A stretch of 64,000 bases of DNA from assembly GCA_017307375.1 (NCBI GenBank), contig JAFKFH010000009.1, positions 62,001 through 126,000 of the forward strand, in the 5' to 3' direction. The stretch comes from Alphaproteobacteria bacterium. Its GTDB lineage: Bacteria; Pseudomonadota; Alphaproteobacteria; Ferrovibrionales; Ferrovibrionaceae. Below the pieces are notes generated by a model, which was not told the DNA's origin, did no database searches, and saw nothing but the letters and a program-made list of their open reading frames with translations. Within the stretch, counting starts at the first letter, position 1. Every line of letters begins with the position of its first letter. The translations under genes and the position numbers were made by a program. Below are positions 1 to 64,000 of this stretch, in pieces.

Positions 1-37
1 CGATGAGGCGATTGGCGGTGGCGACTTTAAGCGACAT
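1..37 (-). CDS. DUF2849 family protein, 5' fragment only
   Basis: Only the first 12 codons are inside the window. They read MSLKVATANRLI, which matches the start of DUF2849 proteins, small proteins of unknown function usually found between cysG and the sulfite reductase gene in alphaproteobacteria. A purine-rich GAGGAAAG lies about 12 bases before the ATG. The gene begins 18 bases after the cysG stop on the same strand, so the two are probably co-transcribed. The family call rests on very few residues plus context. The rest of the gene lies outside the window. Confidence 0.5.
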   Translation of the reverse strand, partial: MSLKVATANRLI

Positions 38-55
38 CGGTCGGGTACTCTTTCC

Positions 56-1465
56 TCAATACGCGGCCTGCCAGGCCAGGTCGGCGGCCAGGGCGGGCGA
101 TGCCTTGGCCCGCCGCGCGACCTCGCCGATGACCAGCAGCGCGGGCGCGACGATCCGGTTGTCGGCGACCAGCCGGCCAAGCTCGGCAACCGGGCCGGAA
201 ACCACCCGCTGCTCGGGCCGGGTGCCATTCTCGATCACGGCGACCGGGGTCGCCGGGTTGATGCCGGCCGCGACCAGGCGGTCGGCAATGGTGGCCGCCT
301 GGGCGATGCCCATGTAGACGACGACGGTCTGATCGGGCCGGGCCGCCGCCTGCCAGTCGATGCGCGGCAGCCCGTCGGCGCCCTGGCCGGTGACCAGGGT
401 GACGGCGCCGGCATCGCGGCGATGGGTCAGCGGAATACCCGCCGCGGCGGTGGCGCCGAGGGCCGCGGTGATGCCGGGCACGACGACGACGTGGACGCCA
501 TGCCGCTCGGCATATTCGACCTCCTCGCCGCCACGGCCGAACACGAAGGGATCGCCACCCTTCAGGCGCAGCACCCGCTTGCCGGCACGGGCAGCGGCGA
601 CGATCATGTCGTTGATCTCGTCCTGGGTGAAGTTGTGCGCACCGGCGCGCTTGCCGACATTGACCCGCTCGGCGTCGCGGCGGACGCGGTCGAGGATTTC
701 CGGGGTCACCAACTCGTCGTGGAAGACGATGTCGACCTCGGCCATCACGCGGGCGGCCTTGAGCGTCAGCAGTTCGGGATCGCCGGGGCCGGCACCGACG
801 ATGTAGAGGATGCCGCGCTCGGGCGCGGCCTGCCCCTCGCGCGCGACCAGGGTGGCGAGCTCAGCCTCGACCCCGCGCTCGTCGCCCGAGAGGACACGTT
901 CGGCCAGGCTCGATCCGAAGAAGCGCTCCCAGAAGCGACGACGGGCGACGGCATCGCGCACGCTCGCCTTGACCTGGTCGCGGAAGCGCGCGGCGATCTC
1001 GGCCAGGCGGCCGAGCCGCGCGGGCAACGCCGCTTCGACGGCGTCGCGCACCCGGCGCGCCAGGACCGGCGCCGTGCCGCCGGTGCCGATGGCGACGACG
1101 ATCTGGCCGCGATCGATGATCGCCGGCATCAGGAAAGACGAATTGTGCGCATCGTCGACGATGTTGAACGGCACGTGATTCGCCGCGGCGGCCGCGCCCA
1201 CCGCCAGATCCTGCGCCCGGTCGCCCGAGGCGGCGAAGACGAGCGCATGGCCGGCAATGTCGGCCGGCGCAAAGTCGCGGGCCGCATGCTCAACGAGATC
1301 GTCTCCCAGCAGCGCGCGAACCTCGGCCGTGACGGCCGGGGCAACGATGGTGACCCGGGCACCGGCGGCGGAAAGCAGTCGCGCCTTGCGTGCCGCGAGT
1401 TCGCCGCCGCCGACGACGAGGGCCGCACGGCCCTTGAGCGTGAGGAAAACCGGGAACTGATCCAT
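56..1465 (-). CDS. cysG: Siroheme synthase CysG (trifunctional)
   Basis: This cytoplasmic enzyme makes siroheme, the cofactor of sulfite and nitrite reductases, from uroporphyrinogen III. The N-terminal part (about residues 1-200) is the precorrin-2 dehydrogenase/ferrochelatase, with an NAD-binding glycine motif VVGGGELAARKA near residues 17-28. The C-terminal part is the SAM-dependent uroporphyrinogen-III methyltransferase, with GAGPGDPELLT from residue 224 and LKGGDPFVFGRGGEE further on. At 469 residues it is close to the length of E. coli CysG, so all three activities are expected. It heads a minus-strand operon with a DUF2849 gene 18 bases downstream, which is the usual assimilatory sulfate reduction arrangement. 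AAGGA precedes the ATG by about 9 bases. Confidence 0.95.
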   Translation of the reverse strand: MDQFPVFLTLKGRAALVVGGGELAARKARLLSAAGARVTIVAPAVTAEVRALLGDDLVEHAARDFAPADIAGHALVFAASGDRAQDLAVGAAAAANHVPFNIVDDAHNSSFLMPAIIDRGQIVVAIGTGGTAPVLARRVRDAVEAALPARLGRLAEIAARFRDQVKASVRDAVARRRFWERFFGSSLAERVLSGDERGVEAELATLVAREGQAAPERGILYIVGAGPGDPELLTLKAARVMAEVDIVFHDELVTPEILDRVRRDAERVNVGKRAGAHNFTQDEINDMIVAAARAGKRVLRLKGGDPFVFGRGGEEVEYAERHGVHVVVVPGITAALGATAAAGIPLTHRRDAGAVTLVTGQGADGLPRIDWQAAARPDQTVVVYMGIAQAATIADRLVAAGINPATPVAVIENGTRPEQRVVSGPVAELGRLVADNRIVAPALLVIGEVARRAKASPALAADLAWQAAY

Positions 1466-1772
1466 GAGAGGCGGTCCTTCTGCAACCCGCGCGGCGGGTC
1501 GAACTGTGTGAAGGACTATTTCACATCAAACTCCTGCGCTCAATGCCTTTAACAACACATTTGCGAGTGTATTTAAATATAACAGTAAATTAGTGTTTTT
1601 AAGCAATGTGACGGTTTTATAGCCAATTCAAAGATTTAAGCTAAAATCCGATGTTTCTGATTGCCTGGAAACCGGCTTTCGGGCATGCTTGAATGGTTAA
1701 GGAAGCGTTAATCAAACGTCCTTCCCTTCACCGATATGGCCGCCACCCGACCCGTTCCAGGTGCAGATTCAT
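1466..1772. other. AT-rich divergent intergenic region
   Basis: This 307-base gap between cysG (minus) and the small plus-strand gene at 1773 is much richer in A and T than its surroundings, especially at 1550-1650. No coding frame with convincing codon use was found. It should hold the promoters of both flanking genes. A palindrome at 1507-1525, described separately, is the only clear structured site. Confidence 0.6.
1507..1525. promoter_or_regulatory. Palindrome upstream of cysG, possible operator
   Basis: TGTGAA at 1507-1512 and TTCACA at 1520-1525 form a perfect inverted repeat with a 7-base spacer. It lies 42-60 bases before the cysG start codon. The arms resemble CRP half sites, but the spacing is wrong for CRP (9 bases between TGTGA and TCACA rather than 6). 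A LysR-type activator of the sulfur genes is a reasonable alternative. No regulator gene is nearby, so the binding protein is unknown. Confidence 0.4.
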
Positions 1773-2000
1773 ATGGCTGTTCATTTGCCGCTCAAGACCG
1801 CCCACGGCCGGACCTATCTGGCCCCGGAAGCCAACCAGGTGATCAATCAGGCCCGACTGCGCGCCGGCTACGATGCGACGCGGCTGGCCATGCATGTCGG
1901 CCTCGACCGGGTCAAGCTCAACCTGATCATCGGCGGCCAGGACCCGGTGCCGAACGCCCTGCTGGTCAAGCTCAAGGAATTCGTCGCCCGCCACGGCTGA
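1773..2000 (+). CDS. Small helix-turn-helix-like protein, function unknown
   Basis: A 75-residue protein not assigned to a named family. Residues about 27-70 look like a compact helical DNA-binding fold: ARLRAGYDATRLAMHVGL followed by a second helical pair ending LLVKLKEFVARHG. This resembles the layout of Cro/CI-type domains without being a clear match. The codon pattern is strongly coding (G/C third positions), which favours this frame over the opposite strand. The ATG at 1773 is preferred because AGGTG sits 8 bases before it; a GTG at 1761 is possible. The gene converges on ureG with only about 60 bases between stops. A role in regulating the adjacent urease block is possible but not shown. 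Confidence 0.55.
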   Translation: MAVHLPLKTAHGRTYLAPEANQVINQARLRAGYDATRLAMHVGLDRVKLNLIIGGQDPVPNALLVKLKEFVARHG

Positions 2001-2018
2001 GACCAGCTGGGGTTCGGG

Positions 2019-2059
2019 CGGCAAGGTTCAGGCGGCAAGGCCGCCTGGGTCGGCAAGGT

Positions 2060-2079
<20 letters not shown>
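2019..2079. terminator. Two tandem 29-bp repeats, each a hairpin; likely bidirectional terminator
   Basis: A 29-base sequence occurs at 2019-2047 and again at 2051-2079, identical in both copies. Each copy contains CAGGCGGC-AAG-GCCGCCTG, a perfect 8-base stem with a 3-base loop (2029-2047 and 2061-2079). The pair lies between the convergent stop codons of the small gene ending at 2000 and ureG ending at 2060, and the second hairpin overlaps the last codons of ureG. There is no T-run, so if these terminate transcription they do so as strong stems or with Rho. Confidence 0.6.
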
Positions 2080-2670
<591 letters not shown>

Positions 2671-2674
<4 letters not shown>

Positions 2675-3357
2675 GAGCGGAACAACCTCGTGTACTGGGT
2701 TTCGTGACGCATGGAAGCAAGCTCGACGCCGAGGGCGGCCGAGCCGATCTCGTCGAGCGGCGTGGTTTCGGCACGACCCGCGGCCGCCAGGACCACGGGC
2801 AACAGCCGGGCCTGGGCGATCTGACCGGCGGTCTGGCCGAGCGGGACCAGCCGCACCCCGGCCGAGACCAGATTGGCCGCGAAGGCCTCGAGATAGGCGA
2901 CCAGCGCCGCAGCGAGCGGCACCCCGGAGGCAGCGGCCGCAACCCCCACCGCGACGGCATGGGCGAGCGGCCGCCCGGCAAGCAGACCGGCGAGCCGGTC
3001 CAACCAGGGATCAGGCCAGGCCGATCGCGATGTCGACAGAAAGGCGGCACCGGGCTGGAACGCCTCGAGCGCGGTTTCCGACGTGCCCCGCCAGCAGGCG
3101 GCGATCTCGATCACCTCGCCCAGGGTGACCTCGTCGTCGGCCGCGACCGCGCGCCAGGCGGCCGCCAGCAGCGCGCCGTCGATCAGCCCGGGGCCGTCGG
3201 CCAGCGTCGTCTCGATCCAGTCGAACAGCGCGTCGCCCGTGGTCACCATGCCGGCCTCCACCGCGTATTCCAGGCCGTGGCTGTAGCTGAAGCCGCCGGT
3301 CGGATAGGCCGGCGACAGCCAGGTCATCAGGCGATAGAGGGCGGCGACCTCAGTCAT
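2671..3357 (-). CDS. ureF: Urease accessory protein UreF
   Basis: UreF is the all-helical partner that joins UreD and UreG in the pre-activation complex on apo-urease. The sequence starts [19 protein letters not shown] and continues [17 protein letters not shown], the standard N-terminal signature. It has 228 residues, a normal length. The frame is open further upstream, but that part is the out-of-frame His-codon run of ureE, so the ATG at 3357 was chosen; it overlaps the ureE stop by 8 bases. It is followed by ureG with a 4-base overlap. Confidence 0.95.
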
Positions 3358-3898
3358 GATGATGGTGGTGGTGGCCGTGATGGTGATCATGATGGTGGTC
3401 GTGATCATGATCATGGTGATGATGGTGGTGACCGCCGGCGTGATGGTGGCCGGGATCGTGATTCTGCTGGCCGTAGGCGCCGCCCTCCGGATCGAACGGG
3501 GCGGCAACCGCCGCGACCTCGGCCCCCAGACCCTTCAGCATGTCGACGATCACGTGATCGTCGCGGATCAGGATGCGACCATCCTCGATCCGGGCCGGCA
3601 GGTGACGGTTGCCGAGATGCCAGGCGAGCCGGGCCAGCGTCGCCGCATCCGGCGCGGAGACCGCGATCAAAGCCTCGTCCGCCGCCTTGACCAGGACGAT
3701 GCCGCCGTCGTCCAGTGCCAGGCCGTCGCCGTCGCGCAAGGTCGTCGCCTCGGCCAGGTCGAGCAGGAAATGCAGCCCGCCATCGGCCTTCAGCGCGATG
3801 CGCCGGCGATAGCGGTCCTCGAACACCAGCGTGATGCGGTCGACCACGTCACCGGCGGCGAACGTACCCGCCGCCGCCACCTTGCCCGCACGTTTCAT
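3350..3898 (-). CDS. ureE: Urease nickel metallochaperone UreE with long His tail
   Basis: UreE binds nickel and hands it to UreG. The N-terminal peptide-binding and ferredoxin-like domains fill residues 1-145. The last 36 residues (147-182) contain 24 histidines with interspersed aspartates. His-rich UreE tails are known from other bacteria and bind several nickel ions, so this form probably also stores nickel. The gene is 182 residues. It overlaps the ureF start by 8 bases. The tail is coded by a near-repetitive run of CAT/CAC/GAT codons at 3353-3450 that could vary in length between strains. Confidence 0.95.
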   Translation of the reverse strand: MKRAGKVAAAGTFAAGDVVDRITLVFEDRYRRRIALKADGGLHFLLDLAEATTLRDGDGLALDDGGIVLVKAADEALIAVSAPDAATLARLAWHLGNRHLPARIEDGRILIRDDHVIVDMLKGLGAEVAAVAAPFDPEGGAYGQQNHDPGHHHAGGHHHHHHDHDHDHHHDHHHGHHHHHHD

Positions 3899-3921
3899 CG
3901 TGAGGCTTCCTCCCTTTGAAC

Positions 3922-5634
<1,713 letters not shown>

Positions 5635-5635
5635 G

Positions 5636-5941
5636 TCACAGCGCTCCGTCGATCTGGTTGTCGAAACCGAAGACCTTGCGGTCGCCGCCAAGGGCGACCA
5701 GGGTCACGGTGCGGGTCTGGCCCGGCTCGAAGCGAACCGCCGTGCCGGCGGCGATGTCGAGGCGAAAACCGCGCGCCTGGGCGCGGTCGAACGACAGCGC
5801 CGCATTGGTCTCGAAGAAGTGGTAATGGCTGCCGACCTGGATCGGCCGGTCGCCGGTATTGGCCACGTCGAGCGTGACGGTCGGGCGCCCGGCATTGAGC
5901 TCGATCTCGCCGGGCTGGGGGAAAATCTCTCCGGGAATCAT
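5636..5941 (-). CDS. ureB: Urease beta subunit UreB
   Basis: A 101-residue structural subunit of the urease (UreABC)3 complex. It starts [20 protein letters not shown] and includes the conserved [19 protein letters not shown] segment and the ending [17 protein letters not shown]. It is a separate gene, as in most bacteria, not fused to ureA as in Helicobacter. It lies 11 bases after ureA and one base before ureC. Confidence 0.97.
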
Positions 5942-5952
5942 CGGGGCCTCCG

Positions 5953-6255
5953 TCAGCGGATCGGCTGGTGGACGGTGACGAGCTTGGTGCCGTCGGGGAA
6001 GGTCGCCTCGACCTGGATGTCGTGGATCATCTCCGCAATGCCGGGCATCACCTGCTCACGCGTCAGCACCGTGGCCCCGGCCTGCATCAGCTCGGCCACG
6101 GTACGGCCGTCGCGCGCCCCTTCGACCACGAAGTCGGTGATCAGCGCCACCGCCTCCGGGTGGTTCAGCTTGACGCCGCGGGCGAGCCGCTTGCGCGCGA
6201 CCTCGGCCGCCATGGCAATCAGAAGCTTGTCCTTCTCGCGCGGCGTCAGGTTCAT
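5953..6255 (-). CDS. ureA: Urease gamma subunit UreA
   Basis: A 100-residue urease gamma subunit beginning [20 protein letters not shown] and containing [20 protein letters not shown] and the ending [15 protein letters not shown], all hallmarks of UreA. It is a structural subunit of the cytoplasmic enzyme. It lies 20 bases after ureD on the same strand. Confidence 0.97.
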
Positions 6256-6275
6256 CGCCGTCCTCCCCTGCCCTT

Positions 6276-7121
6276 CTACGTATGCCAGACCCGCGGCAAG
6301 CGAGGCTCGAAGCCAGCCGCCGCATTGCGGAAACCCATCCAGAACGCGCCGACGGCGCGGCGCAGCGACTGCGCGCCTTCATGCATCAGCCGGATGACCA
6401 GGACGCCGTTGACCACGGTCGCGCCGGCGCGCGGATCGTCGCCGAGCAGCTCGCGTGCCAGCTCCAGCCGTTCGGCCGCATCGTCGGCGACATAGAGGAT
6501 GGTGGCGAAGGCAGCCGCGCCATTCAGCCCGGCCGCCGCCTTCGCCGTGCGTTGATGATCGCGGTCGAGCCGCGCGCGGTCGAGCCAGACCGGTCGGCCG
6601 TCGCGCCGGACGCGCCAGGCGTCCTGCCAGAGGCCGTAGGTAAAGCCTTCGCCGCGCGCCGCCCGGCCCAGCACGACCAGTTCGGCGGCGAGGAGCCGGC
6701 CGCCCGGCGCGACATCCACCGCGGTCTCGCGCGCCAGCCGCGCACCATCGAACAGGATGGTCTCCTGGGGCAGCCATTCGGCCCAGGCGCCGGCACCGAC
6801 GGTCAGCGTCTGGCTGACGAAGGCGGTATCGCCGGTCGAGCGATAGACTTTCTCGGCCGCCTGGGTGGTGATCTGCGCCGCCGTGCCCGGTCCCCATGCC
6901 GCGCCGAGATCCAGGCGGTCGCCGCCGGCAATGCCGCCGGAGGTAGTCACGAGCACCGCGCCGAACGGCTCGCCCGGCTCGTCATGGGGGAACAGGATAC
7001 GGCAGGGATCGTGCTGGTAGAGATCGGCCAGCCGGGTGCGGCCGTCGCGCAGGGCGACAGCGATCGAGGCGCCGCCGACCGAGCGCTGCAGGCGCGGCTT
7101 GATGATCTGATCGTGTTTCAC
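6276..7121 (-). CDS. ureD: Urease accessory protein UreD
   Basis: UreD (UreH) is the scaffold that binds apo-urease and recruits UreF and UreG for nickel insertion. The protein has 281 residues. Recognisable family segments include [27 protein letters not shown] and [14 protein letters not shown]. The start is a GTG at 7121, one base after the urtE stop codon, so translation of the accessory genes follows directly from the transporter genes. Confidence 0.95.
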
Positions 7122-7122
7122 G

Positions 7123-7818
7123 TCAGACGGTAAGGTAGCGGCGAACCTCTGTTTCCGCCAGATCGTCGGCGGCCCCGGACAAAACGGCCTCGCCGCGCTC
7201 CATCACCACCAGGCGCTGGCCCAGCGCGCGGGCAAAATCGTAATACTGCTCGACCAGCAGGATCGCCATCTCGCCGCCTTGGGCCAGCAGGCGGATGACC
7301 CGCTCGATATCCTTGATGATCGAGGGCTGGATGCCCTCGGTCGGTTCGTCCAGCACCAGCAGCTTGGGCTTGGTCACCAGCGCCCGCCCGATGGCAAGCT
7401 GCTGCTGCTGGCCGCCGGAAAGATCGCCGCCGCGGCGGTTGCGCATGTCGCGCAGCACCGGGAACAGCTCGTAGATCTCGTCAGGAATCCGGCGTTCCGA
7501 CCGCGGCAGGCAGGCAAAGCCGGTCTTCAGGTTTTCCTCGACCGTAAGCCGGGGAAAGATCTCGCGCCCCTGCGGCACCAGCCCGAAGCCCAGCCGCGCC
7601 CGCTTGTGCGGCGCGATGGTGTCGACCGGCTGCCCCTCCCACTTGATCGCGCCGCCCCGGATCTGGGCCAGGCCGAAGATCGCCCGGATCAGCGAGGTCT
7701 TGCCGACGCCGTTGCGGCCCAGCACGCAGGTCACCTGGCCGACCGGCGCCTCGATCGACAGATCGCGCAGGATGTGGCTGGCCCCGTAGAACAGATTGAT
7801 GCGCTCGACCGTCAGCAT
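7123..7818 (-). CDS. urtE: Urea ABC transporter ATP-binding protein UrtE
   Basis: The second ATPase of the urea importer. At 231 residues it has Walker A GRNGVGKTS, the ABC signature LSGGQQQQLAIGRAL and Walker B KLLVLDEPTEGIQPS. The GIQPSII segment after Walker B is characteristic of UrtE/LivF proteins. The ATG at 7818 (MLTVERINLFYGAS) gives the standard N-terminus; a longer open frame would overlap urtD. It begins 4 bases after the urtD stop. Confidence 0.95.
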   Translation of the reverse strand: MLTVERINLFYGASHILRDLSIEAPVGQVTCVLGRNGVGKTSLIRAIFGLAQIRGGAIKWEGQPVDTIAPHKRARLGFGLVPQGREIFPRLTVEENLKTGFACLPRSERRIPDEIYELFPVLRDMRNRRGGDLSGGQQQQLAIGRALVTKPKLLVLDEPTEGIQPSIIKDIERVIRLLAQGGEMAILLVEQYYDFARALGQRLVVMERGEAVLSGAADDLAETEVRRYLTV

Positions 7819-7822
7819 CGGT

Positions 7823-8572
7823 TCACCGCCCCAGATAGACGTCGATGACGCGCGGATCGGCCGAGACATGGTCGATCGACCCCTCGGCCAGCACCGATCC
7901 CTCGTGCAGCACCGTGACCTTGGCCCCCAGCGCCCGGACGAAGACCATGTCGTGTTCGACCACCACGATCGTGCGCTTGCCCTTCAGCGACAGGATCAGC
8001 TCGGCCGTCTTCTCGGTCTCGGCGTCGGTCATGCCGGCAACCGGTTCGTCGAGCAGCAGGATCTGCGATTCCTGGATCAGCAGCATGCCGATCTCGAGCC
8101 ATTGCTTCTGGCCATGGCTGAGCGCGCCGGCCAGCCAGCCGGCGCGGTGGCTCAGCCCGACGAAGTCGAGCATCTGGTCGATCCGGTCGCGCAGCTCGCC
8201 GGTCATCCGCGCCCACAGGACGCGGAAGGTCAGGCGCGGGCCGGCGGCGGCGAGTTCGAGATTCTCGAACACGGTCAGGTGCTCGAACACCGTCGGCTTC
8301 TGGAACTTGCGGCCGATGCCGAGATTGGCGATCGCGGTTTCGTCGAGCTTGGTCAGGTCGACGGTGCCGGCAAAATAGACCTCGCCGGTATCGGGCCGGG
8401 TCTTGCCGGTGATGATGTCCATCATCGTGGTCTTGCCGGCACCGTTCGGACCGATGATCGTGCGCAGCTCGCCGGGATCCATGACCAGCGACAGGTTGTT
8501 CAGCGCCTTGAAGCCGTCGAACGAAACCGAGACGCCGTCGAGATAGAGTTGCGACGTGGGACGGGCGCTCAT
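7823..8572 (-). CDS. urtD: Urea ABC transporter ATP-binding protein UrtD
   Basis: A 249-residue LivG-type ATPase. Walker A GPNGAGKTT occurs in the N-terminal third, the signature is the UrtD-type LSHGQKQWLEIGM (not the LSGGQ form), and Walker B is ILLLDEPVAGMTDAE. It pairs with UrtE to power urea import through UrtB and UrtC. It follows urtC with a one-base gap. Confidence 0.95.
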   Translation of the reverse strand: MSARPTSQLYLDGVSVSFDGFKALNNLSLVMDPGELRTIIGPNGAGKTTMMDIITGKTRPDTGEVYFAGTVDLTKLDETAIANLGIGRKFQKPTVFEHLTVFENLELAAAGPRLTFRVLWARMTGELRDRIDQMLDFVGLSHRAGWLAGALSHGQKQWLEIGMLLIQESQILLLDEPVAGMTDAETEKTAELILSLKGKRTIVVVEHDMVFVRALGAKVTVLHEGSVLAEGSIDHVSADPRVIDVYLGR

Positions 8573-8573
8573 C

Positions 8574-9698
8574 TCACTCTCCTGCCGCCGCTTGCGGACG
8601 CGGCGTGCCGATCATGCCCTTGAGGCGGCTGGCCAAGCCCAGGATCCCCTGCGGCAGGCCCAGCGTGACGAGCACGAACACGCCGCCGAGGAAGAACAGC
8701 CAGAAATCCGGGGCGATGCCCGTGAACCACGACTTGGCCCCGTTGATGGCGAGCGCGCCGATGATCGGGCCGGCCAGGGTGCCGCGGCCGCCGACCGCGA
8801 CCCAGATCGCGATCTCGATCGAATTGGCGGGCGAGAATTCGCCGGGGTTGATGATGCCGACCTGCGGCACGTAGAGCGCGCCGGCAATCCCGGCCAGCAC
8901 CGCCGACAGGGTGAAGGCGAACAACCGCGCGCCGACCACCGAATGGCCGATGAAGCGAACGCGGCTTTCGGCATCGCGCGCGGCCACCAGCACGCGGCCG
9001 AGCCGGGACGCCACGACGGCACGGGCAGCGATGTAGCCCAGCCCCAGCGCGATCACCGAGGCGGCATAGAGCCACAGCCGCGTCGACTTGGCCTGCAGGT
9101 TGTAGCCGAGCAGGTCCTTGAAATCGGTCAGGCCGTTATTGCCGCCGAAGCCCATCTCGTTGCGGAAGAAGGCCAGCATCAGCGCGAAGGTCAGCGCCTG
9201 GGTGATGATCGACAGATAGACGCCCGAGACGCGGCTGCGGAAGGCGAACCAGCCGACGACGAAGGCGAGCGCGCCGGGCACCACGATCACCATGATCATC
9301 GCGAAGGCGAAGCTGTCGAAGCCGAGCCAGTACCACGGCAGTTCCTTCCAGTTCAGGAACACCATGAAATCGGGCAGGATCGCGTTGCCGTAGGACCCGC
9401 GCGTGCCGATCTGGCGCATCAGGTACATGCCCATGCAGTACCCGCCCAGCCCGAAGAAGGCGCCGTGGCCCAGGCTGAGGATGCCGCCATAGCCCCAGAC
9501 GAGATCGAGGCTGAGGGCCAGCAGGGCAAAGCAGATGTACTTGCCGAGCAGCGGGATCACGTGGTCGGCGATCGAGAAGGTCGAGCCTGGCGCAGCCAGC
9601 AGGTTCATGACCGGCACCGCCACCAGCAGCACCGCGCCGCACAGCAGGAAGACGATCCAGAAGCGGGCACCGAAGACGCTGGTCTGTGGCACGGTCAT
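8574..9698 (-). CDS. urtC: Urea ABC transporter permease UrtC
   Basis: A 374-residue LivM-type inner-membrane permease with about ten hydrophobic segments. The family motif WGYGGILSLGHGAFFGLGGY and the later GGRGTLAGPIIGALAINGAKSW are clear. UrtC forms the membrane channel with UrtB. The start lies 10 bases after the urtB stop. Confidence 0.94.
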   Translation of the reverse strand: MTVPQTSVFGARFWIVFLLCGAVLLVAVPVMNLLAAPGSTFSIADHVIPLLGKYICFALLALSLDLVWGYGGILSLGHGAFFGLGGYCMGMYLMRQIGTRGSYGNAILPDFMVFLNWKELPWYWLGFDSFAFAMIMVIVVPGALAFVVGWFAFRSRVSGVYLSIITQALTFALMLAFFRNEMGFGGNNGLTDFKDLLGYNLQAKSTRLWLYAASVIALGLGYIAARAVVASRLGRVLVAARDAESRVRFIGHSVVGARLFAFTLSAVLAGIAGALYVPQVGIINPGEFSPANSIEIAIWVAVGGRGTLAGPIIGALAINGAKSWFTGIAPDFWLFFLGGVFVLVTLGLPQGILGLASRLKGMIGTPRPQAAAGE

Positions 9699-9708
9699 GG
9701 CTGCCCCC

Positions 9709-11319
9709 TCACGCCTCGGCCGAGCGGCCCTTGAGCGCGAACAGGCCGCGCGGGCGTTTCTGCATGAACAGGATGATCGCGACGAGCACCACGATCTTGC
9801 CGAGCATCGCGCCGGCGACGGGTTCGAGGATCTTGTTGACGACCCCGAGCGTCATCGCGCCGACCAGCGTGCCGAGCAGGTTGCCGACGCCGCCGAACAC
9901 GACGACCAGGAAGGAGTCGATGATGTAGATCTGACCGAGATTGGGGCTGACATTGCCGATCTGCGACAGGGCGACGCCGGCCATGCCGGCGATGCCGGAG
10001 CCCAGTGCGAAGGTCAGCGCGTCGACCCGGTCGGTCGCGATGCCGATCGCCGAGGCCATGCGGCGATTCTGCGTCACCGCGCGCATCTCCAGGCCGAAGG
10101 CGGTGCGGCGCAGGATCAGGGCGACCACGGCCAGCACGATCAGGCAGAAGATGATGATGGCGATGCGGTTGTAGGTGACGAAGAAGCCGGGCAGCGCCTC
10201 GAAGCCGCCGGTCATCCACGAGGGATTGGCGATTTCCTTGTTGGGCGCGCCGAAGATCGAGCGCACCACCTGCTGCAGGATCAGGCTGATGCCCCAGGTG
10301 GCCAAGAGCGTCTCGAGCGGCCGGGAATAGAGGAAGCGGATGACGCCGCGTTCAAGGGCGAAGCCGACGGCGCCGGCGACGAAGAAGGCCACGGGCAGCG
10401 CCGCGATCAGGTAGAGGTCGAACCAGCCGGCCGGCAGGAAGGCGCGGAACGCTTCCTGGACCACGTAGGTCGAATAGGCGCCCAGCATGATCATCTCGCC
10501 ATGCGCCATGTTGATGACGCCCATCACGCCGAAGGTGATGGCAAGGCCGATGGCGGCAAGCAGTAGCACCGATCCCAGGCTGATTCCCTGGAAGAGATTC
10601 GCGACCAAGCCGTTGATCCACAGCGTGCGCTCGATCGAGACGAGGGCGGCACGCGCCTTGTCGCGCAAGGCTTGCGGCGCCTGGGCATCGTCGGCGACAC
10701 GCCCGATCAGCCCGCGGGTGGCGGGCGACGCGGTCGCGGCCAGCCGGTCGATCGCGGCCGCGCGCTCGACCTCGGAACCCTGGGACAGTTCGGCGGCGGC
10801 CAGCGCCAGTGCCAGCGCCTCGACGACGCGGGCGTCCTTCTCGGCGGCGGCGGCACGGCGCAGCGCTTCGAGCGAGCCGCCGTTCTTGAACGCTTCCTGG
10901 GCGGCGGCCAGCCGCTCGGCCGGGTTGGAACTGAACAAGGTCAGCTGGGCCAGCGCATTGGTGATCGCGCCGCGCAGCCGGTTGTTGATTCGGGCCTTGT
11001 CGAGGCTTGCGGCATCGACGCCCGTGACCGGCTGGCCGGTTATCGCGTCGATCAGCCTGGCGGCGTCGGCGGGATCGCTGTAGAGCGTTCGACCGTCGGC
11101 GGGATTGCGGTAGAGGCGGCCATCGGCCAGCGCCTTGAGAGCCGGAACCGCAGCGGGTTCGCCGGCGGCGCCCAAGGCCTCGGTCGCCTGGACCTTGGCG
11201 GCGAAATCGTCGCCGGACAGCGCGGTCAGCGGTGCGCTGATATCGGCGGCATGCGCCGTCAGGACCCAGAACAGCGCGGCGAAAATCGGGAGAAGCAGAC
11301 GGGCGACCAGGACATTCAT
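9709..11319 (-). CDS. urtB: Urea ABC transporter permease UrtB with N-terminal periplasmic domain
   Basis: A 536-residue LivH-type permease. As is normal for UrtB, the first 230 or so residues form a secreted helical domain after a signal peptide (MNVLVARLLLPIFAALFW), containing repeats rich in Ala, Asp and Leu. The membrane part then carries FGVMGVINMAHGEMIMLGAY and ends in GGVGNLLGTLVGAMTLGVVN. It follows urtA after a 145-base gap. That gap has GCCGGC self-complementary segments which could lower expression of downstream genes relative to the binding protein. Confidence 0.94.
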   Translation of the reverse strand: MNVLVARLLLPIFAALFWVLTAHAADISAPLTALSGDDFAAKVQATEALGAAGEPAAVPALKALADGRLYRNPADGRTLYSDPADAARLIDAITGQPVTGVDAASLDKARINNRLRGAITNALAQLTLFSSNPAERLAAAQEAFKNGGSLEALRRAAAAEKDARVVEALALALAAAELSQGSEVERAAAIDRLAATASPATRGLIGRVADDAQAPQALRDKARAALVSIERTLWINGLVANLFQGISLGSVLLLAAIGLAITFGVMGVINMAHGEMIMLGAYSTYVVQEAFRAFLPAGWFDLYLIAALPVAFFVAGAVGFALERGVIRFLYSRPLETLLATWGISLILQQVVRSIFGAPNKEIANPSWMTGGFEALPGFFVTYNRIAIIIFCLIVLAVVALILRRTAFGLEMRAVTQNRRMASAIGIATDRVDALTFALGSGIAGMAGVALSQIGNVSPNLGQIYIIDSFLVVVFGGVGNLLGTLVGAMTLGVVNKILEPVAGAMLGKIVVLVAIILFMQKRPRGLFALKGRSAEA

Positions 11320-11464
11320 GCGAGCACGCTTTTTGTTGTTGTTGGTCGTATCGGGAGGGGTGGCGACGGCCTGCCGGCCCCACCGCCGGCCGGCCGCCGC
11401 CCCCCTACCTCGTTTCCCAGACGAAGCTCGTTAGACTCGGGTGTACGCGTTAGTCGTCAGCCAC

Positions 11465-12745
11465 TCACATCTTGAACTTGGGTTCCGAGCAATTCCCGCA
11501 AACCCAAGGGAAGGTCCAGTCGGCGACCAGCTTGGCGCTTTCCGGAATGAAGGGGCTCCAGGCGTCGGCCTTGATCGCCCCCTTGGTCTGCCAGACGATC
11601 GAGAACTGACCGTCCGGCTGGATTTCGCCGATCAGCACCGGCTTGGACAGGTGATGATTGGTGTTCATCACCTCGACCAGACCCGACGGGGTCTTGACCT
11701 TCTGGCCGTACATGGCCTGGCGCACCGCGTTGACGTCGGTGGTGCCGGCCTGCTGGACGGCCTGGGTCCACATCTTGAACCCGGTATAGGTCGCCTCCAT
11801 CGGATCGTTGGTGACGCGCTTGGGGTTCTTGATGAAGGTCTGCCACTGCTTGATGAAGGCGTCGTTCTCGGGGCTCTTCACCGACTGGAAGTAGTTCCAG
11901 GCGGCGAGATGGCCGACGAGGTTCTTCGTGTCGATGCCGGCGAGCTCTTCCTCACCGACCGAGAAGGCGACGACCGGGATGTCGGACGCCTTGATGCCCG
12001 CGTTCGCCAGTTCCTTGTAGAACGGCACGTTGGCGTCGCCGTTGATGGTCGACACGACGGCGGTCTTCTTGCCGGCCGAGGCGAACTTCTTGATGTCGGC
12101 GACGATGGTCTGCCAGTCGGCATGGCCGAACGGCGTGTAGTTGATCATGATGTCCTCGGAAGCCACGCCCTTCGACTTCAGGAAGGCTTCCAGGATCTTG
12201 TTGGTGGTGCGCGGATAGACGTAGTCGGTGCCGGCCAGGACCCAGCGCTTGACCGAACCGCCCTCGTCGCTCATCAGGTATTCGACGGCCGGGATCGCCT
12301 GCTGGTTCGGCGCGGCGCCGGTGTAGAAGATGTTGCGCGAGCTTTCCTCGCCTTCGTACTGCACGGGATAGAACAGCAGGCCGTTCAGCTCCTCGAAGAC
12401 CGGCAGCACCGACTTGCGGGACACCGAGGTCCAGCAGCCGAACACGACCGAGACCTTCTCCTTCGAGATCAGCTCGCGCGCCTTTTCGGCGAACAGCGGC
12501 CAGTTGGACGCGGGGTCGACCACCACCGCCTCGACCTTCTTGCCGAGCAGACCGCCCTTCTTGTTGAGATCGTCGACCATCATCAGGACGGTGTCCTTCA
12601 GGGTCGTCTCAGAGATCGCCATCGTGCCGGACAGCGAATGCAGCACGCCGATCTTGATCGTATCCTGGGCCGACGCCGTCCCCCCGAAACCGGCAAGGGC
12701 CGCGCCAAGCGCCAGCGCCACCAGCTTGCCCGACAAATTCGCCAT
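11465..12745 (-). CDS. urtA: Urea ABC transporter substrate-binding protein UrtA
   Basis: The periplasmic urea receptor, 426 residues. A Sec signal peptide is visible (MANLSGKLVALALGAALAGF followed by GGTASA). The mature protein begins QDTIKIGVLHSLSGTMAISE and keeps the UrtA-type FYPVQYEGEESSRNIFYTGA and NHHLSKPVLIGEI segments. It is the first gene of the urt-ure block. A sigma-54 promoter match lies 67-82 bases before the start codon, which fits nitrogen control through NtrC. Confidence 0.96.
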   Translation of the reverse strand: MANLSGKLVALALGAALAGFGGTASAQDTIKIGVLHSLSGTMAISETTLKDTVLMMVDDLNKKGGLLGKKVEAVVVDPASNWPLFAEKARELISKEKVSVVFGCWTSVSRKSVLPVFEELNGLLFYPVQYEGEESSRNIFYTGAAPNQQAIPAVEYLMSDEGGSVKRWVLAGTDYVYPRTTNKILEAFLKSKGVASEDIMINYTPFGHADWQTIVADIKKFASAGKKTAVVSTINGDANVPFYKELANAGIKASDIPVVAFSVGEEELAGIDTKNLVGHLAAWNYFQSVKSPENDAFIKQWQTFIKNPKRVTNDPMEATYTGFKMWTQAVQQAGTTDVNAVRQAMYGQKVKTPSGLVEVMNTNHHLSKPVLIGEIQPDGQFSIVWQTKGAIKADAWSPFIPESAKLVADWTFPWVCGNCSEPKFKM

Positions 12746-12811
12746 TCTTTCGATCTCCCCTAGCAGTCTTGTCTACGGATGACGCGTCCGTCGCGCCCCG
12801 CGAGACAGGTG

Positions 12812-12827
12812 AGCAAGGAGTGTGCCA
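12812..12827 (-). promoter_or_regulatory. Sigma-54 promoter of urtA
   Basis: Read on the minus strand the sequence is TGGCACACTCCTTGCT. It matches the sigma-54 consensus TGGCACRNNNNTTGCW at every defined position, with GG and GC dinucleotides at the correct -24/-12 spacing. The expected transcription start is near 12801, giving a leader of roughly 55 bases to the urtA ATG. No convincing paired NtrC site was found just upstream by eye. Confidence 0.8.
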
Positions 12828-13005
12828 GTGCCGGGAATCCCACCCCGGCCCGGGGAATCCGCTTGATTCCATTGTGCAGTGCGGCAGGGCGGGAAACTGC
12901 CCAAGCCTGAGTCGCTTTCGGCCGATGCATACAAATTGATGATTTAATTTTAGGCAATGCTCAGGAAATGACCAAGCTTACTCATCGGTGAAATCGATCA
13001 CAGAC

Positions 13006-13025
13006 AGCAAAACTAGTCGTTTGCT
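13006..13025. promoter_or_regulatory. Inverted repeat upstream of katA
   Basis: AGCAAA at 13006-13011 and TTTGCT at 13020-13025 form a perfect inverted repeat with an 8-base spacer, 56 bases before the catalase start codon. It could be an operator for a peroxide-responsive regulator. It does not match the classical OxyR spacing (ATAG-N7-CTAT), so the identity of any binding protein is open. Confidence 0.3.
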
Positions 13026-13080
13026 CAATGTGATACCGAGGGCCAAGCTCCCACCAAGCCGTTCAGCCAAGGAGAATGCG

Positions 13081-14538
13081 ATGAGCGACAAACCCGTGAT
13101 GACCACCGAGGCCGGTCGCCCCGTCGGCGACAACCAGAATTCGCTGACCGCCGGGCGCCGCGGCCCCCTGCTGGTCGAGGACGTGCATCTGTTCGAGAAA
13201 CTGGCCCATTTCAACCGCGAGCGCATCCCGGAGCGGGTGGTGCACGCCAAGGGGTCGGGCGCCTACGGCATCTTCCGGGTCACCGGCAACATCACCCGCT
13301 TCACCACCGCCAGGCTGTTCGAGCGGATCGGCAAGGAAACGCCGGTCTTCGTCCGCTTCTCGACGGTCGGCGGCGAGAAGGGCTCGGCCGACACGGCGCG
13401 CGATCCGCGCGGCTTCGCGGTCAAATTCTACACCGAGGAAGGCAACTGGGACATGGTCGGCAACAACACGCCGACCTTCTTCATCCGCGATCCGCTGAAA
13501 TTCCCCGACCTGATCCACACCCAGAAGCGCAATCCCGAGACCAACCTGAAGGACCCGACGGCGATCTGGGACTATTTCTCGCGCCAGCCGGAATCGCTGC
13601 ACCAGGTCACGATCCTGCATTCCGACCGCGGCACGCCCGACGGCTACCGCTTCATGCACGGCTTTTCCAGCCACACCTACAGCCTGATCGACGCGGCGGG
13701 CGAGCGGGTCTGGGTCAAATGGCATTTCAAGTCGATGCAGGGCATCCGCAACCTGGAGCCGGCCGAGGCGGTGCGGCTGGCCGGCGAGGATCCCGACTAC
13801 GCCCAGCGCGACCTCTACGAGGCGATCGCCGCCGGTGATTTCCCGGGCTGGCGCGTCTGCGTCCAGATCATGCCGGAGGCACAGGCCGCCGCCCTGCCGT
13901 TCGACCCGTTCGACCTGACCAAGGTGTGGCCGCACCGCGTCGCGCCGCTGATCGAGGTGGGCGAAATGATCCTGGACCGCAATCCGGAGAACTACTTCGC
14001 CGAGGTCGAACAGGCGGCGTTCAGCCCCGGCAACATCGTGCCGGGCATGGGCTTCTCGCCCGACCGGGTGCTGCAGGGCCGGCTGTTCGCCTATGCCGAC
14101 GCGCATCGCTACCGGCTGGGGGTCAACCATACGCAGTTGCCGGTCAACCGGCCGCGCTGCCCGATGCACAACACCAACCGCGACGGCGCGATGCGCTTCG
14201 ACGGCAATTTCGGGGCGGCGCCTGCCTATTCGGCCCGCGGCTCGGCCACCGTGCAACCCGATGAGGCCCGCCGCGATCCGCCGCTGGCGCTCGACGGTCC
14301 GGCCGACCGCTACGACCATCGGCTGGAGAACGACGACTACACCCAAGCCGGCGACCTGTTCCGGCTGATGTCGACCGAACAGCAGGCGCTGCTGATGGAT
14401 GTGATCAGCGATTCGCTGATCCAGGCGCCGGTCGAGATCCAGCGGCGCCAGCTCGATCATTTCGCCAGGGCCGACTGGGCCTATGGCGCCGGCGTCGCCG
14501 CCCGGCTGGGCCTCAGCCTGGAAGATGCCGCCGACTGA
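13081..14538 (+). CDS. katA: Monofunctional heme catalase (small-subunit type)
   Basis: Converts hydrogen peroxide to water and oxygen. At 485 residues it belongs to the small-subunit clade. The catalytic His55 lies in [12 protein letters not shown], the distal Asn128 in VGNNTPTFF, and the heme-ligand Tyr338 in [14 protein letters not shown]. No signal peptide is present, so it is cytoplasmic. AAGGAG lies a few bases before the ATG at 13081; the frame is open upstream but has no better start. It ends in a strong hairpin shared with the convergent DUF1674 gene. Confidence 0.97.
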
Positions 14539-14562
14539 CCGTCCGGAGTATCGTCAGAACCG

Positions 14563-14592
14563 GGGCATCGTCAGAAATCGCTGACGATGCCC
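14563..14592. terminator. Perfect 12-bp hairpin between katA and the DUF1674 gene
   Basis: GGGCATCGTCAG (14563-14574) pairs perfectly with CTGACGATGCCC (14581-14592) around a 6-base loop. It lies 25 bases after the katA stop and overlaps the last codons and stop of the convergent gene at 14571. It should act as a terminator for both directions. The T-tract after the stem is weak on either strand. Confidence 0.7.
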
Positions 14593-14756
14593 TTGTGCGA
14601 CCAGTCGCCGTAGCGGGTCGGTTCGGGACCCGCGGTTCCGCCGACCTCGCCGGGCGCCTGCTCCAGCACATGGGCCGGCTTGTCCTTGGCGTAACCCTTG
14701 ACGCCGCTCGGTGCCGGAACCGGGGTTTCCGGCAGTTTCTGGTCGTTCTCGGTCAT
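14571..14756 (-). CDS. DUF1674 protein, SdhAF4-like succinate dehydrogenase assembly factor
   Basis: A 61-residue protein ending EPTRYGDWSHKGIVSDF, the diagnostic C-terminal motif of DUF1674. This family includes the mitochondrial factor Sdh8/SDHAF4, which helps flavinylated SdhA assemble and limits oxidant production; the same role is inferred here. The N-terminal half is low in complexity and likely flexible, as in the family. The ATG at 14756 was chosen; the frame is open about 16 codons further but without homology-like sequence. Confidence 0.8.
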   Translation of the reverse strand: MTENDQKLPETPVPAPSGVKGYAKDKPAHVLEQAPGEVGGTAGPEPTRYGDWSHKGIVSDF

Positions 14757-14850
14757 CGCTGCACCCAATCTCTTCACTTGAAGCACCGTGGAGGCACCGT
14801 ACATATAGCGCGGTGGGCATCACTTTAACCCCGGTGCCCCAGAGGAAGCG

Positions 14851-15753
14851 ATGAACTACGCCAAGACTGCGATGCTGCTGGCGGCGATGACCGCCCTGTT
14901 CCTGGTGATCGGGTATCTGGTCGGCGGCCAGAGCGGCATGCTGATCGCGCTGGTGGTTGCCGCCGGCATGAATCTGTTCGCCTACTGGAACGCCGACAGC
15001 CTCGTGCTGCGCATGTACAACGCCCACGAGGTCGATGCGCGTACCGCGCCCGACTACTACAGCCTGGTCGCCGAGCTGGCACAGCGGGCCGAACTGCCGA
15101 TGCCGCGCGTCTACCTGATCGAGTCGGATCAGCCCAATGCCTTCGCTACCGGCCGCAACCCGGAGAATGCCGCGGTCGCCGCGACCACCGGCCTGCTGAA
15201 CATGCTGACGCGCGAGGAAGTGGCGGGCGTGATGGCGCATGAGCTGGCCCATGTCCAGCATCGCGACACCCTGACGATGACGGTCACGGCGACGATCGCC
15301 GGCGCGATCGGCATGATCGCCAACATGGCGATGTTCTCGTCGATGTTTTCGTCCAACGACCGGCAGAGCCCATTGTCGGGCATCGCCGCCATCCTGATGG
15401 CCGTGCTGGCGCCGATCGCCGCGTCGCTGGTGCAGATGGCGATTAGCCGCTCGCGCGAATACGAGGCCGATCGGCGCGGTGCCGCGATCTGCGGCAACCC
15501 GATGTGGCTGGCCTCGGCCCTGCACAAGATCGAACACGGCGCCCAGGCCCTGCCGAACTATGAGGCCGAACGCAACCCGGCAACCGCGCATATGTTCATT
15601 ATCAACCCGCTGTCCGGCCAGGGCATGGACAACCTGTTCTCGACCCACCCCTCGACCGCCAACCGCATCGCCGCGCTGCGCGAGCTTGCGGCGCAGTGGC
15701 AGCAGGCCGCCATGCCCACCTATTCGGCCCCGCGCCGGGGGCCGTGGGGTTGA
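14851..15753 (+). CDS. htpX: Membrane zinc metalloprotease HtpX
   Basis: HtpX degrades damaged inner-membrane proteins. The 300-residue protein has two N-terminal membrane helices (from [20 protein letters not shown]), the zinc motif [10 protein letters not shown] and the downstream glutamate region [12 protein letters not shown] second hydrophobic pair lies between about residues 150 and 200. The stop codon overlaps possible starts of rsmB, so the two genes are likely co-transcribed. Confidence 0.95.
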
Positions 15754-17057
15754 GCGCGCCGAAGGGGGCGCCCTCTCCCGCGCTGCAGAAACCCGGAATT
15801 GCGGCCCGTGCCGCGGCGCTGAACCTGATGCGGGCGGTCCTGGAAAAGGGCCGCCCGCTCGACGATGCCTGGGGATCGGCCGTCGCCGACCTGGAGGTGC
15901 GGGATCGCGCGCTGGTCCGCGCCTCGGTCGCGACAGCGTTGCGCCGCATGGGCCAGATCGACGATCTGATCGAGGCGATGCTCGACAAGAAGCTGCCGCA
16001 ATCGGCCCAGGCCGCGCAGCATATCCTGCGGCTCGGTATTGCCGAGCTGATGTTCATGGGCCTCGCGCCGCATGCCGCGGTCGACGCCGCGGTGACGGTC
16101 GCCAAGGCCCGCGCCCCGCGCTTTGCCAAGCTGGTCAACGCGGTGCTGCGACGGCTGGGCCGCGAGGGCGAGGCGATCCTGGCCGGCCAGGATGCCGCGC
16201 GGCTGAACTGCCCGGACTGGCTGTGGCGCCGCTGGGAGGCCGCCTATGGCGAAGCCGACGCGCGGGCCCTGGCCGAGGCGCATCTGACCGAAGCGCCGCT
16301 CGACATCACCGTCAAGTCGGATGCCGCCGCCTGGGCCGAAAAGCTCGAGGCGACCGTGCTGCCGTCGGGCTCGCTGCGCCGGACGGCCGGCGGCCAGGTC
16401 GACGGGCTGGCCGGTTTCACCGAGGGGGCCTGGTGGGTGCAGGATGCCGCCGCAGCCCTGCCGGCCCGCCTGGCCGGCAATGTGGCCGGCCGCCACGTCA
16501 TCGACCTTTGCGCCGCGCCCGGCGGCAAGACGGCACAACTGGCCTCGGCCGGGGCCGAGGTCATCGCGGTCGAGAAGAACGCCAAACGGGCGCCGAGGCT
16601 GAGGCAGAATCTGGAACGACTCGGGTTGAAGGCGGAGGTCGTGGTCGCCGATGCCGGGACCTGGACGCCGCCCGAACCGGCCGATGTCGTGCTGCTCGAC
16701 GCCCCCTGCTCGGCAACCGGCACGCTGCGCCGCCACCCCGACATCGCCCACAACAAGGATGCGGTCGATATCGCGACGCTCGCCCGCGCCCAGGCCCGGC
16801 TGCTCGACTCGGGCGCCGGCATGGTGGCGCCGGGCGGGTTGCTGATCTACTGCACCTGCTCGCTGGAACCCGAGGAGGGCGAGGCCCAGGTCCAGCCGTT
16901 CCTGGCGCGCAACCCGGAATTCCGGATCGAGCCGATCGCGGCCGCCGAAATCGGCGGCTTGGCCGATGCGATCACCGCGGACGGCAATCTGCGCACCCGC
17001 CCCGACCAGGGCTGGGACGGCTTCTTCGCGGCACGTTTCAGGAAGAAGGCTAACTAA
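15744..17057 (+). CDS. rsmB: 16S rRNA m5C967 methyltransferase RsmB
   Basis: A SAM-dependent RNA cytosine methyltransferase with an N-terminal NusB-like domain ([17 protein letters not shown] to about residue 140) and a C-terminal catalytic domain. Conserved motifs are [17 protein letters not shown], the [13 protein letters not shown] cysteine motif and the [10 protein letters not shown] catalytic cysteine. The start is uncertain: a GTG at 15744 and a TTG at 15750 both overlap the end of htpX, and neither has a clear ribosome binding site. The last bases overlap the convergent amidase gene by 4. Confidence 0.9.
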
Positions 17058-17854
17058 GCCCGGGAGAAATCGGTGGCGACGGCCGAGACCTGCTCGGCCA
17101 GCAGCCGCGCGATCTGCGCGCGCTTGGTCGGGCTGGACAGGCTCTTCTCGTCGGTCGGGTTCGACAGGAAGCCGGTCTCGATCAGCACGGACGGGACCGA
17201 GCCGGACCGCAGCACGGCGAAATTGGCCGACCGCATCGGATTTTCCAGCAACGGATAGTCGCTGCCGGCGACGCCATGCACGATCCGCTTCTTGGCGGTC
17301 AGCGAGGCATTGTGGGAATGCCGCCGGGCAAGGTCGATCAGGATGGCGGCGGTATCCTTGTCCGTGTCGCGCAGATCGACGCCATAGACCACGTCGACCC
17401 GGTTCTCCCGCGTCGCCAGCGCGCTGGCAAAAGCATCGGAGGCCCGCTCGGACAGGGTATAGGCGGAGAGGCCGCGCGCCGAGGTGTTCGGGGCCGAGTC
17501 GGCATGGACCGAGACGAACAGATCGGCATCGTTCATCTGGGCGATGCGCACGCGGTCGCCCAGCGGCAGAAATTCGTCGCGGCTGCGGGTCAGCATGACG
17601 CGCAGGTTCGGGCGCTGCGATTTCAGGTAAGCCTGCATCCCCCGGCAGATCGCCAGGACGACGTCCTTTTCCTGGGTGCCCAACCGCCCGATCGCCCCGG
17701 GATCGCGGCCGCCATGGCCGGGATCAAGCACGATCAGCGGGCTGGATGGCGCCCGGGCGGTCGCCTTACCGGCCGATTGTGCGGCGGCTACGCCGGGAAT
17801 GCTGCCGTAGGACAGCATCCCGAGAGCCATGGATATGAGGGTGCGGCGCTTCAT
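17054..17854 (-). CDS. Secreted N-acetylmuramoyl-L-alanine amidase (Amidase_3, AmiC-like)
   Basis: Cleaves the bond between muramic acid and the stem peptide, usually in cell separation. A signal peptide opens the 266-residue protein (MKRRTLISMALGMLSYGSIP). The zinc site motifs are LDPGHGGRDPGA, SVHADSAPN and VLIETGFLSNPTDE, in the right order for Amidase_3. No separate AMIN domain is present, so it is shorter than E. coli AmiC. Its stop codon overlaps that of rsmB by 4 bases in convergent orientation. Confidence 0.9.
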   Translation of the reverse strand: MKRRTLISMALGMLSYGSIPGVAAAQSAGKATARAPSSPLIVLDPGHGGRDPGAIGRLGTQEKDVVLAICRGMQAYLKSQRPNLRVMLTRSRDEFLPLGDRVRIAQMNDADLFVSVHADSAPNTSARGLSAYTLSERASDAFASALATRENRVDVVYGVDLRDTDKDTAAILIDLARRHSHNASLTAKKRIVHGVAGSDYPLLENPMRSANFAVLRSGSVPSVLIETGFLSNPTDEKSLSSPTKRAQIARLLAEQVSAVATDFSRA

Positions 17855-17908
17855 CGCCCCTCAAATCTGCCCCAATCTGGAAAAAATTCAAGAGGCGATA
17901 GCTTAAAC

Positions 17909-18961
17909 TTAACCGCCGTTGTTCAAGTGACGCACGAAGAACTCGGTGGTTTCGCGGATCGCTTCCTGCTGGGCGGGCCCCTTGAAGGCATGGCCCTGGC
18001 CGCGGAAGATGTGCATGTCGTAGTCGGCGCCGATGTCGTCCATGTAGCGGGCGAGCTGATAGGCGCGGGCCACCGGTACCACACGATCCTTGTCGCCGTG
18101 CAGGATCAGCGTCGGCGGCATTTCACGCACGCCACGGCGCATTTCGGTGTTCGGCATCGCGCCGACCACGTTGACGACCGCGGCGAGGCGGCCATCCGAC
18201 CCGGCCAGGTCCATCACATGGAAACCGCCGAGCGACAGGCCGAACGCACCGACCCGGGTCTGATCGACATAGGGCAGCGCCTGGACATAGGAGATGGCGT
18301 CGCGGATCACCTGGTTGCGCTGCTCCTGAAGCTGCGGCGACGCCTTGCGGGCGAACTCGGTGATGCCGTCGAAATAGTGGACCACGAAGGTCGAGATGCC
18401 CTTTTCGGCCAGCGCCCTGGCCTGCGGGTAGTACAGCGTGCCGTCGCCGAGACCGCTGGCGCCGTGCAGCATGACCACCGCCGGCGACTGGTTGCCGTCG
18501 AGGCCGCCGAACGAATTCTTGGCGCGCACCACGTCGACGCGGACCAGGCGGCCGCGGCTCATGAAATGGTTGACGCGATACATGTCGCCGTAAGTCTCGG
18601 TCGCCCGGGCGAACTTGCGCGCAAAGTAAGCCTGGTTGCGGTTGTCGGCGCGCTTGTTGCTTTTCAGCGTACGCGTCGCGACCTGCTTGCCTGCCGCCTG
18701 CTTGGAAGCGGTCGACTTGCTCGACTTGGCCTGGGTCTTCTTGGTGGGCTTGGCCGGGGCCTTCTTCGGACCGGCCTGCGCGACCTGCTTGTTCGCGGGT
18801 GCCGCGGAACTCTTCTGCTGGGTCGTGGTCTTCTGCGTAGTCGTCTTTGCTGTCGTCTCGGCGAACGCCTGAGACACAGGCGAAACGATCATGGCGGTGA
18901 TCGCGAGAGCGGCGGCGGTCCGAAGCCAGACCGACAGGCGCGGCGTCTTGCAGCGACGCAT
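17909..18961 (-). CDS. Secreted alpha/beta-hydrolase, dienelactone hydrolase family
   Basis: A 350-residue exported hydrolase. A signal peptide covers about residues 1-35 and is followed by a roughly 60-residue linker rich in Lys, Thr, Ala and Gln, probably disordered or wall-associated. The catalytic domain has the nucleophile Ser in GAFGLSLGGFH, an Asp in LHGDKDRVVP and a His in GQGHAF. The substrate is unknown. The ATG at 18961 has GGGAAGGGGGAG just in front; a start 11 codons earlier is less likely. Confidence 0.8.
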   Translation of the reverse strand: MRRCKTPRLSVWLRTAAALAITAMIVSPVSQAFAETTAKTTTQKTTTQQKSSAAPANKQVAQAGPKKAPAKPTKKTQAKSSKSTASKQAAGKQVATRTLKSNKRADNRNQAYFARKFARATETYGDMYRVNHFMSRGRLVRVDVVRAKNSFGGLDGNQSPAVVMLHGASGLGDGTLYYPQARALAEKGISTFVVHYFDGITEFARKASPQLQEQRNQVIRDAISYVQALPYVDQTRVGAFGLSLGGFHVMDLAGSDGRLAAVVNVVGAMPNTEMRRGVREMPPTLILHGDKDRVVPVARAYQLARYMDDIGADYDMHIFRGQGHAFKGPAQQEAIRETTEFFVRHLNNGG

Positions 18962-19272
18962 GTCTCCCCCTTCCCTGTTTAAACCCCGTTGCACAAGACC
19001 GCGCCGGCTGATCAGCCATGAACCTTGCGGTCGTCAGCGCCGTGCCGGGATTGTCCAGCTAGCGCTCGTGGTCTTGTGTAACAGGGCTACTACCGGTCGG
19101 CACCCTGTGGTGCCGGGGAAGCTTCCTACCAAATCCACGCCGCGTTGTCTCGGAAAAACTGTAACAACTTGTTAGCCTTCGTGAACGACAAGTGAACGGC
19201 TTGCACGCGCGTCCCGCACGCCGCGAACCCGCGGAATTGTTATGATCGCGCACCGCGATAAGGGGGCCGGCG
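18962..19272. other. Divergent intergenic region between hydrolase and marC-like gene
   Basis: A 311-base gap with no convincing coding frame. It holds the promoters of both divergent genes. The only clear structure is the palindrome at 19098-19115. AT-rich blocks around 19140-19200 are candidates for promoter elements, but no consensus pair stood out. Confidence 0.5.
19098..19115. promoter_or_regulatory. Perfect palindrome CGGCACC-N4-GGTGCCG
   Basis: Two 7-base arms (19098-19104 and 19109-19115) are exact reverse complements around a CTGT centre. It lies about 137 bases before the hydrolase start and 158 before the MarC-family start. It could be a protein-binding operator or a hairpin in a long leader. 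No regulator is encoded nearby. Confidence 0.35.
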
Positions 19273-19908
19273 GTGATGATCGAGTTCCTGTTGCAGACTT
19301 TTGCGACGCTGTTCGTCGTGCTCGACGCGCCCGGAGTCGCCATCGTCTTCCTGGGCCTGACCCGGAATTCGCCGCCCGACCACGCCCGCCGCATGGCCCG
19401 TCGCGGCGCGGTGATCGGCGGCATCGTGCTGATGGGCTTCGCGCTGGTCGGCGAACCGCTGATGCGGGCGCTGGGAATTTCGATGTCGGCATTCCGCATC
19501 GCCGGCGGCATTCTCCTGTTCCTGCTGGCGGTCGAGATGATGCTGGGCAAAAGGTCGCCGATCCGCGGGCCGTCGCCGTCGGAAGAGGCCGAGGCGGAGA
19601 CCCGCGAGGATATCTCGGTCTTCCCGTTGGCCATCCCGCTGATCGCCGGCCCCGGCGCGATGACGTCGGTGATGCTACTGACGGCACAGGCCGGCCCTTC
19701 GCTGGGCCTGCGCATCGGCGTATTCGTCATGCTGGTCCTGGTCCTCGGCCTGACCTACCTGTTCATGGTCGGCGCCCAGCGCATGGTCAAGGTGCTGGGC
19801 ATGACCGGTACCAACGTGGTCGAACGGGTGCTGGCGATCATCCTGGCCGCACTGGCCGTCCAGTTCGTGGTCGACGGCGCCCGCCAGGCCTTTGCCATCC
19901 AGGCATGA
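19273..19908 (+). CDS. MarC family integral membrane protein
   Basis: A 211-residue protein with about six hydrophobic segments and the MarC-family motifs VVLDAPGVAIVFLGLT, AIPLIAGPGAMTSV and GTNVVERVLAIILAALAVQF. MarC proteins were once linked to multiple antibiotic resistance, but the link was not supported and their function remains unknown. GTG at 19273 and ATG at 19276 are both possible starts behind AGGGGG. Confidence 0.85.
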   Translation: MMIEFLLQTFATLFVVLDAPGVAIVFLGLTRNSPPDHARRMARRGAVIGGIVLMGFALVGEPLMRALGISMSAFRIAGGILLFLLAVEMMLGKRSPIRGPSPSEEAEAETREDISVFPLAIPLIAGPGAMTSVMLLTAQAGPSLGLRIGVFVMLVLVLGLTYLFMVGAQRMVKVLGMTGTNVVERVLAIILAALAVQFVVDGARQAFAIQA

Positions 19909-19973
19909 GCCGCAGGGGCGACTTGCGGGATCATGGTCTGGAAAGACCGGCACGAACCTGCTAGGAAACCCCC

Positions 19974-20636
<663 letters not shown>

Positions 20637-20642
20637 CCGATC

Positions 20643-22283
20643 GTGGCCGGCCAGGGCACGCTGAAGACCCGGCTGCTCGCCCGGCTCTACGCCAGCCGGC
20701 TCTACGACATCTGGCTGAACGGCCCGGTCCCCAAGGGGCTGGACGTCGCCCCGGCCGAACCCTGGCCGGGCGATCCGGCGGCCGCCGACCGGCTGTTCCA
20801 CGGCCGCTGGCGCCTGGGCGGCGAGGAGATCGTCACCCGCGACCTGCCCTGGACCGGACCCCAGGGCGGGCCGGCCTGGACCGAAGCGCTGCACGATTTC
20901 GAATGGCTGCGCCATTTCACCGCCAACGGCGGCGACACCGCGCGCCGCCACGCCCGCGCCCTGGTCGCTGGCTGGCTTGGCCATTTCCCGCGCTGGCAGG
21001 TGCTGACCTGGCGGCCGGACATCCTCGGCCGCCGGCTGATCGCCTGGTTCCATGCCTGGAGCTTTCTGGTGGAAGGGTCGGAAACGACCTTCACCCGCTC
21101 GTTCCACGCCGCCCTGCTGCGCCAGGCCCGGCATCTGAGCAACGCCATCGACCAGGCGCCGGCCGGTGCGAGCCGGATCGATGCGACGGTTGCCTTCGTC
21201 TATAGCTGCCTCTGCCTCGACGATCGCGCCGGGCTGATGCCCAGGGCGGTCGCCCGGCTGGAGGCCGAGATCGCGCGCCAGATCCTGCCCGATGGCGGCC
21301 ATGTCTCGCGCTGCCCCACCACCCTGCTCGGCGTTCTCGCCCGGCTGGTCGGGCTCAAGGCTGCGCTGATCGGGGCCAACCAGACACCGCCGCGCGGGGT
21401 GATCGAGGCCATCGACCGGATCGCCCCGGCGTTGCGCATGCTGCGCCACGGCGACGGTGCGTTCGGCCTGTTCCAGGGCGGCATCGAGGGCGATACGCGC
21501 CTGGCCGACGCCGTGCTGTCGCGGGCCGAGGCCCATGGCAAGCCGCTGGCCGAGGCCCCGTATTCCGGCTTCGAGCGGGCGACGGCCAAGAAGGGATTGC
21601 TGCTGGTCGACGTCGGCCCGCCCCCCGATCCCGCCACGACCGGCGGCCGGCCGCATGCCGGACTGCTCGCCTGCGAATTCTCCTCGGGCAAGGACCGCCT
21701 GCTCGTCAATTGCGGCGAGACCCTGCGCACCGACGGCGTCTGGGCGGGGGCGCTGGCCGCGACCGCCGCCCATACCACGCTGGTCCTGGACGACCACCAC
21801 GCCCTCGACATCGCCAAGCCGGAAACCTGGCCCGAGCGGCCGCGGGTCGAACGCCAGGAGACCGAGGGTGCCATCTGGATCGCGGCCGAACATGACGGCT
21901 ATCGCAGCCGCTACGGCCTCAAGCACCGCCGCCGCCTTTTCCTGAACCATGACGGCGACGATCTGCGCGGCGAGGACAGCCTGATCGGCAACGCGATGGC
22001 CGGGGCGGCCGACCGCGACGTCAACCTGCGCTTCCACCTCCATCCGTCGGTTTCGGCCTCGCTGACCCAGGGGGGCGAGGAAGTGCTGCTGCGCACGCCG
22101 TCGGGCGAAGGCTGGCGCTTCCGCGCGTCGGGCCGCCATCTCGGCCTCGACGATTCGATCTATTTCGGCGACGGGATCGAAGCGCGGCGGACCCTGCAGA
22201 TCCTGGTCAGCGATCGCATCGGGCCGGAAGGCGCGGTGGTCAAATGGGCGCTGACGCGCCTGCGCCAGGACGGGTCCGATTGA
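20643..22283 (+). CDS. Heparinase II/III-like protein
   Basis: A 546-residue protein with an N-terminal alpha-toroid part (about residues 1-320, with WLRHFTANGGDTARRHARAL and AWFHAWSFLVEGSE) and a C-terminal beta-sandwich part (about residues 330-546). This arrangement is found in heparinase II/III-family polysaccharide lyases. No signal peptide is visible, which is common in this alphaproteobacterial group located beside rpe and rsmB-type genes. The substrate is unknown. The start is GTG 20643, and the stop overlaps the next start by one base (TGATG). Confidence 0.8.
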   Translation: MAGQGTLKTRLLARLYASRLYDIWLNGPVPKGLDVAPAEPWPGDPAAADRLFHGRWRLGGEEIVTRDLPWTGPQGGPAWTEALHDFEWLRHFTANGGDTARRHARALVAGWLGHFPRWQVLTWRPDILGRRLIAWFHAWSFLVEGSETTFTRSFHAALLRQARHLSNAIDQAPAGASRIDATVAFVYSCLCLDDRAGLMPRAVARLEAEIARQILPDGGHVSRCPTTLLGVLARLVGLKAALIGANQTPPRGVIEAIDRIAPALRMLRHGDGAFGLFQGGIEGDTRLADAVLSRAEAHGKPLAEAPYSGFERATAKKGLLLVDVGPPPDPATTGGRPHAGLLACEFSSGKDRLLVNCGETLRTDGVWAGALAATAAHTTLVLDDHHALDIAKPETWPERPRVERQETEGAIWIAAEHDGYRSRYGLKHRRRLFLNHDGDDLRGEDSLIGNAMAGAADRDVNLRFHLHPSVSASLTQGGEEVLLRTPSGEGWRFRASGRHLGLDDSIYFGDGIEARRTLQILVSDRIGPEGAVVKWALTRLRQDGSD

Positions 22284-23413
22284 TGGCCCGCATCCTGTTC
22301 GTGGTCAACGAGGCGCTGTTCTTCACCACCCACCGCATGCCGATCGCGCTGGCGCTGATCGCCGCGGGGCACCAGGTCGACGTCGCCGCCCCGCCCGACG
22401 AGAAGCCGGCAGCCAAGATCCGTGCCGCCGGCATCAACTTTCACCCGATTCCGCTGGGCCGCGGCAGCCGCAATCCGCTGGGCGAACTGAAGCTGATCCT
22501 GGCCATTGCCGGCGTGCTGCGCCGGACCCGGCCCGACCTGGCCCATTTCGTGTCGATGAAGCCGGTCATCTGGGGCGGCATGCTGGCCCGGCTGATGGGC
22601 GTCCGGGCAGCCGTCTTCGCCGTCACCGGGCTGGGCTACATGTTCATCCGCGAGGGGCTGGCGGTCGCGGCACAGCGCACGATCCTGGCCGCGCTCTACC
22701 GTTTCGCGCTGGGCCACGCCAACAGCCGGACGATCTTCCAGAACGACGACGACCGCGACACTTTCCTGATCCGGCGCATGGTCGATCCGGCGAAAATCGT
22801 CATGATCCGGGGCTGCGGCGTCGCCCTCGACCAGTTCCGCGCCAGCCCCGAGCCGCCCGACGCCGATGTCGTGATGTTCCCGGCCCGGCTGATCGGCGAC
22901 AAGGGCGTGCGCGAGTTCGTGACGGCGGTCCAGCGGCTGAAGCCGCGTTATCCCCAGGTCCGCTTCGTGCTGGTCGGGCGTACCGATCCGCAGAATCCGA
23001 CGGCGCTGTCGGAGGCCGAGATTGCCCGGATGGTCGCGGCCGGCGACCTGGAATGGTGGGGGTTCTCGGCCGACATGCCGGCGACGCTGGCCCAGGCCAC
23101 GATCGTGGTGCTGCCCTCCTATCGCGAAGGCCTGCCGCGTGGGCTGATCGAGGCGGCCGCTTGCCAGCGGGCGATCGTCACGACCGACGTGCCGGGCTGC
23201 CGCGACGTCGTCCGGCACGAGGTGAACGGGCTGCTGGTGCCGGTCCGCGACGGCGAGGCGACCGCGACGGCGATCGCCCGGCTGCTCGATGCCCCCGCCC
23301 TGCGCCATCGTCTGGCCGCGGCCGGGCGCCAGATCGCCGAGGCCGAATTCTCGGTCGAAGGTTTCGTCGAGCAGAGCCTGGCCGCCTATCGCGCCGTCGG
23401 CTTCAATCCCTGA
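22283..23413 (+). CDS. Glycosyltransferase family 4-type protein
   Basis: A 376-residue GT-B fold glycosyltransferase. The N-terminal domain starts MARILFVVNEALFFTTHRMP, and the C-terminal nucleotide-sugar binding part contains VVLPSYREGLPRGLIEAAAC, the family's acidic EX7E-type motif. Similar proteins transfer sugars to lipid carriers in surface polysaccharide synthesis. It is translationally coupled to the preceding heparinase-like gene by TGATG. Its last 11 bases overlap the convergent dGTPase-like gene. Confidence 0.85.
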   Translation: MARILFVVNEALFFTTHRMPIALALIAAGHQVDVAAPPDEKPAAKIRAAGINFHPIPLGRGSRNPLGELKLILAIAGVLRRTRPDLAHFVSMKPVIWGGMLARLMGVRAAVFAVTGLGYMFIREGLAVAAQRTILAALYRFALGHANSRTIFQNDDDRDTFLIRRMVDPAKIVMIRGCGVALDQFRASPEPPDADVVMFPARLIGDKGVREFVTAVQRLKPRYPQVRFVLVGRTDPQNPTALSEAEIARMVAAGDLEWWGFSADMPATLAQATIVVLPSYREGLPRGLIEAAACQRAIVTTDVPGCRDVVRHEVNGLLVPVRDGEATATAIARLLDAPALRHRLAAAGRQIAEAEFSVEGFVEQSLAAYRAVGFNP

Positions 23414-24716
23414 CCAGGCCCTTGATCCGGCGATAGCGGCTGAGCGCGTAGGAATCGGTCGCCCCCGACACGAAGTCGGTGACCGCCATCAGCCAGCGAT
23501 AGCGCGGCGCGTCGGCCGCCGGCAGATCGGGCAGCAGCCGCACCAGCGCCTCGGCGCGCGGCGACAGCCGGACGTCGCGCCCGGCCGCCTCGCGCTCGGC
23601 CAGGGCGGCGCAGTGGACCTGCAGCAAGGTCTCGATGATCTCCGCACCGCCGATCTCGATCTCGTAGCGCTCGCGGGTCTGGAAGATGCGCTCGCGCGTC
23701 AGTTGCTCGATCTGCTGCAGCGTCGCGGCATGGCTGGTCTGCGACAGCAGGTCGCCCATTGCGACGCCCTCGGTGATCTCGGGTTCGCGCGCCAGGAACA
23801 CCTCGGCCGCTTCGTCGATCAGGGCGCCGATCGCCTTGGCCCGCAGATAGGTGACGGCACGCTGCGGTTCGTCGATTTCCTTGTAGCGCGGGGTCGGACC
23901 GCCGACGAGATCGAGCAGCAGCTCCTCGGCCTCGCGGAAATTGAGCCGGCCGAGGCGAAAGCCGTCCTCGATGTCGACGACGCGGTAGCAGATATCGTCC
24001 GCGGCCTCGAGCAGATAGGCCAGCGGATGGCGGCACCACGTGCCCGGTCCGCGCGGGATCAGCCCGACTTCGCCGGCCACGTCGGCGAACAGATCGGCCT
24101 CGGCCGTGAAATAGCCGAACTTGCCCTTGACCCGGCTGGCCGGGTCGGCCGAGCCGCGCGGATACTTGGCAAAGCTCGCCAGCGTCGCGCAGGTCAGGCG
24201 CAGCCCGCCGGCATCGTGCCAGGATTGCAGCCGCGAGACGACGCGGAACCCTTGGGCGTTGCCCTCGAAGTTCAGGAGGTCGAGGCGTTCGGCCTCGCTC
24301 AACCCGTCAAGGTAGCGGGCGCCGCCGGTGGCGAACCAGTGGCGCATCGTGTTCTCGCCGAAATGGCCGAACGGCGGGTTGCCGATGTCGTGGGCCAGGC
24401 AGGCGGCGGCGACGATATGGCCGAACTCGGCCGCCTCGATGTCGCGCAAGCGGTGGCGGTCGACGATGGTGCGGCCGATCGCGGCGCCGAGCGAGCGGCC
24501 GACGGAGGAGACCTCCAGGCTGTGGGTCAGGCGGGTGCGGACATAGTCGTTGTCGGGCAGCGAGTGGACCTGCGTCTTGTCCTGCAGCCGGCGGAAGGCC
24601 GAGGAGAACACCACCCTGTCCCAGTCCTTCTGGAACGGGCTGCGTTCGGGTGTAACCGCCTCGGCCCCGACATGGCCGAGACGGCGCGCGGAGAGAAGCC
24701 GGCGCCAGTCCATCAT
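23403..24716 (-). CDS. dgt: Deoxyguanosinetriphosphate triphosphohydrolase-like HD protein
   Basis: Hydrolyses dNTPs to nucleosides and triphosphate. The HD metal site is seen as RLTHSLEVSSVGRSLG and ACLAHDIGNPPFGHFGE, and the C-terminal KEIDEPQRAVTYLRAKAIG segment is typical. The 437-residue length fits the dGTPase type-2 subfamily common in alphaproteobacteria. Two adjacent ATG codons (24716 and 24713) are the likely starts; a TTG start at 24749 is less plausible. It is divergent from the interrupted dehydratase gene, so it marks the left native flank of the island. Confidence 0.9.
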   Translation of the reverse strand: MMDWRRLLSARRLGHVGAEAVTPERSPFQKDWDRVVFSSAFRRLQDKTQVHSLPDNDYVRTRLTHSLEVSSVGRSLGAAIGRTIVDRHRLRDIEAAEFGHIVAAACLAHDIGNPPFGHFGENTMRHWFATGGARYLDGLSEAERLDLLNFEGNAQGFRVVSRLQSWHDAGGLRLTCATLASFAKYPRGSADPASRVKGKFGYFTAEADLFADVAGEVGLIPRGPGTWCRHPLAYLLEAADDICYRVVDIEDGFRLGRLNFREAEELLLDLVGGPTPRYKEIDEPQRAVTYLRAKAIGALIDEAAEVFLAREPEITEGVAMGDLLSQTSHAATLQQIEQLTRERIFQTRERYEIEIGGAEIIETLLQVHCAALAEREAAGRDVRLSPRAEALVRLLPDLPAADAPRYRWLMAVTDFVSGATDSYALSRYRRIKGLVRD

Positions 24717-24801
24717 GGCCGGCACTGTAGCCTTGCCTTTCGTTGACAATCAACCGGACAGGGCGAAGGATCGCTTACAGACCTTGAGGGAGGAGCGGGC
24801 G

Positions 24802-24981
24802 ATGTCGAAGGATTTGCGCACGGGACTTACCGCCTATGGCGACGAGAAGCTCTCGCTATTCCTGCACAACGCGTTTGGCGATTCGGCACCCGTAGACAGT
24901 CGCGCTCGACACTTCAAGTATTTCCTTCATCGCAGCAACATGATGAAATCCGCACCATTAACTCGTCGGGCCAGCGATTGA
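24802..24981 (+). pseudogene. Truncated 5' end of an IlvD/Edd-family dehydratase gene, now a leader ORF for druH
   Basis: The first 25 codons (MSKDLRTGLTAYGDEKLSLF, then LHNAF) match the start of the intact dehydratase at 34540: 18 of 25 residues and 54 of 75 bases agree. Most base differences are silent or conservative, so both copies evolved as coding sequence. After about 24876 similarity stops and the frame runs on for 34 unrelated codons to a TGA at 24979. A good ribosome site (GGGAGGAGCG) precedes the ATG. The stop overlaps the druH start as TGATG. The rest of the gene is missing on this side, so this is the left edge of the island. Confidence 0.75.
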
Positions 24982-27900
24982 TGCACACGCCCCCCTTATT
25001 ATCAGCCAGCATTGAACAACTCGAAAATAGCTTCGAGGCGGCGAGAGGCGACTACGCTCAATTGAAACTAATTGCCGACGCAATTCTGAAACATAAAGCA
25101 TCAAACGCAGTGCGTTTAAGCATAAAGGTAAATGCAGAAATGTTCCGGCTAAAGCGCGAGGCTGGAATACTTTCTTCACCTTCGAAAAAACTTACTGAAT
25201 TGCTAGGCCAGTTTCAGCTTCGTGCGCCAGACGGTAGACCGCTGCATCGCTACCGATTGGGTAAGGATGGTTACGATCAGCTATCAACATTCATGCGCCT
25301 GCGTGCTCCTCGCCTGGCAGACGGAAATTCCAACGACGCGGCACTGCTGGCCCTTTGGTCATCAGCTTGGTTCCGCCGAGAATATGATGGGAGTCTACGT
25401 AAATATAGTCAGCTTGCCTCAGCAATCGGCGCAAATATTACTGATGCGCAGTGGCGTGAATTATTGACGCAGGGACTTGAATGGTGGCAGCGCCCGCTCA
25501 TAGTACGTACGGGGAGACGCCATAGGTTGCTGACTATAGCGGTCGAGGGGGGGTTTCCCGCGCGCGTGCTTGAAGCCGGCCTTGGCTGGTTGCCGCGCTT
25601 TTTGAATGAAGTCGTCGGTCGTTTGCTCGGCGTCGCCGAAAATCCTTCGTCCGACGATGCCTTCGCCATGGCTGATGCTGCAAAACATCGACTGCGCGAT
25701 GCTTATCGCGAACAGGCTTTCATCGCACTCGCTGCCGACTTGGCGCTGGCAATTGTGAAATTGCGGCGCATCGCCGAGAGGACGTCTACGCCCGGTACGG
25801 CGCCCTCGGCCGTACTCGATCAGCTCCACCCCAACTGGCGCAATGAATTGCCGATTGCGGCCGATACGGATGCAGCTCGCAGGCTGGTAGATGGAATGCT
25901 CGCGGCCGAAAAGATCGCACGAGGCTTGGGTGGGGGGGCAGGCTGCGTGCGCGTGTTGCGGCGGAGGGTAGAAGGATGGAGCGCGGGGCTCAGGCTGTCT
26001 CTCGGGGGAGAACTCAAAGCGGCTGAACTGGCCGGCCTCGCGGCGCCTGGAACGAGACTAGGCGTACATCCCTATGGTGTGTTGGCACGTGCAGTGGGCG
26101 AAGAACTAGCCTTTCTCGATCCACCTGGTGAAGACGACGATAGTTGGCGGTTGCGTCCACTTACCGGCAGGACCGAGTTAGATGATGTGCCAATGGTGGC
26201 GCGCATTGAAGTCCTGATCCAGTCCCCCAGCGGGTTAGCTCGGGTAATGCCATGGCCCGGCGGCAGCCCCGAGCACAGTGACGTAATCACATTCGAGATC
26301 GAGGCCGATGACGCCGAAGGACCAACTGCGCTCGTGCTTGCCGCGCGCGGATCAGCGAGCCTGCGTGCCGTGCGAGTGGTGGTCACTGCTCCCGCCGATT
26401 GGTCTGTTCGCTGGGAGGACGAAGCTGTTGAAGGATCTCCCCATAGCATCGGTACAATCGACGATCGACGAAGGCTATGGCTTGCTGACAGGTCTGTGCT
26501 CGTGGAAAGCGCGGACGGGAGCTTACTCTATCGCATCCAAACTGGCGTGGACGAGGAGTCGCGCGACCGTATCGGGCTCGACGGTCACTCGCCGCAAGGC
26601 TTAGATGGTGCAGATGATTGGCCGCTTTTCGCAGGCCCGCCAACGGTCAATTGTTATCATGGGCGTACCCAAACGAAACCTGCAGACAATGAACTGCTCT
26701 GGCGCCAGGCACGCAGCGATCAGTGGCGCGAGTTGGCGCGGTCCCGACTTCCAGTCGGCGTAGTTGAGATCATGTGGCGTGACTCCAAGACGAGGTTCGT
26801 TCGTGACCGCGTTCGAGCAGCGACAATACCGCCGTCAGCACGGGTATTTCGCGAGCGCGATGGCGAAGGCTGGCGCTATAGCTTTCAAGGCTTCGGCAAA
26901 CTGGCGATCGCACCGGAGCCTGTCGCGGGACTGCATGCGGAGCGGCACTCCGAAACCGTCTTCACGCTCTCGTTCCGCAGCAATCCTGCGCGTCGCGTCA
27001 CCTTTGCGATAAAAATACCCAACAGCACCCATCAGATCCGTATCACGCTGCCCTTCCCGTTGCGCGATGGGATCGCGCATTGGAATGGTAAGATCGTGCA
27101 GCCGGGCTCGGAGATGACCCCAGCGCAATTGGCCGAGCTTGTCGCCTTTGGCGAGAGCCGCCTTACGCTCTGCTGCGAAGTCAAGAATGTCGAGAGCGCC
27201 TTTCCCGCACACTATACGCTTGGTGAACGAGAACTTGGCCTGCGACCGCTCGCGGATCGGGTTCGCAGTGACCTTGCTTCTGCTGGGATTGACACCTGGG
27301 TTGCACTCAGCATCGGCAATGGTGCTCCACCTTGGCGGATCAGGCTGTTTGATTGCGATATCCGCTGTGCGGATGGCATGGCGTCAATCGTAAAGCTTGG
27401 TCTCAATGAGCAACCGTTGATCTTGGCCGGGCGATCGGTCGCCGCGCCCTGTGAAGAGTATCGTTTGGCCGAGATCAGTGGTGAAGATGCGCTGAACCGG
27501 CATTCGATTATGCTTGCCGAGAGCATGACAGGAGCCTGGTGGGTATATTTGCGCAGCGATCGCACGGTTCGATCAAGACCGTCGATTGTCCTGTGTGCCG
27601 GCCCAACTCCTCCCACCGGCCATGGTCTGGCCGCAGCGGCAATCATAGCCGCACCGTCGGTACGACAAGCGGCGATCGTTGAACGATTGAACGCAATAGC
27701 TGCCGATGCGGATGGTATTGCAGAAGATGTTGCCTGGCTAACTAGGCTGACCGGTTCATTGGACGGGTTGCCGGCATCGACGTTTGATGTCCTGACAGCG
27801 CTTCCTCAGGTGCCGGGGGTGCTCGCGCGTCTACTCCTATCCGCCGATGACACTACCCGAGCGAGCATTTGGCGGCTTGAGATGGAGTTGCCCTTTATCT

Positions 27901-28430
27901 GGGCGGCACTGCCGCTGGAGGCATGGAGTTCGGCTGCCAACGCGCTTGGACGCAGCGTCATTGATCCGCTCCTTGCGGCGGGCTTGGAGTTGGCGCAGAC
28001 CGCCCCAATCGGCAAGCAGGTCATCGATAGCGCCTCCATCCGAACCGGTAATCTCGACCCCGTGATAGGCACCGCGTTGGTGGGCGCCGAGTTGCTCCCA
28101 AGACCTTCCTTGATCCCGTCAATACACGACGCTGCGCAAGGCTATGTGCGCCGCACGTTCGATCGCGGCGACATGGCTATCGGGCTGCCGAAGCAAACGA
28201 GCTTGTTCCGCACGCCGGAACTCGAACACCATCTTCCCGGCTCGTTCAAGACCACGTTCGACTTAATGCACCTGGAGGCGCTCGACGCTCCTATCGCCGC
28301 CGCCGTCGCGGCGAAAACCGACATCAAGCTGACGCGCGCGCAACTCCGGCGCTGTAAGGAGGCTATGAGGGCCGATCCTGTCTATTTCGCGGAGGGTTTC
28401 ACGGCGGCACTGCTGGGCACAGAACGATAG
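24981..28430 (+). CDS. druH: DruH-like protein, Druantia type III defence
   Basis: A 1149-residue protein with no recognised catalytic motif. Identification rests on context: type III Druantia consists of exactly two genes, a large protein of unknown fold (DruH, about this size) followed by the DruE helicase, and this pair has the same order and sizes. The N-terminal 150 residues look helical; the middle and C-terminus have mixed beta-rich segments. Codon use differs from the flanks, and a hand count gives 35% GC over 25081-25140 against 73% over 24661-24720, a clear sign of transfer. It has no ribosome site of its own and starts in a TGATG overlap; a TTG at 24978 is also possible. The name should be checked by profile search. 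Confidence 0.75.
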   Translation: MHTPPLLSASIEQLENSFEAARGDYAQLKLIADAILKHKASNAVRLSIKVNAEMFRLKREAGILSSPSKKLTELLGQFQLRAPDGRPLHRYRLGKDGYDQLSTFMRLRAPRLADGNSNDAALLALWSSAWFRREYDGSLRKYSQLASAIGANITDAQWRELLTQGLEWWQRPLIVRTGRRHRLLTIAVEGGFPARVLEAGLGWLPRFLNEVVGRLLGVAENPSSDDAFAMADAAKHRLRDAYREQAFIALAADLALAIVKLRRIAERTSTPGTAPSAVLDQLHPNWRNELPIAADTDAARRLVDGMLAAEKIARGLGGGAGCVRVLRRRVEGWSAGLRLSLGGELKAAELAGLAAPGTRLGVHPYGVLARAVGEELAFLDPPGEDDDSWRLRPLTGRTELDDVPMVARIEVLIQSPSGLARVMPWPGGSPEHSDVITFEIEADDAEGPTALVLAARGSASLRAVRVVVTAPADWSVRWEDEAVEGSPHSIGTIDDRRRLWLADRSVLVESADGSLLYRIQTGVDEESRDRIGLDGHSPQGLDGADDWPLFAGPPTVNCYHGRTQTKPADNELLWRQARSDQWRELARSRLPVGVVEIMWRDSKTRFVRDRVRAATIPPSARVFRERDGEGWRYSFQGFGKLAIAPEPVAGLHAERHSETVFTLSFRSNPARRVTFAIKIPNSTHQIRITLPFPLRDGIAHWNGKIVQPGSEMTPAQLAELVAFGESRLTLCCEVKNVESAFPAHYTLGERELGLRPLADRVRSDLASAGIDTWVALSIGNGAPPWRIRLFDCDIRCADGMASIVKLGLNEQPLILAGRSVAAPCEEYRLAEISGEDALNRHSIMLAESMTGAWWVYLRSDRTVRSRPSIVLCAGPTPPTGHGLAAAAIIAAPSVRQAAIVERLNAIAADADGIAEDVAWLTRLTGSLDGLPASTFDVLTALPQVPGVLARLLLSADDTTRASIWRLEMELPFIWAALPLEAWSSAANALGRSVIDPLLAAGLELAQTAPIGKQVIDSASIRTGNLDPVIGTALVGAELLPRPSLIPSIHDAAQGYVRRTFDRGDMAIGLPKQTSLFRTPELEHHLPGSFKTTFDLMHLEALDAPIAAAVAAKTDIKLTRAQLRRCKEAMRADPVYFAEGFTAALLGTER

Positions 28431-28443
28431 TGGGGAAATAGAT

Positions 28444-31400
28444 TTGCGCACGTTGACGCCATTTCAGGCGCTGGAAGAAATTCACCAACGGTCGGTCGAG
28501 GCAATCCTTGGTCTGAGCGGGCTCAACCATGCTGCGCTTGCCGCGGAGGTTCGACGCAAATTCGGCGGCCGGGACATCAGTTCCGGAGCCCTGTTGCAGG
28601 AGCCGATCCTCGAAGCTGCATTTCCCTTCATCGAAGCTGAGCCGACACTAGCTTCGCTTGCGGGCACGTTGCTCCACCCCAAGGTTATTGATGCACTTGA
28701 TCTGCCGGGCGAACCTCGAATCGGCAAAGACCGGCATCCCTATACGCATCAGCTTGAGGCTTGGCAGCACCTGACTGCTGTCCCCCCTCAGTCGATCCTC
28801 GTCACCAGCGGTACCGGCTCAGGCAAGACCGAATGTTTCATGGTCCCTTTGCTCGACGATCTGGCGAAAGAAGCCGAGGCGCAGCGCGAGCCGCTCTGCG
28901 GCGTACGTGCGATCGCGCTCTATCCGCTCAACGCACTCATCGCGAGCCAGCAGGACCGGCTAGGCAAATGGACCAGGCCGTTCGGGGGCAAGATACGTTA
29001 TGCCCTCTATAACGGTGAAATGCCCGAGGACGACAAGGATGCGCGCGAGCGCACCACCCCGGAGCAAGTTCTTTGCCGCCGCACTCTGCGGAGCAACCCG
29101 CCTCCCATTCTCGTCACCAATGTGACGATGCTCGAATATCTGACGGTGCGCCGGAAGGATCGGCCGATACTGGATGCCTCGCAGGGCAAGCTGCGCTGGA
29201 TCATTCTCGATGAGGCGCACAGCTATACTGGATCCAATGCGGCGGAAATCGCGCTGCTCCTGCGGCGCGTACTCCTATCCTTCGATGTGACGCCAGATCA
29301 GGTCCGATTCGTCGCCACTTCGGCGACAATCGGTGAAGGCGCCGATGTCACGGAAGACTTGCGGCGTTTTCTGCGCGATGTCTCGGGCGTGGCGGGGGAG
29401 CGTGTGCATGTCGTGGTCGGGCATCACCGTACGCCTCAGCTACCGCCGCCCGATCAGGAGAAGCGCCTTGGCAGCATCTCCGTGTCAGAACTTGACGCCG
29501 GTTCGGCCTTCGAGCGGCTTTCGCGTAATCCGGTGGTGCAGAATCAAGTAACCGAACTCACGCGCGGCGCACGCCCGTGGTCCGTGGTAGCCAGGGAACT
29601 GAGTGAAACGGGTGCGGAACCCGAAGCGCTTGCGCTCGCGCTGGCCCGTGCCGAAAAAGGCGGTGAGCGGCTGTTGCCCTTGCGAGTCCACGCGTTTCAT
29701 CGGGCCATTCCCGGCTTATGGACCTGCCTCAACCCCGACTGTACCGGACGGGCGGATGGCTGGCCCTTTGGCGGTATATTGCCGGAAGCGGTCGATAAAT
29801 GCCCTGCTTGCGACGGTCGGGTGCTACCCGTGGTGTCCTGTCGAAGTTGTGGCGAGCCCTTCCTCGATGCGATTGAGGAGAGTCGTATTCTGCGTTCGCG
29901 CGATGAAGATGAGCGCGAAGACGAGTATGCGCGGGATTCGGAAGAGGAAAGCGCGTCATCATCGGATGACGAAGAAGTGCGGTTAGCCGCTCCGGGGATC
30001 GAGCGCCTTATCGCCGCGCGCCCCTTACCCCATGCCCGCCCGCTGCACGTCGATCCGCACAGTGGCGTCATCGCCGACCGGCCGGGCGATGGATTTATCG
30101 CTCTATCGGCCCATGATCGCGAGGAACCTGAATTTTGTCCCTCCTGCCAGATAGCTGGCACAGAGAAGCAGCCGCGCATATTGTGGCCATTCCGGTTTGG
30201 CGCGCCCGCGATCTTGAGCAATGCAAGCCCGGTGCTGCTCGAGAGCACCGAGCCCTCGACGCCTGATCCTGAAGCCGAGCATTCTCCCCCTGCCGAAGGT
30301 CGACAATTGCTGTCGTTTACCGATAGCCGGCAGGGAACGGCTCGGTTCTCCGCGAAATTGCAAAACGCCGCCGAGCGAAACCATGTGCGCGCGCTGATCT
30401 ATTTCGCAGCGCAGGACTCCACGCGCGACGATCCGGCGAATGCAGCTGACTTGGCTCGTCTGGATGCCGCTATCGCAGCCCTCCGGGCGCATGGAGGTGT
30501 GGCGGCTGAGACAGCCTTGCCGCTTTTGGAGCAACAGAGGAAAGATTTGGCCAAGACCCCCGTTGGTCTGCTTTGGGAGACTGTACGGAGTCGGCTGATC
30601 GAGCGCGATGAAATCAGCTACTGGATGCGTAAGGTCTGGGCGAAACGCGACCCCGAACGTTTCGGCGATCCGGCGAAGGGACCGGCACGCTTTGCTGAAC
30701 TGATGCTGCTCCGGGAGCTCGCCCGCCGCACCCGACGGGCCAATTCGCTCGAGACCATGGGGCTAGCGAGCCTGCGCTTTGAGGTGATAGAGAATCTGCC
30801 TGATGCGAAAACGCCAGATGCATTGCGCTCCCGAGGAAAGATCATCCAGGATTGGCGCGATTTCCTCTACCTGAGCCTTACTATCAATGTGCGCGACTAC
30901 TTCGCGATTCGGATCGACGGACCCGACGCACATTGGCTGCAACCGGGTATCCCATCGAAACGGCTAATCGGTCCCAATGATGCTATCACCTCAAGGGCAG
31001 AGATTCGGTGGCCGCAGGTGCGGCCGGGCTATGTTGCGCAACGCGGCACTCTTCCACGACTGTTAGAGCTTGCGCTCGAGTTGAACGCGGACGAACGCGG
31101 CGATCGCGATATCATCAACGAAGTTCTTGAAAGGGCGTGGCTAGATCTCCGACCGCTGTTCACGACCACTGGCGGCAGTGACCTACGGCTCGATCTGGCC
31201 AATGCTCTAATCGCGCCCGTGGAAAAGGCATGGCGCTGCCCGGTCACGCGCCGTGTGCTCGATGCGACCTTCTGCGGCTATTCACCCTACGGCCTGCGAG
31301 CTGGAACGATGCGCAGGACAGGTTCGCGCGCAGAACCTATCGAGATGCCGCGACATCCCACCCCTTTCCTGAGGGAGCCTGGAGGCGAGGCGGATGTGCG

Positions 31401-34400
31401 CGAGTGGTTGTCGGATAACGAGCGCGTAGGTCAATTGCGAGCGACTGGGTTGTGGACAGACCTCCACGACCGGATTGCGCTTGGATCGCCCTATGCACGA
31501 GCGGCTGAACATTCGGCCCAACAGCCTTCGCGGCGCCTGCGCAATTATGAGGCCGAGTTTCGTCGTGGCGAGATAAATATCTTGAACTGCTCGACGACCA
31601 TGGAAATGGGCGTCGATATTGGCAGCGTATCGACAGTGATGATGACGAACGTACCGCCGTCGATCGCCAACTATCGGCAACGCGTCGGCCGCGCAGGGCG
31701 CCGGCGGCAGGCCACGGCGCTGGCTTTCACCTATTGCAAGGACACTCCGATCGAATGGGAAGCCTTCCGCACGCCGATACGCTTTCTCTTGCGCGCCGTC
31801 GCCGCACCGCGTGTTTCGCTGGACTCAGGCCCGCTGGTCCAACGGCATATCAATGCACTGCTGCTGGCCGCGTTCGTCCGAGAGCAGAATGGCGACGCGA
31901 CCACGACTAAGGCGGGGCCATTTTACGGGTTCCCGGCGGACTTGCGAGCGGAACGCCTGCCTGACCCGCCATCGGTGAGGTTCCGCACCTGGCTCACCAG
32001 ACCGAGCACACAGGAGGCAATGACCAAAGCTGTCAGCGAATTAGTACGTAGCTCTGTGCTCGAAAATGACAAGGGCCTGTTCGAGGGCGTTGCTGCTGCC
32101 ATCGAAAGCGCTGAAGCTGAATTTCGCGCCGAGTGGGACGGCTTGCAATCGCAGGCGGCCGGGCTGGATCGTGACACGGCGAAGAAGGCTATCGGCTTCC
32201 AGCTCCAGCGGCTGTGTGCTGAGTTTCTGCTATCCGACCTGGCCAATCGCGGAGTGCTTCCGGGGCACGGTTTTCCGACTGCCGTCGTCCAGTTTGTCCA
32301 CAAGGACGAGCCGGACAGTGATGAAGGAAATACCGAGGAAGGCAGCCCATTCCGGCGCCGCTTCTTCGCCAGCCGAAACCTGGACCAAGCGATGCGGGAC
32401 TATGCGCCCGGCGCCGACGTGGTGATCGACGGGCTGGTGTATCGATCGGCGGGGGTCACGCTCAACTGGAAGCGACCTGCGGGCGAGTCCGATGCCCGCG
32501 ACATCCAAAGCTTGGGCTATGTCTGGTACTGCAAAGGATGCGGCGCCGCCGGTACGCTTCATAGTCGGACCGACGAATGCCCGGAATGCGGAGTAACCGG
32601 CAACGCGCTCCGGCAACACGAGTATTTGCGGCCAGCCGGCTTTGCGGCGGAGCGGGAGCCCGCACACGCCGAAGCAGACACCGTTTCCTATGTGCCGCCT
32701 AAGCCGCCCATTGTTGCCGCGAGGGGGGCGAACTGGCATCCGCTACGGGTGCCAGAACTTGGGCGATCACGCACGACTGCCAACGGTTTGGTGTTTTACG
32801 CCAGTGCGGGAAGTGAACACAATGACGGCTATACGATATGCCTTCACTGTGGGCGAGCGCAGGCGGAAGGCGTATCTGGAAGTCCACCTTTCTCCGAGCA
32901 CAGGCCGCTCCGCTACACCAAAGCGGACGACGACGGGAAATGCCCCGGCGCGGCGAAACCATTCGCGATCAAGCAAAACCTTCTGCTCGGTCACGAGGTT
33001 CGCACCGACGTGTTCGAATTGCAGCTCGACGGACTCGATCAGCCAGGCACCGCATGGGCGTTTGGATCGGCGTTGCGCACGGCGCTCACGCGCGAACTCG
33101 GTGTCGAGCTAAACGAGGTGGGACTCTGGATTGAGCCTCGGCAGACCGCGATTGGAAGTCGGAACCAGACCCTGTTTCTGTTCGATCACGCAGCTGGTGG
33201 GGCCGGCTTCTCCGCGAGAGCGAAGGATTTGTTCGCGAAGCTGTTGAGTCCCATGCGCAACCTGCTCGACTGCAAGGTCGATGGTTGCGTCAATGGCTGT
33301 TCTGCTTGCATCCTGACGTCCGACTTGCACGACCAACAACGGCTTATCGATCGGCAGGCCGCGCTTTCCTTTCTCGATGGTCATTTACGTCTACTGGCGG
33401 TACCGGATTCCTCCGATCTGTTCGCGCCCGGTGCTAGCTTTAGCGACGATCTCGTGGACGAACTGGCTAGGGGGAGTAAAGCCGCAGTTGTCTGGGGCGA
33501 AACTCTCGATTTGCCCGGACTACACGGCGGCAACTTCCTCCGCTTGGCGGCTTCTCTCCAGCGTTCCGGGCATACACTCACCCTCATCCTGACACAGGCT
33601 GCCTTGTCCAAGATGGACGATGCCACGCGGCTCAGGCTTCGGGATCTGGTGGTCCGCTACGACATTACGCTGCGCCAAGGTTCGCCGCCGCGTTTCCAAA
33701 ATGGTGCTGTCGCGATAGCTGCCGTATCGAACGGACGGGCTGGTGAGATCTGGGCGACCCGTGACGGCAAGGCTTGCATTCTGGGTTCGCGGTGGGGCGT
33801 TCCCGCCGAGTTGCCAATACTGCGCGCAAATTGGGAATTTGAGGACGGTAGCGAGGCGCTTCATCGCAACACGTTGGAGCCGCGCGCCGACGCCGCGTTT
33901 GTGAGCTTCACAAAAGCATGTGACGGCCCACTTGCGGATTTTGGCAAACATATGCTCAAGCTGGTGGAGCCCATTCTTCAGCGTGTAGGTGGATGGCGAC
34001 CGGGCCACCTAGTTAAAGTCGAGTATTTCGATCGCTACCTCAAGTCTCCACTGAGCGTGCGCTTGGCATGTGAATGTATCGCTGCTCTTTCAAAGGCTAT
34101 CGGAAGTGCGGGCCAAACGCGGATGTCATTAGTGAGTGAGCCGTGGCGCCCTGCTTCTCGCTATGATGACAGGAGACCCTGGCAGGCGAATCACGATTGG
34201 CGATCTGACGATGACCGGACCAAGGCAACGGAGGCGGTTGCCGCTAGACTCGGCTTGAAGGGATCATTGACTCTTAGAAGGGACAGACACGCAAGAGAGA
34301 TGGTTCTTACGTTTGATGACTCAACGTCGGCCACACTAGTTCTTGATCAGGGATTTGGCAGTTGGACAGGCCCCAAGGGTATCCCACTGCGATTTGACTT

Positions 34401-34497
34401 CGACGCCGATGCACATGATCAGGCTATAAAATTGATGGAGCTCAATACGTTGATCCATGGGCCCGACGACCCGTCCTATATCGTTGCGCACCGATAG
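28444..34497 (+). CDS. druE: DruE-like helicase with DUF1998 domain, Druantia type III defence
   Basis: A 2017-residue superfamily 2 helicase. Walker A (TSGTGSGKTE) is at residues 121-130, the DEAH box at 256-259, and the second RecA domain carries MEMGVDIGSVSTVMM (about 1053) and YRQRVGRAGRR (about 1076-1086). Cysteine clusters near 427-475 and 1363-1390 look like zinc ribbons. The DUF1998 (MrfA-type) zinc site follows GGAGFSARAKDLF (about 1586) with four cysteines in DCKVDGCVNGCSAC. About 370 further residues of unknown role end the protein. A strongly acidic insert lies near 490-515. Anti-phage function is known for the family; the mechanism is not settled. The start is TTG with GGGGA 7 bases before, 13 bases after druH. 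Confidence 0.85.
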   Translation: MRTLTPFQALEEIHQRSVEAILGLSGLNHAALAAEVRRKFGGRDISSGALLQEPILEAAFPFIEAEPTLASLAGTLLHPKVIDALDLPGEPRIGKDRHPYTHQLEAWQHLTAVPPQSILVTSGTGSGKTECFMVPLLDDLAKEAEAQREPLCGVRAIALYPLNALIASQQDRLGKWTRPFGGKIRYALYNGEMPEDDKDARERTTPEQVLCRRTLRSNPPPILVTNVTMLEYLTVRRKDRPILDASQGKLRWIILDEAHSYTGSNAAEIALLLRRVLLSFDVTPDQVRFVATSATIGEGADVTEDLRRFLRDVSGVAGERVHVVVGHHRTPQLPPPDQEKRLGSISVSELDAGSAFERLSRNPVVQNQVTELTRGARPWSVVARELSETGAEPEALALALARAEKGGERLLPLRVHAFHRAIPGLWTCLNPDCTGRADGWPFGGILPEAVDKCPACDGRVLPVVSCRSCGEPFLDAIEESRILRSRDEDEREDEYARDSEEESASSSDDEEVRLAAPGIERLIAARPLPHARPLHVDPHSGVIADRPGDGFIALSAHDREEPEFCPSCQIAGTEKQPRILWPFRFGAPAILSNASPVLLESTEPSTPDPEAEHSPPAEGRQLLSFTDSRQGTARFSAKLQNAAERNHVRALIYFAAQDSTRDDPANAADLARLDAAIAALRAHGGVAAETALPLLEQQRKDLAKTPVGLLWETVRSRLIERDEISYWMRKVWAKRDPERFGDPAKGPARFAELMLLRELARRTRRANSLETMGLASLRFEVIENLPDAKTPDALRSRGKIIQDWRDFLYLSLTINVRDYFAIRIDGPDAHWLQPGIPSKRLIGPNDAITSRAEIRWPQVRPGYVAQRGTLPRLLELALELNADERGDRDIINEVLERAWLDLRPLFTTTGGSDLRLDLANALIAPVEKAWRCPVTRRVLDATFCGYSPYGLRAGTMRRTGSRAEPIEMPRHPTPFLREPGGEADVREWLSDNERVGQLRATGLWTDLHDRIALGSPYARAAEHSAQQPSRRLRNYEAEFRRGEINILNCSTTMEMGVDIGSVSTVMMTNVPPSIANYRQRVGRAGRRRQATALAFTYCKDTPIEWEAFRTPIRFLLRAVAAPRVSLDSGPLVQRHINALLLAAFVREQNGDATTTKAGPFYGFPADLRAERLPDPPSVRFRTWLTRPSTQEAMTKAVSELVRSSVLENDKGLFEGVAAAIESAEAEFRAEWDGLQSQAAGLDRDTAKKAIGFQLQRLCAEFLLSDLANRGVLPGHGFPTAVVQFVHKDEPDSDEGNTEEGSPFRRRFFASRNLDQAMRDYAPGADVVIDGLVYRSAGVTLNWKRPAGESDARDIQSLGYVWYCKGCGAAGTLHSRTDECPECGVTGNALRQHEYLRPAGFAAEREPAHAEADTVSYVPPKPPIVAARGANWHPLRVPELGRSRTTANGLVFYASAGSEHNDGYTICLHCGRAQAEGVSGSPPFSEHRPLRYTKADDDGKCPGAAKPFAIKQNLLLGHEVRTDVFELQLDGLDQPGTAWAFGSALRTALTRELGVELNEVGLWIEPRQTAIGSRNQTLFLFDHAAGGAGFSARAKDLFAKLLSPMRNLLDCKVDGCVNGCSACILTSDLHDQQRLIDRQAALSFLDGHLRLLAVPDSSDLFAPGASFSDDLVDELARGSKAAVVWGETLDLPGLHGGNFLRLAASLQRSGHTLTLILTQAALSKMDDATRLRLRDLVVRYDITLRQGSPPRFQNGAVAIAAVSNGRAGEIWATRDGKACILGSRWGVPAELPILRANWEFEDGSEALHRNTLEPRADAAFVSFTKACDGPLADFGKHMLKLVEPILQRVGGWRPGHLVKVEYFDRYLKSPLSVRLACECIAALSKAIGSAGQTRMSLVSEPWRPASRYDDRRPWQANHDWRSDDDRTKATEAVAARLGLKGSLTLRRDRHAREMVLTFDDSTSATLVLDQGFGSWTGPKGIPLRFDFDADAHDQAIKLMELNTLIHGPDDPSYIVAHR

Positions 34498-34539
34498 AAC
34501 TGAGCATTGTGTTATAGCCGGTCCAGGAGAGGGGCAACA

Positions 34540-36234
34540 ATGTCACGAGGTCTGCGCAAGGGCCTGACCGCGTACGGCGACGAAGGATTCTCGCTGTTCC
34601 TGCGCAAGGCCTTCATCAAGGCGATGGGCTATTCCGACGATGCCCTCGATCGCCCGATCGTCGGCATCGCCAACACCTACAGCGACTACAACCCCTGCCA
34701 CGGCAACGTGCCGGCGCTGATCGAGGCGGCCAAGCGCGGGGTGATGCATGCCGGCGGCATGCCGATGGTGTTTCCGACCATCTCGATCCATGAGAGCTTC
34801 GCCCACCCGACCTCGATGTACCTGCGCAACCTGATGGCGATGGATACCGAGGAGATGATCCGCGCCCAGCCGATGGATGCGGTGCTGCTGATCGGCGGCT
34901 GCGACAAGACCCTGCCGGCGCAGATGATGGCCGCCGCCTCGGCCGACCTGCCGACGGTGCTGCTGCCGACCGGGCCGATGGTCGTGGGCCACCACAAGGG
35001 CGAGGTGCTGGGCGCCTGCACCGATTGCCGGCGGCTGTGGGCCGCCTATCGCGCCGGCCAGATGGATCAGGCCGAGATCGAGACGGTATCGGGCCGCCTG
35101 GCCCCGTCGGTCGGGACCTGCATGGTGATGGGCACCGCCTCGACCATGGCCTGCCTGACCGAGGCGATGGGACTGAGCCTGCCGATGAGCGCGGCCGCCC
35201 CGGCGGTGCATGCCGAGCGCGTGCGGCTGGCCGAGGCCAGCGGCCGGCGCGCCGCCGAGATGGCGATCGCCGGCGGGCCGCTGCCATCGGACCTGATCAC
35301 GCCGGCGTCGTTGCGCAATGCCATGGTCGTCATGCAGGCGCTGGGCGGATCGACCAACGGCCTCGTCCATCTCGCCGCCGTCGCCCGCCATGCCGGGCTG
35401 AAGGTCGATCTCGACCAGTTCGACCGCATCGGGCGCGAGACCCCGGTGCTGGTCGACCTGAAGCCGTCGGGCCATCACTACATGGAGCATTTCCATCATG
35501 CCGGCGGCCTGCCCCGGCTGATGCGCGAGTTGACCGACCTGCTCGATCTCGCCGCGCCGACGGTCGCCGGCGGCACGCTGGCGGATGTGGTCGCCGGGGC
35601 CGAGGAGGTACCGGGCCAGGACGTGATCCGGCCACGCGGCCGGCCGCTGAAGGCACAGGGCGCGATGGCGGTGCTGCGCGGCAATCTGAGCCCGCGCGGC
35701 GCGGTGATCAAGCAGTCGGCCGCCTCGCCCGCGCTGATGAAACATACCGGCCGGGCCGTGGTCTTCACCTCGCTCGCCGACATGGCAAAGCGGATCGACG
35801 ACCCCGATCTCGACGTCAACGCCGACGACGTGCTGGTCCTGCGCCAGGCCGGGCCGCGCGGCGCGCCTGGCATGCCCGAGGCCGGCTATCTGCCGATTCC
35901 GAAGAAGCTGGCGCGTACCGGCGTCAAGGACATGGTCAGGATCTCGGACGCGCGGATGAGCGGCACGGCCTTTGGCACCATCGTCCTGCATATCGCGCCG
36001 GAATCGGCGGCGGGCGGCCCGCTGGCCCTGGTGCGGGACGGCGACCTGATCGAGCTGGACGTCGCCGCGCGCAGGCTGGAACTGAAGGTCGATGCGGCCG
36101 AGTTGGCCCGCCGCGCCGCCGAGACCGACCATGCGGTGCCGCGCCCGGCGCGCGGCTACGCCCGGCTCTACCACGACCATGTGATGCAGGCCGATGACGG
36201 CTGCGACTTCGACTTCCTCGGCGCCGCCCCGTGA
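34540..36234 (+). CDS. IlvD/Edd-family dehydratase, probably for a sugar acid
   Basis: A 564-residue iron-sulfur dehydratase. Cluster cysteines are C53 (YNPCHGN), C121 (GGCDKTLPAQ) and C194 (VGTCMVMGTAST). The family includes dihydroxy-acid dehydratase, phosphogluconate dehydratase and pentonate dehydratases such as L-arabonate dehydratase; the sequence looks more like the pentonate group, but the substrate is uncertain. The gene directly follows druE (42 bases after its stop) with AGGAGAGGGG before the ATG. Its first 25 codons are a diverged copy of those at 24802, so its 5' end may have come with the island. The body of the gene has native high-GC codon use. Confidence 0.85.
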   Translation: MSRGLRKGLTAYGDEGFSLFLRKAFIKAMGYSDDALDRPIVGIANTYSDYNPCHGNVPALIEAAKRGVMHAGGMPMVFPTISIHESFAHPTSMYLRNLMAMDTEEMIRAQPMDAVLLIGGCDKTLPAQMMAAASADLPTVLLPTGPMVVGHHKGEVLGACTDCRRLWAAYRAGQMDQAEIETVSGRLAPSVGTCMVMGTASTMACLTEAMGLSLPMSAAAPAVHAERVRLAEASGRRAAEMAIAGGPLPSDLITPASLRNAMVVMQALGGSTNGLVHLAAVARHAGLKVDLDQFDRIGRETPVLVDLKPSGHHYMEHFHHAGGLPRLMRELTDLLDLAAPTVAGGTLADVVAGAEEVPGQDVIRPRGRPLKAQGAMAVLRGNLSPRGAVIKQSAASPALMKHTGRAVVFTSLADMAKRIDDPDLDVNADDVLVLRQAGPRGAPGMPEAGYLPIPKKLARTGVKDMVRISDARMSGTAFGTIVLHIAPESAAGGPLALVRDGDLIELDVAARRLELKVDAAELARRAAETDHAVPRPARGYARLYHDHVMQADDGCDFDFLGAAP

Positions 36235-36350
36235 GTCCCTGCTGCAACAGGTCGCACCGATACTGCGCTTTCGTCGCCCGGTTCCCTTTGTCAGCCCCGG
36301 CGGACCTGGGTTAGGGTCGGTAGCCGTCGGCCAAGTCTTAGGGAGACTGA

Positions 36351-37580
36351 ATGCGCAGCACCTATCTCGCACTGGCGGCGATCACCGCCGGCATCGCGAT
36401 CGTCTCGATCGGCTCCGGCCTGGTCGGTAACTACGTCCCGCTGCGCCTGAACCTCGCCCAGACGCCCACGCCGATCATCGGCGTCGTCACCACCGGCTAT
36501 CCGCTGGGCTTCCTGGTCGGCTGTCTGACCGCGCCGTGGATCATCCGCCGCGTCGGCCACATCCGCGCCTTCGCCGTCCTGTCGGCACTCACCGCGACCG
36601 GCTGCCTGTCGCTGGCCATCGACATCGAGCCGGCGATGTGGACGGTGATCCGCACGCTGTCGGGCTTCACCTCGGCCGGGCTGTTCGTCATCGCCGAAAG
36701 CTGGATGAACGAGCAGGCGCCCAACGACCAGCGCGGCCGCATCTTCGGCGCCTACATGGTGATCACCAAGCTGGCCTATGGCGGCGGCCAGCTGCTGCTG
36801 ATGGCGGCCGATCCGCTGAGCCTAGCCCCCTACATGATGATCGCCGCCTGCTATTCGCTGTGCCTGGTGCCGGTCGCCTTCACCAATGCGCCGAGCCCGC
36901 GGCCGCCCGAGCGCGCCGCACTGAACCTGCCCTGGCTGTGGCGGCTGTCGCCGGTCGGCGTGATGGCCTGCATCGTCGCCGGCATCTGCAACACCTCGAT
37001 CGTCTCGATCGGGCCGGTCTATGCGGCGGACCTCGGCTACGACATCAGGGACATCGCCATCTTCACCGCGACGATCCAGTTCGGCATCATGGTGTTCCAG
37101 TATCCGATCGGCCTGATCTCGGATCGCTTCGATCGCCGCAGCGTGCTGATCGGCGTGGCCGGCACCACCGCCCTGGTCGGGCTGGCCATCGCCCTGGCCG
37201 GGCACAAATCCTTCTGGATCCTGCTGGGCCTGTCGTTCGTTTATGGCGGCGTGTCGGGAACCATCTACACGCTGGGCGTCGCCCATGCGGCCGATCGGGC
37301 CGAGAAGTCGCAGCTGGTGGCGATGTCGGGCGGCCTGCTGCTCGCCTGGGCGCTGGGCTCGATCCTCGGGCCGGTGCTGGCGACGTCGACGATGGCCCAA
37401 CTGGGTCCCGCCGGCCTGTTCTTCTTCACGATCGCGATCACCGCCCTGCTGATCCCGTTCGTCCTGTTCCGCATGCGCCGCCGCGAACCGGCCCAGCAGG
37501 AACCCCAGGCCCATGTCGGCGCGCCCGTGCCGACCGCGCCGGGCCTCGATGCCGGCGGGGCCAAGGGCCGGGCGGAGTGA
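36351..37580 (+). CDS. MFS transporter, YcaD-like
   Basis: A 409-residue major facilitator protein with twelve predicted membrane segments. Visible family features include AESWMNEQAPNDQRGRIFGA in the N-terminal half and GLISDRFDRRSVLIG between helices 8 and 9, the segment typical of YcaD-type transporters. The last 30 residues are a hydrophilic tail. The substrate is unknown. It may be linked to the upstream dehydratase (gap 116 bases). Its stop overlaps the DUF445 start (GTGA). Confidence 0.85.
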   Translation: MRSTYLALAAITAGIAIVSIGSGLVGNYVPLRLNLAQTPTPIIGVVTTGYPLGFLVGCLTAPWIIRRVGHIRAFAVLSALTATGCLSLAIDIEPAMWTVIRTLSGFTSAGLFVIAESWMNEQAPNDQRGRIFGAYMVITKLAYGGGQLLLMAADPLSLAPYMMIAACYSLCLVPVAFTNAPSPRPPERAALNLPWLWRLSPVGVMACIVAGICNTSIVSIGPVYAADLGYDIRDIAIFTATIQFGIMVFQYPIGLISDRFDRRSVLIGVAGTTALVGLAIALAGHKSFWILLGLSFVYGGVSGTIYTLGVAHAADRAEKSQLVAMSGGLLLAWALGSILGPVLATSTMAQLGPAGLFFFTIAITALLIPFVLFRMRRREPAQQEPQAHVGAPVPTAPGLDAGGAKGRAE

Positions 37581-38839
37581 CGTTCGCCGGCACCGAGGGA
37601 GATGACGGGCGGCGTGCCGAACTGGGCCGGCACAAGCGGCGCGCCACCGGGCTGCTGCTGGCGATGGGCGCGGGTTTCGTCGGCACCAGCCTGATCCCGG
37701 ATCCCGGCTTCGGCTGGCAATTGGCCCGCGCCGCGGCCGAGGCCGGCGTGGTCGGCGGCCTGGCCGACTGGTTTGCCGTGACCGCGCTGTTCCGCCGGCC
37801 GCTGGGCCTGCCGATCCCGCATACCGCGATCATCCCGACCCACAAGGACCGCATCGGCGAAGGCCTCGGCCGCTTCGTCGAACGCCATTTCCTGGATCCC
37901 GAGCTGGTTGCCACCCGCCTGCGCCGCGCCGATCCGGCCGGGCTGCTGGCCCGCTGGCTGGCCGATCCCGCCCATGCCCGCGCCGTGGCCGACCGCCTCG
38001 CCGCGGCCCTGCCCCGCCTGCTCGATGCCGCCGGCGATGCCGAGCTGCGGCGCTTCCTGCATGAGGCGCTGGGCGAAAGGCTCGCCCGGGCCGATCTGGT
38101 CCCGGCTGCGGTCAGACTGTTCGAGACGGTGACGAACGAAGGCCATCATCTGCGGCTGTTCGACGACCTCCTGGTCCTGGTCGACGAGCAGGTGGGGCTG
38201 AGCCACGACCGCATCCTGTCCGAGGTCGCGTCGCGCTCGGCCTGGTATGTGCCCAAGATGGTCGACCGCGCCATCGCCGAGCGGCTGGTCAACGGCCTGC
38301 GCGCCTATCTCGCCGAGCTGCGCGAACCGGGCCACCCGACACGGGCCAATCTCGACCGGGCGTTCCGCAACTATCTCGACCGGCTGCAACACGATCCGGC
38401 CTTCCGCCAGCAGCTGGCGGGGGTGCGCGACCGGCTGCTGAAGGACCCGCAGACCCGCGAGTGGATCGAGGCGGCCTGGGCGCATGCCCGGGAGGCGGTA
38501 TTGGCCGACCTCGCCCGGCCGGAGTCGCGGCTGCGCGCGGGGCTCGCCGCCGGTCTGGTCGCACTGGCCGAGGCGCTCGGCCGCGACGAGGCGATCCGCG
38601 CCGGGCTGAACGACACGGCCGAACGCTTTGTACTTGCCGTCATCGTGCCGGCCCGGGCCGAGATCGGCCGGTTCATCACCGACGTCGTCAAGTCATGGGA
38701 TGCCGCGCTGGTGACCGATCGGGTCGAAGTGGCTTTCGGCCGCGATCTGCAATACATCAGGCTGAATGGCACGCTGGTCGGCGCGCTGATCGGGGCCGGG
38801 CTGTTCCTGCTGGCGCAGATCTGGGCTGGACAGGGGTAA
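37577..38839 (+). CDS. DUF445 family membrane protein
   Basis: A 420-residue protein with a hydrophobic segment near residues 25-45 (GLLLAMGAGFVGTSLIPDP), the conserved GLADWFAVTALFRRPLGLPI motif, a long helical charged middle, and a C-terminal membrane anchor (TLVGALIGAGLFLLAQI). This layout fits DUF445 (YjiN-like). Function is unknown. The GTG at 37577 overlaps the MFS stop codon by 3 bases; an open frame far upstream is a shadow of the MFS gene. Confidence 0.85.
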   Translation: MTFAGTEGDDGRRAELGRHKRRATGLLLAMGAGFVGTSLIPDPGFGWQLARAAAEAGVVGGLADWFAVTALFRRPLGLPIPHTAIIPTHKDRIGEGLGRFVERHFLDPELVATRLRRADPAGLLARWLADPAHARAVADRLAAALPRLLDAAGDAELRRFLHEALGERLARADLVPAAVRLFETVTNEGHHLRLFDDLLVLVDEQVGLSHDRILSEVASRSAWYVPKMVDRAIAERLVNGLRAYLAELREPGHPTRANLDRAFRNYLDRLQHDPAFRQQLAGVRDRLLKDPQTREWIEAAWAHAREAVLADLARPESRLRAGLAAGLVALAEALGRDEAIRAGLNDTAERFVLAVIVPARAEIGRFITDVVKSWDAALVTDRVEVAFGRDLQYIRLNGTLVGALIGAGLFLLAQIWAGQG

Positions 38840-38844
38840 GCGAT

Positions 38845-40800
38845 TTGTTGGACGCCACCGCAGTCGATCGCCGTACGCTGCTCTTGTCGGCGAGCGCCGT
38901 CGCGATCACCGCCGGTTTGCCGGTCCCTGCCGCGCGGGCTGCGTCCACGGTCCCCGCCGCCCGCCTGGCGCGGCTGGCTCGCGGGGTCCAGTTCACGTTC
39001 TTCTTCGAACACTATACGGACCCGGCGACCCTGGCCGCCGACCTGCTGACCCGCCCGGTGACCGCGGCTGATCTCGATTTCCTGAAGTCGGCCGGCATCA
39101 ACGCGTGCCGCGTTTCGGTCGGGCCCGACTGGATCCTGAAGCGCTTCAACCCGGTGGCGGGGCGGCGCGAACTGTTGCGCAACGAACTCGGCGCCTTCAT
39201 CGACACGGCCATCGCGCGCGATTTCGGCGTGCAACTCGTCTTCATGGCCGACAACGTCTACAAGGACGCCATCGACCGGACCGGCAGCTACGCCCAGCTT
39301 GAAGCGGACCTGATCGAGATCTGGACGACGCTCACCACCTGGTTCGGCGACCGCAGCGCCAACCATCTGTTTCTCGAGCTGATGAACGAGCCGACCAGGG
39401 CCATGGCCGGCGTATGGCCGGCAATCCAGGCCCGCGTCGCCGCCTTCATCCGCGGCCGCGCCCCGGCCCATACACTGATCGCGACCGGCGGCAACTACAG
39501 CGACATCGACGGGCTGGTGGCGTTGAGCCCGCTGGCCGACGGCAACGTCGTCTACGCGGCGCATTTCTACGAACCCTTCGTATTTACCGCCCAGGGGTCG
39601 ATGCAGCCGATCGGCGATCTGCGCTACCCCACGGACCAGGCCCAGCGGGCCAGGGTCATGGGCGAAGCCGCCGGCCGGCCCGACGCCAATCTCTATCAGG
39701 CGTATTTCGATACGCCCTGGGATGCGGCGCGAATCCGAGCCCGGCTGTCCCAGGCTCGGAGCTGGGCCGATCGCAACGGCGTCCCGGTCATCGTCGGCGA
39801 ATTCGGCGTCAGCCAACCGGTATCCGGGCGGCCGGCCACGGCCTTCGCGCCGACGGCGTCGCGCAACACCTATTTCCGCCATGTCCGGGAAGCCTGCAAC
39901 GCCCTGGCCCTGCCCTGGACCCTCTATGGCTACAACGATCTCTGGGGCCTGCAGACGCAGACGTCCCCGCCCGGCGCGACCCGCCAGTTCGACGCCGCGG
40001 TATTCAATGCGCTGGGTTTGGCCAACGTCGCCGCCGGCAACAGCCTGCCGAACCTGCTCGGCGGCTGGAACCCGGCAGGCGCGGCCGAGAACGGCTGGTG
40101 GTGGAACCCGGCCGCCGGCGGCATGGGCTTCGCCTTCGAGCAATTGGGCCGGCGCGGCTTCGCCGCGGTATTCTTCTTCGACGACAGCGGCGCCCCGGTC
40201 TGGCATTCCGGCGGCGGCGGGATCAGCTACTGGAGCGCCGGACCGGGCAAGATGGGCACGGGCACGGCACTGACGCTGGACAGCTTCCGCGGCGGCACAC
40301 CGTTTTCAGGCACCTTCCGCACCGCCCAGTACGTCGGCAATGCCACGCATTTCAACCTGGTCGCGGACAGCCCGCGCAACGCGACTCTCAACTGGCGCTG
40401 GCCCTCGATCCCCCTGCAGCGCTATGCCTTCGTCACCAACGGCCCCGACCTCCTTCCCCCCGACGGCGTCGTGCCGGAAACCGGCTGGTGGTGGGTCGCC
40501 AGCGAACCGGGCTGGGGCATCTTCCTGGAAATCCAGGGCTCGGCTGTATTCCTGGCGGTCTTCACCTATGAAGACGACGGCCGTCCGGTCTGGTTTGTCG
40601 GCCAGGGCAGCCTGGGCAGGGGCGAGTTGAGCGTGCTGCTGCAGCGCTATCGCAACGGGCCGAGCGGCAGCAACCCGAGCCGGGTGCTGGAATCTGTCGG
40701 CAATATCGGCACGATCAGGGCAATTTTCAGCGACCGGCGCAACGGCACGGCGCTGCTGCCTTCCGGCCGGCAGGTGGCGTTGACGCGCTTTGCCTTCTGA
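38845..40800 (+). CDS. Secreted GH5-type glycoside hydrolase with two Trp-rich repeats
   Basis: A 651-residue exported enzyme. The N-terminus has a twin-arginine-like leader (VDRRTLLLSASAVAITAG, cut near AARA). Residues about 45-390 form a GH5-type cellulase barrel with the acid/base Glu182 in ELMNEPTR and the nucleophile Glu319 in IVGEFGVSQ. The C-terminus carries two similar repeats beginning GWWWNPAAGGMGFAFE (about 415) and GWWWVASEPGWGIFLE (about 545), a motif seen in other secreted proteins and perhaps a carbohydrate or surface-binding module. The start is a TTG at 38845 behind AGGGGTAAG. The substrate is likely a beta-1,4-glucan or mannan, but this is not certain. Confidence 0.85.
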   Translation: MLDATAVDRRTLLLSASAVAITAGLPVPAARAASTVPAARLARLARGVQFTFFFEHYTDPATLAADLLTRPVTAADLDFLKSAGINACRVSVGPDWILKRFNPVAGRRELLRNELGAFIDTAIARDFGVQLVFMADNVYKDAIDRTGSYAQLEADLIEIWTTLTTWFGDRSANHLFLELMNEPTRAMAGVWPAIQARVAAFIRGRAPAHTLIATGGNYSDIDGLVALSPLADGNVVYAAHFYEPFVFTAQGSMQPIGDLRYPTDQAQRARVMGEAAGRPDANLYQAYFDTPWDAARIRARLSQARSWADRNGVPVIVGEFGVSQPVSGRPATAFAPTASRNTYFRHVREACNALALPWTLYGYNDLWGLQTQTSPPGATRQFDAAVFNALGLANVAAGNSLPNLLGGWNPAGAAENGWWWNPAAGGMGFAFEQLGRRGFAAVFFFDDSGAPVWHSGGGGISYWSAGPGKMGTGTALTLDSFRGGTPFSGTFRTAQYVGNATHFNLVADSPRNATLNWRWPSIPLQRYAFVTNGPDLLPPDGVVPETGWWWVASEPGWGIFLEIQGSAVFLAVFTYEDDGRPVWFVGQGSLGRGELSVLLQRYRNGPSGSNPSRVLESVGNIGTIRAIFSDRRNGTALLPSGRQVALTRFAF

Positions 40801-40845
40801 GCGGCCGTTTACACCGGGGGCCGGCCTGGGCTATGACCCCGGGCC

Positions 40846-42660
40846 ATGGCCGCACCGCTTCTGACCCTGCAAGACATCCACCTGACCTTCGGCGGAACCC
40901 CGCTGCTCACCGGCGCCCAGCTCACGGTCGCCGAGGGAGAGCGTCTGTGCCTCGTCGGCCGCAACGGGTCGGGCAAGTCGACGCTGCTGAAGATCGCCGC
41001 CGGCCTCGTCCAGCAGGACCGGGGCGAGCGGGTGGTGCAGCAGGGCGTCACCCTGCGCTATCTGCCGCAGGAACCCGACCTGGCCGGCTTTGCGACGACG
41101 CTCGCCTATGTCGAGGCCGGGCTGGGCCCGGGCGACGATCCCTACCGCGCCCTGTACCTGCTGAACGAACTCGGCCTGACCGGCGAGGAAGAGCCGGCCC
41201 GGCTGTCGGGCGGCGAAGCGCGCCGGGCGGCGCTGGCCCGCACGATGGCGCCCCGGCCCGACATCCTGCTGCTCGACGAACCGACCAACCATCTCGACCT
41301 GCCGGCGATCGAATGGCTCGAGGCCGAGCTGAAGGGCATGCGCTCGGCGCTGGTGCTGATCAGCCATGATCGCCGTTTCCTCGAGACGCTGTCGCGCACC
41401 ACGGTCTGGCTCGACCGCGGCGCGACGCGCCAGCTGAACCGCGGCTTCGGCGAGTTCGAGGCCTGGCGCGACGAGCAGTTGGAGCTGGAAGAGGCCGAGC
41501 GCCACAAGCTGGACCGCCGCATCGCCGCCGAGATGGAATGGCTGCATTACGGCGGCGTCACCGCAAGGCGCAAGCGGAACGAGGGGCGCAAGCGGCGGCT
41601 GGAAGGCATGCGCCTGGAACGCCGCGAACAGCGCAAGGTGGCCGGCGCGGTCAAGCTGACGGTCAGCGAGGGCGAGGTTTCTTCCAAGCTGGTGATCGAT
41701 GCCGAGGGCGTATCGAAGTCCTATGGCGACCGGGTGATCGTGCAGGGCCTGGACCTGCGGGTGCGCCGCAACGACCGCCTGGGCATCATCGGGCCGAACG
41801 GTGCGGGCAAGACCACGCTGCTGAACCTGATGACCGGCCAGCTGGCCCCCGATACCGGCACCGTCAAGCTCGGCCTGAACCTGCAGATGGTCACGCTGGA
41901 CCAGAAGCGCGACGCGCTCGACCCGATGACGACGCTGTCGGACGCGCTGACCGGCGGGCATGGCGACAAGGTGATCGTCGGCGACGGCACCCGCCACGTC
42001 ATCAGCTACATGAAGGATTTCCTGTTCCAGCCGGAGCAGGCGCGCACGCCGATCGGCGTGCTGTCGGGCGGCGAGCGCGGCCGGCTGATGCTGGCGCGCG
42101 CCCTGGCGCTGCCCTCCAACATGCTGGTGCTGGACGAACCGACCAACGACCTCGACCTCGAAACCCTCGACCTGCTGCAGGAAATGCTGTCGGACTATGC
42201 CGGCACCGTGCTGCTGGTCAGCCACGATCGCGATTTCCTCGACCGGGTCGCCACCTCCGTGCTGGCCTATGAGGGCGACGGGCAGTGGCAGGAATATCCC
42301 GGCGGCTATGCCGACATGCAGGCGCAGCGCGGCCATGGCGTCCAGGCCCGGGCGGCCGCCGCGGCCAAGCCGGCGAAGGCCGCCGCACCGGCCGAGCCGG
42401 CAACCCCGCGCGCGCCGAAGAAGGCCAAGCTGAGCTTCGCCGAGCAGCATGCGCTGAAGACCCTGCCGGGGCGGATCGAGAAGCTGCAGGCCGAAATCGC
42501 GGCGCTGCAGAAGAAGCTGGACGATCCCAAGCTGTTCGCCCGCGATGCCGCCGCCTTCAACCAGACCGCCGCAAGCCTGTCCCAGGCCCAGGCGGCGCTG
42601 GCCGAGGCCGAGGACGAGTGGCTGGCCCTCGAAATGAAGCGGGAAGAACTCGAGGGATAA
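40846..42660 (+). CDS. uup: ABC-F family ATPase, Uup-like
   Basis: A soluble ABC-F protein of 604 residues with two nucleotide-binding domains: Walker A GRNGSGKST with LSGGEARRAALA and DEPTNHLD, then GPNGAGKTT (from about residue 316) with LSGGERGRLMLA and DEPTNDLD. The linker between them is charged and helical. The C-terminal extension (about 500-604) is Ala- and Lys-rich followed by a coiled coil, as in Uup, which acts on ribosomes or branched DNA. No membrane segments are present, so it is not a transporter. Confidence 0.92.
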   Translation: MAAPLLTLQDIHLTFGGTPLLTGAQLTVAEGERLCLVGRNGSGKSTLLKIAAGLVQQDRGERVVQQGVTLRYLPQEPDLAGFATTLAYVEAGLGPGDDPYRALYLLNELGLTGEEEPARLSGGEARRAALARTMAPRPDILLLDEPTNHLDLPAIEWLEAELKGMRSALVLISHDRRFLETLSRTTVWLDRGATRQLNRGFGEFEAWRDEQLELEEAERHKLDRRIAAEMEWLHYGGVTARRKRNEGRKRRLEGMRLERREQRKVAGAVKLTVSEGEVSSKLVIDAEGVSKSYGDRVIVQGLDLRVRRNDRLGIIGPNGAGKTTLLNLMTGQLAPDTGTVKLGLNLQMVTLDQKRDALDPMTTLSDALTGGHGDKVIVGDGTRHVISYMKDFLFQPEQARTPIGVLSGGERGRLMLARALALPSNMLVLDEPTNDLDLETLDLLQEMLSDYAGTVLLVSHDRDFLDRVATSVLAYEGDGQWQEYPGGYADMQAQRGHGVQARAAAAAKPAKAAAPAEPATPRAPKKAKLSFAEQHALKTLPGRIEKLQAEIAALQKKLDDPKLFARDAAAFNQTAASLSQAQAALAEAEDEWLALEMKREELEG

Positions 42661-42666
42661 ACGCGC

Positions 42667-42689
42667 CGGCAGGATCTGCTATCCTGCCG
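42667..42689 (+). terminator. 9-bp hairpin between uup and the kinase gene
   Basis: CGGCAGGAT (42667-42675) pairs perfectly with ATCCTGCCG (42681-42689) around a 5-base loop. It starts 6 bases after the uup stop and ends 4 bases before the ATG of the next gene. The only purine-rich AGGA before that ATG lies in the 5' arm. It may terminate uup transcripts or control translation of the kinase gene. Confidence 0.5.
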
Positions 42690-42693
42690 ATCC

Positions 42694-43572
42694 ATGAATC
42701 AGGCCGACGCCCTCGACGCGATCAGAAACCTGCCGGTGTGGCAGGGAAGGGTCGCGATCGAGCCGCTGTCGGGCGGACTGACCAACCGCAACTACCTCGT
42801 CCGCGACGCCCGGGCCCGCTATGTCGTGCGGGTCGGCGCCGACATCCCGGTCCATGGCATCCTGCGCTTCAACGAACTGGCGGCAAGCCGTGCGGCGGCG
42901 GCGGTCGGCATATCGCCGGCGGTCGTCCATGCCGCCCCCGGCCTGCTGGTCCTCGATCATGTCGACGGCCGCACCTTCACGCCCGACGATGTCCGCCGGC
43001 GACGCGGCGACTGCCTGGCGCTGGTCCGGCGGGCCCATCGCGACATACCGCGGGCATTGCGGGGGCCGATCCTGTCGTTCAACGTCTTCCACGTGCTGCG
43101 CGACTATGCCCACACGCTGGTCGAAGGCCGCTCGCGCCTCGCCGCCCTGCTGCCCGAATGGCTGGAGCGCGCCGGCCGGCTGCAGCAGGCGGCCGGGCCA
43201 GTCGACCTTGTCTTCGGCCACAACGACCTGCTGGCCGCCAACTTCATCGACGACGGCCGGCGGCTTTGGCTGATCGACTGGGACTATGCCGGATTCAACA
43301 CACCACTGTTCGATCTGGGCGGACTGTCGTCGAACAACGGCTTTGACGCCGACGAGGACGAGCGCATGCTGGAGGCATATTTCGACCAGCCGCCAGACGA
43401 CGGCCTGCGCCGCCGGTTCCGCGCCGTCCTCTGCGCCTCGCTGCTGCGCGAAAGCCTGTGGAGCCTGGTATCGGAGCTGCACTCGACGCTGGCCGTGGAC
43501 TACGTCGCCTATACAGCGGAAAACCTCGCCCGGTTCGAGAGGGCGTGGCGAGACTTCGAGCAGGCCGGCTGA
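42694..43572 (+). CDS. Choline kinase-like phosphotransferase
   Basis: A 292-residue kinase-fold protein of the APH/choline kinase group. The N-terminal lobe has EPLSGGLTNRNYLVRDARAR and the catalytic loop is VFGHNDLLAANFI followed by the metal-binding LIDWDYAGFNTPLFDLGG. Similar bacterial proteins phosphorylate choline, ethanolamine or amino alcohols. The substrate cannot be fixed from the sequence. The ATG immediately follows a hairpin. Confidence 0.85.
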   Translation: MNQADALDAIRNLPVWQGRVAIEPLSGGLTNRNYLVRDARARYVVRVGADIPVHGILRFNELAASRAAAAVGISPAVVHAAPGLLVLDHVDGRTFTPDDVRRRRGDCLALVRRAHRDIPRALRGPILSFNVFHVLRDYAHTLVEGRSRLAALLPEWLERAGRLQQAAGPVDLVFGHNDLLAANFIDDGRRLWLIDWDYAGFNTPLFDLGGLSSNNGFDADEDERMLEAYFDQPPDDGLRRRFRAVLCASLLRESLWSLVSELHSTLAVDYVAYTAENLARFERAWRDFEQAG

Positions 43573-43599
43573 TCTTCTTGCAGCCGGTGAGCAACGGTG

Positions 43600-43613
43600 C
43601 TTGTATATACCAG
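43600..43613. promoter_or_regulatory. GntR-like operator candidate upstream of the PhnD-like gene
   Basis: CTTGTATATACCAG is a near-palindrome (one mismatch from CTTGTATATACAAG) of the type bound by FCD-class GntR regulators. A 12-of-14 match occurs at 49502-49515 in front of the SDR gene of the same cluster. It lies about 93 bases before the start codon at 43706. Confidence 0.4.
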
Positions 43614-43705
43614 ATTAGACAACATTGCGGCACCGACTCTGGTCGGCCGGGATCGGACCCGGGACGACCGGTTCTTTCGCCTGCCGCGCCTCGAGGGGTA
43701 GCGCC

Positions 43706-44518
43706 ATGTCTGCATCGCTGATCGCCTGCGCGCGCATGTATGCGGTGACGCCGGCCGCACGCGACGCGTGGCGGACCCTGCTTGCCGAGGCGGGCCGGCG
43801 CGCGGGCCTCGACCTCACCATCATCGACCATGCCTATCCTGCCCCGCTGGGCGAGCTCTGGGGCCGGCCCGATCTGGCCGCGGCCTTCATGTGCGGCTGG
43901 CCGCTGGCCCAGCGCGATTTCAGCCATCCGGTCGTCGCGGCCCCCGCACCGTCCGATCGGGCCAGTGCCGGCCGCGCGGTCTATCGCACCCATTTTGTCG
44001 TCACCGCGGATGCGCCGTTCCGGACCCTGGAAGATACGTTCGGGCACCGGATGGCCTTCACGGTCGAGGACAGCCACTCCGGCTACAATGCACCGCGCCA
44101 CCACCTGCTGCCCTATCGCCGCGCCCGCGGCGGGGCGCCGCTGTTCGCGGCGATGGTCGGGCCGGTGATCACGCCGCGCCGGGTCCTGGAAACGGTCGCG
44201 GCCGGCGAGGCCGATGTCGGCCCGCTCGATTCCTACGCCTACGCGCTGATGATGCGCCATGACCGCGAACTGGCCGGCCGTTTCCGCGTCGTCGCCTCGA
44301 CCGATCCGATTCCGATGCCGCCGCTGGTGGCCGCGCCCGGCACGGATCCGCAGATCCTCGACCGCCTGGCCGGCGCCTTCCTGTCGTTCGACGGCCGCGA
44401 GGAGGCGATGCAAGCGCTGCTGCTGTCCGGTTTCGAACGACCCGACGCCCGCATCTATGCCGTGACCCAGGACTGGGCCAGGGCCGCCGGCGATGCCGGC
44501 CTCGAGCGCCTCGGCTAA
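43706..44518 (+). CDS. PhnD-like periplasmic-binding-protein domain without signal peptide
   Basis: A 270-residue protein with the phosphonate/thiamine-binding-protein fold: MYAVTPAARDAWRTLLAEAG at the start, then the ligand loop DSHSGYNAPRHHLLPY and AAGEADVGPLDSYAYALMM. No export signal is visible, so it may be a cytoplasmic sensor or enzyme instead of a transport receptor. CGAGGGGTA precedes the ATG at 43706. It converges with the ABC transporter binding-protein gene at 44538, and a shared operator-like site suggests common control. Confidence 0.75.
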   Translation: MSASLIACARMYAVTPAARDAWRTLLAEAGRRAGLDLTIIDHAYPAPLGELWGRPDLAAAFMCGWPLAQRDFSHPVVAAPAPSDRASAGRAVYRTHFVVTADAPFRTLEDTFGHRMAFTVEDSHSGYNAPRHHLLPYRRARGGAPLFAAMVGPVITPRRVLETVAAGEADVGPLDSYAYALMMRHDRELAGRFRVVASTDPIPMPPLVAAPGTDPQILDRLAGAFLSFDGREEAMQALLLSGFERPDARIYAVTQDWARAAGDAGLERLG

Positions 44519-44537
44519 CGTCGCCGCCCCTGCTCCC

Positions 44538-45578
44538 TCATCCTTTCGCGGCGTCGACGTAGCGATTGGTCCAGAACACGGTCTCGCCCTTGGCCGGATC
44601 GAGATTGGCGCCGGGGTTGGTGCCGACTTCGCCGATAAAGGCGATCAGATCGGCGATCGACTGGACGGAAAACCGCCCGCCATCGGCCACCCCGCCCTTC
44701 AGGCCTTCGATCGCCGCCTTCATCACGTCAGGCTTGATCTTGGGAAAGAACGCCTGCTGGATCGCGGTCGACGCGGCAGCCGGATCGGCGATCACCTGCG
44801 CGGATGCCGCCTGCAGCGCCTTCACCGTGGCAACGATCGCCGGGACCTTCGCCTCCGGCACCGGGGTCTTGGCCACCAGGACCAGATAGGGCACGGCCGT
44901 GCGCTTGCCGAAATCGTCGCCGATGCGCGAGACGATGCGGCCGATGCCGGCATCCTCGGCCAGCGCGCCTTCCGGCGGGGACAACACGAATCCGTCGACA
45001 CGCTTGTTTTCCAGCGCCGCCTGGATCGCCGGCGGCGCACCGGCCAGCGCGGCCTGGATATCGGTCTTCGGGTTGAGGCCGCCCTGGGCGGCCAGCCAGC
45101 GGGCGGCACTTTCCTGGGCACCGCCGACGGCGGAGACGCCGATGGTAACGCCCTTCATCGCCTTCAGCCGCCGGTCCAGCGGATCGGTCGGCTTGATGCC
45201 GGCCTTGGCGATCACGTCGTTCGACAGCACCAGTTCGAGCGAGATCTTCGACATCAGCGAATAGACCAACTGGAAGGGCTGGCCCTTGCCGATGGCGCGC
45301 AGCGCGGTCTCCGAGCCGACCGCGGCCAGATCGATATCGCCGGCATCGAGGGCGGCGAGCGTCGTCGGATCGCCCCCCGGGATCGCCGCCCAGTCGAGAT
45401 CGACGTTCTGCTGCCTGAAGCTGCCCAGCGCCCGGGCGGCCATCACCGGCAGGAACGACACCGCCGGCGTCGCCTGGCCGATGCGCACCTTCATCGCGCC
45501 CTGGGCCGCGGCCCCGGCCGCACAGGCCGCGGCCGTGCCGCCCAACAGAATGCCGAAATCGCGTCGCGTCAGGCGCAT
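44538..45578 (-). CDS. ABC transporter substrate-binding protein (taurine/nitrate type), Tat-exported
   Basis: A 346-residue NMT1/SsuA-like receptor. The leader MRLTRRDFGILLGGTAAACA has a twin-arginine motif. The mature part starts KVRIGQATPAVSFLPVMAARA and includes GDIDLAAVGSETALRAIG and GVTIGVSAVGGAQESAARWL, typical of the family. The ligand is unknown; placement after an ammonia-lyase-like gene suggests an aromatic or imidazole compound. It lies 13 bases after the permease gene. Confidence 0.85.
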   Translation of the reverse strand: MRLTRRDFGILLGGTAAACAAGAAAQGAMKVRIGQATPAVSFLPVMAARALGSFRQQNVDLDWAAIPGGDPTTLAALDAGDIDLAAVGSETALRAIGKGQPFQLVYSLMSKISLELVLSNDVIAKAGIKPTDPLDRRLKAMKGVTIGVSAVGGAQESAARWLAAQGGLNPKTDIQAALAGAPPAIQAALENKRVDGFVLSPPEGALAEDAGIGRIVSRIGDDFGKRTAVPYLVLVAKTPVPEAKVPAIVATVKALQAASAQVIADPAAASTAIQQAFFPKIKPDVMKAAIEGLKGGVADGGRFSVQSIADLIAFIGEVGTNPGANLDPAKGETVFWTNRYVDAAKG

Positions 45579-45591
45579 GGTCAGAAATCCT

Positions 45592-46359
45592 CTAAATGTC
45601 GTTCGATTGGGCAGCAGCCTGCGGCCGCCAGCGCAGCAGGCGGCGTTCGAGCCGCGCGGCACCGATATTGGCGACCAGGATGAAGGCCAGCAGGATGACG
45701 ATGCCGGCAAAGACGCCGGCCGGGTCATAGGTCGACGAAGCCTGGTTGATGAACAGGCCGAGGCCGCGGGTCGAGGAGGCAAACTCGCCGACGATGACGC
45801 CGATGACGCTGTAGGGAATGGCCATGCGCATGCCGAGCAGCACGAAGGGGGCCGCCGCCGGCAGGTAGACATGACGGGTCAGCTGGCGCTCCTTCGCCCC
45901 CATGATCAGGGCGAGGTTGGCGTATTCCCGGTCGACGTTCCGCACGCCGGTATAGACGTTATAGAAGGTCAGGAAGAACACCATGATGCCCGCCAGCGCG
46001 ATCTTCGAGCCGATGCCGATGCCGAACCAGATGATGAACAGCGGCGCCAGCGCGATCTTCGGAATGCCGTAGAACGCCATCACATAGGGTTCGACGACCG
46101 CGGCCACCCGCGGCGAGCGGCCGAGCCAGTAGCCGACGACGACACCCGACAGCACGCCGACGAGGTAGCCGAGCACCAGTTCCTGCAGCGTCACGACCAG
46201 ATGCGGCAGGATTTCGCCGGTGGCAAACAGCTCGTAGAGCCGCACGGCAATGGCCGACGGCTTGGAGACGTAGATCTCGCGGATCAGCCGGCCCGAGGCC
46301 CATTCCCAGAAGGCCAGCAGGACAAGGCCGGGCAACAGCGCCAGGATAGCCTTCTTCAT
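45592..46359 (-). CDS. ABC transporter permease (taurine/nitrate type)
   Basis: A 255-residue inner-membrane protein with six predicted membrane segments and the EAA-type loop (LIMGAKERQLTRHVYLPAAA) that contacts the ATPase. The start ATG at 46359 overlaps the ATPase stop by 4 bases. A much longer open frame upstream lies on top of other genes and is a shadow. Confidence 0.9.
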   Translation of the reverse strand: MKKAILALLPGLVLLAFWEWASGRLIREIYVSKPSAIAVRLYELFATGEILPHLVVTLQELVLGYLVGVLSGVVVGYWLGRSPRVAAVVEPYVMAFYGIPKIALAPLFIIWFGIGIGSKIALAGIMVFFLTFYNVYTGVRNVDREYANLALIMGAKERQLTRHVYLPAAAPFVLLGMRMAIPYSVIGVIVGEFASSTRGLGLFINQASSTYDPAGVFAGIVILLAFILVANIGAARLERRLLRWRPQAAAQSNDI

Positions 46360-47129
46360 GCCAGCACCTCGGCGCGGAAGCGTTGCCAGACCTGGCCGTA
46401 GGCGTCGTCGAAACCCGGCACGGCGAACGGCTCGAACACGTTGCGCGGCCGCGCCAGCGCGATCGGCACGCGCGCGATGACCCGGGCCGGACGGCGGCTC
46501 AGCACCACCACCTCGTCGGCCAGCAGCACCGCCTCGGTGATATCGTGGGTGATCAGAACGACGGTGGCGCCCTGGCGCGCGACCAGACCCTGCAGGTCGT
46601 CCTGCATCACCATCCGGGTCTGGGCATCGAGGGCGCCGAACGGCTCGTCCATCAGGATGACGTCGGGCCGGTAGACCAGGGTGCGGGCGATCGAGCCGCG
46701 CTTCTGCATGCCGCCCGAAAGCTGGTGCGGATAATGGTCGGCGAACCCGTCGAGACCGACATCGGCGAGGATCCGGCGCACCCGCTCCTCGCGTTCGGCC
46801 GCCGGCACATTCTTGAACACCATCGGCAGCGCGACGTTCTGTGACAGCGTGTACCAGGGGAACAGCAAGGATTGCTGCGGGATGAAACCGATCGTCGAGT
46901 TGACGCCGGCGATCTCGCGCCCCGACTGGCGCACCCGCCCCTTCGACGGCTTCAGCAGGCCGGCCAGCATCTGCAGCAGGGTCGACTTGCCGCAGCCCGA
47001 CGGCCCGATGACCGCGGTGAACGTCCCCCTCGCCATCTCGAAGGAAACATCGTCGATGACCGGCATCGGGCCGGCCGGCGTCGCGAAACTGTGGGAAACG
47101 TTCTCGAACGCGATCTCGGGCGCGACCAT
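46356..47129 (-). CDS. ABC transporter ATP-binding protein (taurine/nitrate type)
   Basis: A 257-residue ATPase with Walker A GPSGCGKST, signature LSGGMQKRGSIARTL, Walker B DVILMDEPFGALD and the switch His in VVLITHDITEAVLLA. It drives the importer made with the permease and binding protein that follow. The ATG at 47129 was preferred to an adjacent TTG. It lies 18 bases after the ammonia-lyase-like gene. Confidence 0.92.
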   Translation of the reverse strand: MVAPEIAFENVSHSFATPAGPMPVIDDVSFEMARGTFTAVIGPSGCGKSTLLQMLAGLLKPSKGRVRQSGREIAGVNSTIGFIPQQSLLFPWYTLSQNVALPMVFKNVPAAEREERVRRILADVGLDGFADHYPHQLSGGMQKRGSIARTLVYRPDVILMDEPFGALDAQTRMVMQDDLQGLVARQGATVVLITHDITEAVLLADEVVVLSRRPARVIARVPIALARPRNVFEPFAVPGFDDAYGQVWQRFRAEVLA

Positions 47130-47147
47130 CAAGCCTCCATGCCGGTG

Positions 47148-48632
47148 CTAAAGGATGTCCGCGGGATCGGTGTGCTGCAAGGCGTCGGCAAGACGGATGA
47201 AATCGTGTCCCTGCGCGCGATCTTCCTCGAGCATCGGGACATGGTCGCGGACGAAGCGATGGGCGGCAGCGGCGCCGCGGCCCAGCGCGACGTCGATCTT
47301 GCGCAGGTCGACCGCCTGGGCACTCGCGATCAGTTCGATGGCGACGAGGTAGCGCAGGCGTTCGACGATCCCGGCGGTCTTGGCCATGACCGACGGCGCC
47401 ATGCTGGCCTGGTCCTCGACGCCGTCGGCCGCCGGCAGCGGCGCGAAGGAGGCGGGCAGCGCGAGATGCCGGATCTCGGCCTCCATCGCCGAGACCGTCT
47501 TCTGCACCGTGGCCGAGCCGGTACGGCTCTGGCCGAGCGGCGTCAGGAAACGGGGGAGATCGGAGAAGCCGGGCGACATGATCTTCAGCGTGCGATAGGC
47601 GGTGCCGGTGGCGACATGGACCAGCGCCTGGCCGAGCCGCTCCCAGGCCAGCACGAAAGCGGTCAGGTCGAAATTGCCATGCGAAAGGATCAGTCCGTCG
47701 GCGGCCAGCACGACCGGATTGTCGCCGGACGAGGCGAGTTCGATCGCCGTGGCTTCGCGCGCTTCCTCCAGTGCATGGATGCAGGCGCCGAGCACCTGCG
47801 GGACGCAGCGATAGCTGAGCGGATCCTGGACGCGCCGGGCCGCGCCCTCCTGCCACAGGCCGCTGCCGTCGAGCAGGCCGCGCAGCCGTTCTGCCGCCCG
47901 GCGCTGGCCGAAAGCCGGCCGGGCCGCGAGCGCGCGGTCGTCGAGCACGCTGAAATTGGCGCGGAATCCTTCGAAATTCAGAACGACGGCAAGGTCGAGC
48001 CAGGCCGAAAGTCGGTCGAGATCCGCCAGCGCCAGGCAGGCCTGGCCAACCGAATAGGAATTGGCGACCAGCAGGGCATGGCCGTCCTTGAGGCCGAGGT
48101 CGAGCGGCTTCAGGCCTGCGGCGGCCAACGCCTCGGCCGCCGGCATCGTCATGCCGCGATATTCCGCGTCGCCGGCGCCGAGCAGCCCGTCGGCCATGTG
48201 GGCCAGCGGCGCAAGGTCCCCCGCGCCGATCGACCCGAGGGAGGGCACGATCGGATGGACGCCGGCATTGAGCGCGGCGACCAACCCCTCCAGCACCGGC
48301 AGCGAGACGCCGCAGCCGCCCGCCATCATGCCGACGGCGCGCACCGCCATCATCGCGCGCACCACCTCGGTCGGGGCCGGCCGGCCGACGGCAACGGCAC
48401 GAGCCGGCACGGTGCGCCGCTGAAAGGCAATGAGATCGTCATTCGACAGCCGCGTATCGACGCCGGCGCCGAGCGCGGTGGTCAAGCCGTAGACCGGCAC
48501 TTCCGAGGCCGCGTAGCGCTCGACGACGGCGCGGGCCCCCTGCACGCGGCTCGCCGCCCGGGCCGAAACTTCCAGCCGGGCGCGATTGCGGGCAATGGCG
48601 ACGATGTCGGCGACGGTGGGGCGATCGGTCAT
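47148..48632 (-). CDS. HAL/PAL-family ammonia-lyase relative lacking the MIO serine
   Basis: A 494-residue protein of the histidine/phenylalanine ammonia-lyase family, with YGLTTALGAGVDTRL near the N-terminus (where HutH has YGVNTGFG) and a central helical bundle. In active enzymes Ala-Ser-Gly cyclises to the MIO electrophile within GS[VI]GASGDLAPLAH. Here residues 133-144 read GSIGAGDLAPLA, so the serine is missing and only Ala137-Gly138 remain. The DNA (48201-48235) reads without ambiguity. It may be a subfamily with altered chemistry, a binding protein, or an inactive form. It is coded in an operon with an SDR and an ABC importer. Confidence 0.8.
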   Translation of the reverse strand: MTDRPTVADIVAIARNRARLEVSARAASRVQGARAVVERYAASEVPVYGLTTALGAGVDTRLSNDDLIAFQRRTVPARAVAVGRPAPTEVVRAMMAVRAVGMMAGGCGVSLPVLEGLVAALNAGVHPIVPSLGSIGAGDLAPLAHMADGLLGAGDAEYRGMTMPAAEALAAAGLKPLDLGLKDGHALLVANSYSVGQACLALADLDRLSAWLDLAVVLNFEGFRANFSVLDDRALAARPAFGQRRAAERLRGLLDGSGLWQEGAARRVQDPLSYRCVPQVLGACIHALEEAREATAIELASSGDNPVVLAADGLILSHGNFDLTAFVLAWERLGQALVHVATGTAYRTLKIMSPGFSDLPRFLTPLGQSRTGSATVQKTVSAMEAEIRHLALPASFAPLPAADGVEDQASMAPSVMAKTAGIVERLRYLVAIELIASAQAVDLRKIDVALGRGAAAAHRFVRDHVPMLEEDRAQGHDFIRLADALQHTDPADIL

Positions 48633-48650
48633 TCCTGGTCTCGTTGAGGT

Positions 48651-49445
48651 TCAGTTGCGCGGGGCGGCCTTGCGCAAGCCGCCGGACAGGCGGATGCCGC
48701 CATCGACCGACAGCAGTTCGCCGGTCACGTAGTCGCTGCCTTCGGCCAGCCAGAGGACGGCATCGGCCACATCGTCGGGCCTGGCCACCCGGCCCATCGG
48801 GGCGGTCTGGGCGATACGCTGCTCGAGGGCCGCATAGGTTTCGGCGCCGAGCACGTCGCGCATCCAGCGTGTGTCGATCACCCCCGGGCAGACCGCGTTG
48901 ACCCGGATCTCCGGGGCGAGCGTGCGGGCCAAGGCCAGGGTCATCGCATTCAGCGCACCTTTCGACGACGTGTAGGCGATCGACGAACCCCCACCGGTAA
49001 AGGCCGAGGTCGAGGAGACATTGACGATCGCGCCGCCACCGCCGGCACGCATCGCCGGCACGGCGGCGCGCACCATCTGGTAGGGGCCGACGACGTTGAC
49101 GGCGAAGACGTCCTGGAAATCCGCGGCCGACAGCGTGTCGAGATCGAACGGATCAGACTTCCGGGTCACGGCCGCGTTGTTGACCAGGACATCGAGCCGG
49201 CCCCAGCGCTCGACGGCGGCGGCAACCAGCCGGCGGCAGGCCGCATCGTCGGAGACGTCGGCCTGGACCAGCACGACGTCGACGCCTGCTGCGCGGCAGT
49301 CGGCGGCGGTTTCCTCAGCTTCCCGGGCGCTGCGCGAATAGTTCACGACGACCCGCGCGCCCCGCTGCGCGAAGCGACGGGCACAGGCCGCGCCGACCCC
49401 GGTGGCCGACCCGGTGACGATGGCGACGGCACCTTCGAGCTTCAT
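48651..49445 (-). CDS. SDR family oxidoreductase
   Basis: A 264-residue classical short-chain dehydrogenase. The NAD(P) motif is TGSATGVGAACARR, NNAAVTRKS follows, and the catalytic YTSSK is present with an upstream Ser (NVSSTSAFTGGGSS). It ends in LSVDGGIRLSGG. The substrate is unknown. The ATG at 49445 is the family start; a longer frame starts without homology. A GntR-like palindrome lies 57-70 bases upstream. It heads the SDR, lyase-like, ABC transporter cluster. Confidence 0.9.
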   Translation of the reverse strand: MKLEGAVAIVTGSATGVGAACARRFAQRGARVVVNYSRSAREAEETAADCRAAGVDVVLVQADVSDDAACRRLVAAAVERWGRLDVLVNNAAVTRKSDPFDLDTLSAADFQDVFAVNVVGPYQMVRAAVPAMRAGGGGAIVNVSSTSAFTGGGSSIAYTSSKGALNAMTLALARTLAPEIRVNAVCPGVIDTRWMRDVLGAETYAALEQRIAQTAPMGRVARPDDVADAVLWLAEGSDYVTGELLSVDGGIRLSGGLRKAAPRN

Positions 49446-49501
49446 CGGCTGACGCAACCTTCGACGGCCGCCTGCATGGCACCAGCTCCGCGATGTCTGA
49501 T

Positions 49502-49515
49502 CTTGTATAGACAAG
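49502..49515. promoter_or_regulatory. GntR-like operator candidate upstream of the SDR gene
   Basis: CTTGTATAGACAAG has perfect 5-base outer arms (CTTGT/ACAAG) around a 4-base centre. It matches 12 of 14 positions of the site at 43600-43613. It lies in the 131-base gap between the amino-acid permease and the SDR gene, a natural place for the cluster promoter. Confidence 0.45.
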
Positions 49516-49576
49516 CATCTTTGGCGGGATGGCGAAAGCCCTTTTCTGAGGAAAATTCAGGCTGCCCGGAAATTGA

Positions 49577-51109
49577 TCAGTCGTCACCGCGCGCCAACGC
49601 CTGCTCGGCCGCGACGATCTCGGCCTGCCGGCGGGCGATGACGTCGCCGACCGGCGGCCCGGCGAAGCGGCGCCGTTCCGACAGGAACCAGCCGAGCGCC
49701 AGCAGCACGACGAGGCCGACGGCATAGCCGACCAGGATGTCGTTGGGCGGCTGCAGGCCGATGAAGGCGATCAGGACGACGCCGAGCACGGTGACGACGG
49801 CGAACGGCCGCGACCAGGCGCCCAGCCGGAACGGCCCGAACGTCGTCCAGGTCTTGCCTTCGGCAAGCAGGCCCGCCGCGATCGGCATCGCGTAGGAAAT
49901 GTAGAAGAACACCGCGCAGCCGGCGGCCAGGGCGGCGAACGCCGGCGAATAGAGCGTGACCAGGATCGAGAGCACGGCGGTGGTCCAGATCGCCGGCACC
50001 GGCGTGCGGTAGCGCGGGCTGACCTGCTTGAGCCAGGGCGAGGCCGGCAGGCCGTTGTCGCGGGCAAAGGCGTAGATCATCCGCGAGGTCGAGGTCATCG
50101 CTGCCAGGCCGCAGAGGAAATTGGCCGTCACGATGCCGACATAGAGCAGGTTGCGCAGGGCATCCGGCACGGCCAGCCCGGCGATCAGGTCGAAGAAGAC
50201 CGTCGCGCCGCCGGCCGCGGCCTTGGCCGGATCGGGCAGGGCCAGCACGAACGAGCAGGTCATCGCATAGCCGAAGACCAGCGACCACAGCACCGAGTTG
50301 ATCATGCCGCGCGGCACGGCGCGGGGCGCGTCGAGCGTCTCCTCGGCGGTGTGCGCCGAGGCGTCGAAGCCGGTGATCGTATAGAGCGGCAGCAGCAGGC
50401 CGAGACAGAAGGCGAGCAGCACGCTGTCGGTACGCGGGAAGACGTCGCCGCCCGCCGGCCCGGTATTGTTGACGAAGGCGAACAGCCGACCGGGCTCGAT
50501 GCCGGGTGCCGCCCACAGCATCACGATCGTCAATGCCACCGCGACGACCAGGATCAGATAGCCGGAGAAATCCGTCAGCAGCGTGGTGGCGCGAATGCCC
50601 AGGTGGTTGAACAGCCCATGGATCAGCGCGATCACGGCAATGCCCGCAACCTGCTCGCCGTATCCCCAGGCGGAAACGTCGAGCCCGAAGATGCCGGCCA
50701 GGATCAGGTCGCGGAACAGCAGATAGGCTCCGACATTGACCGAGGCGACGACGAACACCAGCCCGAGCAGATTGACCCAGGCGGTGGCCCAGCCCCAGAA
50801 CCGCCCGCCGAGGATCGAGGCCCAGTGGTAGAGCCCGCCCGCCGTCGGATAGGCCGAGGCGATCTGGGCCATCGAACAGGCGACGACCAGGGCGAAGAGG
50901 CCGCCGACCAGCCAGCCGACGCCGATGGCAAACCCGCCGCCCGCCGAAAAGCCGAGTTGGAACGAGGTGATGCCGCCGGCCAGGATGCAGATGATCGAGA
51001 ACGAGATCGCGAAGTTCGAAAAGCCGCGCATCCGCCGTGCCAGTTCCTGGGCGTAGCCCATGCGGTGCAGCACCTTGACGTCGTCGGTCGTCGGGCCGTC
51101 GTCGGTCAT
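49577..51109 (-). CDS. APC-superfamily amino acid or amine permease
   Basis: A 510-residue transporter with about twelve membrane segments. Family features include GFSNFAISFSIICILAGGIT near the N-terminus, ASAYPTAGGLYHWAS and FDASAHTAEETLDAPRAVPR in a cytoplasmic loop, all typical of the BAT/GABA-choline branch of the APC family. The substrate is unknown. Starts at 51115 and 51109 are possible; 51109 has AGGGG at a better distance. It lies upstream of the SDR cluster on the same strand. Confidence 0.88.
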   Translation of the reverse strand: MTDDGPTTDDVKVLHRMGYAQELARRMRGFSNFAISFSIICILAGGITSFQLGFSAGGGFAIGVGWLVGGLFALVVACSMAQIASAYPTAGGLYHWASILGGRFWGWATAWVNLLGLVFVVASVNVGAYLLFRDLILAGIFGLDVSAWGYGEQVAGIAVIALIHGLFNHLGIRATTLLTDFSGYLILVVAVALTIVMLWAAPGIEPGRLFAFVNNTGPAGGDVFPRTDSVLLAFCLGLLLPLYTITGFDASAHTAEETLDAPRAVPRGMINSVLWSLVFGYAMTCSFVLALPDPAKAAAGGATVFFDLIAGLAVPDALRNLLYVGIVTANFLCGLAAMTSTSRMIYAFARDNGLPASPWLKQVSPRYRTPVPAIWTTAVLSILVTLYSPAFAALAAGCAVFFYISYAMPIAAGLLAEGKTWTTFGPFRLGAWSRPFAVVTVLGVVLIAFIGLQPPNDILVGYAVGLVVLLALGWFLSERRRFAGPPVGDVIARRQAEIVAAEQALARGDD

Positions 51110-51259
51110 TGCCATCCCCTGCCCCGATTGGCTGCGCGCAGCGTGAGGCTACCACCAAAGCAGCAATGCTGACAGCGGCGCAAGGGCGTGATTGCCAGAT
51201 GCCCGTCCAACTGTTAAGCGGATTTGACCCGCGCGTGTTGGACAAGGCTGCATCTCCCC

Positions 51260-52600
51260 GTGATCCGGCTGGCACTGCTTCTCCTCGGCCATCAGCCCAT
51301 GCGGCGGCAATGGCGGCTGATGGCCGGCTTCGGCCTGATCTGGATCGCGCTGGGCCTTGCCATCGTCACCGATGCCGCCGACGGCATCACGGTGGTGGCC
51401 ACCGAGACGTTCGGCTGGCTGCTGGTGCTCGAAGGCGTCATCGCCCTGTCCTTCCGCATCGGCGCCAGCGCCCAGGGGGCGAGGCTTGCCACGGTCAAGG
51501 CGATCGCGCTGCTGCTGTTCGGCCTGCTGATCGTCGACATGCCCTGGCGCAACGACATCGCGAACTCGCTGCTGTTCGGCGTGGCGCTGGCAACCGACGG
51601 TCTCCTGCGCATCGCCGCCGCCACGGTCATCCGCTTTGCCCGCTGGCGCACCGCGATGGTCGGCGGCTTTCTCGAACTGGGCCTGGCCGGTCTGGCGGTG
51701 ATGGACTGGCCGGTATCCTACGAGATGACCGTGCCGTTCTGCATCGCGGTCGCGCTGATCCTGACCGGCTGGGCCATCGTGCGCGTCGCCTTGCTGATCA
51801 AGGGCCTGCAGCCGGGTGCCTCGCTGGCGGGGCTGTCCGCCTTCGCCCTGCGCGGCGGGCAGGCCGCCTGGCACGGTCTGCCGCCGCCGGCCCCGGTCCG
51901 TCAGGACGAACCGATGTGGGTGCATGTCTGGACCCCGATGGGGGCGGCAACCGATCCGCGGCGGCGCCCGCTGATCGATCGCTACATTGCGGCGGTCGAC
52001 GGCAACGGCGTCATCTCGACCGGACATGCGGCGCTGGAATTTCCGCCCGACGGCTATATCAGCCACTACCCCGCCGCCGATATCGACCGCAATCCCGGCG
52101 AATTCGCCCGCACCTTGCGCGCCACCGGCGAGAACGACGTGGCCGGACGGTTCCTGCCCTCCTATACCGAGGAAATCGCCGGTTGGTGCGAGGCCGACGC
52201 CCATGTCCGCTTTCGCCGCTACGACCGGGCGCGGCTGGCGGCGTTCTGGGACGCCTACCGCCGGACCGACGTCTACAACCTGACCAACCGCAACTGCTCG
52301 GTCGCCGTCGCGCTTGCCCTCGATGTCGCGCTGGAGGGCGTGCTCGACACCCGGGGGAGTTGGTTGCGTTTTGCCCAGCTGATGGTGCATCCCGATCTGT
52401 GGCTGGCGATGTTGCTGCGCCAGCAGGCCGAGGCGATGACCTGGACCCCGGGCCTCGTGCTCGACTATGCCCGGGCGCTGAAACGGATCATCGAACCCAA
52501 GCCCCGCTCGTGGGGCGACATGCTGCGCGAGGCGATCCGGCGGTACCGCAACTTCCGTCGCCGCACCGCTTTCGAAGCCAAGGAGATTCCGCCGGCATGA
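51260..52600 (+). CDS. HdeD-like membrane domain fused to a permuted papain-like (DUF4105-like) domain
   Basis: About 446 residues from a GTG at 51260; a TTG at 51224 and an ATG at 51299 are also possible starts. The first 190 residues hold about six hydrophobic helices in the pattern of HdeD/DUF308 proteins. The C-terminal half has VISTGHAALEFPPDGYISHY and, about 100 residues on, DVYNLTNRNCSVAVALALD. A His-then-Cys order in these contexts resembles the circularly permuted papain-like peptidases and acyltransferases (DUF4105, LRAT, YiiX). The function is unknown; a membrane-bound hydrolase is a fair guess. Its stop overlaps the next start (ATGA). Confidence 0.65.
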   Translation: MIRLALLLLGHQPMRRQWRLMAGFGLIWIALGLAIVTDAADGITVVATETFGWLLVLEGVIALSFRIGASAQGARLATVKAIALLLFGLLIVDMPWRNDIANSLLFGVALATDGLLRIAAATVIRFARWRTAMVGGFLELGLAGLAVMDWPVSYEMTVPFCIAVALILTGWAIVRVALLIKGLQPGASLAGLSAFALRGGQAAWHGLPPPAPVRQDEPMWVHVWTPMGAATDPRRRPLIDRYIAAVDGNGVISTGHAALEFPPDGYISHYPAADIDRNPGEFARTLRATGENDVAGRFLPSYTEEIAGWCEADAHVRFRRYDRARLAAFWDAYRRTDVYNLTNRNCSVAVALALDVALEGVLDTRGSWLRFAQLMVHPDLWLAMLLRQQAEAMTWTPGLVLDYARALKRIIEPKPRSWGDMLREAIRRYRNFRRRTAFEAKEIPPA

Positions 52601-53757
52601 GCCACGATCAGACCGCCGAACTGCCGGCATCGACCCGCCTGTGGTCGCGCGCGGCCGTCGTCGTCACCGCCGCGATCTTCGGCCTGACCTACAGCCTGTC
52701 GGCACCGCTGATCGCGCTCGATCTCGCAGAACGGGGCATCGGGGAATTCACCATCGGCGCCAATGCCGCGATGCATGCGGTCGGGGTGCTGGCGATGGCG
52801 GCGGTGCTGCCGCGGCTGGCCACGCGCTATGGCATCCGGCCGCTGATCGTCGCGGCCCTGGTCGTCGCCGCGGTCGTCCTGGCAGCCTTTCCGGCAATGC
52901 CGTCAATCTGGCTGTGGTTTCCGCTGCGCCTGTTGCTCGGCGCGGCCTCGGAACTGCTGTTCGTGCTGTCGGAAACCTGGATCAATCATCTGAGCGACGA
53001 GCGGTCGCGCGCCCGCGCGATGGCGATCTACACCGCGGCACTGTCCTCGGGCTTTGCGCTGGGACCGGCGATCCTGTCGGTCGTCGGCAGCGACGGGGCC
53101 GTGCCCTACCTGGTGGGCGCGGCCTGCGCCGTCGTCGCGATGCTCGCCGTGCTGCCGCCGCAGGTCCGGGCGCCGCGCTTCGAGAAACCGACGGGAATCA
53201 AGGCGACGGCCTATCTGCGCATCGCCCCGATCGCCCTGACCACCACGCTGCTCAATGCGGGAGTCGAAACCGCGGGCCTCTCTTTCCTTGCACTCTATGC
53301 AATGGGATTCGGCTGGAGCGAGGCCGAGGCCACCCGGCTCGTCTCGACGATGATGATCGGCGCCATCCTGCTGCAGCTCCCGATCGGCTGGGCCGGCGAC
53401 AAGATGGACCGCCGCCGCCTGATGCTGTGGCTCGGCATCGCCTCGGTCGTCGGCGCATTGATCTGGCCGCTGGTGCTGGATCAGCCGATGATCGCCTATC
53501 CGCTGCTGTTCGTCTGGGGCGGGGTCTTCGTCGGCATCTACACGATGATGCTGACCCTGATCGGCAGCCGCTTCCAGGGTGCCGATCTGGTCGGGGTCTA
53601 CGCGGTCATGAGCCTCGCCTGGGGGGCGGGCGCGCTGCTCGGCCCGTCGCTGGCCGGGTTGGGCATGGATATCAGCCCCCACGGACTGCCGATCGCGGTC
53701 GCACTCGCCTGTCTTGTCTATGTCCTGTTCCTTACACGTACACGGTCCGACGCCTAG
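52597..53757 (+). CDS. MFS transporter, YcaD-like
   Basis: A 386-residue transporter with about twelve membrane segments, SETWINHLSDERSRARAMAI in the middle loop and WAGDKMDRRRLMLWLGI between later helices. It is of the same type as the protein coded at 36351-37580. The substrate is unknown. It overlaps the preceding gene by 4 bases and is probably translated with it. Confidence 0.85.
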   Translation: MSHDQTAELPASTRLWSRAAVVVTAAIFGLTYSLSAPLIALDLAERGIGEFTIGANAAMHAVGVLAMAAVLPRLATRYGIRPLIVAALVVAAVVLAAFPAMPSIWLWFPLRLLLGAASELLFVLSETWINHLSDERSRARAMAIYTAALSSGFALGPAILSVVGSDGAVPYLVGAACAVVAMLAVLPPQVRAPRFEKPTGIKATAYLRIAPIALTTTLLNAGVETAGLSFLALYAMGFGWSEAEATRLVSTMMIGAILLQLPIGWAGDKMDRRRLMLWLGIASVVGALIWPLVLDQPMIAYPLLFVWGGVFVGIYTMMLTLIGSRFQGADLVGVYAVMSLAWGAGALLGPSLAGLGMDISPHGLPIAVALACLVYVLFLTRTRSDA

Positions 53758-53866
53758 ACGTTTGTTCTGCGCATGCGACTTTCGGCGAGTATCCGATAAA
53801 TTTTCGGTATATGCTGCACCGCGAGGCGCGGAATGCCGGAGGGTTTGCCAGAATGGGATCGGGTCG

Positions 53867-54367
53867 GTGACGGAGACCAAAGTCTTCAACCTGCCTAACA
53901 CGTTGAAGAAGCGTTCGTCGAAACCGGGCGGTCGCAGCTTTGATGAACTTGCCAAGGCCGGTGACCACGTGGTCCGCCGCAACGGCGCGTCCTACCCCAG
54001 TGTCGCCGCCGGCGACATCGCCGACCTGATGGCGATCGCCGCCCGGCTGCGCCAGGGTTCGCCGCTGGCGGTCGAGCTGCAGGAATGTTTCCGCATCGCC
54101 CATGATATCCGCGGCCAGGCCGGCAGCTTCGATTTCCCGCTGATTTCGGCCGCTGCCGGATCGCTGTCGAAGTTTGTCGACAAGCTGCGCAACAGCCCGC
54201 CCGACCAGGCGCCCGAGGTCATCTCGCTGATCGAGGTGCATGCGGCGACGATGCAGTTGCTGCTGTCGCAGAACCGCAAAGGCGCCGGCGGACCGGCCGA
54301 AGCGATGATCCTCGACGGGCTGACCAAGGCCGTCGAGAAGGTGCAGGGTACCCTCGGGATCAGCTGA
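53867..54367 (+). CDS. Hpt-domain phosphotransfer protein
   Basis: A 166-residue protein with a disordered N-terminus and an Hpt-like helical bundle. The probable phosphorylated residue is His79 in CFRIAHDIRGQAGSFDFPL, matching the HDIKGQAG-type motif of Hpt domains that pass phosphate between receiver domains. No kinase or receiver gene adjoins it. The start is a GTG at 53867 preceded by GGGATCGGG. A signalling role is inferred from the fold only. Confidence 0.75.
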   Translation: MTETKVFNLPNTLKKRSSKPGGRSFDELAKAGDHVVRRNGASYPSVAAGDIADLMAIAARLRQGSPLAVELQECFRIAHDIRGQAGSFDFPLISAAAGSLSKFVDKLRNSPPDQAPEVISLIEVHAATMQLLLSQNRKGAGGPAEAMILDGLTKAVEKVQGTLGIS

Positions 54368-54427
54368 GCGTCGCCGGCGGCCCGCCGATCCTGGCCTGTC
54401 GCCAAAAGCCCCACATGCGAGCCGGTG

Positions 54428-54445
54428 GCCCCGTTTGCTCGGGGC
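54428..54445 (+). terminator. Hairpin after the Hpt gene
   Basis: GCCCCG (54428-54433) and CGGGGC (54440-54445) form a perfect 6-base stem with a 6-base loop about 60 bases after the Hpt stop and before the amidase start. There is no clear T-run, so the terminator call is tentative. Confidence 0.35.
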
Positions 54446-54539
54446 AGTCGGCCCTTTGTCCCCATTTCTGTCGATGCCGCGCCGGTCGGCGCCTCGCTAG
54501 CCTTTGCCGCAACCGACAGGCGCAAAGGGGGGCCACCGG

Positions 54540-55952
54540 ATGGCGGCATTGCATGACCTCGACATCGGCCAGGCCGCGGCAGCGATCCGAAGCGGCGCGG
54601 TCACCGCCGAAGCCCTTGCCGAAGCCCTGATCGGCCGGATCGCCGCCGCCACGAGCCTGAACGCGTTTGCCGCCATCGACGCCGACCGGCTGCGCCAGGC
54701 CGCCCGCGATGCCGACCGGCGCCGGGCCGGCGGCGAGGCGACCGGGCCGCTGCACGGCGTGCCGCTGGCGATCAAGGACAACATCGACGTCGCCGGCTAT
54801 GCGACCACCGGCGGCACCCCGGCGCTGGCCGGGCACCGCCCGGCGCGCAACGCCCCGATCGTCGAAAGACTGGTCGACGGCGGTGCCTTGATCCTGGGCA
54901 AGACCGGGTTGCACGAACTGGCCTTCGGGGTCACCTCCAACAACGGCTGGTCGGGGGCCGTGCGCAACCCCTACGACCCGACGCGCAGCCCCGGCGGATC
55001 GAGCGGCGGCACGGCCGCCGCCGTCGCCGCCCGGCTCGCCCCCGGCGGCATCGGCACCGACACCGGCGGCTCGACCCGCATTCCCGCCGCGTTCTGCGGC
55101 ATCGCCGGCTTCCGGCCCAGCCTCGGCCGCTGGCCGCAGGCCGGTATCGTGCCGATCTCCCACACCCGCGACACCCCGGGCCCGATGACCCGGGGTGTCG
55201 CCGACTGCCTGCTTCTCGACAATGTCGTCACCGGTGCCGCCGACGGCGCCGCCCCTCCCCGGCTTGCCGGCCTGCGGCTGGGCCTGCCGCGCCGGCATTT
55301 CTGGGAAGGACTCGACGGCGAAGTCGCCGCGTTGCTCGAAGCCCGCCTCGATGATCTGCGGGCGGCCGGGGTCGACCTGGTCGAAGCCGAGCTTGCCGAT
55401 GTCGCGGCGCTCGACGCCGCCGCAGGATTTCCGATCGCACTGTACGAGGTGGTCGGCGATCTGCGCGCCTACCTGGCAGGCCATGGCCTGGCGCTCACGG
55501 CGCGCGACCTGGCCGACACCGCAGGCAGCCCCGATGTCCGGGCGATCCTGCAGGGCGTCACCGGCGATGCTCGCATCCCGGAAGCGGTCTACCGGGAGGC
55601 ACTGGGCCGCCACCGCCCGGCATTGCAGCAATCCTACGCCAGCTATTTCGGCGACAACGGTGTCGACGCGATGATCCTGCCGACGGTACCGCTGGCGGCC
55701 CCGCGCATCGGCGAGGACGAAACCGTGGAAATCGGCGGCCTTGCGCTGCCCTTGTTCCCGACCCTGACCCGCAATACCAGCCCGGCCAGCGTCGCCGGCC
55801 TGCCCGGCCTCAGCCTGCCGGCCGGCATGACCGCGGCCGGGCTGCCGATCGGTATCGAAATCGACGGCCCGGCCCAACACGACCGCCCTCTGCTGCGGAT
55901 CGGGCTGGCCCTCGAGACGGTGCTGCCGGCCCTGCCGGCGCCGGCCATCTGA
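54540..55952 (+). CDS. Amidase signature family amidase
   Basis: A 470-residue amidase with the Ser-cisSer-Lys triad: K79 in PLAIKDNIDV, S154 in SPGGSSGG and the nucleophile S178 in TDTGGSTRIP. It resembles GatA-type and indole-acetamide-type amidases, but is not linked to gatB or gatC. It is the first gene of a unit with an amide-type ABC importer, so it probably hydrolyses a small imported amide to a carboxylate and ammonia. The ATG is at 54540 after an AAAGGGGGG run. Confidence 0.9.
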   Translation: MAALHDLDIGQAAAAIRSGAVTAEALAEALIGRIAAATSLNAFAAIDADRLRQAARDADRRRAGGEATGPLHGVPLAIKDNIDVAGYATTGGTPALAGHRPARNAPIVERLVDGGALILGKTGLHELAFGVTSNNGWSGAVRNPYDPTRSPGGSSGGTAAAVAARLAPGGIGTDTGGSTRIPAAFCGIAGFRPSLGRWPQAGIVPISHTRDTPGPMTRGVADCLLLDNVVTGAADGAAPPRLAGLRLGLPRRHFWEGLDGEVAALLEARLDDLRAAGVDLVEAELADVAALDAAAGFPIALYEVVGDLRAYLAGHGLALTARDLADTAGSPDVRAILQGVTGDARIPEAVYREALGRHRPALQQSYASYFGDNGVDAMILPTVPLAAPRIGEDETVEIGGLALPLFPTLTRNTSPASVAGLPGLSLPAGMTAAGLPIGIEIDGPAQHDRPLLRIGLALETVLPALPAPAI

Positions 55953-55977
55953 AAAACGCAACGACGGGGAAAGCATC

Positions 55978-57165
55978 ATGAGCATGGGCAACCTGACGCC
56001 GACGCGGCGTCGCCTGCTGGCCGGCGGTGCCGCCGCCTTCGGCGCCGCGCCGGCCATCCTGTCCGGCATCGCCCGGGCGGCCGACAAGGACTTCAAGATC
56101 GGCATCTTCCTGCCGCTGAGCGGGCCGGCCGCGCTGTTCGGCCCGACCGGGCGGGCCTGTGCCGAACTGGCCGCCGACGAGATCAACAAGGCCGGCGGGA
56201 TTCTGGGGCGCCAGGTCAGGCTGCTGCCGACCGATGGCGGCACGGCACCGGCCGAGGCCGCCAAGTCGGCGGTACGGCTGATGCTGGAGGAGAAGGTCGA
56301 CATGCTGCTGGGCTCGCATGACAGCGCGGTGCGCGGTGCGATCGCGACGACGGTCAAGGGCAAGGTGCCCTATGTCTACACCCCGGTCTACGAGGGCGGG
56401 GAATGCAGCCCCAACATCTATTGCCTGGGCGAGACGCCGGACCAGCAGGGCGGGCCGGCCATCGGCTGGCTTGCGACCGAACGCAAGGCGCGGACCTACT
56501 ACCTGATCGGCAACGACTACGGCTGGCCGCGCAAGACCAACGAGCGCGCGCGCAGGCTGATCGCCGACCAGGGCGGCAGCGTGATCGCCGAGGAGTATCT
56601 GCCGCTCGGCGCGCCCAACAAGTTCGAGGAGGCGGTGACCCGCATCAAGGCCGCTCGGCCGGACGTCGTGCTGATCACCCTGGTCGGCGCCGACAACGTC
56701 AACTTCAACCGCACCTTCGCCGGCTTCGGGCTGGATCGCGACATCGCCCGCTTCGCCTTTCTGCTCGAGGAGAACACGCTGGCCGGCATCGGCGCCGACG
56801 CCAGCCGCGAGCTCTATGCCTGCATGGGCTACTTTGCCGATCTCGATTGGCCGACCAATCGCCAGTTCAAGGCGGCCTATGCCGCCAAATTCGGCGACAA
56901 GGCCCCGGCCTTGTCGACGATCGGCGTCGATTCCTTCACCGGCATCAAGTTTGCGCGGGCGCTGGTCGAGAAGGCCAAGGGCACCGATGCCAGGGCGTGC
57001 ATGGCCGCGTCGGAAGGCCTGCGCTTCGACACGGTGACGGCGCCCGCGATCATGCGCGGCCGCCATGTCGACAAGACGATGTTCCTGGCCCGTTGCCAGG
57101 GCACGAAATTCGAGGTGATCAAGACCTTCGGCTTCGTGCCGAGCGGCACGGCCTGCGGCGCCTGA
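55978..57165 (+). CDS. ABC substrate-binding protein, UrtA/amide-binding type, Tat-exported
   Basis: A 395-residue periplasmic receptor of the branched-chain amino acid/urea/amide family. The leader has twin arginines (TPTRRRLLAGGAAAFG). Mature motifs include IGIFLPLSGPAALFGPTGRA and PVYEGGECSPNIYCLGET, the second matching the urea and short-chain-amide receptors (compare UrtA VQYEGEESSRNIFYTG). It lies 25 bases after the amidase gene, so an amide ligand is likely. Confidence 0.88.
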   Translation: MSMGNLTPTRRRLLAGGAAAFGAAPAILSGIARAADKDFKIGIFLPLSGPAALFGPTGRACAELAADEINKAGGILGRQVRLLPTDGGTAPAEAAKSAVRLMLEEKVDMLLGSHDSAVRGAIATTVKGKVPYVYTPVYEGGECSPNIYCLGETPDQQGGPAIGWLATERKARTYYLIGNDYGWPRKTNERARRLIADQGGSVIAEEYLPLGAPNKFEEAVTRIKAARPDVVLITLVGADNVNFNRTFAGFGLDRDIARFAFLLEENTLAGIGADASRELYACMGYFADLDWPTNRQFKAAYAAKFGDKAPALSTIGVDSFTGIKFARALVEKAKGTDARACMAASEGLRFDTVTAPAIMRGRHVDKTMFLARCQGTKFEVIKTFGFVPSGTACGA

Positions 57166-57178
57166 AGGCCAGGGCGTC

Positions 57179-58030
57179 TTGGATCCGATCCTCGTCACCC
57201 AGGGGCTCAATCTGGTCTTTGCCGTGGCCGTCCTGGCCGTGCTCGCCCTCGGGCTGGCGGTCGTCTTCGGCCTGCTCGGCGTGCTGAATCTCGCCCATGG
57301 CGAGTTCATCATGGTCGGCGCCTATTGCGCCTGGGCGACGACCGCGGCCGGCCTGCCTTATGTCGCTGCGATACCGCTGGCGATCGCCGTCTGCGGCGGA
57401 CTCGGCCTGACGGTCGAACGCTGGCTGATCCGGCCGCTGTACCGCCGGCCGTTCGACACGCTGGTGGCGACCTGGGGCCTCAGCCTGCTGCTGCGCAAGG
57501 CTGCCGAGGCGGCGTTCGGCCTGTCCTTTCGCAACGTGGCGATGCCGCTGCCTGGCACCGTCCGCGTGCTCGGCACCGACTATCCCGGCTATCGCCTGCT
57601 GCTGATCGCGATCTCGGCCGCGATCGTCGGCGGGCTGATGCTGTGGTACCGCCGCAGCCGGACCGGCCTGCGGATCCGCGCGATGGTGGGCAACCCCGAC
57701 CTGGCCCAGGCCGTCGGCATCCGGGCGACGAGGCTGGCGGCGGGAACCTTCGCCGCGGGAACCTGCCTTGCCGGCCTTGGCGGGGTGATGATCGCGCCAC
57801 TGGTGCCGCTGCAGCCGCTGATGGGCCTCGATTTCGTGCTGCGCTCGTTCTTCGCGCTGGTCATCGGCGGGCTGGGCAGCGCCGTCGGGCTGTTCGCCGG
57901 CTCGGCGGTCATCGGCGGGGTCGACAGCCTGGTCTCCGCGTTGCTCGACGCGACCTGGGGCTATTTCGCCGTGCTGGTCGTCGCGATCCTGTTCCTGTGG
58001 CGCCGGCCGGGGGGTCTCTTTGCGCGCTAG
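57179..58030 (+). CDS. LivH-type ABC permease
   Basis: A 283-residue inner-membrane permease with eight or nine hydrophobic segments and the LivH motif GLLGVLNLAHGEFIMVGAY. It has the conserved GGLGSAVGLFAGSAVIGGV near the end. The start is a TTG at 57179 with AGGG just upstream. The gene after it starts within its last codons (58020), so the two are coupled. Confidence 0.88.
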   Translation: MDPILVTQGLNLVFAVAVLAVLALGLAVVFGLLGVLNLAHGEFIMVGAYCAWATTAAGLPYVAAIPLAIAVCGGLGLTVERWLIRPLYRRPFDTLVATWGLSLLLRKAAEAAFGLSFRNVAMPLPGTVRVLGTDYPGYRLLLIAISAAIVGGLMLWYRRSRTGLRIRAMVGNPDLAQAVGIRATRLAAGTFAAGTCLAGLGGVMIAPLVPLQPLMGLDFVLRSFFALVIGGLGSAVGLFAGSAVIGGVDSLVSALLDATWGYFAVLVVAILFLWRRPGGLFAR

Positions 58031-59726
58031 CCTGCTGCTTCTCGGCGTCGTCGTCGCGCTGCCGTTCGCGGCCGGCGACTACTGGGCCTACCAGATCGGG
58101 CTCTATTTTCTCTATGCGGCCGCGGCGACCGGTCTCGGGCTCTGCTGGGGCGGGGCAGGTTTCCTGCCGCTCGGCCAGGCCTTGTTCTTCGGGCTGGCGG
58201 CCTATCTCGCGGGCTTCCTGATGATCCGGTTCGAGGGCTGGGGGCCGGCGTTGCTGCCGGTCGCCGTCCTCGCGCCCGCCCTGGCAGGCTGGGCGATCGG
58301 ACTGGCGGTGTTTCGCCGTCGCGGCGAATCGGGCCCCTATTTCTCGCTGATCACGCTGGCACTGGCCCTGCTTGCCTATCAGATCGCGATCAACTGGAAC
58401 GCGGTGACCGGCGGATTCGAGGGCATGAAGGGCATCCCGGGCCTGCCGGGCCTCGACGACTATACCGCCGGCTACTACGTCGCGGCGGCGGGGCTCGTCA
58501 CCGCGATCGCCATCGCCGCCTGGCTGCGGGCCGCCCCGATCGGCGTATTGTGGCGGGCGCTGGCCCAGAACGAACGGCGTGTGCAACTGCTCGGGTTCGA
58601 TACCAACCGGCTGAAGGCGGCCGCCTTCGCCGCGAGCGGCCTGCTCGCCGGCATCGGCGGCACGCTCTACGCCCCGCAACAGGGCATCGTCGCACCGCAG
58701 CTGGTCGGCTTCGAGCTCTCGGCCGCCCTGGTCATCTGGACGGCCGTCGGCGGGCGCGCCGCCCTGCTCGGACCCGCCATCGGCACGATCGTCGTCGGCT
58801 CGCTCGGCGCCGAACTGCGCGACCGCGTCCCCGGCTGGGAAGTGCTGATGGCGGTGTTCTTCATCGCCGTCGTGATCGTCCTGCCGCAGGGCCTCGCCGG
58901 ACTGGCCGGTCGATTCCCGACGCCGTCCCGCAACGGCAGGCGGCGCAGCGCGATCGCCGCGCCCGCGCGGCAGCTCGCCGGGACGGCCGCCCTGACGGTC
59001 GAGAACGCCGAGGTCAGGGCCGGCAGCGTCCGCATCCTCGACCGGCTGTCGATCGCCTTCGATCGCCCGGGCATCTTCTGCCTGATCGGCCCGAACGGCG
59101 CCGGCAAGACCACGACGTTCAACCTGCTCAGCGGCGAACTGAAACCCGCCGAGGGCCGCGTCGCGCTGGGCGGCCGGGATATCCGGACGCTGGCACCGCA
59201 TCATCTGGCCCGCGCCGGCATCGGCCGCAAGCTGCAGATCCCCTCGGTCTTCCCGGACCTCGGCATTGCCGATCACCTGGCGATCGCGCTGTGGAGCGGC
59301 CGAACCGGCGTCGCCGATCTGCTGCGGCCGCGTCTGCACCGCTGGACCAGCCCGATGTCGATCGAACTGCAGCGCCGCTATCCTTTCCTTGGCGACGACC
59401 GCACCGCGGCGGAACTGTCGCACGGCGAACGCCAGATCCTGGAGCTGGCCATGGCGATGGTGACCGAACCGCGTATCCTGCTGCTGGACGAACCCTGCGC
59501 CGGCCTGTCGCCGGAAGAGACCGCCGAAGTGATCCGCCTGATCCGCTGGGCCGCCGGGCGACTGGGCAATACCATCGTCATCATCGAGCACGACATGGCC
59601 CTGGTAAGGGAACTGGCGCAATCGGTGCACGTCCTGCACAGCGGCAGCCTGCTGGCCAGCGGCGACATCGCAACCATCCAGGCGAATCCGGCCGTGCGTG
59701 CCGTCTATGTCGGCGCCGAGAAATGA
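58020..59726 (+). CDS. Fused LivM-type permease and LivG-type ATPase
   Basis: A 568-residue fusion. Residues about 1-305 are a LivM permease (GLCWGGAGFLPLGQALFFGL, GGRAALLGPAIGTIVVGSLG). A basic linker leads to a LivG ATPase (about 320-568) with Walker A GPNGAGKTT near 357, the signature LSHGERQILELAMAM (as in UrtD) and Walker B ILLLDEPCAGLSPEE. The single frame is continuous with no sign of frameshift. The TTG at 58020 overlaps the preceding gene by 11 bases. Confidence 0.9.
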   Translation: MRASLLLLGVVVALPFAAGDYWAYQIGLYFLYAAAATGLGLCWGGAGFLPLGQALFFGLAAYLAGFLMIRFEGWGPALLPVAVLAPALAGWAIGLAVFRRRGESGPYFSLITLALALLAYQIAINWNAVTGGFEGMKGIPGLPGLDDYTAGYYVAAAGLVTAIAIAAWLRAAPIGVLWRALAQNERRVQLLGFDTNRLKAAAFAASGLLAGIGGTLYAPQQGIVAPQLVGFELSAALVIWTAVGGRAALLGPAIGTIVVGSLGAELRDRVPGWEVLMAVFFIAVVIVLPQGLAGLAGRFPTPSRNGRRRSAIAAPARQLAGTAALTVENAEVRAGSVRILDRLSIAFDRPGIFCLIGPNGAGKTTTFNLLSGELKPAEGRVALGGRDIRTLAPHHLARAGIGRKLQIPSVFPDLGIADHLAIALWSGRTGVADLLRPRLHRWTSPMSIELQRRYPFLGDDRTAAELSHGERQILELAMAMVTEPRILLLDEPCAGLSPEETAEVIRLIRWAAGRLGNTIVIIEHDMALVRELAQSVHVLHSGSLLASGDIATIQANPAVRAVYVGAEK

Positions 59727-60418
59727 GCGTCCCGCGCCTCGACTTCGACGACCTCGCCGGCGGCTACGGCACGACCGAGGTGGTACACGGCATTTCCGGC
59801 GCCGCCGCGGCCGGCCAGGTCCTCTGCATCGTCGGCCGCAACGGCGTCGGCAAGAGCAGCCTGATCAGGATGCTGTCGGGCCATCTGCCGGCCTGGCGCG
59901 GCACGGTGCGGCTCGAGGGCCGTGCCGTCACCGACCTGCCGCCGGCCGGCCGGCGACGCCTCGGCATTTCCTATTGCCCGCAGGAGCGGCCGGTCTTCGA
60001 CGACCTGACCGTCCGCGATAACCTGATCCTGATGCGCCGCGACCGCAGCCTCGACGGCTTCGCCCCGTTCATCGGGCGCTTCCCGGTGCTGGAGCGCCGC
60101 CTGGACCAGCAAGCCGGCACGATGTCGGGCGGGGAAAAGAAGATCCTGTCCTTCGCCAGGGGATTGGCCGAAATGACGCCGCTGGTCCTGCTCGACGAAC
60201 CGTCCGAGGGTGTGCAGTGGGAGAATATTCTGCACATGGCCGACCTGATACGGGAGCGCCGCGCGGCGGGCACGACGTTCGTGGTGGTCGAGCAGAATCT
60301 CGCCTTCGCCGAGCGCATTGCCGATCGCTACCTGGTACTCGACCAGGGGCGTGTCGTCCTGGAAGGCCCCCGATCCGCGATCGATCGTGCGGCCCTGCTC
60401 CCCCGCCTGCATGTGTAG
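59723..60418 (+). CDS. LivF-type ABC ATP-binding protein
   Basis: A 231-residue ATPase with Walker A GRNGVGKSS, signature MSGGEKKILSFARGL and Walker B LVLLDEPSEGVQWENI. It completes the amide-type importer encoded with the amidase. The start overlaps the fused gene's stop by 4 bases. Confidence 0.9.
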   Translation: MSVPRLDFDDLAGGYGTTEVVHGISGAAAAGQVLCIVGRNGVGKSSLIRMLSGHLPAWRGTVRLEGRAVTDLPPAGRRRLGISYCPQERPVFDDLTVRDNLILMRRDRSLDGFAPFIGRFPVLERRLDQQAGTMSGGEKKILSFARGLAEMTPLVLLDEPSEGVQWENILHMADLIRERRAAGTTFVVVEQNLAFAERIADRYLVLDQGRVVLEGPRSAIDRAALLPRLHV

Positions 60419-60455
60419 GCGCATGGCCGACTGACATGGAAGACACTTCCGTGAT

Positions 60456-60475
60456 AGCCTTTGCCACAAAAGGCT
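60456..60475 (+). terminator. 7-bp hairpin between the ABC operon and the LuxR-type gene
   Basis: AGCCTTT (60456-60462) pairs perfectly with AAAGGCT (60469-60475) around a 6-base loop. It lies 38 bases after the ATPase stop and 19 bases before the regulator's ATG. It may terminate the ABC operon; alternatively it is an operator for the LuxR-type regulator. Confidence 0.45.
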
Positions 60476-60494
60476 GACGGGAGGCCGCAAGACC

Positions 60495-61235
60495 ATGGAT
60501 GCCTGCGTCCGGGACATCACGGCGGACGAACTGCGCCTGTTCGGCAGCATTGTCGCCCGCCTCGAAGCCATCGAGACCGAGGCCGATGCGCGTGCGGCCG
60601 TGCTGGCCGATATCGTCCGCCTGACGCGGGCGGATTTCGGTGCCTCCTATGTCTGGCAGGCGGCGCAGAACCGCTTTGTCCAGTCGGTCAGCGTCAACAT
60701 GGACGACGCCAACCTCGCCCGCTACGAGGCCTGGTACCAGTTCCGCGACCCGATCACCTTCAAGCTGCGCGCCCGGCGGCGCGCGACGCTGGTCGACGAA
60801 GTGCTGGCCCGCGATGCGTTGATGCGCAGCGAGTTCTACAACGACTTCCTGGCCCGCGACGGGCTGCATCACGGCATCGACATGTTCGTGTTCGACGGCG
60901 ACCGCGACCTGGGCGATCTGCGGATCTGGCGCGCCGCGGGCCGGCCGGACTTCGACGGACGCGAGATCGCGTTGCTCGATGCCCTCGAACCCTTCCTGCG
61001 CCGCGCGTTGTGCCGCCAGACCGACGGCCGGGCCGAAGGCCTGACCGCCCGGGAACGCGAGATCGCCGGCCTGGTCGCACGCGGCTGCACCGATCGCGAC
61101 ATCGCCCGCATCCTCGGCATCGGCTTCTCGACGGTGCGCACGCACCTGAAGCGGGCGATGGAGAAACGCGGCTGCGCCAACCGGGCCGAACTGGCCGCGC
61201 TGACGGTGCGCGGCCACGGCCCGGACTGTCGCTAG
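60495..61235 (+). CDS. LuxR-type transcriptional regulator with GAF-like sensor part
   Basis: A 246-residue regulator. The N-terminal two thirds look like a ligand-binding sensor (ADFGASYVWQAAQNRFVQSV, YQFRDPITFKLRARRRATLV) without an autoinducer-domain signature. The C-terminal HTH starts GLTAREREIAGLVARGCTDR with the recognition helix in GFSTVRTHLKRAMEKRG. GGGAGG precedes the ATG. Its position right after the amidase and transporter operon suggests it controls that operon. Confidence 0.88.
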   Translation: MDACVRDITADELRLFGSIVARLEAIETEADARAAVLADIVRLTRADFGASYVWQAAQNRFVQSVSVNMDDANLARYEAWYQFRDPITFKLRARRRATLVDEVLARDALMRSEFYNDFLARDGLHHGIDMFVFDGDRDLGDLRIWRAAGRPDFDGREIALLDALEPFLRRALCRQTDGRAEGLTAREREIAGLVARGCTDRDIARILGIGFSTVRTHLKRAMEKRGCANRAELAALTVRGHGPDCR

Positions 61236-61236
61236 A

Positions 61237-62475
61237 CTAAATCGGCTTGCCCTCGCTCGACGCCCAGTTCTTCATCAGGGTGTTCGATGGCAGCGTCTCG
61301 TCGACCAGCTTCTTCGCGGTCTCGATGCCGGCGACCGGCAACAGCTTGGGATCGAGCAGGCCGATCTGGACCAGGACCGAGGCCTGGTCCCAGTAGATGT
61401 GCTCGTTATAAAGCTTGTCGCCGCGGAAGCAGATGATGCCGACCAGCGGCACCTCGACATACTTTCCGGTCGGCGGCACGCCGGGCAGCATCCAGTCGAT
61501 CTCGCGGGTATGGGTGAAGCAGAACAGCATCTCGTCGACCAGCCGGTCGGTGCCGATGGTGCGCGAGATCGGGATCAGCTTCGTGTCCTCGGGGTTCGAG
61601 TTGACGAAGTGATGGGTGTAGAAGCGTTTCAGATGATCATGGCCGACGCCGCCGGTCATCGTCGGCACATGGTTGACGTAGGGCTCGGCCACCATCGTCG
61701 CCATCGTCGCATTGACGTCGCGCGTGGCGAACTCGTAGTAGCAGTGCATGTCCCAGAGATGGCTGAGGTCGTATTTCGGGCCGAGCACCTTGCGCAGCAG
61801 GGCCAGCGAGCGCGAATAGGCCATCAGGGTCGCCGGCTTGTCGAACTGCGGCCGGCCCGGCGTCGCAAAGGCATGGTCGCAGCCGGGATAGACGTAGATC
61901 TCGACGTCCGACCGGTCGGCGAACGCCGCCTTGATCGCGTCCTGCGCCGCGGGTGGGCAATAGCCGTCCTTCTCGGCGATGTGGATCACCATCGGGCATT
62001 TGATGTCGGCACCCAGCGCCAGATCGTTCTCGATGCCGACGCCGTAATAGCTGATCGCACAGTCGACACCGGCACGCGCCGCCGCCAGATAGGCGAGCTT
62101 GCCGCCCAGGCAATAGCCCAGCACGCCGACCCCGCCGGCCTGGCCGGGCTGGGCGCGCAAGGCGCTGACGGTCGCCGCGATGTCGTCGACCGCGCGGCCG
62201 ACATCGAGCCGCTGGTAGAGGTCGATGGCCTTGGCGAAATCGGCCTCGCCATAGCCGAGGACCACGCCCGGCTCCAACCGCCAGAACAGGTCCGGCACCA
62301 GCACGACATAACCTTCCTCGGCAAAGCGGTCGGCCATCGCCTGCATGTACGGATTGATGCCAAAGATTTCCTGGGCCAGCACGAGGCCGGGGCCCGAGCC
62401 CTTGGCGGGCCTGGCCATGTAGGCCTTGAACCTGCCGCCATCGGCCGCGGTGATGTCGATATAGCTGCCGGTCAT
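61237..62475 (-). CDS. Dienelactone hydrolase fused to a SnoaL-like domain
   Basis: A 412-residue two-domain protein. Residues 1-235 are a dienelactone hydrolase-type alpha/beta hydrolase with the nucleophile Cys in LGYCLGGKLAYLAAA, an Asp near AEKDGYCPP and a His in GCDHAFATPGRP. Residues about 245-412 resemble SnoaL/NTF2-like domains (MHCYYEFATRDVNATMATM, FVNSNPEDTKLIPISRTIG, IDWMLPGVPPTGKYVEVPLV). The pairing suggests a hydrolase acting with an isomerase- or cyclase-like partner in a degradation route. The substrate is unknown. The start is ATG 62475. Confidence 0.8.
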   Translation of the reverse strand: MTGSYIDITAADGGRFKAYMARPAKGSGPGLVLAQEIFGINPYMQAMADRFAEEGYVVLVPDLFWRLEPGVVLGYGEADFAKAIDLYQRLDVGRAVDDIAATVSALRAQPGQAGGVGVLGYCLGGKLAYLAAARAGVDCAISYYGVGIENDLALGADIKCPMVIHIAEKDGYCPPAAQDAIKAAFADRSDVEIYVYPGCDHAFATPGRPQFDKPATLMAYSRSLALLRKVLGPKYDLSHLWDMHCYYEFATRDVNATMATMVAEPYVNHVPTMTGGVGHDHLKRFYTHHFVNSNPEDTKLIPISRTIGTDRLVDEMLFCFTHTREIDWMLPGVPPTGKYVEVPLVGIICFRGDKLYNEHIYWDQASVLVQIGLLDPKLLPVAGIETAKKLVDETLPSNTLMKNWASSEGKPI

Positions 62476-62503
62476 CGGTCGCTCTCCCTCAAGTGAAATG
62501 CCG

Positions 62504-63223
62504 TCAGAGATAGTTGGCGAGTTCCGCCCGGATCGCCGCCCGGTCGCCGATCAGCCCGGCAGCCATGCCGCTGGCCATGTCGCCGGGATAGATTTCCTCG
62601 GCGCCCTGCTCGACCCCGTCCAGCGCCGCGTTGGCGACGAAGGCCGGCGGCATCTTGGGCGGCGGATAATCCTTCATCATGTCGGTGTCGGTGACGCCGG
62701 GCAGGACCGCCAGCACCGATACGTTCTTCGCCTTCAGCTCGGCGCGGATGCCGTCGGTCATGCGGTAGGCGGCGGCCTTGGAGGCACATAGCGATCCCAT
62801 GGCCGGCAGGGTGATCCGCGCCAGCACGGACAGCACGTTGACGATGGCCCCGCCGCCATGGCCGGCGATGATCGGGGCGAAGGCACGGCACATTGCCAGC
62901 GTGCCGAAATAGTTCGTCTCCATCTCGGCGCGGGCCGCGGCATCGTCGGTCTGGTCGAGGAAGCGCCGGACGCGGTTGATGCCGGCATTGTTGATCAGCA
63001 GGCGGACGTCGTTGGCGCCGATCGCGGCCTCGGCCACCGCGCTCGGGTCGGTGATGTCGAGGGCGATGACCTCGACCGGCCCGGCCGGCGCCTGGTAGCC
63101 GGCCGGATCACGCATCGCCGCGTAGATGCGGCGGGCGCCGCGCGCGGCGAGCGCTGCCACGAATTCCCTGCCGATGCCGCGGTTGGCACCGGTCACCAAA
63201 GCGACGCTGTCCTTGATCTGCAT
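62504..63223 (-). CDS. SDR-family protein lacking the catalytic tyrosine
   Basis: A 239-residue short-chain dehydrogenase fold with TGANRGIGRE and NNAGINRV. At the catalytic YxxxK site the protein reads GSLCASKAA, so Tyr145 is Leu while Lys149 is kept. The DNA codon (62789-62791, minus strand CTA) is clear. It may be a non-catalytic relative or use another residue. The ATG at 63223 was chosen as the family start. It lies 4 bases after the ABC ATPase gene, so it shares that operon. Confidence 0.8.
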   Translation of the reverse strand: MQIKDSVALVTGANRGIGREFVAALAARGARRIYAAMRDPAGYQAPAGPVEVIALDITDPSAVAEAAIGANDVRLLINNAGINRVRRFLDQTDDAAARAEMETNYFGTLAMCRAFAPIIAGHGGGAIVNVLSVLARITLPAMGSLCASKAAAYRMTDGIRAELKAKNVSVLAVLPGVTDTDMMKDYPPPKMPPAFVANAALDGVEQGAEEIYPGDMASGMAAGLIGDRAAIRAELANYL

Positions 63224-63227
63224 GACG

Positions 63228-64000
63228 TCAGGCCTCTTCCATGGCTTCGGGATTGTCGAGCCAGCCATCGTCGATCTCCGGCAACGGGATCGCGCGGATC
63301 AGCCGGCGGGTATAGGGGTGCCGGGGATTCTCGAAGATCTCGCCGCAGGGCCCGTCCTCGACGATGCGGCCCTGCAGCATCACCGCGACCCGGTCGCACA
63401 GGACGCGCACGACCGACAGGTCATGGGCGATGAACGCCAGCGCCAATCCCATCTCGCGGGCGAGATCGCGCAGCAGGGTCAGGATCTGCGCCTGGGTCGA
63501 GACGTCGAGACCCGAGACGATCTCGTCGGCCAGGATGAATGCCGGCTCGGTCACGATCGCCCGCGCAATGCCGACGCGCTGGCGCTGGCCGCCCGAAAGC
63601 TGATGCGGATAACGCTCCTCGAACGCCCGACCGAGGCCGGCACGGGACAGGGCGGTCGTGACCCTGGTCCCGTCGTCGGGGATGCCGGCCGCGAGCAGCG
63701 GCGCGGCCACGATGTCGCGCACGCGCCGGCGCGGGTTGAGGCTGGACAGCGGGTTCTGGAAGATCATCTGCATCCGCGGCCGCAATGGCCGCAGCACCCC
63801 TTCGCCGCAGGACGTGATGTCCTGCCCGGCAAAGGTGAGCGTGCCGGCGGTGGGCTGGAGGAGGCGGATCAGCACGCGGCCGAGTGTCGTCTTGCCCGAG
63901 CCGGATTCGCCGACGATGCCGACCGCCTCGCCGGCGGCGACCTGGAAATCGACACCCCTGAGGATCTCGATCGGCGGTGCCGGCCGGAACAGCGTGCCCG
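63228..64000 (-). CDS. Oligopeptide-type ABC ATPase (OppF/DppF-like), 5' end outside window
   Basis: The 3' part of an ATPase gene running off the right edge. Visible are Walker A GESGSGKTT (coded near 63888-63914), the Q-loop FQNPLSSLNPRRRV typical of oligopeptide transporters, the signature LSGGQRQRVGIARAI, Walker B FILADEIVSGLDVSTQ and the HPYTRRL C-terminal motif. It is probably the second half of a Dpp/Opp-type importer or of a fused double ATPase. It lies upstream of the SDR on the same strand. Confidence 0.9.
   Translation of the reverse strand, partial: GTLFRPAPPIEILRGVDFQVAAGEAVGIVGESGSGKTTLGRVLIRLLQPTAGTLTFAGQDITSCGEGVLRPLRPRMQMIFQNPLSSLNPRRRVRDIVAAPLLAAGIPDDGTRVTTALSRAGLGRAFEERYPHQLSGGQRQRVGIARAIVTEPAFILADEIVSGLDVSTQAQILTLLRDLAREMGLALAFIAHDLSVVRVLCDRVAVMLQGRIVEDGPCGEIFENPRHPYTRRLIRAIPLPEIDDGWLDNPEAMEEA

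What the first reader, a model, noticed from the sequence alone, without database searches (positions are those of the whole stretch)
24802..34614. Island with duplicated, diverged 5' end of a dehydratase gene at both borders
The first 25 codons of the dehydratase at 34540 are also present at 24802, at the far side of the island (54 of 75 bases, 18 of 25 residues the same). Both copies have a start codon and a good ribosome site, and the differences are mostly silent or conservative, so each evolved as the start of a real gene. The left copy stops at about 24876. Joining it to the codon after 34614 would recreate a complete dehydratase frame with no loss. This looks like insertion into the 5' end of a metabolic gene by an element that carries its own replacement 5' end, as known for SXT elements in prfC. 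However, no integrase is present in the island. A tandem paralogue partly deleted by the insertion is the alternative.
Basis: partly seen in the sequence, partly recalled or inferred. Interest (0 to 1): 0.8.

Follow-up and report, generated by a model that had tools for sequence, protein, structure and literature searches.

The report
Phage-defence operon beside duplicated gene start
A two-gene bacterial anti-phage system (Druantia type III) sits between a decaying leftover copy of the first 25 codons of a dehydratase gene and the intact gene itself; the repeat is real, but it looks like a passive by-product of a gene insertion, not like a self-inserting element that brings a spare gene start.

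Summary
The repeat is real: 24802-24876 and 34540-34614 share 54/75 bases and 18/25 residues (tblastn E about 6e-6 at genome scale; no other copy in the genome). The island is only a complete Druantia type III operon, druH (24981-28430) and druE (28444-34497), with about 160 bp of other sequence; no tyrosine integrase was found on the contig. Two corrections. (1) The left copy is a decaying relic: at sites conserved in 96 dehydratases, ten changes are unique to it, none to the right copy, with a near-neutral silent/replacement mix. Both copies share two residues that no other dehydratase examined has together, so both probably come from this lineage. (2) In two other genera of the family, dgt lies directly beside the MFS gene, without dehydratase or Druantia; the segment new to this genome includes the dehydratase, and the predicted empty site was not seen. 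No same-genus genome is held. The relic's 59-codon frame ends on druH's ATG (TGATG), suggesting translational coupling (inferred). An SXT/prfC-like insertion is not supported; partial duplication at acquisition, or a truncated tandem copy, fits better.

The parts
23403..24716 (-). dgt, dGTP triphosphohydrolase; left chromosomal neighbour
   Evidence: NCBIfam NF002205 above its cut-off
24802..24876 (+). Left, truncated copy of the first 25 codons of the dehydratase; decaying relic
   Evidence: 54/75 nt, 18/25 aa to 34540-34614; departs from residues invariant or nearly so in 96 orthologs
24802..24981 (+). 59-codon leader ORF that begins with the relic; its stop TGA (24979-24981) overlaps the druH ATG (24981-24983)
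   Evidence: sequence; coupling is inferred
24981..28430 (+). druH, Druantia type III (1149 aa from the ATG)
   Evidence: PADLOC DruH3 E=1.4e-210, nearly full length; NCBIfam YjiT_fam (STY4851/ECs_5259) above cut-off; 63% identical homologue in G185 whose aligned start supports this ATG
28444..34497 (+). druE, Druantia type III helicase (2017 aa), DEAD/DEAH helicase domains and MrfA Zn-binding domain
   Evidence: PADLOC DruE3 E=0, residues 6-2014; Pfam PF00270, PF00271, PF09369
34498..34539 (+). 42-bp gap holding the ribosome site of the intact dehydratase
   Evidence: sequence
34540..34614 (+). Right, intact copy of the first 25 codons; no unique departure from the family consensus at conserved sites
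34540..36234 (+). Intact IlvD/EDD-family dehydratase (564 aa)
   Evidence: NCBIfam NF004784 (PRK06131) 866 bits, cut-off 539; Pfam PF00920, PF24877
36351..37580 (+). MFS transporter; its homologue lies directly beside dgt in two other genera of the family
   Evidence: Pfam MFS_1; synteny in G001 and G009

Best explanation
A horizontally acquired Druantia type III anti-phage operon (druH-druE) lies between a partial duplicate of a dehydratase gene's 5' end and the intact gene. The duplicate was made in this bacterial lineage, either as a partial duplication when the DNA joined or as a tandem dehydratase copy whose body was replaced by the operon. The intact right-hand copy stayed under selection. 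The left copy lost its function and is decaying, but its start codon and ribosome site now head a short leader ORF that ends on the druH start codon, so it probably helps translate druH. Shown: the repeat, the gene content, the decay bias, the shared rare residues, the stop/start overlap, and the dgt-MFS order in relatives. Inferred: the order of events, non-site-specific joining, and translational coupling.
For: Complete DruH and DruE and nothing else in the island. Third-position GC: druH 0.60 and druE 0.65; dgt 0.90, dehydratase 0.91, MFS 0.93. At codons 4-25, sites conserved in at least 80% of 96 orthologs: ten changes unique to the left copy, none unique to the right, three shared; left changes 10 replacement to 3 silent (0.77), against a neutral expectation of 0.85 replacement. 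Ala11 plus Glu15 occur together in both copies and in none of the 96 orthologs. No tyrosine integrase on the contig. G001 and G009 have dgt and MFS head to head with about 90-100 bp between. The druH ATG has no GGAG-type site before it but overlaps the leader stop (TGATG), while the homologue in G185 has GGAGG upstream.
Against: Left and right differ by 28%, so the left copy is no closer to the right one (49/66 bases) than to the nearest outside ortholog (50/66); a duplication must be old or the relic must have drifted fast. Over all 17 changed codons, 10 are silent, so some past selection on both copies is possible. The Ala11/Glu15 argument rests on two residues. No same-genus genome is held, so the order of events is not observed. 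The promoter scan found no sigma-70-like promoter before either copy.
Confidence: 0.5

Rival explanations
1. [quoted passage not shown]
For: The geometry fits: 5' fragment, cargo, then a complete gene, in frame at codon 25/26. SXT/R391 insertion in the 5' end of prfC gives a hybrid, working PrfC (PMC7251087).
Against: No recombinase gene and no room for one in the island; none of nine PF00589 matches in the genome is on this contig; no identical core longer than 8 bases in register, against a 17-bp SXT site; the homologous Druantia pair in G185 lies in an unrelated context; no second 5' fragment near dehydratases in about 100 other loci.
Confidence: 0.1
2. Specifically a tandem pair of dehydratase genes existed here (a sub-case of the best explanation); acquisition of Druantia deleted all but the first 25 codons of the first one.
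For: Left copy with its own start and ribosome site; rare residues shared by the two copies suggest within-lineage duplication; decay of the left copy.
Against: No genome examined has tandem dehydratases of this type here; dgt is followed by MFS in the two relatives with conserved order. The left copy diverges from the right one as much as from other genera.
Confidence: 0.25
3. Homologous recombination with DNA from a related donor in which Druantia already lay upstream of the dehydratase; the left copy is the stump of the resident gene.
For: Dehydratase composition is host-like while Druantia is not; the whole Druantia-dehydratase segment is new relative to dgt-MFS in two genera; dehydratases of this type are patchily distributed and the window copy has no well-supported place in the tree.
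Against: No donor with this gene order was found in 80 named genome loci with up to 10 kb flanks or among druH relatives.
Confidence: 0.25

Closest known systems
Druantia type III (DruH-DruE)
   Same: Both proteins, their order and nearly full-length matches to the DruH3 and DruE3 models; two-component systems of this type are experimentally characterised (PMC13316683, PMC13192584).
   Different: Reported Druantia III islands in E. coli sit in prophage-like elements with integrases and 16-20 nt direct repeats at tRNA genes (PMC12458937); here there is neither.
SXT/R391 ICE in the 5' end of prfC
   Same: Foreign DNA between a 5' stump and a complete gene with an intact reading frame.
   Different: No integrase, no 17-bp identical site, no mobility genes, and the stump looks like a decayed same-lineage copy.
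Partial gene duplication at an acquisition breakpoint or a truncated tandem paralogue
   Same: One functional copy, one short decaying copy of the 5' end only.
   Different: The foreign operon between them appears to use the relic as a translated leader (inferred).

Membership tests
Druantia type III | DruH protein present, near full length | tested here: met
   PADLOC DruH3 E=1.4e-210, 10-1143 of 1150 aa
Druantia type III | DruE large helicase with MrfA/YprA-type Zn-binding domain, adjacent to DruH | tested here: met
   DruE3 E=0, 6-2014 of 2017 aa; PF00270, PF00271, PF09369; 13 bp between the genes
Druantia type III | Anti-phage activity | not testable with these tools
   Needs plaque assays in a laboratory strain
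SXT-like 5'-end integrating element | Integrase encoded in the element | tested here: not met
   Only druH and druE in the island; no PF00589 match on the contig
SXT-like 5'-end integrating element | Identical attL/attR core of about 17 bp | tested here: not met
   Longest in-register exact match 8 bases; longest shared word in the border segments 9 bases. A once-identical core could have decayed
SXT-like 5'-end integrating element | Empty site is the intact target gene at this locus | tested here: inconclusive
   G001 and G009 have dgt-MFS without any dehydratase; no same-genus genome held
Truncated tandem paralogue | Relatives with two tandem dehydratases at the locus | tested here: inconclusive
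   None seen, but no same-genus genome is held

The most novel reading that the evidence does not exclude
A defence operon without any recombinase of its own lands in the 5' end of a metabolic gene, keeps that gene working through a second 5' end, and captures the original start codon and ribosome site as a translated leader coupled to its first gene, as a general way for defence operons to insert safely and be expressed.
Probability: 0.07. Interest if true: 0.55.

Novelty: new member of a known kind. Interest (0 to 1): 0.27.

Why it matters
It is a clean, small example of how a defence operon can be acquired without a recognisable mobile element, at a breakpoint marked by a partial gene duplication. 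It shows that a duplicated 5' gene end at island borders is not by itself evidence for a 5'-end-replacing integrative element: polarising the differences against orthologs separates a decaying relic from a replacement end.

Tried and rejected
Search for other Druantia III pairs with duplicated gene starts: in 385 class and 399 phylum genomes only one close druH relative (G185, 63%) turned up, in a different context next to other genes; none in viral contigs; six weak plasmid-collection matches of about 25-30% identity, contexts not followed. Search for a second dehydratase 5' fragment upstream of dehydratases in about 100 loci: none convincing. Search for upstream or downstream extension of the repeat: nothing above shuffles. 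Promoter and terminator scans at both borders: none found. tRNA genes: none in the window. Tree of the dehydratase: window copy unplaced among alphaproteobacterial orthologs, so vertical or horizontal origin of the dehydratase stays open.

Full report
OBSERVATION. The repeat exists exactly as described: 24802-24876 against 34540-34614, 54 of 75 bases and 18 of 25 residues identical, no gaps. With the right-hand 25 residues as query, the left copy is found at E=5.6e-6 scaled to a genome-sized database, and there is no third place in the window. A whole-genome search with the 59-residue left ORF finds only itself and the dehydratase start. Upstream of the ATG and downstream of codon 25 the two places are no more alike than shuffled sequence.

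CONTENT OF THE ISLAND. Between the two copies lie two genes. The first (24981-28430) is DruH of Druantia type III and the second (28444-34497) is DruE, both matched over nearly their full length; DruE carries DEAD/DEAH helicase, helicase C-terminal and MrfA Zn-binding domains. The rest is about 104 bp before druH, 13 bp between the genes and 42 bp after druE. There is no integrase or transposase, and none of nine tyrosine-integrase domain matches in the 7.54-Mb genome lies on this contig. Third-position GC is 0.60 and 0.65 in druH and druE, against 0.90-0.93 in dgt, the dehydratase and the MFS gene, so the operon is foreign and the dehydratase is not obviously so. The closest druHE pair found (G185, another family of the same class; 63% and 74% identity) sits in an unrelated context.

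THE LEFT COPY IS A DECAYING RELIC. The first 25 residues of 96 dehydratases were compared with both copies. The left copy departs at residues that are invariant or nearly so (Gly4 to Asp, Lys7 to Thr, Phe17 to Leu, Arg22 to His), where the right copy keeps the consensus. At codons 4-25, counting sites where at least 80% of orthologs agree, ten changes are unique to the left copy, none to the right, and three are shared. The left copy's changes there are 10 replacement and 3 silent, against a neutral expectation of 85% replacement. That set of sites is biased towards replacement sites, and over all 17 changed codons 10 are silent, so a period of selection before the decay is possible. The two copies share Ala11 and Glu15, each found in 2 of 96 orthologs and never together, which suggests that both come from this lineage. 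On bases alone the left copy is no closer to the right one than to the best outside ortholog (49 against 50 of 66), so this rests on two residues.

THE LOCUS IN RELATIVES. No same-genus genome is held. In two other genera of the family, G001 and G009, dgt stands head to head with an MFS gene homologous to window 36351-37580 (38% and 48% identity; the G009 gene is the best match outside the own genome), about 90-100 bp apart, with neither dehydratase nor Druantia between them. G001 has no close dehydratase of this type, and G009 carries a fragment of one at the end of another contig beside unrelated genes. The segment that is new in this genome therefore runs from about 24.74 to 36.3 kb and includes the dehydratase. 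Other family members have other neighbours upstream of dgt, so the dgt-MFS order is supported by two genera only.

HOW IT PROBABLY WORKS. The left relic retains an ATG and a GGAGG-containing ribosome site. Its frame runs 59 codons and its TGA overlaps the druH ATG by one base (TGATG, 24979-24983). No GGAG-type site precedes the druH ATG, whereas the G185 homologue has GGAGG upstream of its start. This suggests that druH is translated by coupling to the relic's leader ORF. The step is inferred; the promoter scan found nothing at either border, and an open frame of this length is not rare by chance.

COMPARISON WITH THE KNOWN. As a system this is Druantia type III. Type III Druantia has been characterised as a two-component defence with DruH as a likely sensor and DruE as a helicase-nuclease (PMC13192584) and with an essential DruH-DruE interaction (PMC13316683). 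In E. coli, Druantia III islands are described inside prophage-like elements flanked by 16-20 nt direct repeats at tRNA genes (PMC12458937); nothing of that kind is present here. SXT/R391 type 1 elements integrate at a 17-bp site in the 5' end of prfC and restore a hybrid working gene (PMC7251087); two defining features, an integrase and an identical core, were tested here and not met.

VERDICT. Real repeat, ordinary defence operon, and a plausible but unproven history in which a partial 5' duplication or a truncated tandem copy marks the breakpoint. The SXT-like reading is not supported.

Noticed in passing
window 5193-5479 (+): Rfam 5_ureB_sRNA match (113.8 bits) lies antisense to the ORF 3922-5691 on the minus strand, which by length and position may be a urease large subunit; the match may reflect conserved urease coding sequence and not an RNA gene.
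   Followed up: no
L146 (G007:C4:160800-180700; match at contig 170694-170885): Remnant similar to DruH (59% over 64 residues, two in-frame TGA) in another member of the family, apparently a decayed Druantia copy.
   Followed up: no
L126 (G014:C52:112816-114147): dgt match with one in-frame TAA in this relative; possible pseudogene or assembly error.
   Followed up: no
L145 1557-3611: In G185 the Druantia III pair is followed, on the opposite strand, by a 684-aa ORF that looks like a UvrD-type helicase and by a 314-aa ORF that looks like an HNH protein, possibly a defence cluster (read by eye, no family search).
   Followed up: no
L151 10164-13628 (G001): Two MFS genes of the same family flank a predicted permease beside dgt, suggesting local duplication of the MFS gene in that genus.
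   Followed up: partly
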